In this document: in pieces, positions 1 through 30,863 of the stretch
Position numbering within the stretch: position 1 is the first letter of the stretch
Layout of the letters: every line of letters begins with the position of its first letter
IMG/VR virus record: IMGVR_UViG_3300044984_000353
Coordinates: 1 to 30,863 of that record
Length of the DNA: 30,863 nt
Source: a virus
Strand: one strand, 5' to 3'
Program-made: the position numbers and the translations under genes
Notes under the pieces: model-generated
The model's input: the letters and a program-made list of their open reading frames with translations, nothing else
Database searches by the model: none
Told to the model about the DNA's origin: nothing

Positions 1-123
1 CAACGAGATGATGCGAGAAAACGCTCACTCTACAATGCGGATTCAGGCTCCCGAGAGGAGCTCGCGCACAACATTCCGTCAACAATAAAACGTTGATACT
101 TTAAATTTTTGTAGGAGCTACAA
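1..123 (+). other. 3' end of an upstream gene plus leader of the first head gene
   Basis: Two + frames are open from the left edge, one stopping at TAA 86-88 and the other at TGA 94-96. One is probably the C-terminus of the preceding head gene (scaffold, protease or portal side), but codon use does not separate them. A weak AT-rich hairpin (78-83 with 92-97) followed by a T run at 106-110 lies between these stops and the GGAG ribosome site at about 113-116. No convincing promoter is visible. Confidence 0.35.
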
Positions 124-705
124 ATGGCAAACGTTAATAAGCCTTTTGGTTTGCGTCCCATTGGTAACCTATCTGCTACTGGAGCCCAGAAGCAGTATGG
201 CTATCAAATTGCGGATAACCAAGCCGGAGCAATTTTCCAAGGCGATTTAGTTGTCGTATACGACGGCTACATCATTAAGTATGACGCATCTACGCACACT
301 GCCCCCACAGGCGTGTTCAACGGTTGCCAGTACTATGACCCAACCCGTGCGGGCAAGCCCACATGGAAAAACTTCTACCCCGGTAGTGTCGATATCACTT
401 CAGGCATTATTGCTTGCGAAGTGTTGGATGATCCTAACCAACTGTTCTTGATCCAAGCTGCGGGTACTATTACTCAAGCCGAGATTGGTAAGAATGCTGA
501 TCCTACTGCTTCCACCACTGGTAGCACTGTGACTGGTATTTCTAACGGTACATTGGGTACACCCGCGAAGACTGCTGGATTGACTATGAAAATTGTTGGC
601 TTGAGCGATCAGCCTGACAATGAATTGGGTCAATACGCTGTGGTTGTTGTTAAACTTAATCAACACCAGTACGGTAGTACCGGCGTTGCTGCTGATGGAG
701 CTTAA
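124..705 (+). CDS. putative capsid-associated structural protein
   Basis: This 193-residue protein starts at an ATG with GGAG about 8 bases upstream and ends two bases before the major capsid gene, so the two are surely co-translated. It opens with a KPFGLRP motif that I recognise from head-region proteins of uncultured aquatic phages, usually placed just before the capsid gene. The body is rich in Gly, Thr and Val, as in beta-rich virion proteins, with no signal peptide, membrane segment or enzyme motif. By position and composition it is best read as a head decoration or minor capsid protein. The exact role is inference; the virion assignment is fairly safe. Confidence 0.7.
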   Translation: MANVNKPFGLRPIGNLSATGAQKQYGYQIADNQAGAIFQGDLVVVYDGYIIKYDASTHTAPTGVFNGCQYYDPTRAGKPTWKNFYPGSVDITSGIIACEVLDDPNQLFLIQAAGTITQAEIGKNADPTASTTGSTVTGISNGTLGTPAKTAGLTMKIVGLSDQPDNELGQYAVVVVKLNQHQYGSTGVAADGA

Positions 706-707
706 TC

Positions 708-1619
708 ATGGCAATTACCCGTTCCCAACTAGTAAAAGAACTTGAGCCCGGCCTGAACGCATTGTTCGGCTTAGAGTACAAGCGTTACGAAAACGAGCAC
801 GAGCAGATCTTCTCTATTGAGACTTCTGACCGTGCATTTGAAGAAGAGGTCATGTTGACTGGCTTCGGTTCTGCTCCAGTGAAAACTGAGGGTGCCGGCG
901 TTCAGTACGACACAGCCTTGGAATCTTTCACAGCTCGCTACACACACGAAACCGTTGCTATGGCTTTCGCGTTGACAGAAGAAGCTGTTGAAGATAACTT
1001 GTATGACCGCTTGTCTGGTCGTTACACCAAAGCTATGGCTCGTTCAATGAGCTTCACAAAGCAAGTAAAAGCTGCTTCTGTGTTGAACAACGGTTTCACT
1101 GGCGGCAACTATGCCGGCGGCGACGGCGTTGCATTGTTCTCTACAGCCCACCCAACTGCTTTGTCTTCCAACTATGCAAACACTCCCGCAGTGCCTGCAG
1201 ATTTGAACGAGACATCGTTGGAGCAAGCTTTAATTGACATCGCAGCGTTTATCGACGAGCGTGGCTTGAAGGTCGCTTTGACTGGTCGCAAGATGATTGT
1301 TCCTAAGGAACTGCAGTTCACTGCAGAGCGCCTGATGAAGAGCACTTTGCGTACTGGCACTGCTGACAATGATGTCAACGCTATCAAGTCTATGGGCATG
1401 CTCCCAGAAGGCTACTCTGTCAACCACTACCTGACAGACGTCAACGCTTGGTTCATCATCACTGATGCACCTAACGGCTTGAAAATGTTCGAGCGCTCAC
1501 CTATCAAGACAGCCTTTGAAGGCGACTTTGACACAGGTAACGTTCGTTACAAGGCTCGTGAGCGTTACAGCTTTGGCTGGTCTGACCCACGTGGCGCTTA
1601 CGGTTCGCCCGGCGCTTAA
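708..1619 (+). CDS. major capsid protein, Mu gpT-like
   Basis: This 303-residue protein is the likely shell subunit. It resembles the phage Mu gpT family of HK97-fold capsid proteins: an acidic N-terminal segment, a long helix-rich middle with SMSFTKQVKAASVLN-like sequence, then the conserved GVALFSTAHP motif at about residues 140-149, and a C-terminus rich in aromatic and Arg residues (RYKARERYSFGW). Length fits the family. The codon bias is smooth and favours common codons, as expected for a highly expressed protein. A strong intrinsic terminator follows 20 bases after the stop, and a structured RNA lies just beyond it. No scaffold or protease is visible inside the window. Confidence 0.88.
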   Translation: MAITRSQLVKELEPGLNALFGLEYKRYENEHEQIFSIETSDRAFEEEVMLTGFGSAPVKTEGAGVQYDTALESFTARYTHETVAMAFALTEEAVEDNLYDRLSGRYTKAMARSMSFTKQVKAASVLNNGFTGGNYAGGDGVALFSTAHPTALSSNYANTPAVPADLNETSLEQALIDIAAFIDERGLKVALTGRKMIVPKELQFTAERLMKSTLRTGTADNDVNAIKSMGMLPEGYSVNHYLTDVNAWFIITDAPNGLKMFERSPIKTAFEGDFDTGNVRYKARERYSFGWSDPRGAYGSPGA

Positions 1620-1639
1620 TATTTCTTCGGAAATATGTG

Positions 1640-1667
1640 AAGGGGGCCTTGTGCCCCCTTTTCTTTT
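1640..1667 (+). terminator. intrinsic terminator after the capsid gene
   Basis: An 8-bp stem AAGGGGGC (1640-1647) pairs with GCCCCCTT (1653-1660) around a five-base loop, and a T-rich tail runs to 1667. It follows the capsid stop by about 20 bases. Partial termination here would make capsid mRNA more abundant than that of the downstream tail genes. Confidence 0.85.
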
Positions 1668-1677
1668 GCGGTATATT
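1649..1677 (+). promoter_or_regulatory. possible sigma70-like promoter
   Basis: TTGTGC (1649-1654) and TATATT (1672-1677) are separated by 17 bases. The -10 matches 5 of 6 consensus bases; the -35 only 3 of 6. Its -35 half lies in the loop and descending arm of the terminator. Initiation would fall near 1684, right at the start of the folded RNA element. This is an inference from spacing; no experimental support is possible here. Confidence 0.35.
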
Positions 1678-1686
1678 GGTGTCACT

Positions 1687-1755
1687 CCGGGCTTATCCGG
1701 TGCATCAAACAGTCCCGGCTGACGACATACGGATTGATGCGCCTAACTTGTATGT
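1687..1755 (+). ncRNA. structured RNA with pseudoknot, downstream of gpT
   Basis: Three helices can be drawn. P1 pairs 1687-1693 with 1711-1718 (7 bp, one bulged T). P2 pairs 1699-1708 with 1734-1743 (10 bp with one G-T wobble). P3 pairs 1725-1730 with 1750-1755 (6 bp). P2 starts inside the P1 loop and closes outside it, giving an H-type pseudoknot, and P3 interlocks with P2 in the same way. P3 ends just before the AAGGA ribosome site of the 1767 gene. From memory, a comparative-genomics motif named Mu-gpT-DE (downstream element of Mu-gpT genes) occupies this very position. I cannot confirm that this is the same family. It could act as a 5' leader control element or a stable 3' end. Confidence 0.55.
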
Positions 1756-1766
1756 AAGGAAAAATC

Positions 1767-2291
1767 ATGGCATCTACCACGTTTAATGGACCAGTTCGTT
1801 CCCAGAATGGCTTCCAGTCCATTACCAAAAGCGCTACTACTGGCGCAATCACTGTCAACGCTACATTTGGTGCTGCCACCAGCGTTACAGACCTGACAAC
1901 CACAAATCTGGTTTTTACTGACCAAAATCACCCCACAAAAGCCGCGCTTACCGCAACGGCTACCCTTACTGCAGCACAAGTTGCAACTGGCTACATCACA
2001 GTAACTTCAGCCTCTGCTGTAACTCTCACACTGCCTACAGGCACATTGCTTGGCGCGGCTCTTGGTGCGACCCAAGGTACTGTGTTGGATTTGTACATTG
2101 ACAACACCGCAAGCACAAGCTCAGGCGCTGTGACTGTGGCTGTAGCTACAAACGGTATCTTGTCTAGCGCTGCCGCTGACACCCCCGGCAGCTTTGGTGA
2201 CTTGACAATCCCTGTTGGTGCAACTGGCCTTGCCCGTTTCACCATCATGTTCTCAAGCGCAACCGCCTACGTGTTTACCCGTACTGCTTAA
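1767..2291 (+). CDS. putative head decoration or fibre protein
   Basis: This 174-residue protein is almost entirely Ala, Thr, Ser, Val and Gly, with very few charged residues, alternating in a pattern expected for beta-strands. It has no signal peptide, membrane helix or catalytic motif. An AAGGA site lies 6 bases before the ATG. It is the first gene after the terminator and structured RNA, so its expression may be set separately from the capsid gene. Similar low-complexity beta proteins next to capsid genes serve as decoration proteins or short capsid fibres in other phages. I do not recognise a specific family, so the function is inferred from composition and position. Confidence 0.6.
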   Translation: MASTTFNGPVRSQNGFQSITKSATTGAITVNATFGAATSVTDLTTTNLVFTDQNHPTKAALTATATLTAAQVATGYITVTSASAVTLTLPTGTLLGAALGATQGTVLDLYIDNTASTSSGAVTVAVATNGILSSAAADTPGSFGDLTIPVGATGLARFTIMFSSATAYVFTRTA

Positions 2292-2299
2292 TTGATCTA

Positions 2300-2315
2300 G
2301 GGGGCCTCGGCCCCC
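2300..2315 (+). terminator. GC-rich hairpin, weak terminator
   Basis: GGGGGC (2300-2305) pairs with GCCCCC (2310-2315) around a CTCG tetraloop. Only three T follow after a G, so termination would be weak; it may act more as an mRNA-stabilising 3' hairpin for the gene ending at 2291. Confidence 0.4.
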
Positions 2316-2334
2316 GTTTACAAGGAGATTAATT

Positions 2335-2628
2335 ATGGGTTTTCAATATGACGTAAAAGCGAAGACGATGGCTACCACTGCTGCCACCGGCATTGGTCAG
2401 CCGCGCGCGCGTATCAAAGCAGTCTACTTTGTTGCGGGGACCGCGGGCTACATCTCTTTTACAGATGGTGGCTCGGGCGGTGTAGAACGACTCCGTATTG
2501 CTGCTCCGGCCAGCACGGCAGGAAACGGCTCTACTTCTGTTTTAATTCCCGGAGACGGAATTGTCTTTTTAGATGATCCCTATTTAACAATCAGTGGCCC
2601 TTCTTCGGTCACATTCTTCTACGGATAA
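2335..2628 (+). CDS. small putative structural protein
   Basis: This 97-residue protein has an AAGGAG ribosome site and sits between the decoration-like gene and the small basic genes. It looks like a compact beta domain: RARIKAVYFVAG, GYISFTDGG, VERLRIAAP and a hydrophobic SVTFFYG end. Short beta-barrel proteins of this size in phage head modules are often head-completion or decoration subunits. I do not recognise a named family, and no enzyme motif is present. Confidence 0.6.
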   Translation: MGFQYDVKAKTMATTAATGIGQPRARIKAVYFVAGTAGYISFTDGGSGGVERLRIAAPASTAGNGSTSVLIPGDGIVFLDDPYLTISGPSSVTFFYG

Positions 2629-2638
2629 GGAGTCCAAA

Positions 2639-2821
2639 ATGGGACGAGCAGCAAAAATGGCAGATGATCAGTACCAAGGCGAAGTTCAGCCCGGTGCACA
2701 AAAGCAAGACATGGCTAAAGGTGGCGCTAAGCAGACCCCTCGTAAAACAGTGGCTCCTTCTGGCTCCACTACACCGCGTGGTGTAGGTTTGGCCCGTAAC
2801 AAGTCCTGCAAACTGTATTGA
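2639..2821 (+). CDS. small basic protein with MAKGG and RGVG motifs
   Basis: The start is ATG 2639, with an AAGGAG site directly upstream; an upstream in-frame ATG inside the previous gene has no good ribosome site. The 60-residue product is basic and probably disordered. It carries a central DMAKGGAK segment and ends in RGVG-LAR followed by Lys-Leu-Tyr. The same C-terminal pattern (RGVG, AR, final Tyr) closes the 65-residue protein at 3727-3924, so the two are probably paralogues or share a functional tail. The TGA stop overlaps a TTG codon, and the next gene begins at the ATG three bases later. Function unknown; a DNA-binding or virion-associated peptide is a guess. Confidence 0.65.
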   Translation: MGRAAKMADDQYQGEVQPGAQKQDMAKGGAKQTPRKTVAPSGSTTPRGVGLARNKSCKLY

Positions 2822-2823
2822 TC

Positions 2824-3075
2824 ATGGCTAAATCTCCTGCTTGGCAGCGAAAAGAGGGCAAAAACCCTAAAGGGGGATTAAATGCTAAAGGCCGCGCTTC
2901 CGCTAAAGCGCAGGGGATGAATTTAAAACCCCCTGCGCCCAATCCTAAAACAAAAAAGGATGCGGCACGACGAGATTCTTTTTGCGCCAGAATGGGGGGC
3001 ATGGAAGGCCCAATGAAGGATGAAAAAGGACGTCCAACACGTAAAGCGTTGGCGTTAAAAGCATGGAAATGTTAA
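2824..3075 (+). CDS. small basic DUF6321-like protein
   Basis: The product is 83 residues from the ATG at 2824, strongly basic, and begins with the KSPAWQRKEGKNPKGGLNAKG signature that I associate with the phage family DUF6321. It continues with a Pro/Lys linker and the conserved SFCARM segment, and ends in an alternating Lys/Ala tail. Family members are small proteins of unknown role scattered through phage genomes. Its last 13 bases overlap the start of the endonuclease gene in another frame, which suggests translational coupling. A role in packaging or DNA condensation is conceivable but not shown. Confidence 0.75.
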   Translation: MAKSPAWQRKEGKNPKGGLNAKGRASAKAQGMNLKPPAPNPKTKKDAARRDSFCARMGGMEGPMKDEKGRPTRKALALKAWKC

Positions 3076-3479
3076 GTTGTACGCGCTGCCATGCAGAAAA
3101 ACTCGCAACCAGTGAGTTTTTTCCGTTACACAATAAAAAACGTAATGGATTAGATAGCTGGTGCCGTGAATGTCGGGCTACATATCGCAATAGCAATTGC
3201 CGTGGGAAATTTAGAGCAGTAATTTCAGATGAGAAATTACATGAAATAAAAACCACCGTCACAGAATGTGTGATTTGTGGATCAAATGATCCACTAGTTG
3301 TAGACCACGATCATTTAACAGGGCAAGTTCGTGGAATGTTATGTGGTCACTGTAATCGGGGCTTAGGTCATTTTAGGGATGATCCAGTGCTACTTGAGTT
3401 TGCGGCGCAATACTTGTATGCTTCAGCAGATCATCCGGCATGGGAAAAATACAAGAACAGTGAAAAGGTGGAGTGCTAA
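3063..3479 (+). CDS. endonuclease VII-type HNH nuclease
   Basis: This 138-residue protein has two parts. An N-terminal zinc-ribbon-like region carries C6-x2-C9 and C34-x2-C37. A C-terminal domain of the phage T4 recombination endonuclease VII type has C69-x2-C72, then VDHDH (D81-H84) and C94-x2-C97 followed by Asn98. These match the zinc ligands and catalytic Asp-His and Asn of the family, which resolves branched DNA before packaging. A second in-frame ATG lies at 3069. It overlaps the upstream gene by 13 bases and abuts the downstream ATG exactly. Bases 3121-3300 are only 38% G+C, lower than neighbouring virion genes (about 47-55% in sampled lines), which hints at separate acquisition. Confidence 0.88.
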   Translation: MEMLSCTRCHAEKLATSEFFPLHNKKRNGLDSWCRECRATYRNSNCRGKFRAVISDEKLHEIKTTVTECVICGSNDPLVVDHDHLTGQVRGMLCGHCNRGLGHFRDDPVLLEFAAQYLYASADHPAWEKYKNSEKVEC

Positions 3480-3722
3480 ATGGAAAGCATTGTTTGGAAC
3501 ATGATCCTAACGGCAGGTATAGGATTTGTGGGTTGGGTATTGCGCGACAAAGCATCTGAGATTAATCGTCTTCAGATCTTGCTCAATCGCACCCGCGAAG
3601 AAATTGCCAAAGAGTATGTTACAAAAGCCGAAGTTCACGCAGATATCAACCGTGTTTTGGACAGACTAGACCGGTTAGATGAAAAGTTAGATCGTTTGAT
3701 GGCAACAACTTTAAAAGGATAG
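3480..3722 (+). CDS. small membrane-anchored coiled-coil protein
   Basis: This 80-residue protein has an N-terminal hydrophobic helix (about residues 5-20, VWNMILTAGIGFVGWVL) followed by a long charged helix with heptad-like spacing of Leu and Ile (residues 27-75, ending LDRLDRLDEKLDRLM). The layout resembles i-spanin- or holin-accessory-like phage proteins, but no lipobox or partner gene is present, so a lysis role is only a possibility. It starts at the base after the nuclease stop and is followed four bases later by a KGG-type gene. Confidence 0.6.
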   Translation: MESIVWNMILTAGIGFVGWVLRDKASEINRLQILLNRTREEIAKEYVTKAEVHADINRVLDRLDRLDEKLDRLMATTLKG

Positions 3723-3726
3723 CAAC

Positions 3727-3924
3727 ATGAAACACAAAGATGGCGGTCTTGCAAAAAAAGGCGAAGGCATTGCTAAAAAAGGTTTTGCCAAGGGCGGTAT
3801 GGTTGCTGGCGTAAGTCAATCACAAGGGAAAACCCTCAACCAAAACGTCAAGAAGTTGGAAGGCGATAAAGTTGCCGTCCGTGGCGTTGGTGCAGCCCGT
3901 GCTCGCACTGCAATGATCTATTAA
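3727..3924 (+). CDS. small basic KGG-motif protein
   Basis: This 65-residue Lys/Gly-rich protein has repeated AKKG steps at the N-terminus and a FAKGGMVAG segment at about residues 20-28. It ends in RGVG-AAR with a terminal Tyr, the same tail pattern as the protein at 2639-2821. The FAKGG motif also appears in the ejection-type protein at 17527 and, as YAKGG, in the peptide at 28315. It is followed by the adaptor gene after two bases. It is predicted to be disordered and nucleic-acid-friendly; function unknown. Confidence 0.6.
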   Translation: MKHKDGGLAKKGEGIAKKGFAKGGMVAGVSQSQGKTLNQNVKKLEGDKVAVRGVGAARARTAMIY

Positions 3925-3926
3925 TC

Positions 3927-4604
3927 ATGGCAGTTTCTGGCGTATCCAACTTCGACCTAGAGTTCGACGACATCCTCACCGAGGCGTATGAGCGCTGCGG
4001 TATTGAGGTGCGTGATGGCTACGACATGAAGAGCGGATTGCGCTCAATCAATCTGATTTTTGCAGATTGGGCCAACCGCGGCCTTAATCTGTGGACGATT
4101 GAGCAGCGCCAGCAGGTTTTGACGCCCGGTGTATACGAGTATGACTTGCCAGCGGACACGATTGATGGCCTATCTGCCGTGATTCGTACCAATGCAGGCC
4201 AGAGTACCCAGCAGGACATCACAATTGATCGTATAGGCCGTGCAGAGTGGCTCCATGTGCCCAATAAGTTGACCCAGTCCCGTCCTGCGCAGTACTATAT
4301 CCAGCGTACAGTGCCGGCAAAGGTGTTCTTGTATCCATCCCCCGATGCGACGCAGACTTGGACGTTTGTCTACTATGCAATTCGTCGCATGGACAACGCA
4401 GGTGGTTTCAGCAACACTGCGGATATCTCTTTCCGTTTCCTCCCAGCATTGGTAGCAGGGGCTGCTTACTATATTTCGGTTAAAAAAGCACCTGATCGCG
4501 TGGCAATGCTGAAGCAAATATACGAAGAAGAGTTCATGCGCGCGGCAGCGGAAGATCGTGAGCGTTCGGGCTTCTTTGTGGTGCCTACTTACACGCAGAG
4601 GTAA
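3927..4604 (+). CDS. head-tail adaptor, gp4/gp11-like
   Basis: This 225-residue protein has the features of podovirus head-to-tail adaptors (P22 gp4 / T7 gp11 type). The N-terminus contains a helix with AYERCGIEVRDGYDMKSG, followed by SINLIFADWANRGLNLW. A YEYDLP beta segment, then alternating strands (YYIQRT, KVFLYPSP, TFVYYAIRR), lead into C-terminal helices (FLPALVAGAAYYISVKKAP). In this family the protein forms the ring that docks the tail to the portal. A second adaptor-like gene follows at 4934, as expected for short-tailed phages that stack two adaptor rings. Confidence 0.75.
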   Translation: MAVSGVSNFDLEFDDILTEAYERCGIEVRDGYDMKSGLRSINLIFADWANRGLNLWTIEQRQQVLTPGVYEYDLPADTIDGLSAVIRTNAGQSTQQDITIDRIGRAEWLHVPNKLTQSRPAQYYIQRTVPAKVFLYPSPDATQTWTFVYYAIRRMDNAGGFSNTADISFRFLPALVAGAAYYISVKKAPDRVAMLKQIYEEEFMRAAAEDRERSGFFVVPTYTQR

Positions 4605-4607
4605 GAC

Positions 4608-4937
4608 ATGGCCTACGTATCAGGCAAATTTGCTATTGCGCTGTGCGACAGGTGTGGCCAACGTTACAAACTCAACACCCTTACCAAGGAGTGGACAGGC
4701 TTTAAAACCTGTCCTGAGTGCTATGAGCCCAAGCACCCACAGTTGGAGCCAAAACGCACAATAAATGAGCCTCAGGCCTTGTATCAACCTCGCCCAGAGA
4801 GTAGACTTGGGGTTACCGTCTACGTCGGGTTCACGGCTGATACTTCCTTTGCAAGTATCGGAATGATGCCGATGCCTTATGCCAAACCACTGGTCGCTGC
4901 AGCGATTCTTGGAACAGTCACAACGAGCATCACATGA
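4608..4937 (+). CDS. zinc-ribbon tail-region protein
   Basis: This 109-residue protein carries a zinc ribbon: CDRC at about residues 13-16 and CPEC at about 35-38, separated by YKLNTLTKEWTGFKT. It is followed by the EPKHPQLEP segment and a PQALYQPRP motif. I recognise this order from small proteins placed between adaptor genes in aquatic phages. The C-terminal third is a hydrophobic Ala/Thr-rich stretch. The stop overlaps the next start as ATGA, so the two genes are coupled. A structural or assembly role at the connector is inferred from position. Confidence 0.7.
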   Translation: MAYVSGKFAIALCDRCGQRYKLNTLTKEWTGFKTCPECYEPKHPQLEPKRTINEPQALYQPRPESRLGVTVYVGFTADTSFASIGMMPMPYAKPLVAAAILGTVTTSIT

Positions 4938-5779
4938 ATTACACCCAATTAAGCGCTGCTATTCAGTCCTATACGGACAATACAGATGCTAGTTTCATAG
5001 CAGAGATTCCTACGTTTGTTAGGCAGACTGAGCAGCGTGTGTATAACGCGGTGCAGATTGCTAATCTGCGCAAAAACATGACGGGAACGCTGCAGGCGGG
5101 GAACAAATATTTAAGCTGCCCTGATGATTTCTTGTCTGCCTACTCCCTTGCCATATACGCCGCTCCTAGTACAACAGCTACGGGCACAACAGGGGCGTTT
5201 ACGATTGTGGTTGCAAGTGCCACGAGCATCGTGGCGGGGATGTATGTAACCGGTTCTGGTATTGCCACAGGGGCTGTTGTTGTCACTGTGGTTGGGACAA
5301 CTGTCACGCTTGATAAAGCAAACACAGGGAATGTGTCGGGCACAGTGTCTTTTCAAGGCGACTACACCTACTTGCTCAACCGTGATGTGAACTATGTCCG
5401 TGAGGTGTATCCAAATCCATCTTACACGGGAACGCCAAAGTACTATGCAATCTTTGGCCCGCAGTCCTTGGACGTTGATGAGTTGACATTCATTGTTGGA
5501 CCTACGCCAGACGCCAATTACGGCGCCGAACTGCATTTTTACTACTATCCTGAGTCAATTGTCACGGCGAATACATCATGGCTGGGTGATAATTTTGACA
5601 GTGTTTTGTTGTATGGCTCTTTGGTTGAGGCGTATACCTACATGAAGGGCGAGCAGGACTTGATGGCTTTGTACGATACTAAGTTTAAAGAAGCGTTGAT
5701 GCTGTTGAAGAACTTAGGGGATGGTAAGCAGCGCGGTGATGCTTATCTGGATGGTCAAGTTAAAATTCCAGTGAGATAA
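4934..5779 (+). CDS. second head-tail adaptor with inserted beta domain
   Basis: The 281-residue product resembles the adaptor family that stacks beneath the portal: N-terminal helices with IPTFVRQTEQRVYNAVQI, a LSCPDDFLSAYSLAIY strand region, then GDYTYLLNRDVNYVREVYP and a C-terminal helical part (LLYGSLVEAYTYMKGEQD). Residues about 78-141 look like a separate Gly/Val/Thr-rich beta domain of the type found in phage surface proteins (GMYVTGSGIATG, TVTLDKA). Without that block the protein would be about 220 residues, nearer the usual length. The insertion probably projects from the tail neck. It is coupled to the previous gene by ATGA. Confidence 0.72.
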   Translation: MNYTQLSAAIQSYTDNTDASFIAEIPTFVRQTEQRVYNAVQIANLRKNMTGTLQAGNKYLSCPDDFLSAYSLAIYAAPSTTATGTTGAFTIVVASATSIVAGMYVTGSGIATGAVVVTVVGTTVTLDKANTGNVSGTVSFQGDYTYLLNRDVNYVREVYPNPSYTGTPKYYAIFGPQSLDVDELTFIVGPTPDANYGAELHFYYYPESIVTANTSWLGDNFDSVLLYGSLVEAYTYMKGEQDLMALYDTKFKEALMLLKNLGDGKQRGDAYLDGQVKIPVR

Positions 5780-5782
5780 AGC

Positions 5783-6199
5783 ATGATTACAGCCGGACTC
5801 ACCAACAGTTTCAAGGAGCAATTGCTCCTTGGTGTGCATGATTTTGCAACGGACACATTCCTGATTGCTTTGTACACATCTTCGGCCATTTTGGGCCCAG
5901 ATACTACCGTGTATACGACCAGCAATGAGGTAACGGGCACGGGATACGTGGCTGGCGGGTTGGAGTTGCAGAACATCACCGTGAATCTAGGTATGGGTGT
6001 GGCGTATGTCAGCTTTGATAATCCTTCATGGGCAGGTGCTACGTTTGCAACGCGTGGAGCATTAATTTATAATTCCAGCAAAGCAAATAAGTCAGTAGGC
6101 GTGTTGAATTTTGGTATTGACCAGACGATGTTGGGGCAATCTTTTACAATGCAGTTGCCCACTAACGACCCCGAAAACGCATTGATTAGAATTTCTTAA
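5783..6199 (+). CDS. tail/virion structural protein, paralogue A
   Basis: This 138-residue beta-rich protein has an N-terminal helix (TNSFKEQLLLGVHDF), then VYTTSNEVTGTGYVAGG, a LIYNSSKANKSVGVLNFG strand pair and the C-terminal FTMQLPTNDP segment. The same four blocks in the same order occur in the protein at 6412-6888, so the two arose by duplication. There is no enzymatic motif. Such proteins sit beside fibre genes in aquatic phages and are likely tail appendage components. A weak ribosome site (GATAAAG) precedes the ATG. Confidence 0.65.
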   Translation: MITAGLTNSFKEQLLLGVHDFATDTFLIALYTSSAILGPDTTVYTTSNEVTGTGYVAGGLELQNITVNLGMGVAYVSFDNPSWAGATFATRGALIYNSSKANKSVGVLNFGIDQTMLGQSFTMQLPTNDPENALIRIS

Positions 6200-6207
6200 G
6201 GAAACAT

Positions 6208-6399
6208 ATGTTAGTAACAACGACTAAAGGCGAAATGGACGAATCTTTGCTTGAAAAGCGAGAGGGTACCGTAGATAATGACACCGAGTACACAACTTGG
6301 GTTGAGTACTGGCTGGGGGAAGAGTTGGTTCATAGATCCGCTCATGTAAGTTTAAAGCAACCTGCTACTTTTGCTGGCGCAGAAGCGGCTTCTTTTTAA
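6208..6399 (+). CDS. small acidic protein
   Basis: This 63-residue acidic protein contains LLEKREGTVDND and WVEYWLGEELVHRSAHVSL. An AAGGA ribosome site overlaps the previous stop. It lies between two paralogous structural genes. I recognise no family. The Trp-rich centre could form a small beta hairpin. A chaperone or connector role for the flanking proteins is possible but unsupported. Confidence 0.55.
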   Translation: MLVTTTKGEMDESLLEKREGTVDNDTEYTTWVEYWLGEELVHRSAHVSLKQPATFAGAEAASF

Positions 6400-6411
6400 A
6401 AAGGTAATATC

Positions 6412-6888
6412 ATGGCAAATACTCAAGCAATGTGCACTTCGTTTATGGGCGAACTCATGACGGCCACCCATAACTTTGGTGTCGCACCCACTCGCGCAAC
6501 TACAACTGTTGACTCGTTTAAAGCGGCGCTGTATCTGGCCTCGGCAACGATGAACGCCGGTGCAACGGTTTACACCTCTACAGGCGAAGTGACAGGTACA
6601 AACTATACCGCAGGCGGTGTGGCGGTAACTATGGGTACTGCCCCTACGGCAACAAACTCTTCCGCTACTGCGGGCGTGGCTTTTGTTACTCCCTCGGCCT
6701 CAATTACGTATACTAACGTGACTTTGAGCACAGCATTTGATGCAGTGTTGCTTTACAACTCTACACAGTCAAATAAGGCGGTTAGTGTGCACACGTTTGG
6801 TAGCCAAACTATCACGGCGGGTACATTCACTTTGACCATGCCTAGCAACACTACCACCACAGCTTTGTTGCGCTTGGCAACTACCTGA
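6412..6888 (+). CDS. tail/virion structural protein, paralogue B
   Basis: This 158-residue Thr/Ala-rich beta protein is a paralogue of 5783-6199. The shared blocks are VYTSTGEVTGTNYTAGG, LLYNSTQSNKAVSVHTFG and FTLTMPSN, in the same order. It is about 20 residues longer, with a Ser/Thr/Ala-rich expansion in the middle. An AAGG site precedes the ATG. It leads directly into the giant repeat protein (10-base gap), so both copies are probably part of the same appendage. Confidence 0.65.
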   Translation: MANTQAMCTSFMGELMTATHNFGVAPTRATTTVDSFKAALYLASATMNAGATVYTSTGEVTGTNYTAGGVAVTMGTAPTATNSSATAGVAFVTPSASITYTNVTLSTAFDAVLLYNSTQSNKAVSVHTFGSQTITAGTFTLTMPSNTTTTALLRLATT

Positions 6889-6898
6889 TAGGTAACAA

Positions 6899-9800
6899 AT
6901 GGCGGCCTCCGGCTGGGGCAACGGTAGCTGGGGCGACTTTGGCTGGGGAGGGATTGGTGGAGCCGCAACAGGTGTAACTGCAACGGGTGCCACAGGCTCT
7001 GTTGCGACTGTTGTAACTGTCGCCCTCTCCGGTGTAGCTGCTTCGGGTGCTGTTGGTTCCGTTGCTGAAACCAGCAACATAGCGGAAAATGGCAATCAGG
7101 CTTCCGGCGCTGTCGGGTCTGTTGTTTCGTCACGCCTTGTTGCGCTGTCAGGTGTAGCTGCCGCTGGGGCCGTTGGATCAGTAGCCGAATCAAGCAACCG
7201 TACAGAAGACGGTAATCAAGCAAACGGTGCGGTAGGCTCCGTAACCGCTTCATTAACACGCGCCCTTACCGGCGTTTCCGCTTCCGGCGCTGTCGGTACA
7301 GTTACTGCTCTTAGTTTCAATGGTGCGGAACTTACGGGTGTAGCCGCTTCGGGTGCTGTTGGATCAGTCACTGAGACAAGCAGCATAGCGGAAGATGGCA
7401 ATCAGGCATCAGGAGCTGTTGGTTCTGTAGCTTCGTCTCGGGCAGTGGCTCTGTCAGGGGTCTTTGCTTCTGGTGCGGTCGGATCAGTCGCCGAAACCAG
7501 CACTGTCGCCTTGTCAGGGGTCTTTGCTTCTGGAGCCACGGGGTTGGTTGGCGTGGGCAGGAGCATATCTGGCGTATCCGCTTCAGGAGCTGTTGGATCA
7601 GTCACCGAGACAACCACCATCACAGAAGATGGTAATCAGGCAAACGGCGCTGTTGGATCAGTCGCTTCTTCGCGCTCTGTTGCTCTTACCGGAGTTTTTG
7701 CTTCTGGAGCAGTAGGCACTGTTGCTGAAACAAACTCTATTGCTCTTGCGGGCGTTGTTGCATCTGGCTCAGTAGGCTCCGTCAGTACTTCTCAGGCCAT
7801 TTCAGGTGTATCAGCCTCTGGCGCTGTCGGATCAGTCACAGAAACCAACAACCCAACGGAAAACGGCAATCAGGCAAACGGTGCTGTGGGTTCTGTTGCC
7901 TCCTCACGGTCAGTGGCTCTCACGGGCGTAGCCGCTTCCGGAGCAGTTGGCTCCGTTGCAGAGATAAGCTCTGTCTCCCTCACCGGGGTATCTGCGACTG
8001 GAGCAGTTGGCTTTGTTGGTACAGCGCAGGCCATCTCCGGCGTGGCAGCTTCCGGTGCAGTTGGGAATGTTACTGAGACAAATAGCCCTACAGAAGATGG
8101 TAATCAGGCAAACGGTGCTGTTGGGTCCGTCGCTTCTTCACGGGCTGTAGCCATCACGGGTGTATCTGCTTCTGGAGCAGTAGGCTCCGTGGCCGAAACA
8201 AGCACCATTGTTCTAACAGGTGTTGCCGCAGCAGGCGCAGTAGGGTCAGTTAGCACTTCTCAGGCCATATCTGGCGTGTCGGCCTCCGGCGCAGTTGGGA
8301 ATGTCACTGAAAGCAACGCCCGGACCGAGGATGGGAATCAGGCAAACGGCTCTGTTGGGTCGGTTGCTTCCTCACGGGCTGTAGCCCTTACAGGAGTATC
8401 AGCCTCGGGTGCTGTTGGTTCTGTGGCAGAGGTAAGCGCGATTGCTCTCACAGGTACTGGCGCATCGGGTGCTGTTGGATCAGTCAGCACTTCACAAGGC
8501 ATATCTGGGGTTTCAGCCTCCGGTGCAGTGGGGTCAGTCACAGAAACCAACAACCCAACGGAAAACGGGAACCAAGCAAACGGAGCTGTTGGGTCTGTCG
8601 TTTCATCTCGTTCAGTAGCAATTACAGGTGTTGTCGCTTCCGGCGCTGCCGGGTCTGTTACCGAGACAAGTTCTGTTGCTGTCACAGGGGCCGCTGCTTC
8701 TGGCGCGGTTGGAAGTGTTGCATTTACAGAATCTTTTGCGCTAACCGGTGTCTCTGCTTCTGGCAGCGCAGGCACTGTTATACCTTCCCGGTCAATTGCC
8801 TTGACTGGTGTTTCTGCTTCTGGCGCTGTGGGCACGGTAACAGAGGCAAATACAATTTCCTTAACAGGGGCAGTTGCCGCAGGTGCCGTTGGCTCTGTTG
8901 CCGAAACAAACACAATCAGTTTGTCTGGCACCGCTGCCGCAGGTGCAGTTGGATCAGTTACAGAAACTAATAGCCCTACCGAAGATGGCAATCAAGCAAA
9001 CGGGGCGGTCGGCTCTGTTGCTTCTTCACGTTCTGTAGCTATTACAGGCGTTGGGGCTTCCGGTGCGGTTGAATCTATGGTTGCCAGCACTAATCAAGGT
9101 GCAACCCTGACCGGCGTTGGGGCCTTTGGCGCGGTTGGTTCTGTGAGTACTTCTCAGGCAGCGTCAGGTGTGTTGGGTTCTGGCGCGGTTGGATCTATGA
9201 CTGCCAGCGTTGTTCAAAGCGCAGTTCTGACCGGTGTATCGGCTTCTGGCGCAGTTGGGTCGGTTACTGAAACTAACAGTCCTACAGAAAACGGCAACCA
9301 AGCTTCTGGTGCGGTTGGATCAGTGGGGAGCAGTGTCGTAATTGCTCTGACAGGCGTGGGCGCAGTAGGTGCAGTTGGCACAGTTGCACAAGGCAAGAGC
9401 ATCGGTCTTAGCGGCGTGGATGGCCAAGGCAATGTGGGCAGTGTTGCAAGAGGCGAAACGCTTTTACAACTGATTGGTGTAAACGCTGAAGGGCAGATAA
9501 CTTCTCCGGGCGTTAACCGAGACACCACGGTGTCAGGCGTGGCCGCAACAGGACAAGTAGGGTCAGTAGCCCGCTCTTTCCTTATCGGGCTTTCAGGCGT
9601 TAGCGCGCTGGGTACGGCTGGTTCTTTTACTATCCCTTTGGGTGCCGTTTCTGCGGCAGGAGCAACTGGGGCAGTCAACAGTGTCTTTGAAATTGCGTTG
9701 ACTGGTACGGGAGCAACTGGGGCAGTAGGCGCTGTAGAAGTAGCCTCTCGGTCTTTAGCGTTGACCGGAACTGTAGCAGAGGGCGCCACAGGTGAAGTAA

Positions 9801-9931
9801 TTGCGGTATATTGGAAACCAATAGATGACAGCCAAGACGCAAACTGGCAAAATGTCACTAATTCGCAGACGCCTGCTTGGACTACAGTCGCAACAACACA
9901 AACTCCCGAATGGGAAGAAATCGTAACTTGA
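6899..9931 (+). CDS. giant 20-residue-repeat fibre-like protein
   Basis: The 1010-residue protein is built from about 48 consecutive units of 18-22 residues around the core ASGAVGSV. Units end in LTGV or in EDGNQ. The N-terminus has a Trp/Gly segment (GWGNGSWGDFGWGG, residues 5-18), a motif also present in the tail nozzle at 14989. The last 35 residues hold three copies of an 11-residue pattern with Gln at position 3 and Trp at 7 (for example SQTPAW). There are no cysteines or charged clusters in the array. This composition suggests an elongated beta-solenoid or fibrous rod, with the N-terminus possibly anchoring to the nozzle and the Trp-rich C-terminus at the tip. The unit resembles repeats in uncultured aquatic phage proteins; the receptor-binding role is inference. 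Confidence 0.75.
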   Translation: MAASGWGNGSWGDFGWGGIGGAATGVTATGATGSVATVVTVALSGVAASGAVGSVAETSNIAENGNQASGAVGSVVSSRLVALSGVAAAGAVGSVAESSNRTEDGNQANGAVGSVTASLTRALTGVSASGAVGTVTALSFNGAELTGVAASGAVGSVTETSSIAEDGNQASGAVGSVASSRAVALSGVFASGAVGSVAETSTVALSGVFASGATGLVGVGRSISGVSASGAVGSVTETTTITEDGNQANGAVGSVASSRSVALTGVFASGAVGTVAETNSIALAGVVASGSVGSVSTSQAISGVSASGAVGSVTETNNPTENGNQANGAVGSVASSRSVALTGVAASGAVGSVAEISSVSLTGVSATGAVGFVGTAQAISGVAASGAVGNVTETNSPTEDGNQANGAVGSVASSRAVAITGVSASGAVGSVAETSTIVLTGVAAAGAVGSVSTSQAISGVSASGAVGNVTESNARTEDGNQANGSVGSVASSRAVALTGVSASGAVGSVAEVSAIALTGTGASGAVGSVSTSQGISGVSASGAVGSVTETNNPTENGNQANGAVGSVVSSRSVAITGVVASGAAGSVTETSSVAVTGAAASGAVGSVAFTESFALTGVSASGSAGTVIPSRSIALTGVSASGAVGTVTEANTISLTGAVAAGAVGSVAETNTISLSGTAAAGAVGSVTETNSPTEDGNQANGAVGSVASSRSVAITGVGASGAVESMVASTNQGATLTGVGAFGAVGSVSTSQAASGVLGSGAVGSMTASVVQSAVLTGVSASGAVGSVTETNSPTENGNQASGAVGSVGSSVVIALTGVGAVGAVGTVAQGKSIGLSGVDGQGNVGSVARGETLLQLIGVNAEGQITSPGVNRDTTVSGVAATGQVGSVARSFLIGLSGVSALGTAGSFTIPLGAVSAAGATGAVNSVFEIALTGTGATGAVGAVEVASRSLALTGTVAEGATGEVIAVYWKPIDDSQDANWQNVTNSQTPAWTTVATTQTPEWEEIVT
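7397..8566 (+). repeat. 234-nt (78-codon) tandem super-repeat, five copies
   Basis: The landmark GG(C/T/G)AATCAGGCA at the codons for Gly-Asn-Gln-Ala begins at 7397, 7631, 7865, 8099, 8333 and 8567: five exact intervals of 234 bases. Each period codes for four sub-units of 20+20+18+20 residues. Outside this block, the same landmark recurs at 7091, 7211, 8987 and 9293 with spacings of 120, 186, 420 and 306 bases. DNA copies differ mainly at third codon positions. Confidence 0.9.
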
Positions 9932-9941
9932 GGTTTTTAAC

Positions 9942-12050
9942 ATGGCTACAGCATACACATCTCTACTTGGTTTAGCACTGCCAGTCACGGGTGAACTGAG
10001 CGGCACATGGGGTGATACAGTAAACAACTCCATTACATCCTTGCTAGACACCTCTGTTGCGGGAACAACTAACGTTAGTACTGACGCAGATGTCACACTG
10101 ACTACAACTACGGGCGCTTCAAACACCGCTCGGCAGGCCATTCTTTTGTTCTCAGGCGCACGTACGGCATTGCGTACGGTTACAGCGCCAGCCCAGTCAA
10201 AGGTTTATACGGTTATCAACGCCACCACAGGCGGCTTCTCTGTTAAGTTGGTTGGTGCTGGCCCGACCACAGGTGTGACCATTGTTGCTGGCGAGTCTGC
10301 TGTATGCGCATGGAATGGTTCTGACTTTGTGAAGGTGAGTAATACGGGCGGCGCGGCTTCGTTCACCAACGTCACTGTTACAGGTACAACCACTTTATCT
10401 GGCCTGACTGCTTCTACTGCGCTGGCACTGGATGCAAGCAAGAACGTAGTGAGCGTGACGAATACAGGTACAGGCAACAACGTCCTGTCTGCTTCGCCCA
10501 CATTGACTGGCACCATTGGTGCGGCATCTTTAACGCTTTCCACTGACTTGACCCTCTCTGGAGGCACTGCCAGTGGTGTTCCTTATTTAAACGGCTCTAA
10601 GGTTGTTACAAGCGGTACTGCTCTGTGGTTTGACGGAACTAACTTTGGAGTTGGCACAGGCGGAAATACTTTAAATCAGCAGTCGGTCGTTTATAAGGTA
10701 GGTGCTAACGCTGTTTACCAACAAATTGCCAATGGTTCTACTGGTCTTGCATCAACAAATGGTATTCGTGTTGGAGTGTCTTCTGCGGGTGTTGGTGAGT
10801 GGTATTCGCCTACTGCGGCTATTTCATACATTGACAACTCAGAACAAATGCGCCTAACCAGCACAGGTCTGGGTATTGGGATGAGTTCGCCTGCTTATAA
10901 ATTGGATGTATCTGCTGCGGGGACTACTGTTTCTTCTGCATTCCGATCAGACCAAAGCGAAATGTGGATGATGTTGAAGGACTCCGGAACAACGCTTGGT
11001 CATGTGCGTCTTGGTTCCGCTTCTGGCGCAATGCTGTTTTATTCTGGCAACAACACAAGAGCCACCATCGACTCCTCAGGCAATCTAGGCTTGGGAGTTA
11101 CTCCTAGTGCTTGGAATTCTGTTTTTAAAGCTGTTTCTGTTGGCAGGGCTGGCTCTAATTTGTTTGGACAAACAAGTTCAAATTTAACAGGAGTTACAGC
11201 AAACGCCATATTTGATTCGTCTGATTGGAAGTATGTAACATCTGACAATGCTAGTCGTTATCAACAAAATAGCGGTGTTCATTCTTGGTACACAGCCCCA
11301 TCAGGCACAGCAGGAAACGCCATTACCTTTACTCAGGCAATGACTCTGGATGCTAGTGGGAATTTGATGGTTGGCACGACAACACCAACTGCAAATTGCA
11401 AACTTACTGTAACTGGTGCTGGTATTTCAATTGCGGGTGGTCGAGGTTCTACTTTTGCATTGGCTTATCCTGATTGGTCAATCTACAACACAAGTAGTGG
11501 AAACGCATTAGCATTTGATAATGGATCAGAACGTGTCCGTATAGACTCAAGCGGTAACTTGCTGGTGGGGACTACGAGTGATCTTGGGGGGCTTGGCGGT
11601 AAGGTGCAAATTTCATCGGGCGCAAGCCGTGGAATTGTTCAAAGCACAAATTCCAACACTCGGATGCAAGAGTATTTGGTTTCTGGGACAACAGTTGGGT
11701 TTATTTCCAACGACGGAACAAGCACAACTTACTCAACCTCCTCTGACTATCGCCTGAAAAACACCATTGCCCCAATGACAGGTGCTTTGGCTAAAGTTGC
11801 ATTGCTAAAGCCTTGCACTTACAAGTGGAATGTTAATGGCTCTGATGGTCAGGGCTTTATCGCTCACGAGTTGGCTGAAGTTGTGCCTCAGTGCGTAACT
11901 GGTGCAAAGGATGCTCTAGATGCTAATGGGAAAATTAAACCGCAAGGCATTGACACATCATTCTTGGTAGCTACATTGACAGCGGCTATCCAAGAACAAC
12001 AAGCAATCATTGAATCACTCAAGGCACGTTTGGATGCCGCTAATCTTTAA
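9942..12050 (+). CDS. tail fibre with S74 self-cleaving chaperone domain
   Basis: This 702-residue protein begins with a fibre N-terminal region common in phages (SLLGLALPVTGELSGTWGD, then strands to about residue 130). The shaft contains repeated DSSGNL-(G/L)-VG steps typical of trimeric fibres, at about residues 376, 470 and 532. The C-terminal 100 residues form an intramolecular chaperone of the endosialidase/peptidase S74 type, with SSDYRLKN carrying Ser601 and Lys606. The Ser and the Lys five residues later match the catalytic dyad of that family. The chaperone trimerises the fibre and then releases itself. It ends in a coiled coil (IQEQQAIIESLKARL). It is the likely host-binding fibre. 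Confidence 0.9.
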   Translation: MATAYTSLLGLALPVTGELSGTWGDTVNNSITSLLDTSVAGTTNVSTDADVTLTTTTGASNTARQAILLFSGARTALRTVTAPAQSKVYTVINATTGGFSVKLVGAGPTTGVTIVAGESAVCAWNGSDFVKVSNTGGAASFTNVTVTGTTTLSGLTASTALALDASKNVVSVTNTGTGNNVLSASPTLTGTIGAASLTLSTDLTLSGGTASGVPYLNGSKVVTSGTALWFDGTNFGVGTGGNTLNQQSVVYKVGANAVYQQIANGSTGLASTNGIRVGVSSAGVGEWYSPTAAISYIDNSEQMRLTSTGLGIGMSSPAYKLDVSAAGTTVSSAFRSDQSEMWMMLKDSGTTLGHVRLGSASGAMLFYSGNNTRATIDSSGNLGLGVTPSAWNSVFKAVSVGRAGSNLFGQTSSNLTGVTANAIFDSSDWKYVTSDNASRYQQNSGVHSWYTAPSGTAGNAITFTQAMTLDASGNLMVGTTTPTANCKLTVTGAGISIAGGRGSTFALAYPDWSIYNTSSGNALAFDNGSERVRIDSSGNLLVGTTSDLGGLGGKVQISSGASRGIVQSTNSNTRMQEYLVSGTTVGFISNDGTSTTYSTSSDYRLKNTIAPMTGALAKVALLKPCTYKWNVNGSDGQGFIAHELAEVVPQCVTGAKDALDANGKIKPQGIDTSFLVATLTAAIQEQQAIIESLKARLDAANL

Positions 12051-12067
12051 TCACTGAAAGGAAAATC

Positions 12068-12397
12068 ATGGCTAATACATACACATGGACAGTTACAGCA
12101 ATGGACTGCTACCCACAAGAAGACGGCAACACCGATGTCGTTTTCACCGTTCACTGGACTTGCTCTGGTACAGACGGTACATACAACGCTTCTGTATACA
12201 GCACTTGCGGTGTAACTTACACTGCTGGCTCACCCTTCACCCCATACGCAAGCTTGACTCAAGACCAAGTGTTGGGTTGGATTTGGGCTGGTGGCGTTGA
12301 CAAGACTGCCACAGAAGCCGCTGTTGCACAGCAGATTGCAAACCAAGTGAACCCACCCGTGGTCACTCCTGCGCTGCCTTGGGCAACTACAGTTTAA
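12068..12397 (+). CDS. small fibre-associated protein
   Basis: This 109-residue protein has an AAGGA ribosome site, 17 bases after the tail fibre stop. Its first two thirds look like a beta domain: YTWTVTAMDCYP, DVVFTVHWTC, TYNASVYSTCG. A helical segment follows (QVLGWIWAGG, then ATEAAVAQQIANQ) and the end is Pro-rich. Small proteins of this layout commonly follow tail fibre genes in aquatic phages. I recall such a family among the numbered DUFs but will not assign the number. It may be an accessory fibre-tip or assembly protein. Confidence 0.62.
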   Translation: MANTYTWTVTAMDCYPQEDGNTDVVFTVHWTCSGTDGTYNASVYSTCGVTYTAGSPFTPYASLTQDQVLGWIWAGGVDKTATEAAVAQQIANQVNPPVVTPALPWATTV

Positions 12398-12403
12398 CGG
12401 GAA

Positions 12404-12425
12404 GCCACCACCCGACCTTGGTGGC
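12404..12425 (+). other. intergenic hairpin without T run
   Basis: GCCACCA (12404-12410) pairs with TGGTGGC (12419-12425) around an 8-base loop. There is no T tract, and an AAAGGA ribosome site follows, so it is not a standard terminator. It may stabilise the upstream mRNA end or affect translation of the next gene. Confidence 0.45.
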
Positions 12426-12442
12426 GCATTAAAGGAAACATC

Positions 12443-12676
12443 ATGGGAAAAAATGAAAAGACCCCTGTGACAATCGATGGCGTTGAGCACCAGTTTGAAG
12501 ACCTGACACCCCAGCAGCAAGCGCTGTTGAACCATGTCGCAGATTTAGATCGCAAACTTGACTCAGCGCGTTTCAATGTAGATCAGCTCCAAGTAGGCCG
12601 CAATGCCTTCTTTGAGTTACTAAAGCAAGCGTTAGCGCAGCCTCCCGAGGCCGTGTCTGACGTAGAGCCTAAGTAA
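12443..12676 (+). CDS. DUF6447-like small protein
   Basis: This 77-residue protein has the pattern VTIDGVEHQFEDLTPQQ, then QALLNHVADLDRKLDSA and FNVDQLQVGRNAF. I recognise this as the DUF6447-type family found in phages: a short N-terminal hairpin followed by an amphipathic helical part. Function is unknown. It lies between the fibre cluster and the membrane/lysis genes, with hairpins on both sides, and could be expressed somewhat independently of its neighbours. Confidence 0.7.
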   Translation: MGKNEKTPVTIDGVEHQFEDLTPQQQALLNHVADLDRKLDSARFNVDQLQVGRNAFFELLKQALAQPPEAVSDVEPK

Positions 12677-12682
12677 GCTAGA

Positions 12683-12702
12683 GGGCGGTGGTGCCCGCTT
12701 TT
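12683..12702 (+). terminator. possible weak terminator
   Basis: GGGC (12683-12686) pairs with GCCC (12693-12696) around a six-base loop, followed by four T at 12699-12702. The stem is only 4 bp, so this is a marginal call, but it sits between the DUF6447-like gene and the membrane-protein block. Confidence 0.25.
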
Positions 12703-12736
12703 GAGGTCACGGTTTGTATTTAGAAGTTGTTTAACC

Positions 12737-13228
12737 ATGATTGATCCAATCACCGCCCTAGCCGGTATTCAGTCCGCAGTAAAACTGATTAAGCAGGCTT
12801 CCAAGACCGTGGACGATGTGGCCTCGCTTGGGCCGATGCTGGGTAAGTATTTTGATGCCAAGTCCAACGCTTCTAAAGCTGTTGTAGAGTCTAAGAAAAA
12901 GGGTGGTTCCTCTATGGGGACTGCGCTTCAGATTGAAATGGCGCTTGACCAAGCCAAGACGTTTGAGGCTGACTTGCAGATACTGTTCATGCAAGCGGGC
13001 AAGATTGATGTGTGGAACAAGATTAAAGCCAGAGCGCAGGCAATGGATGTGGAAGATGCACACACCGCCAGACGCGAGAGGGAAGAAGAGAAGAAGCGTA
13101 AACAGAAAGAGCAGGAGCAATTAGAGTTTGGCCTGATGCTGGGTGGCCTTGCGATCCTGTTGTTTATGTTGTACGTTGGAGTCTACGAGGTCATGGAGCA
13201 CTGCGCTAAAGTGAGGTGCGGGCGGTGA
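12737..13228 (+). CDS. membrane protein with charged coil and C-terminal TM
   Basis: The start is ATG 12737; an upstream in-frame TTG at 12701 would add a tail lacking a ribosome site and overlapping the small hairpin. The 163-residue product begins with an amphipathic helix (ITALAGIQSAVKLIKQA). A very charged Glu/Lys/Arg stretch at about residues 109-129 follows, then a membrane segment at about 132-152 (GLMLGGLAILLFMLYVG), with a short Cys-containing tail. I recognise this architecture from aquatic phages beside holins. It may be a lysis regulator or holin accessory. Its TGA overlaps the GTG of the next gene. Confidence 0.65.
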   Translation: MIDPITALAGIQSAVKLIKQASKTVDDVASLGPMLGKYFDAKSNASKAVVESKKKGGSSMGTALQIEMALDQAKTFEADLQILFMQAGKIDVWNKIKARAQAMDVEDAHTARREREEEKKRKQKEQEQLEFGLMLGGLAILLFMLYVGVYEVMEHCAKVRCGR

Positions 13229-13374
13229 ATGAGTACCAAAAAGCCGCTGACATGAGCTTCAAGATTATTGGTGCTTGGTGGGGTGCAAATCTGTTTTTAG
13301 ACTTCATCAAGATATTGCCGAATTTCATTTCGGACAAGATTGTGAATAAAGTTCTTGGAATGGTTGGACTATGA
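13225..13374 (+). CDS. 49-residue hydrophobic protein
   Basis: GTG at 13225 overlaps the previous stop (GTGA), and the TGA at 13372-13374 overlaps the ATG of the next gene (ATGA). This double coupling is the main support for a real gene. The 49-residue product has an N-terminal charged part (NEYQKAAD), then a hydrophobic, Trp-containing segment (FKIIGAWWGANLFLDFIKIL) and an amphipathic end. It looks like a small membrane or membrane-surface peptide. Given its place just before the holin, a pinholin or antiholin-like role is possible but only inferred. Confidence 0.6.
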   Translation: MNEYQKAADMSFKIIGAWWGANLFLDFIKILPNFISDKIVNKVLGMVGL

Positions 13375-13982
13375 GTGAAGAAAAGCCAGCAGACGTATTG
13401 AGTAAGGTGCTGTCCTACGTAGACAGTCCGTTTAAACTGTTTGCGCTGATACTCATGGCGATGTTTGCTTTCTCTGGATACTTTGTCTGGCAGAACCAAG
13501 CCTTTTTGTTTGAGGCGTACAAAGAGAATAAGAAGCTACCAACGATTGCAGAGGACAGAGCGGAAGATGTTGCAGCGCATTTGTTCAAGAACACCAATGC
13601 GGCGGTGGTGGCGATATTCAAAGTCAACCCTTTGTTTGGCACAAGGGTGTTGCACCGTGCGTATACCCGCGAGGGCAGGGACAGAACCCATGAAGGTTTA
13701 GACGTAGGGTTGTTTACTCAGAGTTCAGCCAACAACCGTGATGTGGTTGCGTTGATGGCCAATGAGATTCCTTGCAGTGAATACAATGTGCCTCAAAGTG
13801 AGATTGGTCTTTGGTATATTGACAAGGGCGTAAGATTTGGATGCCGTGTAAGTGTCCCGCCAGAGCAGGGCAGGTTTGTTGGACAGATTACTGTCGGGTG
13901 GGAAAAAGAACCAAAAGATGTACACAAAGAAATGAGCATGTTATTGATTGCCAGTACTATGCTCAGTAAAAGTAAACAGTAA
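13371..13982 (+). CDS. membrane-anchored GAF-like protein
   Basis: This 203-residue protein has one N-terminal membrane helix (about residues 21-41, FKLFALILMAMFAFSGYFVW) and a soluble domain of about 150 residues. That domain contains AVVAIFKVNP, SANNRDVVALMANEIPC, GLWYIDKGVRFGCRVSVPP and GRFVGQITVGWE, an alternation of strands and helices reminiscent of a GAF fold. I have seen this conserved family in phage lysis regions. The GAF resemblance is by eye only. The topology suggests a sensor-like domain facing the periplasm or cytoplasm, just upstream of the holin. It could regulate lysis timing. Confidence 0.62.
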   Translation: MSEEKPADVLSKVLSYVDSPFKLFALILMAMFAFSGYFVWQNQAFLFEAYKENKKLPTIAEDRAEDVAAHLFKNTNAAVVAIFKVNPLFGTRVLHRAYTREGRDRTHEGLDVGLFTQSSANNRDVVALMANEIPCSEYNVPQSEIGLWYIDKGVRFGCRVSVPPEQGRFVGQITVGWEKEPKDVHKEMSMLLIASTMLSKSKQ

Positions 13983-13991
13983 AGGACTATT

Positions 13992-14507
13992 ATGCTGACA
14001 CTACTCTCCACGCTAATTTCGTTTTTGATGGGTGGTTTGCCCAAGATTCTAGAATTCTTCCAAGACCGAGCGGATAAAAAGCACGAGTTAAATCTTGCCC
14101 AGATGCAGATCACCCGCGAGCTTGAACTGCGTAAAGCGGGCTTTGAGGCTCAGGAACGTATTGAACACATCAAGTCAGAACAGCTTGCCACAGAGAGCGC
14201 GGCCAATACCCAGCAGGTTCTGATTGGTGCACAGCAGGCAGAAATGCAAGCTGTCTACGCCCACGATATGAGTTTAAACGAGGGTACATCCACATGGATG
14301 AAGAACCTTCGCGCTTCTGTTCGCCCCGTCATTACCTACGGCTTCTTCTTCCTGCTGTTGTTTATTGACATCGGCCTGTTTGCCTACGGCTGGAGCCGTG
14401 GTGTACCGTTTACTGAGTTGGCCGAGATGCTGTGGGACTCTGATACCCAAGCATTGTTTGCTTCTATTATTGCTTTCCACTTTGGTGGCCGGGCGTTTGG
14501 GAAATGA
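13992..14507 (+). CDS. putative holin, 3-TM type
   Basis: This 171-residue protein has an N-terminal hydrophobic helix (about residues 2-20), a long charged helical middle rich in Gln and Glu (about 25-95), and two C-terminal membrane segments at about 112-133 (VITYGFFFLLLFIDIGLFAYG) and 153-168 (ending GGRAFGK). The ASVRPVITY and FHFGGRAF signatures match the 3-TM holin family known from gene-transfer agents and phages. Its stop overlaps the endolysin start as ATGA, a typical holin-endolysin arrangement. The holin would open the inner membrane for the signal-less endolysin. Confidence 0.78.
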   Translation: MLTLLSTLISFLMGGLPKILEFFQDRADKKHELNLAQMQITRELELRKAGFEAQERIEHIKSEQLATESAANTQQVLIGAQQAEMQAVYAHDMSLNEGTSTWMKNLRASVRPVITYGFFFLLLFIDIGLFAYGWSRGVPFTELAEMLWDSDTQALFASIIAFHFGGRAFGK

Positions 14508-14980
14508 AAATCTCAGACAAGTGTTTACACATGATCCGCCACCATGAGGGCGTGAGGGTAAACCCGTATAAATGTCCAGCAAAGCTTTGGACAATCGGGG
14601 TCGGCCATGTCATGTTCCCAGAGCAGGGAAAGCTCAAGATAGACCAGCGGGATGCGTTTACACCACCCGCAGAAGCCATGCGTAAATATTCAATGGAGGA
14701 AGTAGATGCAATACTTAGGGCAGATCTTGCTCGCTTTGAGAAAGGCGTGGCTACTTATTGTCCTGTGCCTCTTACTCAAGGACAGTTTGATGCGTTGGTA
14801 TCATTTTCCTTCAATGTGGGGCTAGGCACATTACAGCGTTCAACTCTGCGTCAGAAGGTATTGCGTGGTGATATGGAAGGCGCGTCAGAAGAACTCTTGA
14901 AGTATTGCATGGCGGGGGGTAAAATTCTCAAAGGGCTGCAGAAGCGTCGTATTGACGAACGGGCCGTGTTTCTATCCTAG
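14504..14980 (+). CDS. endolysin, T4-type lysozyme (GH24)
   Basis: This 158-residue muramidase hydrolyses the glycan strands of peptidoglycan. The family catalytic triad is visible with the proper spacing: Glu15, eight residues, Cys24, five residues, Thr30, in a LWTIGVGH context. Cys in place of the middle Asp is a known family variant. The FDALVSFSFNVG motif and the C-terminal RRIDERAVFL segment complete the fold. There is no signal peptide or SAR anchor, so export depends on the holin encoded just upstream, with which it shares an ATGA overlap. Confidence 0.93.
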   Translation: MKISDKCLHMIRHHEGVRVNPYKCPAKLWTIGVGHVMFPEQGKLKIDQRDAFTPPAEAMRKYSMEEVDAILRADLARFEKGVATYCPVPLTQGQFDALVSFSFNVGLGTLQRSTLRQKVLRGDMEGASEELLKYCMAGGKILKGLQKRRIDERAVFLS

Positions 14981-14988
14981 GATTGCCG

Positions 14989-16845
14989 ATGCCACTACAA
15001 AAAATCCTGTTTAAGCCGGGCGTCAACCGGGAGAACACACGTTACACCACCGAGGGCGGCTGGTATGAGTGCGACAAAGTCCGGTTCCGTCAAGGCACGC
15101 CAGAGAAAATTGGTGGCTGGCAACGCATCTCTGCAACCACCTTTTTAGGTGTATGCCGTTCGCTTTGGAACTGGGTGACGCTGGGTAGCCAGAACCTGAT
15201 AGGTGTTGGCACACACCTTAAGTTTTACATCGAGAACGGTGGCGCATATAACGACATCACCCCCTTGCGCAAACCGGCTGCAACGCTTGGCAACAATCCA
15301 TTTTCTACCACATCAGGCTCAACCACAGTAGTTGTGACGGATGCTACGGGAGGGTTTGCCAACGGCGCTTTTGTGACTTTTAGTGGTGCTACTGCAGTGG
15401 GCGGTTTGACCCTTAATGGCGAATTTCAACTTACAACGATTGGCGTAAGTGCTACTACCTACAGCATCACGGCGTCTTCTGCAGCTTCTTCCACCGCTAC
15501 GGGCGGCGGGGCGTCTGTTTTAGCGGCATATCAAATCAATCCCGGCCCTGAGTATGCAATGCCTTTAGTGGGTTGGGGCGCTGGTTCTTGGGGCTCAGGC
15601 ACATGGGGTCTTGGTTTCACCTCTGTAGATGCATTGCGTATCTGGAACCAGAATAACTTTGGTCAAAACTTAATCTTTGGCCCGCGGGGCGAGGGCCTTT
15701 ACTATTGGGATGCCAGCACCAGCTTGACAACCCGTGGCGTACTGGTGTCTTCACTTGCTGGCGCATCTGATGTGCCGCTGTATCAAAACTTTTTATTGGT
15801 ATCAGACATCAGCCGTTTTGTAATTGTCTTTGGCACAAACGACATTACAGATTCAATTCTTGATCCGATGCTTATTCGTTGGTCTGATCAAGAAGATCCG
15901 GTGCAGTGGACCCCGGCTCCTACAAACCAAGCAGGCAGCCTTCGCTTGTCTCACGGCTCACAGATCGTGACGGCTGTTCAGACACGTCAGGAGATTGTGG
16001 TCTTCACTGACTCCAGTGTGTATTCGCTGCAGTATTTAGGTCCTCCTTTTATTTGGGGATCTCAGCTCTTGGGCGACAACATTTCCATCATGGGCCCGAA
16101 TGCAGTAACTTCTGCCTCTGGTATCGTTTACTGGATGGGCATTGACAAGTTTTACTCGTACGATGGCCGCATTCAAACGCTCAATTGCGACCTGCGCCGG
16201 TTTGTGTTTCAAGATCTTAATAAGGCTCAAGCAGAGCAGATTGTTGCAGGCACTAATGAGGGTTTTAACGAAGTCTGGTGGTTCTACTGCTCTGCTAACA
16301 GCGTAGAGATTGACAAGTATGTGGTATTTAATTACTTAGAAAATATTTGGTATTACGGCACAATGAAGCGCACAGCGTGGCTTGATTCGGGCTTGTCGGA
16401 TTACCCAATTGCGGCCACATACGAAAAGAATCTTGTCAATCACGAGCAGGGAATCAACAACAATGAAACGGGCACCGAGCTACCAATCGAGGCATACATT
16501 TCATCGTCTGAGTTTGACATCAATGATGGTCACAACTTTGGTTTTGTTTGGCGGATATTGCCTGATTTGACGTTTGAGAATTCTGCGAATTCACCCGCAG
16601 GCGCTGTGCCTACTGTGACAATGGACCTGTATGGCTTAAGCAATTCGGGCTCTGGCGTAACAAGCAGCGCGGGCCAATCGGTTCTTAAGGGATCCAGTTA
16701 TGTGATCACTGAAGAGTTCACGGGACAGATTTACACGCGAGTGCGTGGTCGTCAGATGATTTTTAAGATCAGCTCTAACCAACTCAATACAACGTGGCAG
16801 ATCGGTGCGCCTCGTATCGACATTCGCGCAGACGGTAGAAGATAA
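14989..16845 (+). CDS. tail nozzle protein, P22 gp10 / T7 gp12-like
   Basis: The start is ATG 14989 with AGGA six bases before; a TTG at 14983 has no ribosome site. The 618-residue protein opens with the typical KPGVNRENTRYTTEGGW and KVRFRQGTPEKIGGWQ segments of tail-nozzle proteins. Propeller-like blocks follow (FGPRGEGLYYWD, RWSDQEDPVQWTP, VVFTDSSVYSLQY, VYWMGIDKFYSYDG). Residues about 101-180 form a Ser/Thr/Gly-rich inserted beta domain. GWGAGSWGSGTWG (from about residue 195) echoes the N-terminus of the giant repeat protein. The protein would form the hexameric tube below the adaptors, the DNA exit channel. It abuts the next gene as TAAATG. Confidence 0.85.
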   Translation: MPLQKILFKPGVNRENTRYTTEGGWYECDKVRFRQGTPEKIGGWQRISATTFLGVCRSLWNWVTLGSQNLIGVGTHLKFYIENGGAYNDITPLRKPAATLGNNPFSTTSGSTTVVVTDATGGFANGAFVTFSGATAVGGLTLNGEFQLTTIGVSATTYSITASSAASSTATGGGASVLAAYQINPGPEYAMPLVGWGAGSWGSGTWGLGFTSVDALRIWNQNNFGQNLIFGPRGEGLYYWDASTSLTTRGVLVSSLAGASDVPLYQNFLLVSDISRFVIVFGTNDITDSILDPMLIRWSDQEDPVQWTPAPTNQAGSLRLSHGSQIVTAVQTRQEIVVFTDSSVYSLQYLGPPFIWGSQLLGDNISIMGPNAVTSASGIVYWMGIDKFYSYDGRIQTLNCDLRRFVFQDLNKAQAEQIVAGTNEGFNEVWWFYCSANSVEIDKYVVFNYLENIWYYGTMKRTAWLDSGLSDYPIAATYEKNLVNHEQGINNNETGTELPIEAYISSSEFDINDGHNFGFVWRILPDLTFENSANSPAGAVPTVTMDLYGLSNSGSGVTSSAGQSVLKGSSYVITEEFTGQIYTRVRGRQMIFKISSNQLNTTWQIGAPRIDIRADGRR

Positions 16846-17490
16846 ATGTCTGGCGGTCGCATCATTAACCCCGCAGTTCCCAACTTACCACTGGGTACGC
16901 AAGAATACGAGCGTCGATATCAGGATCAGTTTACCAACGTCTTGCGTCTGTACTTTAACCAGTTGCGCAATGCTATAAGTGAACTGTTTAGTAGTGATGG
17001 GGGTAAGTACATATCGTTTCCATATGGGGCGTTTTCTGACTTTACAGACCAAACAACCACAATCAACACGGCAACCCTGATGGCACTGTCTGTAACGGAC
17101 TTTTCCAATGGAGTAACGTTAACTACTGGATCAAAAATAACGGTAGCTAATCCGGGCATATACAACTTGCAGTTTAGCGCGCAGCTTCAAAATTTAGATA
17201 ACGCCCCACAAGACGTGTTTATTTGGTTAAAGCAAAATGGAGTAGATATTGTTGGCTCGACTGGTTTGGTTGGAATGCCGGCAAGAAAAAGTGCTGGCGT
17301 TCCTTTTCACGACATCAAGGGCTGGAATTACTATTTGTCAATGAATGCCGGGGATTACATCCAGATTTACTGGTCAACCACTAATGTAGACGTGACAATT
17401 CAAACTTACGCGGCATCTGGAACACCCACAAAACCGTCAACCGCTTCTGTTGTAGCCACACTTTCATTTGTGTCTGCGCTTCCAACCTAA
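16846..17490 (+). CDS. distal tail protein with jelly-roll-like domain
   Basis: This 214-residue protein has an N-terminal helical part (YERRYQDQFTNVLRLYFNQLRNAI) that probably docks on the nozzle. A beta-sandwich of about 140 residues follows, with GIYNLQFSAQLQN, DVFIWLKQNG and DYIQIYWSTTNVDV, resembling C1q/TNF-like or carbohydrate-binding jelly rolls. It starts at the base after the nozzle stop. In related phages such proteins lie at the tail tip. A receptor- or glycan-binding role is a reasonable inference but not proven. Confidence 0.68.
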   Translation: MSGGRIINPAVPNLPLGTQEYERRYQDQFTNVLRLYFNQLRNAISELFSSDGGKYISFPYGAFSDFTDQTTTINTATLMALSVTDFSNGVTLTTGSKITVANPGIYNLQFSAQLQNLDNAPQDVFIWLKQNGVDIVGSTGLVGMPARKSAGVPFHDIKGWNYYLSMNAGDYIQIYWSTTNVDVTIQTYAASGTPTKPSTASVVATLSFVSALPT

Positions 17491-17526
17491 TACAATCAAA
17501 CAAACATTTTCCTCTAAGGAATTAAC

Positions 17527-20175
17527 ATGGCCACAGCACCTCAAGCAGCAATGGAAATGCCACAACAAGGCGCAAATCCATACGAAGATCCAAATACGAT
17601 GGCCATCTATGACCAGATGCGCCAGTCGATGTCGCCTAAAGAATTTGGGGATGAGCTTTTGGCAGGAGCCTCGCAAGTTGACCCGCAGGCCATGGCCCAG
17701 TTTAGAGAGGAATTGAGCCAGATTGATCTGTCGCCAGAAGAGCTTGACGCGCTCAACGACATGGTTGATGAGGTGATTGCTAGTCCTGAGCAGTATGCTG
17801 CGCTTCGGGAAAAGTACTTAAAGATGGGTATGCCAGAGGAGTTGTTGCCAGAGCAGTTTGATGGCCAATTCTTTGCTGCCTTGAACATGGCAATAGATCA
17901 ATTGATTGCGGAGCCTGCGGGCGTTCAAGCTTTTGCCAAAGGCGGTATTGCTGAACTTAAGCCCATTGCCAAAACAATTGCCAGTTATGGCCGTAATGGC
18001 GACACCATGCTGGCACACATCACCCCTGCCGAAGCACGCATGCTGCGCCGCCGTGGTGGCTCGGGCACCACCAACCCTGCCACTGGGCTACCTGAGTTTT
18101 TCTTGAAGAAGGCTTTTAAGAGCCTTGGTAAGGCAGTTAAAGGTTTTGTCAACAGTACCGTGGGCAAGATTGTCACGACTGTTGCCCTTGGTTTCTTCTT
18201 AGGCCCTGCTGCTGCAAGTATGTTGGGCGCTACGTCTACTGCAGCCGTAGCCGCGGTCAGCGGTTTTGTAGGCTCGGCAGGCTCCACGCTTCTTGGTGGT
18301 GGCAACCTGAAAGACGCTTTGAAAGCCGGTGCTGTTGGCGGTTTGACTGCTGGCGCTGGTGCAGGGATCATGGGTGGATCAGAGGCTTTTGCTTCAGGCA
18401 GTTATACCGGCCCAACTACCATCAGTGGTCAGTATGACAGGCTTATGGGCACTCCTGCTGCCCCTGCCGCTCCTACTGGTCCTGCTATTTCTCAAACAGG
18501 ACAGGTAGCGAACATGGCGCCTAATCCTGCGGACGCCACTCAGTTTGAGGGGTCCTTGGCAAAAGCTTCTGCCCCCACTAGTTCGTCGTTCATGGACACA
18601 GCAAAGGATTTCTACGACAACAAGTTATTCCCCTCTGATATTCAAAAGGGAGCTCTTCCAAATGCGCAGGCCGCTGCGAATGCGGCAGTAGAAGCACAAA
18701 GCAAAATTCTCCCTGCAAGTATTACAGGCGAAGCACGTTCTGCTTTGTTAAAAAATACGTATGACAGTGCACTTAAAGCAGCGATGCCCGGAGTCCTTAG
18801 TACTTACGGCCCGATTACCGCGGCAGGTATTGGCGCTATTGGTGCGTTTGGTGGATTTGAAGCCAAGGACGCTGAGGCATCTAAGATTAAGCCTGAGTTG
18901 TTGAAGTCTGCCACTGATCGTATTGCAGAAAAGGGCAAGCAAAAAGAATATTATGTTCAAAACCTGCCCGGTGTGAAATACGACGAGTTTGGCGCGCCTA
19001 TTTACGGTCAATACAATCCGTTGCCCACGGCTCCCGCATCAACTACCCCAACAAGTAATTTTGATCTACCCCGCACGATTGGTGGGATTGGTTCTTTGTA
19101 CACGCCTCCTTCCGGCACAATGGGCACACAACAACCAATTGCACAGCCTTACAACACTGCATCGATGTACACAAATCTGATGCCACCGCCTCCTCCTAAA
19201 TATGCCGAGGGAGGCGATGTTAAGCCCTCTGCCGAGAGTGCTGCCATGATAGATGCGCAGCGGGCCGCCATGATTGCTCAGGCGCAAGCGCTTGGGCAAA
19301 CTGGTTATACCCCTACAAACCCCGGAAGCTATGGGGTAGAGCGGGGCTCGTATACGCCATCCACGGGATTTGCAGAATTTACGCAACAATATATGCGTAA
19401 CAACCCTGCACCGGTGACGCGTGCTTCGACCACAACATCAACCCCAACATCAGCCCCAGTCTCGCCTGCACCAACAGACAGCACGGGCACCGCTGCCCCA
19501 ACCGTAGCCGCAACCTCCGCCCCGACTACGATAATCGATTACGCTCAACAGCAGTTGGACGACAACTATCTGTCTAGGATAAACCCTGTTCAGCCTCCAG
19601 TGGATAACTTTCAAACATCGATAGATAATTTGCAGACTTCGATGGGTGGCTACCAGCCTCCGATGGATAACTTCCAGACTTCAATGGATAACTTCCAGAC
19701 TTCGGTGGGGGGTTACCAGCCTCCGATGGAGACCTTCCAGCCTATGGCAGCTGCCTCTCAGCCCGCGATAAATACTTATCAGCCTACATATCAAGAGCCT
19801 TCATATCAAGAGCCTTCATATCAAGCGCCTACTGTTTATGATTACGCTGGTTTAAATACTGGCGGAGGCGGAGGTCCTCTCCAAGACTCTTATAGTCCTT
19901 TTGGGGAATCTAGTCTTAACAATGATTTTATGCAGTCGTCATTTAACGCCGGAGGTATTGCTTCTTTGCGCTCGGGGGGTTATCCTCGACGTACCGGTCA
20001 AATATCTGGCCCGGGGACCGCGACCTCTGATTCAATCCCTGCAATGCTGTCTGACGGCGAATTCGTAATGACTGCCAAAGCCGTCCGCGGCGCAGGCAAA
20101 GGCGATAGACGCGCAGGCGCAAAACGCATGTATGCGCTAATGAATCAACTTGAACAAAACGCAGCACGGGGATAA
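17527..20175 (+). CDS. large ejection/internal virion protein with GEFV C-terminus
   Basis: The 882-residue protein has an acidic helical N-terminus (about residues 20-130) and a FAKGGIAEL motif from about 136. A conserved GDTMLAHITPAEARMLRRRGG segment is followed by a hydrophobic Gly/Ala-rich stretch at about 206-290 that could enter membranes. A long Pro/Thr/Gln-rich linker (about 295-800) includes short tandem repeats, YAEGGD from 559 and FNAGGIASL from 806. The end has SDSIPAMLSDGEFVMTAKAV, a signature shared with many tape-measure or ejection-type proteins. With its neighbours it probably forms the ejected channel proteins. It has AAGGA upstream and a two-base gap to the next gene. Confidence 0.72.
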   Translation: MATAPQAAMEMPQQGANPYEDPNTMAIYDQMRQSMSPKEFGDELLAGASQVDPQAMAQFREELSQIDLSPEELDALNDMVDEVIASPEQYAALREKYLKMGMPEELLPEQFDGQFFAALNMAIDQLIAEPAGVQAFAKGGIAELKPIAKTIASYGRNGDTMLAHITPAEARMLRRRGGSGTTNPATGLPEFFLKKAFKSLGKAVKGFVNSTVGKIVTTVALGFFLGPAAASMLGATSTAAVAAVSGFVGSAGSTLLGGGNLKDALKAGAVGGLTAGAGAGIMGGSEAFASGSYTGPTTISGQYDRLMGTPAAPAAPTGPAISQTGQVANMAPNPADATQFEGSLAKASAPTSSSFMDTAKDFYDNKLFPSDIQKGALPNAQAAANAAVEAQSKILPASITGEARSALLKNTYDSALKAAMPGVLSTYGPITAAGIGAIGAFGGFEAKDAEASKIKPELLKSATDRIAEKGKQKEYYVQNLPGVKYDEFGAPIYGQYNPLPTAPASTTPTSNFDLPRTIGGIGSLYTPPSGTMGTQQPIAQPYNTASMYTNLMPPPPPKYAEGGDVKPSAESAAMIDAQRAAMIAQAQALGQTGYTPTNPGSYGVERGSYTPSTGFAEFTQQYMRNNPAPVTRASTTTSTPTSAPVSPAPTDSTGTAAPTVAATSAPTTIIDYAQQQLDDNYLSRINPVQPPVDNFQTSIDNLQTSMGGYQPPMDNFQTSMDNFQTSVGGYQPPMETFQPMAAASQPAINTYQPTYQEPSYQEPSYQAPTVYDYAGLNTGGGGGPLQDSYSPFGESSLNNDFMQSSFNAGGIASLRSGGYPRRTGQISGPGTATSDSIPAMLSDGEFVMTAKAVRGAGKGDRRAGAKRMYALMNQLEQNAARG
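19591..19743 (+). repeat. short tandem repeats in the ejection-protein linker
   Basis: Copies of a segment coding for (D/E)NFQTS and GGYQPPM alternate about five times, with near-identical DNA (for example ATGGATAACTTCCAGACTTC). It marks a variable, probably disordered spacer. Confidence 0.75.
19786..19830 (+). repeat. 15-nt repeat, three copies
   Basis: Units at 19786, 19801 and 19816 (TCATATCAAGAGCCT and close variants) encode Tyr-Gln-Glu-Pro-Ser-type pentapeptides. Near-perfect DNA identity indicates recent slippage within the same Pro/Gln-rich linker. Confidence 0.8.
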
Positions 20176-20177
20176 AG

Positions 20178-22100
20178 ATGGCAACTACCGTCCAAGAACA
20201 GATAAGCCGGGAAGCACCGGACATTGAGGAACGTAAAGTTGCCTTAATGGCAGCGGCAAAAGCGCAGGTAGACGCAGCTAACGCTGCCGCCGCGCAAGGC
20301 AGATACCTCACCCCTGACTACAAAGTACAGGGGATGACTCGCGACCAGTTGGATGCGCTCCAACTGGGCCGTCAAGGCATTGGTGCATACCAGCCGTATA
20401 TGACTGCCGCGGCACAGGGCACTGCAGCCGGCGCCAGAACATTAGGTGAAGCAGCCGATGTGTTGCGCGGTGCAGATACCCGTGCTCAGTTTGGCGCGGC
20501 CCAAGCAGCGATGAATAAGGCTGCCGTTCCTATCGATCAAATGACAGCGGCTGCGAATTTGACCAGCCAAGGTGTTCCTTTGATTCAGCAGGGCGCTCAG
20601 GGCATGGCAAATGCCCAGAATTTGGCGCTTGCTTCTACCAACCAGCCCGGTTTCCAACAAGGTATTGGCGCGTTGTACGGCGCGGCAGATGCTGCAAGAT
20701 CCGCTGCTAGATTAGGCCCTGCACCGACTGCACAGGCCGCTCAGTTCCAAGGCCCTCAAAACGTTAATGCACAGAATGTCAATGCGCAGGGGATCATGGC
20801 CGCGCAGACCGGATATAACCCTAATCTGCAAGCTTTCCAAATGGGCCCCGCAGAGCGTGTTCAAGCGCAATCGATTACTGCACCGGGCACCGCGCAGCAA
20901 TACATGTCCCCCTATCAACAGGCGGTGACTGATATTGGTGTTCGTGAAGCACAGCGCCAAGACGATATTGCACGTCAAGGCCGTAATGCTGCTGCTGTTA
21001 GATCGGGCGCGTTTGGCGGTTCCCGCCAAGCGATTATGGAATCAGAAGCTGCACGTAATTTGGCACAGCTTAAAGCCGACATCCAGAACAAAGGTTCTCA
21101 AGAGGCCTACATGTCGGGCCAGCAGCAGTTCAACGCCGAGCAACAAGCGCGGCTCGCGGCCCAGCAAGCAAATCAGCAGGCAGGTCTTACTGTGGGTCAA
21201 CAGAACCTTGCTGCTCTGCAAAATACACAGCAGTTGGGCACACAGACTGGGCTGCAGACTTCTTTGGCAAACCTGTCAAGTCAGCAGCAAGCCAACGTTC
21301 AAAATGCAGCAAACGCTTTGCAGGCGCAGGGCATGAATCAACAAGCGGCCATGCAAGCCGCTTTGGCAAATCAGCAGGTTGGTTACAACACCAATATGCA
21401 GAATGCGCAGATGCAGCAGCAAGCAAATCTTGCTAATCAAGCGCTACAAGGCCAGTATGGATTGTCGGGTGCACAGTTTGGTTTGCAAGCCGCTCAGCAA
21501 CAAGCTGCCGCAGGCACTGGCCAGATTGGCGCTACTGCTCAGCAGGCAGGTCTTCAGCAAAACGCTGCAAATATGTACGGCAACTTGGCGGGCCAACAAG
21601 CCGGTCTTGCAAGTATGTATGGCAACTTGGGCGCACAGCAGGCCGGTATTTTGGGTCAGCAGTCACAACTCAACCAATCTCTTGGTCAGGGTATCGGCAG
21701 CTTGGCTTCTCAGCAGTTTGGTGTGGGCCAAAGCATATCGCAAGGACTGGGTGCTCTGGGCACACAACAGTCCAACGTTGGTATGCAACAGGCCGCTTTG
21801 GGTCAAAACGCACAAGCGTTGGGTCAGCAAGACACTAATATGCTGTTCAACCTTGGCTCAGCGCAGCAGAGACAGCAGCAGTCCGAGATTGATGCCGCTC
21901 GTCAGAATGAGTTGACAAAGAACATGCAGCCATATCAGCAGATGGGCTACTTGTCCGACATTTACAGAGGCGCACCAACCTCACAGATGGCGGTCACGAC
22001 ACAGAGTCAGCCCACGCCGAGCCCATTCATGCAAGCCGCAGGTTTGACTTTGGCAGGCGTTACAGGCACCGCCGCTGCCAAACAAGCCGGAATTATTTAA
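20178..22100 (+). CDS. Gln/Ala-rich ejection/internal virion protein
   Basis: This 640-residue protein is extremely rich in Gln, Ala, Asn and Gly. The N-terminal 200 residues are helical. A conserved central block at about residues 241-300 has YMSPYQQAV, REAQRQDDIARQGRNA and SGAFGGSRQAIMES, which I recognise from large virion proteins of aquatic podoviruses. The C-terminal half is a long run of Gln-rich, heptad-like repeats with AQQAG and MYGNL steps, ending in a short hydrophobic segment (LTLAGVTGTAAAK). Such helical proteins are packaged inside the head and injected with the DNA. No lytic transglycosylase motif is seen. Confidence 0.7.
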   Translation: MATTVQEQISREAPDIEERKVALMAAAKAQVDAANAAAAQGRYLTPDYKVQGMTRDQLDALQLGRQGIGAYQPYMTAAAQGTAAGARTLGEAADVLRGADTRAQFGAAQAAMNKAAVPIDQMTAAANLTSQGVPLIQQGAQGMANAQNLALASTNQPGFQQGIGALYGAADAARSAARLGPAPTAQAAQFQGPQNVNAQNVNAQGIMAAQTGYNPNLQAFQMGPAERVQAQSITAPGTAQQYMSPYQQAVTDIGVREAQRQDDIARQGRNAAAVRSGAFGGSRQAIMESEAARNLAQLKADIQNKGSQEAYMSGQQQFNAEQQARLAAQQANQQAGLTVGQQNLAALQNTQQLGTQTGLQTSLANLSSQQQANVQNAANALQAQGMNQQAAMQAALANQQVGYNTNMQNAQMQQQANLANQALQGQYGLSGAQFGLQAAQQQAAAGTGQIGATAQQAGLQQNAANMYGNLAGQQAGLASMYGNLGAQQAGILGQQSQLNQSLGQGIGSLASQQFGVGQSISQGLGALGTQQSNVGMQQAALGQNAQALGQQDTNMLFNLGSAQQRQQQSEIDAARQNELTKNMQPYQQMGYLSDIYRGAPTSQMAVTTQSQPTPSPFMQAAGLTLAGVTGTAAAKQAGII

Positions 22101-22109
22101 GGACGCACC

Positions 22110-24503
22110 ATGAAGAATGAGATTTTAAAGCGTGCTATGTTTGCGATGCCCTTGACAAAGGATTCTCGCAATTCTGGAATCATGGCAGGGTTTGAAGATG
22201 AGATGCCCGAGGCTCCTGAAGACAATGTCGAGGAAATGCCTCAAATGGCCCGCACACCACAGAATCCTGAGATCCTGATGAATACTCTGCGCGGAGACAT
22301 GCGCTCTGTTGATGCTCGTTATCAGGAATTGGCTCAGTTGGTTGGTGAAGAAGCCGCCATGGAAACGCCTCCTGAAGTATTGGCCATGTTGATGGGCCAG
22401 ATGGGCATGCAACAACAGCAGCAGCAAGGCGGTATTGGCTCACTGCCGCAGGGTCAACAGATGGCTCCACCTTCTATGGGAATGCCACCAGAAGGCGGTA
22501 TGCCTCCACAAGAGGGAATGCCTCCTCCCGGAATGGAGGGCGCCGGCCCTTTTCCACAGGGCGGGGCTGAGCAGGCTCCGCCCACCCCTGATGGCATGCC
22601 TCCGATGAAGGCCGCTGTTGGCGCGTTTGTTACGCCGTTCACACGTGCTGCTCAGTTCATGGGCGAAAGAGCCGCTCAATACGGCCCTGCATTGAATCAA
22701 TATCTGGGCAACTTGACCATGCGCGCTCAGCCTACTGTGCAGCGGCTCACTGGTGGTAATCCTGCGATGCCTTTAACTGTGCAAGGACGAGAGACCTTGG
22801 TCCAAGGGCCTGCTGGCACGATTGTTCAAGGCGCAGGCACACAACTCGCTCCTTATACAACGATGGGTCCTTTGATGAGCCCTACGTTCACTGAGGGCTT
22901 GAGGATGGGTGTGCAGCGTACTGCACAGGAGTACCCACGTGTAGCAGAAGCTCTGTCCCGCATCTCTCCTGCTTTGGCTCTTACAACAGGCGCCTTGTCT
23001 GCAACGCCTTTCATGAAAGATTCCAGCACGCCAATGAGTGCTGAGCAGCAGGCTTCTTACGATGACAAAATGGCGCAACTGTCGGCTATTGACAGAATGC
23101 CTTCGCCTTCTCGTACTGCACAGGCCGCTCCTCCTGTGGCCCCCGCTAAAAATATTGCTACAACGGAAGCAGAACAAGCGGCAATTGATGATCGACAATT
23201 AGCTGCAGCGGATAGCGCAAATGCCGATCCTTTAGGTGTTTTTATTGATCAAAAAATGAAGCTCTTTAATGAGCGTGAGGCTAAGGGTTCTGTCAAAGAA
23301 AAGACCCGTGCAGCGCGAATCAAGGAAGGCTACACAGAACTTGCGCCGCTGTTCCAAGAGATCTTGGGCAGTGACAAAGAAGACATGAAGACCAATGCAT
23401 TGCTGCTTTTGGCGGATGCAGGTTTGAGGATTGCTTCTTCTCGTCAGCCTACTGCTGCAATGGGGATTGCAGAAGGCTTGAGTAACGTTCCACGTGGCTT
23501 CATGGCGCTTGCTGCACAGGCCAAGGACCGAGACCTCAAGATCAAGTCTACTGCCTTGTCACAGGCGTTCAGCGATGTTCAAGAGCAGGACAAGTATGCT
23601 CAGCAGATCAAGATGAAAGTGCTCGACGGCGACTTCCGTTTGTTGTTGGAACAGATCAAGAACGGTTCAGGAAATCTCATCAGCAAAGATGGCGGCGGAG
23701 GCTTGCGTATTGCTGAGACAAAGAATGGCAGTTTTATTGATGCCAAGATTGATCCAACAGACCCAACTGTGCAAACGGCGGTTCGTAGTCGCTTCACGTT
23801 GCGCGACACCGATAATCCGTTTGTTGAGAACCGAGGAGAAGCTCCAACGGCGATGGAAACAGACAAAGGAGAGCGTGTCAAACTCACTTCTACGCTGCGT
23901 TCGTTGGACAACAGCTTGTCTACCTTGGACAACCTCAAGGGCACTTATACAAACCTGTACAGCCCCGGCACATGGTTCGTGGACAAGGTCAACAATCTGA
24001 TTGTTCCTATCTCTGGTGGACTGGTTCGCCCAGATGTCAACCAAGCAGATGCAGCCACTCGCATTCAAACTGGCCTAAACTCTATCTTGAAAAACATCGC
24101 TTCTGCCAACGATGGTGGCCGCGTTGCTGTGCAGGAACAAGAGTGGGTTCGTGACAATGCCAAGGGCATCTCTAACCCAACGGCGTTCTTCCAAAACAAA
24201 GAACTTGCAGCCAAGGGCTTTGCGAGCACCGAAGCAATGTTGCGTAACGCACGTCAGCAGGTATTGACGCAACTTGGTTACGAGAAGAATGACTATGCAA
24301 TGCGCACACCAAACACAGGTACGCAGAACGATCCGTTTGTGATTCCCGCAGATAAAGACAGCCAACGCGTGATGTTTACCTTCCTTGGTAGTACTATTGG
24401 CAAGTTGCAGGATCCAAATGCGTTGGTGTATTTGAAGATGCCTAACAACACTATTCAACAGTTCAATCCTACTCAATTGCGTGGCCTGATAGGAAACCAA
24501 TAA
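22110..24503 (+). CDS. large internal virion/ejection protein
   Basis: This 797-residue protein has AAGGA 7 bases before the ATG. A conserved N-terminal block (RGDMRSVDARYQELAQLVG, ETPPEVLAMLMGQM) is followed by a Gln run and a Pro/Met/Gly-rich low-complexity linker at about residues 100-170. The rest is mostly helical, with a well-conserved-looking part near ALLLLADAGLRIASSRQP and AMGIAEGLSNVPRGF at about 430-465, and a mixed C-terminal domain (GTQNDPFVIPADKDSQR). No enzyme site is evident. Its stop and the next start share a base (TAATG). Placement among the giant genes indicates an ejected virion protein. Confidence 0.68.
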   Translation: MKNEILKRAMFAMPLTKDSRNSGIMAGFEDEMPEAPEDNVEEMPQMARTPQNPEILMNTLRGDMRSVDARYQELAQLVGEEAAMETPPEVLAMLMGQMGMQQQQQQGGIGSLPQGQQMAPPSMGMPPEGGMPPQEGMPPPGMEGAGPFPQGGAEQAPPTPDGMPPMKAAVGAFVTPFTRAAQFMGERAAQYGPALNQYLGNLTMRAQPTVQRLTGGNPAMPLTVQGRETLVQGPAGTIVQGAGTQLAPYTTMGPLMSPTFTEGLRMGVQRTAQEYPRVAEALSRISPALALTTGALSATPFMKDSSTPMSAEQQASYDDKMAQLSAIDRMPSPSRTAQAAPPVAPAKNIATTEAEQAAIDDRQLAAADSANADPLGVFIDQKMKLFNEREAKGSVKEKTRAARIKEGYTELAPLFQEILGSDKEDMKTNALLLLADAGLRIASSRQPTAAMGIAEGLSNVPRGFMALAAQAKDRDLKIKSTALSQAFSDVQEQDKYAQQIKMKVLDGDFRLLLEQIKNGSGNLISKDGGGGLRIAETKNGSFIDAKIDPTDPTVQTAVRSRFTLRDTDNPFVENRGEAPTAMETDKGERVKLTSTLRSLDNSLSTLDNLKGTYTNLYSPGTWFVDKVNNLIVPISGGLVRPDVNQADAATRIQTGLNSILKNIASANDGGRVAVQEQEWVRDNAKGISNPTAFFQNKELAAKGFASTEAMLRNARQQVLTQLGYEKNDYAMRTPNTGTQNDPFVIPADKDSQRVMFTFLGSTIGKLQDPNALVYLKMPNNTIQQFNPTQLRGLIGNQ

Positions 24504-27500
24504 TGCCAACCTTGATGAATTCCCGTGGTGAGATGGTTGACCTGACAACTGGAGAAGTTGTCGGTCGTGCTGAGGGCGTTCCTACTACAACCGCCGACCC
24601 CCGTGCCGGTGGCCCGAATGCGCCAGATATACAAACACAAGGCGGTGACCGTGTCAGCGGCCTGCTAAACAATCTCTCATGGGGCTTCAATTCAGCCCTT
24701 TTTGCTATTCCTGATGCTGCCCAGCGCATGATTGGCAAAGGCATGGGGATGGATGAGAAAGACGTATTTCAATTCACCCGACTTTTCAACAAGGGCGTAC
24801 AAGCCCCAAGGAATGTTGAAGAGCGTTATGCCCGAGCCATTGGCGAAGGTGTTGGTGGAACGATGCCCTTCACTGGCATTCTTGCCTATGCAGGGGCTAC
24901 TAGACCGCTTGTCTCTGCGGCAAAGCCCGCGACAGGTATATTGAAAGGAATTGCAGATGATGCTATCAAATATGTTCAACAAAGTCCGAGAGCGGCTGCA
25001 GCACTGGACATCGCGTTTGGTGCAGGGTACGAAGGACTTCGTCAAACGGTCAAAGAAACAGTAGACGACAGCAATCCCTACAAGAAGATTTATGAAGAGC
25101 TGCTCCCCGCAGCGGCGTTCATTGGTCTTCCTGTAGCTGCTGCAAACCTGCCCTCTGTGCGGAGTGTTAAATTTCTTTCTGACAAAGTCAAGGGCGCTTC
25201 TAGCGGTCTTGGCGAGATTGAAAAAGAAACATTGCAGGGCCTGCCCGGCATGTACAGACTGCCCATCATCAATGTGCTGCCTACCCTGCTGATGAAGCGT
25301 GCTGAAAGTAAGTTGGCACAGGTGTTTGGTCCTATCTCCGAGAGCCCCGAAGCACAGCAAGCATTGAAGCAACTCGAAGCAGCCTTGGCTGATCCTCGCG
25401 TTGCAAATGCGGGCTTCTTGTTTGATGCTGCCGAGAAGACAATGTACGCACCTTTGGTGCAACGCAAAGCAGAACTTTTGCAGCAGCTTGGCCCCAAGGA
25501 ACTTGAGATCACCAAAGAGCGCATCAACAAGAACCAGCAGGCGCTGGACAGCTTGTTTGCAAGCTTCTCTCCCGAGTCACGCAAGCCTATTCAGGAAGCG
25601 TTCACCGCGGCCCAAGCAGATCGTCAGCAATTCTTTGAGGGATTGCTCAAAAGCCAAAAGGACCTGACAGACGCGGAAGTGATGTCAATATCCGAGCGCC
25701 TCGGGCCACAGGACATCAATCTTTTGAACGATGAGTTGCGTGGTGTGTTGATGGCCCGCATGGAGATGGATGCCAAAGCACGTGGCGATATTCTTCGCCG
25801 CATGGGTCTGAAACAAGCAGTGTCGCCAGAAGGTCTGCCAATGCCTACGCGGGAAGAAGGTAAATCCTTGTTCCCTGCGCGTGATATTGAAGAAGCAGCC
25901 AAGGAATTGATTGCCAAGTATTCTCCTGAGCGTCCATCAATGAACGTTCAAGTGCCTGAGCCTATTCGTCTGCTTAAAAACTTTGTGCGAACACAAGAAA
26001 TTGCCCGTGCAAAAATAGAGGCAGATCAGTTGATGAAGTTGACGGATCAGGCGATACTTTCTGATCTCGCTGACATGGGGCGTTCCGAGATAGATCCCGC
26101 ATTAGTTCAAACCGCTATTAACAGCGCTAGACAATTAGTGGGGGTTGCTACAGAAAAAGTAGCAAAAGGAAAATCAGGCAAAGGGATGTTGGGCATTAGC
26201 GATTTAGCTAAGGGCATGAAGCAGCTTCAACTTAATCCTGATGGAACGGCAAATGTTTTTGTTACTCCGGGAACATCCGTGCAAATTAATCCTGCACAAT
26301 TAAAAATCCGTGCAGCACTTATTGCCGAAAATGAAACAGCGATTGATTTAAATCTGCCAGAAGCGCTTGACTACTTGCAGTCAGCTATGCGTTTCCGCAA
26401 CCAGTCTGTGATCAATTACAACGGCTCGATGAAGCGCGGCAGCAGCCGCATTCAAGATGCTCAGCGTTACATCGATACAGGCAACGCCATCTACAAGGAC
26501 ATTGAAGGCCTAGTCCTGAACAACGTGCCAAGGATCAAACAGGAATATGACGGCATGAAGATGGTCCTAGAGGACTATGCTGCTGCTTACGAAAAGAACC
26601 TGCCCCTCCTGCTCACACAGAAGACCCGCGGCGGCGACGAGTTCCTCTTGCCCAATGAGCGCTTGCTCCAGACTGCGTTTTCTACTGCCGACAACTTAAA
26701 ACAATTGCAGTTGGCTATCAGCGGCTCTCCACAGGCTAACTCACTTTTGGAACGCGGAGCTATTGATTGGCTTCGTAGCAAAAATGTTGTCAACGCCGAC
26801 GGCTTGGTCGATCCCAAAAAGATTCGTCAGGTATTAGACAAGAACAAAAACATCGTTGAAGCCCTGCCCGCTAACTTGCAGATGAGACTGCAGGATGAGG
26901 TGAAGTTTGCCGACGATTACGTTAAGCGCATGGGCGAAATCGACGCCCGCCGTGTCAATGCCAAGGACCAAGAACTTGATGGATTACTCGCTAAGGCCAC
27001 ACGCCCCGGCGCTGATCCCTCACAAACACTGCAAACGGCCCTGCGTGACCCTGCAACCATGAGCACTCTGGTTCGTGGAATCGAAAAAGATCCAGAGATG
27101 ATGGCGGCTCTTCGCCGATCTGTGTTTGATGTTGCCACTGGCGGTGCTCAAAAAGGCGGCGCGCTTAAGTCATTCATCGACAACAACGAAGCATCGCTCA
27201 AAGTACTGTTCAAAAATACAGCACACTTGGAAGACCTCAAAACACTGGCTGATTTGCAGCGCCGTGTGAATGCGTTTGCTGACGTGACCGGACAGATCCC
27301 TGCGTTTGAATCGACAGATCAAGCGATGAAGCGTTTATTTGGCGCGGGTATCCAGTTCCTCACAACCACGGCCCGCGAGGCCGCTGTGGGCCGTATAGCC
27401 CCATCCACGGGTGCTTTGGCAGTCATGCTACGTATGGCGGGTGGTCTGGAAAACCAGATTTATCAGCGGATCTTTACAAGAGCATTAGAAGACGCTGAAT

Positions 27501-27910
27501 TTGCCAAGCGAATTACGCATGTGGGTACACCACAAGAAGCGCAAAAGCTGGCAGCTTCACTGGAACAGATTGGTATTCCAAGGTCTGCTTTCTTGCCTGA
27601 AAACATCACCCGTGCAGCGGTGCAGACAACTGCGCAAGCAGCTATGGGTGAACAGCCAGAAGACATCGGCAATCTGGGTAAGCTGCCCGTGGTCCCCGGA
27701 ACAAGCGCCCAGCAGATGCTCAAAGCGATGCCGCCTGCTCCGCCCACCCGTGGAACAAACTTCAACCCTCGCCTGCCTACAACACCGCCGGCAGCGCCCG
27801 CAGGTGGAGCAAGCAACATCCAGTTGATGTACCCTTCAATGTTCCCCAACGATCCGATCAGCGGTCTGTTGCAGCAACGCCAAGCCCAGATTCAGGCACC
27901 CAGACAATAA
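24503..27910 (+). CDS. very large ejection/internal virion protein
   Basis: The 1135-residue protein is translationally coupled to the previous gene (TAATG, with AGGA upstream). Its N-terminus has GWxF and FAIPDAAQRMIGKGMGMDE segments. Ala/Gly-rich amphipathic helices at about 110-230 could contact membranes. The middle is long and helical (repeated KELI, QRQ, LRRM patterns), and the C-terminus is marked by MKRLFGAGIQFLTTTAREAA and RMAGGLENQIYQRIF before a Pro-rich tail. There is no transglycosylase or protease motif. Bases 26101-26340 are lower in G+C (42%) than surrounding parts. It is likely the biggest of the proteins injected ahead of the genome. Confidence 0.68.
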   Translation: MPTLMNSRGEMVDLTTGEVVGRAEGVPTTTADPRAGGPNAPDIQTQGGDRVSGLLNNLSWGFNSALFAIPDAAQRMIGKGMGMDEKDVFQFTRLFNKGVQAPRNVEERYARAIGEGVGGTMPFTGILAYAGATRPLVSAAKPATGILKGIADDAIKYVQQSPRAAAALDIAFGAGYEGLRQTVKETVDDSNPYKKIYEELLPAAAFIGLPVAAANLPSVRSVKFLSDKVKGASSGLGEIEKETLQGLPGMYRLPIINVLPTLLMKRAESKLAQVFGPISESPEAQQALKQLEAALADPRVANAGFLFDAAEKTMYAPLVQRKAELLQQLGPKELEITKERINKNQQALDSLFASFSPESRKPIQEAFTAAQADRQQFFEGLLKSQKDLTDAEVMSISERLGPQDINLLNDELRGVLMARMEMDAKARGDILRRMGLKQAVSPEGLPMPTREEGKSLFPARDIEEAAKELIAKYSPERPSMNVQVPEPIRLLKNFVRTQEIARAKIEADQLMKLTDQAILSDLADMGRSEIDPALVQTAINSARQLVGVATEKVAKGKSGKGMLGISDLAKGMKQLQLNPDGTANVFVTPGTSVQINPAQLKIRAALIAENETAIDLNLPEALDYLQSAMRFRNQSVINYNGSMKRGSSRIQDAQRYIDTGNAIYKDIEGLVLNNVPRIKQEYDGMKMVLEDYAAAYEKNLPLLLTQKTRGGDEFLLPNERLLQTAFSTADNLKQLQLAISGSPQANSLLERGAIDWLRSKNVVNADGLVDPKKIRQVLDKNKNIVEALPANLQMRLQDEVKFADDYVKRMGEIDARRVNAKDQELDGLLAKATRPGADPSQTLQTALRDPATMSTLVRGIEKDPEMMAALRRSVFDVATGGAQKGGALKSFIDNNEASLKVLFKNTAHLEDLKTLADLQRRVNAFADVTGQIPAFESTDQAMKRLFGAGIQFLTTTAREAAVGRIAPSTGALAVMLRMAGGLENQIYQRIFTRALEDAEFAKRITHVGTPQEAQKLAASLEQIGIPRSAFLPENITRAAVQTTAQAAMGEQPEDIGNLGKLPVVPGTSAQQMLKAMPPAPPTRGTNFNPRLPTTPPAAPAGGASNIQLMYPSMFPNDPISGLLQQRQAQIQAPRQ

Positions 27911-27922
27911 CGGAGTTACGAC

Positions 27923-28297
27923 ATGGAAATGATTGGACGATTGGTTGCCACGATGTTCTTGAGCCGCGAAGTGGCTCATCGTGCGCACTTGGCCGTGACA
28001 GGCGCCGGCAGCTTTGCCAAGCACAGCGCCTTAGGCGAGTTTTACCCCGCCATCGGTGACCATGGCGACAAGATTACAGAAGCCTACCAAGGCCGTAATG
28101 GCATTATTGAGATCCCCTATCTGAAGTACGACGAAGACGATGGCGACATCGTCAAGTGCTTAGAAAAGTACATGGACGACATTGAGAAACTGCGTTACAA
28201 CGCTGTAGACAAATCGGACACAACCATTCAAAATCTCATCGACGATGCTTTGGCCACGTACCTAAGTGCTTTGTACAAACTGCGTCACCTCCGTTAA
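27923..28297 (+). CDS. DUF5856-like, ferritin/Dps-like helical protein
   Basis: This 124-residue protein is almost all helix. The N-terminal helix has LSREVAHRAHLAVTGAGSF-AKHSAL, followed by EFYPAIGDHGDKITEAYQG, an acidic loop (YDEDDGDIV) and a C-terminal helix (IQNLIDDALATYLSALYKLRHL). The spacing of His, Glu and Asp residues recalls the Dps/ferritin four-helix bundle, and it fits the phage family DUF5856 as I know it. Metal ligands are plausible but not provable by eye. It follows the ejection genes and precedes small basic genes, so a virion- or DNA-associated role is possible. Confidence 0.65.
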   Translation: MEMIGRLVATMFLSREVAHRAHLAVTGAGSFAKHSALGEFYPAIGDHGDKITEAYQGRNGIIEIPYLKYDEDDGDIVKCLEKYMDDIEKLRYNAVDKSDTTIQNLIDDALATYLSALYKLRHLR

Positions 28298-28314
28298 CTT
28301 TAAAAGGAAATATC

Positions 28315-28488
28315 ATGATGGACTCCAAATTGAAAATGGTTATGAAAGACGGCAAGAAAGTTCCTGCTTTCGCTGCTGACGGTAAAGGCAAGATGGCTAA
28401 AGGCGGCATGGCTAAAAAAGCCCCTGCAAAAAAGATGAACATGAGCGGCTACGCTAAAGGCGGCATGTCTAAAAAAGCTAAAGGCTGA
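28315..28488 (+). CDS. 57-residue Lys-rich AKGGM-repeat protein
   Basis: ATG 28315 has AAGGA 8 bases upstream; a second ATG follows immediately. The 57-residue product contains 16 Lys and only three acidic residues. It holds two copies of the AKGGM-x-KKA step (residues 28-36 and 47-55), encoded by nearly identical DNA. The next gene begins one base after the stop. The (F/Y)AKGG motif is shared with the protein at 3727 and the ejection protein at 17527. It is probably a disordered DNA- or RNA-binding or virion peptide. I know similar KGG peptides from aquatic phage genomes but no function. Confidence 0.65.
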   Translation: MMDSKLKMVMKDGKKVPAFAADGKGKMAKGGMAKKAPAKKMNMSGYAKGGMSKKAKG

Positions 28489-28489
28489 T

Positions 28490-28681
28490 ATGAAAGCAGC
28501 GTCCTCTAAAAGTAAGGTGAACGCTGCCGGAAATTACACCAAGCCCACTCTTCGTAAGAAGATCGTGGCACAGGTAAAAGCCGCAGCAACGCATGGCACT
28601 GGCGCAGGCGAATGGTCCGCCCGCAAAGCACAGCTTGTCGCTAAGAAATATAAAGCGGCTGGCGGGGGTTACAAAGATTGA
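28490..28681 (+). CDS. small basic DUF5872-like protein, N-terminal part
   Basis: The 63-residue protein has NYTKPTLRKKIVAQVKAA, then GEWSARKAQLVAKKYKAAGGGY. I associate this with the phage family DUF5872. In several relatives, as I recall, this block is followed in the same reading frame by the block encoded here by the next gene. Here a TGA stop after Tyr-Lys-Asp ends it and overlaps the TTG start of the following gene. It is very basic with one Trp. A DNA-binding role is suspected from composition only. Confidence 0.75.
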   Translation: MKAASSKSKVNAAGNYTKPTLRKKIVAQVKAAATHGTGAGEWSARKAQLVAKKYKAAGGGYKD

Positions 28682-28911
28682 AAGCCCCTCAAAAATCACT
28701 GAAGGATTGGGGCGACCAGAAGTGGCGCACCAAGAGCGGTAAGCCCTCTAGTAAAACAGGGGAGCGGTACCTTCCTGAAGCTGCCATTAAAAGCCTTACT
28801 CCTGCTGAGTACGCCGCGACAACTCGTGCAAAACGGGCAGGGAAAAAGGCAGGGAAACAGTTTGTAGCACAGCCTAAAACAATCGCAAAAAAGACGGCAG
28901 GTTTTAGATAA
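28678..28911 (+). CDS. small basic protein, partner of the DUF5872-like gene
   Basis: The start is TTG 28678, overlapping the preceding TGA (ATTGA), so it is probably made by termination-reinitiation. The 77-residue product has QKSLKDWGDQKWRTKSGKPS, GERYLPEAAIKSL, EYAATTRAKRAGKKAGKQ and a KKTAGF end: a pattern conserved in phages, often fused behind a DUF5872-type block. It is strongly basic. No ATG is available in frame before the conserved start, which supports TTG. It is the last gene of the + strand unit. Confidence 0.72.
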   Translation: MKAPQKSLKDWGDQKWRTKSGKPSSKTGERYLPEAAIKSLTPAEYAATTRAKRAGKKAGKQFVAQPKTIAKKTAGFR

Positions 28912-28916
28912 TTTTA

Positions 28917-28961
28917 TTGACAACATGCGCGCAGCGCGGTCAAAATGAAGATGCAGTTGTC
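28917..28961 (+). other. structured intergenic segment
   Basis: The 86 bases between the last + gene and the terminator contain nested inverted repeats: TTGAC (28917-28921) with GTCAA (28939-28943) around a GCGC/GCGC stem, and alternatively GACAAC (28919-28924) with GTTGTC (28956-28961). TTGACA also matches a -35 box with a poor -10 (CAAAAT 28941-28946). Role unknown. Confidence 0.35.
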
Positions 28962-28997
28962 TAGGGTTCTCCACTCTCCTCCCCTTGACAATCTTTA

Positions 28998-29030
28998 AGC
29001 CCCGAGGCTCACGCTTCGGGGCTATTTTTT
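28998..29030 (+). terminator. strong terminator ending the late unit
   Basis: An 11-bp stem (28998-29008 with 29013-29023, one G-T wobble) closes a TCAC loop and is followed by A and six T (29025-29030). It terminates + transcription. On the - strand the same hairpin lies at the very end of the exonuclease gene, whose TGA begins in the loop, but its T tail there is weak. Confidence 0.9.
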
Positions 29031-29710
29031 AAGTGCTGCTCAACCCTACGCATCCACATGTCCTTGTAGTTGTCAAACTCACGGCCACACGTCACAAACT
29101 CCTGTGTCTCACCGTTCTGCGCAACCATCATGATCACCCCCTGCTCAATCTTGGTTCCATGCGATACATCATGGGCCAAGGCATACGCCGCAAGCTGCAC
29201 AAAGTAGTCTTCAATCCACTTGCGCTGCTTCATCTTGTTGGTCTGCTTGAAGTCAATGATTGCAGAGTGATCTTTGTACACACCGATGCAGTCTGATGTG
29301 CCGGCATACTTCTCTGGGTAGTACAGAGGAATCTCTGTGCCCCACACTTCGTTCACGTCGGGGAAGAATGTCTCAACAAGCTTGTAGCCCATCCAATAAC
29401 CCTTGACCGCGAGCCACGAGCGTGGTGTCTCCAAAGGTCTGTTCAGCAGCAGGCGTTCCACAACACTGTGCATGTGCGTGCCCACCGTTGCAGCGTCGTT
29501 TTTAATCCTGTCCGCTTCTTCCTGACCAATCCTCGCGGCCCACGCATCGAGGTGTGATTTGTCCTTCGTGCCCGACAAAATGGTTGTCACGCTTGGCACG
29601 GCAGGCTGCCCGTCGAGCGTGTAGGTGCGCCCTTGTTCAGAGTCAATGCGTACCAGTTTAGGATATACATATTTTTTGCGGATAGGTATGAGCTGCATCA
29701 TTTGATCCAT
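29009..29710 (-). CDS. PD-(D/E)XK exonuclease, MGME1/RecB-like
   Basis: This 233-residue nuclease belongs to the RecB/Cas4/MGME1-type PD-(D/E)XK group. The VPSVTTIL motif is at residues 38-45, His81 lies in a THMHSVVE helix, Glu126 follows, then GTSDCIG with Asp140, the core Asp153-Phe-Lys155, and Gln172-x3-Tyr176. Together these give the usual metal-binding and QxxxY set. It probably trims or degrades DNA ends during replication or recombination. The chosen ATG overlaps the helicase gene by 13 bases. ATG 29701, which forms an ATGA overlap with the helicase stop, is an alternative start that would remove three residues. Confidence 0.85.
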   Translation of the reverse strand: MDQMMQLIPIRKKYVYPKLVRIDSEQGRTYTLDGQPAVPSVTTILSGTKDKSHLDAWAARIGQEEADRIKNDAATVGTHMHSVVERLLLNRPLETPRSWLAVKGYWMGYKLVETFFPDVNEVWGTEIPLYYPEKYAGTSDCIGVYKDHSAIIDFKQTNKMKQRKWIEDYFVQLAAYALAHDVSHGTKIEQGVIMMVAQNGETQEFVTCGREFDNYKDMWMRRVEQHLKNSPEA

Positions 29711-30863
29711 TCTTTAATTTCTTCGCCAAGCACAGCGCTTGCGATATTGATCTTGTTGCGTAGCGCCTTGACGATGTGTTCGTCCACTGTGTTGGGCGAT
29801 ACAAAATCGATGTATGTCACCTTGTCTGTCTGCCCGATACGGTGAGCCCTGTCCTCTGACTGCAAGCGCTTTTCCAAGTCAAAGCTGTTGCTGTAGTAAA
29901 TCACAGTCTTGGCTTCTGTCAAGGTAATGCCGTAGCCGCCAGTGCTTGGATTGCCAACAAAGAAACGCAAGTCAGAGTTGGGGTCTTGGAACTTCGTCAC
30001 GATGTCTTGGCGCTCTTCGGCTTCTGTGTCGCCGTAGTACGTTGCAACAGAAGTCATGCCGTGTTCTTTTTGAATGGCAAGCCGGATGTTTTCAATGTCA
30101 CGCCGGTAGTTTGCCCAGATGATCACCTTGCCGCTGCACTCTTCAAGAGTAGCAATCAGTTCGCTCACACGGTTGCTTGGAATGTCAATCTGCTGACCAT
30201 CATCAAGCTTCACGTGGCCACAGCAAATCTGATGCAGCCGCATGATCTGCGTCAGCGCATTGTTGGTAGACATCAAGTTGCCCTCAACCATAGCAAGCGC
30301 CATCAATTTCATCTGGTTGTAGTACGTTGTCTGCTCCTTGGTCAGCTCGATCTCACGGCGAATGAACACCTTGTCAGGCAGGTCCAAGCATTCGTCCTTG
30401 GTCACGCGAAACGAGAAGCCATTGAGCTTTTGCTGCAGCTCATCCAAGTGGCGATAACCAACGATCTGCTTGAACGTGTGCGTGGGCATCTTGCGCTCAA
30501 CCAAAATGGCGTAGCGCGCTTGGAACGCGTAGTAGCTGTAGCTATTCAAGCACTCCGGCCCAAGGAACTCGCACTGGCTAAACAGATCCAGAGGGGACTT
30601 GGTGACGGGGGAGCCTGTGGCAATTCTCCTGTACCGCGCATCACGGGCCACCTTGATAATGCTCTTTGTGCGCTTGGCTGTTGGCGTCTTGATTGTGGTG
30701 CTTTCGTCCACTGCCATGAATGCATTTGTCACTCGCAGGAACGTGCGCGCATGCGCTACACCCTTCTCTGTGCTGAACGCTTCAATGTTCATGATCAGAA
30801 TGCGCATGGTGTCCACAGCATTCATCATCTTGTCCATCTCTTCACGCTCCGCTTTACGAGGCG
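29698..30863 (-). CDS. SNF2-type DNA helicase, 5' part cut by window edge
   Basis: The reading frame is open to the right edge, so the gene begins outside; the ATG at 30837 is internal (it lies within PRKAEREEMDKMM). The Walker A region is therefore missing from the window. Visible motifs are VDESTTIK (motif II, near 30710), ATGSPVTK (motif III region), VIIWANYRRDI and GGYGITLTEA in the second RecA domain, and RAHRIGQ (motif VI, about 29830-29850), typical of SNF2 family ATPases. Phage members act in replication or recombination. It overlaps the downstream exonuclease gene, so the pair is likely co-translated and may act together on DNA ends. Confidence 0.88.
   Translation of the reverse strand, partial: PRKAEREEMDKMMNAVDTMRILIMNIEAFSTEKGVAHARTFLRVTNAFMAVDESTTIKTPTAKRTKSIIKVARDARYRRIATGSPVTKSPLDLFSQCEFLGPECLNSYSYYAFQARYAILVERKMPTHTFKQIVGYRHLDELQQKLNGFSFRVTKDECLDLPDKVFIRREIELTKEQTTYYNQMKLMALAMVEGNLMSTNNALTQIMRLHQICCGHVKLDDGQQIDIPSNRVSELIATLEECSGKVIIWANYRRDIENIRLAIQKEHGMTSVATYYGDTEAEERQDIVTKFQDPNSDLRFFVGNPSTGGYGITLTEAKTVIYYSNSFDLEKRLQSEDRAHRIGQTDKVTYIDFVSPNTVDEHIVKALRNKINIASAVLGEEIKEWIK

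Follow-up and report, generated by a model that had tools for sequence, protein, structure and literature searches.

The leader pseudoknot of phage T4 gene 32, through which gp32 controls its own synthesis, is the textbook precedent for autogenous regulation by an mRNA structure. The RNA described here is like it in being a pseudoknot in a phage mRNA 5′ leader whose product is needed in set amounts, but the T4 leader forms one simple pseudoknot and serves a single-strand DNA-binding protein. Leaders of ribosomal-protein mRNAs such as S15 and translational riboswitches such as the preQ1 and SAM-II classes are also compact pseudoknots adjoining or containing the Shine-Dalgarno (SD) sequence; from these our RNA differs in topology, in having no Rfam match and in preceding a gene for a phage capsid component. 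Another system, Mu-gpT-DE (Rfam RF03012), shares its genomic site, after a gpT-like capsid gene and before a cement gene ATG, with a similar upstream terminator and −10 box. Its model has 53 positions and consists of a hairpin within a CCUG/CAGG closing stem, with no crossing helices; the last helix also pairs SD bases. Mu-gpT-DE was reportedly described in a comparative RNA survey, and Rfam files it as "Gene; sRNA". A literature search found it named in one paper, without a function, and found no paper on a leader of the type studied here.

Our RNA occurs once in the window, by which we mean the whole 30,863-base IMG/VR virus record that was analysed. An earlier note on this DNA had proposed a pseudoknotted RNA at positions 1687 to 1755, directly 3′ of the gene for a gpT-like major capsid protein. 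Comparison with relatives bears out a conserved RNA of this kind at this site and indicates that it is almost certainly a cis-acting leader of the capsid cement gene that follows.

Architecture of the leader in the window

The fold consists of four interlocked helices, P1 (5 bp), hairpin D (3 bp), P2 (10 bp) and P3 (6 bp), whose arms follow one another on the plus strand in the order P1a-P2a-D-P1b-D′-P3a-P2b-P3b, before the SD sequence and the ATG. P2 crosses both P1 and P3, and P1 crosses D. The 5′ arm of P1 (CCGGG, 1687–1691) pairs with CCCGG at 1714–1718, which follows U1713 and sits in the 6-nt loop of hairpin D; the helix is 86.7% paired in an alignment of 66 leaders. D itself is formed by CAG (1710–1712) and CTG (1719–1721), and P2 by GGTGCATCAA (1699–1708) and TTGATGCGCC (1734–1743), with one G-U pair; both helices show covariation. 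P3 joins ACATAC (1725–1730) to GTATGT (1750–1755) and is 90.9–93% paired. Directly after it stands the SD sequence AAGGA (1756–1760), 6 nt 5′ of the ATG at 1767.

The earlier note had drawn three helices of 7, 10 and 6 bp, with P2 crossing the other two and the last helix ending just before a ribosome site. The crossings and the P3/SD boundary (1755/1756) proved correct, all three helices are present and the lengths of P2 and P3 hold, but P1 has 5 bp and helix D had been missed. Pairs 6 and 7 of the longer P1 (1692-1712 and 1693-1711, with U1713 bulged) were paired in 42% of cases versus 38% in shuffles and were rejected as not conserved; instead of extending P1, bases 1710–1712 pair with 1719–1721 in hairpin D.

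The unpaired bases at the junctions are nearly invariant. The A between P2 and D (1709) is invariant in 66 of 66 leaders. In the ACG that leads from D to P3 (1722–1724) the A and C are invariant and the G is present in 89%, and in the AGA junction between P3 and P2 (1731–1733), which reads GGA in the window, the first A is found in 98% while the G and final A are invariant. Because these bases are unpaired and yet nearly invariant, they suggest tertiary contacts in the core of the fold.

We coded the topology as a descriptor and scored it on 260-nt tiles over both strands of the whole window. The leader gave the top tile, with a score of 24.0 (the next best was 22.3), and none of 200 dinucleotide shuffles reached it, the best scoring 18.5. 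The single-sequence folding energy was uninformative (z −0.61), and the support for the fold is comparative.

An alternative 5′ hairpin, P0, can be drawn between the CCGG sequences at 1687–1690 and 1697–1700. It cannot form together with P1 or the outer pairs of P2. It is 84.5% paired but shows no excess covariation in the aligned relatives, because CCGG is self-complementary. P0 could be a folding intermediate or a mere effect of the palindrome. A hammerhead-like CUGACGA at 1719–1725 was considered and rejected, given that the GAAA core is absent and the last A is unconserved.

Covariation among related leaders

Relatives were gathered through their capsid proteins in three viral-contig scans that were blind to the RNA. 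The next gene was found by its N-terminus (MxxTTFxGP), and the bases 5′ of its ATG were taken as the leader. This yielded 202 leaders, of which 162 were distinct; the sample consists mostly of uncultured contigs, and all of the evidence is comparative. A regular expression classed 28 leaders as Mu-gpT-DE, four of which turned out on reading to have the window-type fold. In a further 113 the window topology scored 20 or more on the descriptor; most of the others fit it with one mismatch. When leaders mutually less than 85% identical were compared with their shuffles, 26 of 31 outscored at least 199 of 200.

For the covariation analysis, 66 leaders less than 93% identical were picked by a sequence-only profile and aligned with MAFFT, which is blind to structure. 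Standard pairs occupied 92.0% of 1,578 cells, as compared with 69.4 ± 0.7% after shuffling; changes on both sides of a pair were seen in 352 cells versus 97.8 ± 8.6, and the covariation score was 0.622 versus 0.209 ± 0.009. Sliding the partner by 1–3 columns reduced pairing to only 28–42%. The seed profile had been made from leaders with high descriptor scores, so that some selection for pairing remains in these numbers, but the slid control and the diversity of P2 (48 distinct 5′ arms in the 66 leaders) argue that this residual selection does not explain the signal.

Double changes were found at every pair of P2 and P3. The inner eight pairs of P2 were 95.4% paired, with double changes in all eight, and the outer two 78.5%. 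Hairpin D was 99.5% paired, its middle pair varying among A-U, U-A, C-G and G-C. Double changes were scarcer in P1 than in P2 and P3, since CCGGG/CCCGG is common to many leaders, and they were under-counted because MAFFT misplaces some of the divergent arms; by eye, these include CTAGG/CCTAG, CCAAG/CTTGG, CTGGG/CCCAG and CTCAG/CTGAG. G-U wobbles outnumbered A-C mismatches by 88 to 32 in the 66 leaders, an excess that fits an RNA made from the plus strand. The earlier note had named a lack of covariation as the outcome that would speak against its structure; covariation among the relatives was strong, and on this comparative evidence the window pseudoknot is a real, conserved RNA.

The fold is, as judged from phage and contig sequences, common to many freshwater and marine phages. 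It stands before the cement gene in phage DSL-LC04 and in the Pelagibacter phages HTVC023P and HTVC027P. Both cultured members of the HTVC023P type that were checked carry the leader, and pelagiphages of this type alone reportedly account for about 7.6% of viromic reads (PMC12753301). Model R1 misses HTVC027P, which belongs to an AT-rich marine subclass, whereas the topology descriptor finds it; the subclass was therefore placed by descriptor and by eye. A DNA similarity search of cultured phages with the window sequence returned only terminator matches; the route through the proteins worked. The RNA pattern also found partial matches in genomes of Anaerolineaceae and Hydrogenophaga, which were attributed to chance and rejected.

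The cement gene and exchange with Mu-gpT-DE

The major capsid protein gene (708–1619, plus strand) is of the phage Mu gpT type (PHROG 371 major head protein, E 3.8e-25), and its homologue in Roseobacter phage CRP-902 is annotated "Mu-like prophage major head subunit gpT". The RNA starts 67 nt after its stop codon. A terminator scan placed an intrinsic terminator with a 9-bp stem and a T-rich tail between the two (1639–1667), and 92 of 100 relatives have a terminator-like hairpin after their capsid gene. Downstream of the terminator lies a −10 box, TATATT (1672–1677), which is conserved in the relatives: at least four of six consensus positions were present in 97 of 100 versus 35 of 100 when shuffled, and the commonest spacing was exactly 9 nt 5′ of P1. 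A possible −35 element found with a position-specific profile, TTGTGC (1649–1654, 17 nt 5′ of the −10 box), is weak, since its consensus match was not above shuffles (19 versus 12 of 100); it lies inside the terminator hairpin, as if terminator and promoter were fused (1649–1677). The predicted transcription start is the A at 1684, 3 nt 5′ of P1, and 73% of relatives have A at that offset. The cement gene is predicted to have a separate transcript that would start about 3 nt before P1, behind the capsid terminator.

The gene that follows (1767–2291, plus strand) encodes a capsid cement or decoration protein of 174 aa with a conserved N-terminus, MASTTFNGPVRSQNGF; the assignment follows from its position and from an N-terminus like that of the DSL-LC04 cement protein. 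The same gene is annotated "cement protein" in that phage and "minor capsid protein" in Planktothrix phage Pag-Yong1. The structural model of the window protein was weak (pLDDT 66), and its sole significant PDB match was the Pa223 capsid spike (E 5e-4); a PDB sequence search with the cement and capsid proteins gave no useful match. The earlier note had considered the RNA a possible control point between capsid and tail expression. Instead of belonging to the capsid transcript, it serves as the 5′ leader of the gene that follows, and that gene specifies a capsid component rather than a tail protein.

The association of leader and gene is close. A search from the RNA sequence alone found 129 leaders; 127 of them had a cement-type N-terminus within 130 nt on their 3′ side, and the remaining two had, on reading, variants of it. 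When other genes intervene between the capsid and cement genes, as they do in L003, L041, L285, L338, L348 and others, the RNA is still found immediately 5′ of the cement gene. Of 19 phage genomes, 17 contained a single copy of the RNA. In 92 of 107 leaders the SD sequence starts 0 to 5 nt inside P3 or right after it; the AT-rich marine subclass has the AGG of this sequence within P3 itself. In the window, no terminator stands between the RNA and the cement ATG 11 nt later.

About 20 N-terminal residues of the cement protein (MAxTTFxGPVxSxNGF) are kept among relatives, and the rest is swapped for unrelated sequence, with lengths mostly of about 80–370 aa; in this respect the protein resembles a modular anchor for display on the capsid. 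Several other features of these genomes were noted. An endonuclease VII/HNH-like gene (3063–3479) lies amid the structural genes of the window, and relatives including L338 and L348 have nuclease-like genes between the capsid and cement genes, as does Caulobacter phage RW after its capsid gene. In phage RW neither leader directly follows the capsid gene; a homing-endonuclease-like gene occupies that place. A 1010-aa protein of degenerate GVxASGAVGSV repeats is encoded at 6899–9931 of the window.

The earlier note had likened the position of the RNA to that of Mu-gpT-DE. The position does correspond: RF03012 matched seven relatives (L079, L372, L249, L290, L271, L254 and L229) above its gathering score at the same site, with 52–72 bits, and Roseobacter phage CRP-902 carries Mu-gpT-DE there. 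The window RNA is not a member of that family, however. A search of Rfam that included RF03012 left the window without a match, both at the gathering score (49 bits) and up to E = 10, and the leader lacks the CCUG/CAGG stem as well as the two nested helices of the RF03012 consensus, CCUGACAG...CUGAC...GACAGGAG; it has four helices and three kinds of crossing. The lack of an Rfam match and the different topology rule out its identification as Mu-gpT-DE.

Leader types have changed repeatedly among close kin. On a quick tree of 121 capsid sequences they need nine changes, at least three of which are forced by well-supported branches, and the capsid proteins of L353 (Mu-gpT-DE) and L346 (window fold) are 98% identical. 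The same cement N-terminus is also found behind Mu-gpT-DE leaders. Because one leader replaces the other at the same site within close kin, the two folds probably share one role. By eye, the leaders before the cement gene in L216 and L221 (GTAGGGCATCACAA...TTGTGCAAGAGG) have neither the window fold nor Mu-gpT-DE and are possibly a third type; model R2 matches L221 weakly.

Possible modes of action

As the RNA would form the very start of the cement messenger, it probably controls the amount of cement protein. One interpretation, to which we lean by a little, is that the knotted leader sets cement translation and so the dose of cement relative to capsid protein; that translation control is its main effect we consider evenly balanced, and the leader perhaps also affects the stability of the mRNA. 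Transcription would begin at the promoter just after the capsid terminator, about 3 nt before P1, and the leader would fold as it emerges: hairpin D would form first and its loop then be caught by P1, P2 would pin both halves, and P3 would close last. With its 3′ strand adjoining or including the SD sequence, P3 would narrow or block the ribosome landing site. In the window, occlusion would be steric and partial, as most of AAGGA lies outside P3. The amount of cement would thereby be fixed relative to capsid protein, either by a constant throttle or by a gate worked by a factor that recognises the knot. The C-terminal domain of the cement protein is unlikely to be that factor, because near-identical leaders precede unrelated C-terminal parts: among 206 leader pairs at least 90% identical, 69 precede cement proteins without similarity in residues 31 onward.

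The main rival, which we regard as a lesser but serious possibility, is that the knot guards the mRNA from 5′-end-dependent decay, so that a high-copy structural protein is made late, with no gating of translation. 5′ stem-loops are a known precedent for protection of bacterial mRNAs, and a tightly knotted 5′ end, a predicted start 3 nt before P1 and a separate transcript behind a terminator are in keeping with such a role; a 5′ structure that served only to stabilise the mRNA would hardly look different. Against this, P3 and its adjacency to the SD sequence are kept despite sequence change, and a crossing fold with five invariant unpaired bases is maintained where a plain hairpin would suffice. 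Protection could also act together with translation control.

A more specific form of gating appears doubtful. Here the knot would be bound by the conserved N-terminal segment of the cement protein or by the capsid protein, and cement translation would thereby be repressed, or released, much as T4 gp32 acts on its own leader. The number of cement proteins must match that of capsid proteins, and the approximately 20 N-terminal residues are conserved across all leaders, but the same residues stand behind Mu-gpT-DE leaders of a different fold. In phage GP4, 540 copies each of cement and capsid protein are present (PMC9698820).

Translation control by a metabolite is very improbable. A compact pseudoknot flush against the SD sequence is typical of translational riboswitches, but a structural gene expressed constitutively would be an odd choice of target, the conserved unpaired bases (A, AC(G), (A)GA) are so few that they leave little room for a ligand pocket, and the leader matched no riboswitch family in Rfam. 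That the RNA acts in trans as a small RNA, or belongs to the 3′ UTR of the capsid mRNA, as the Rfam type of RF03012 at the same site might suggest, is barely credible and largely refuted by the terminator that precedes it in most relatives, by the lack of one before the cement ATG and by its travelling with the cement gene when genes intervene.

These results add an RNA family absent from Rfam 15, located in one of the commonest capsid modules of freshwater and marine viromes, and they recast Mu-gpT-DE, for which no function is known to have been described, as one of two probably interchangeable cement-gene leaders. Should the leader fix the ratio of cement to capsid protein, virion assembly would have a control point made of RNA. 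One could further envision, although we think it unlikely, that leaders of this new class respond to capsid assembly, sensed as free capsid or cement protein, by gating translation of the cement gene, and that the unrelated Mu-gpT-DE fold could stand in for them. If that reading is true, abundant aquatic phages, those of SAR11 among them, would use two RNA folds for one task at a single genomic site.
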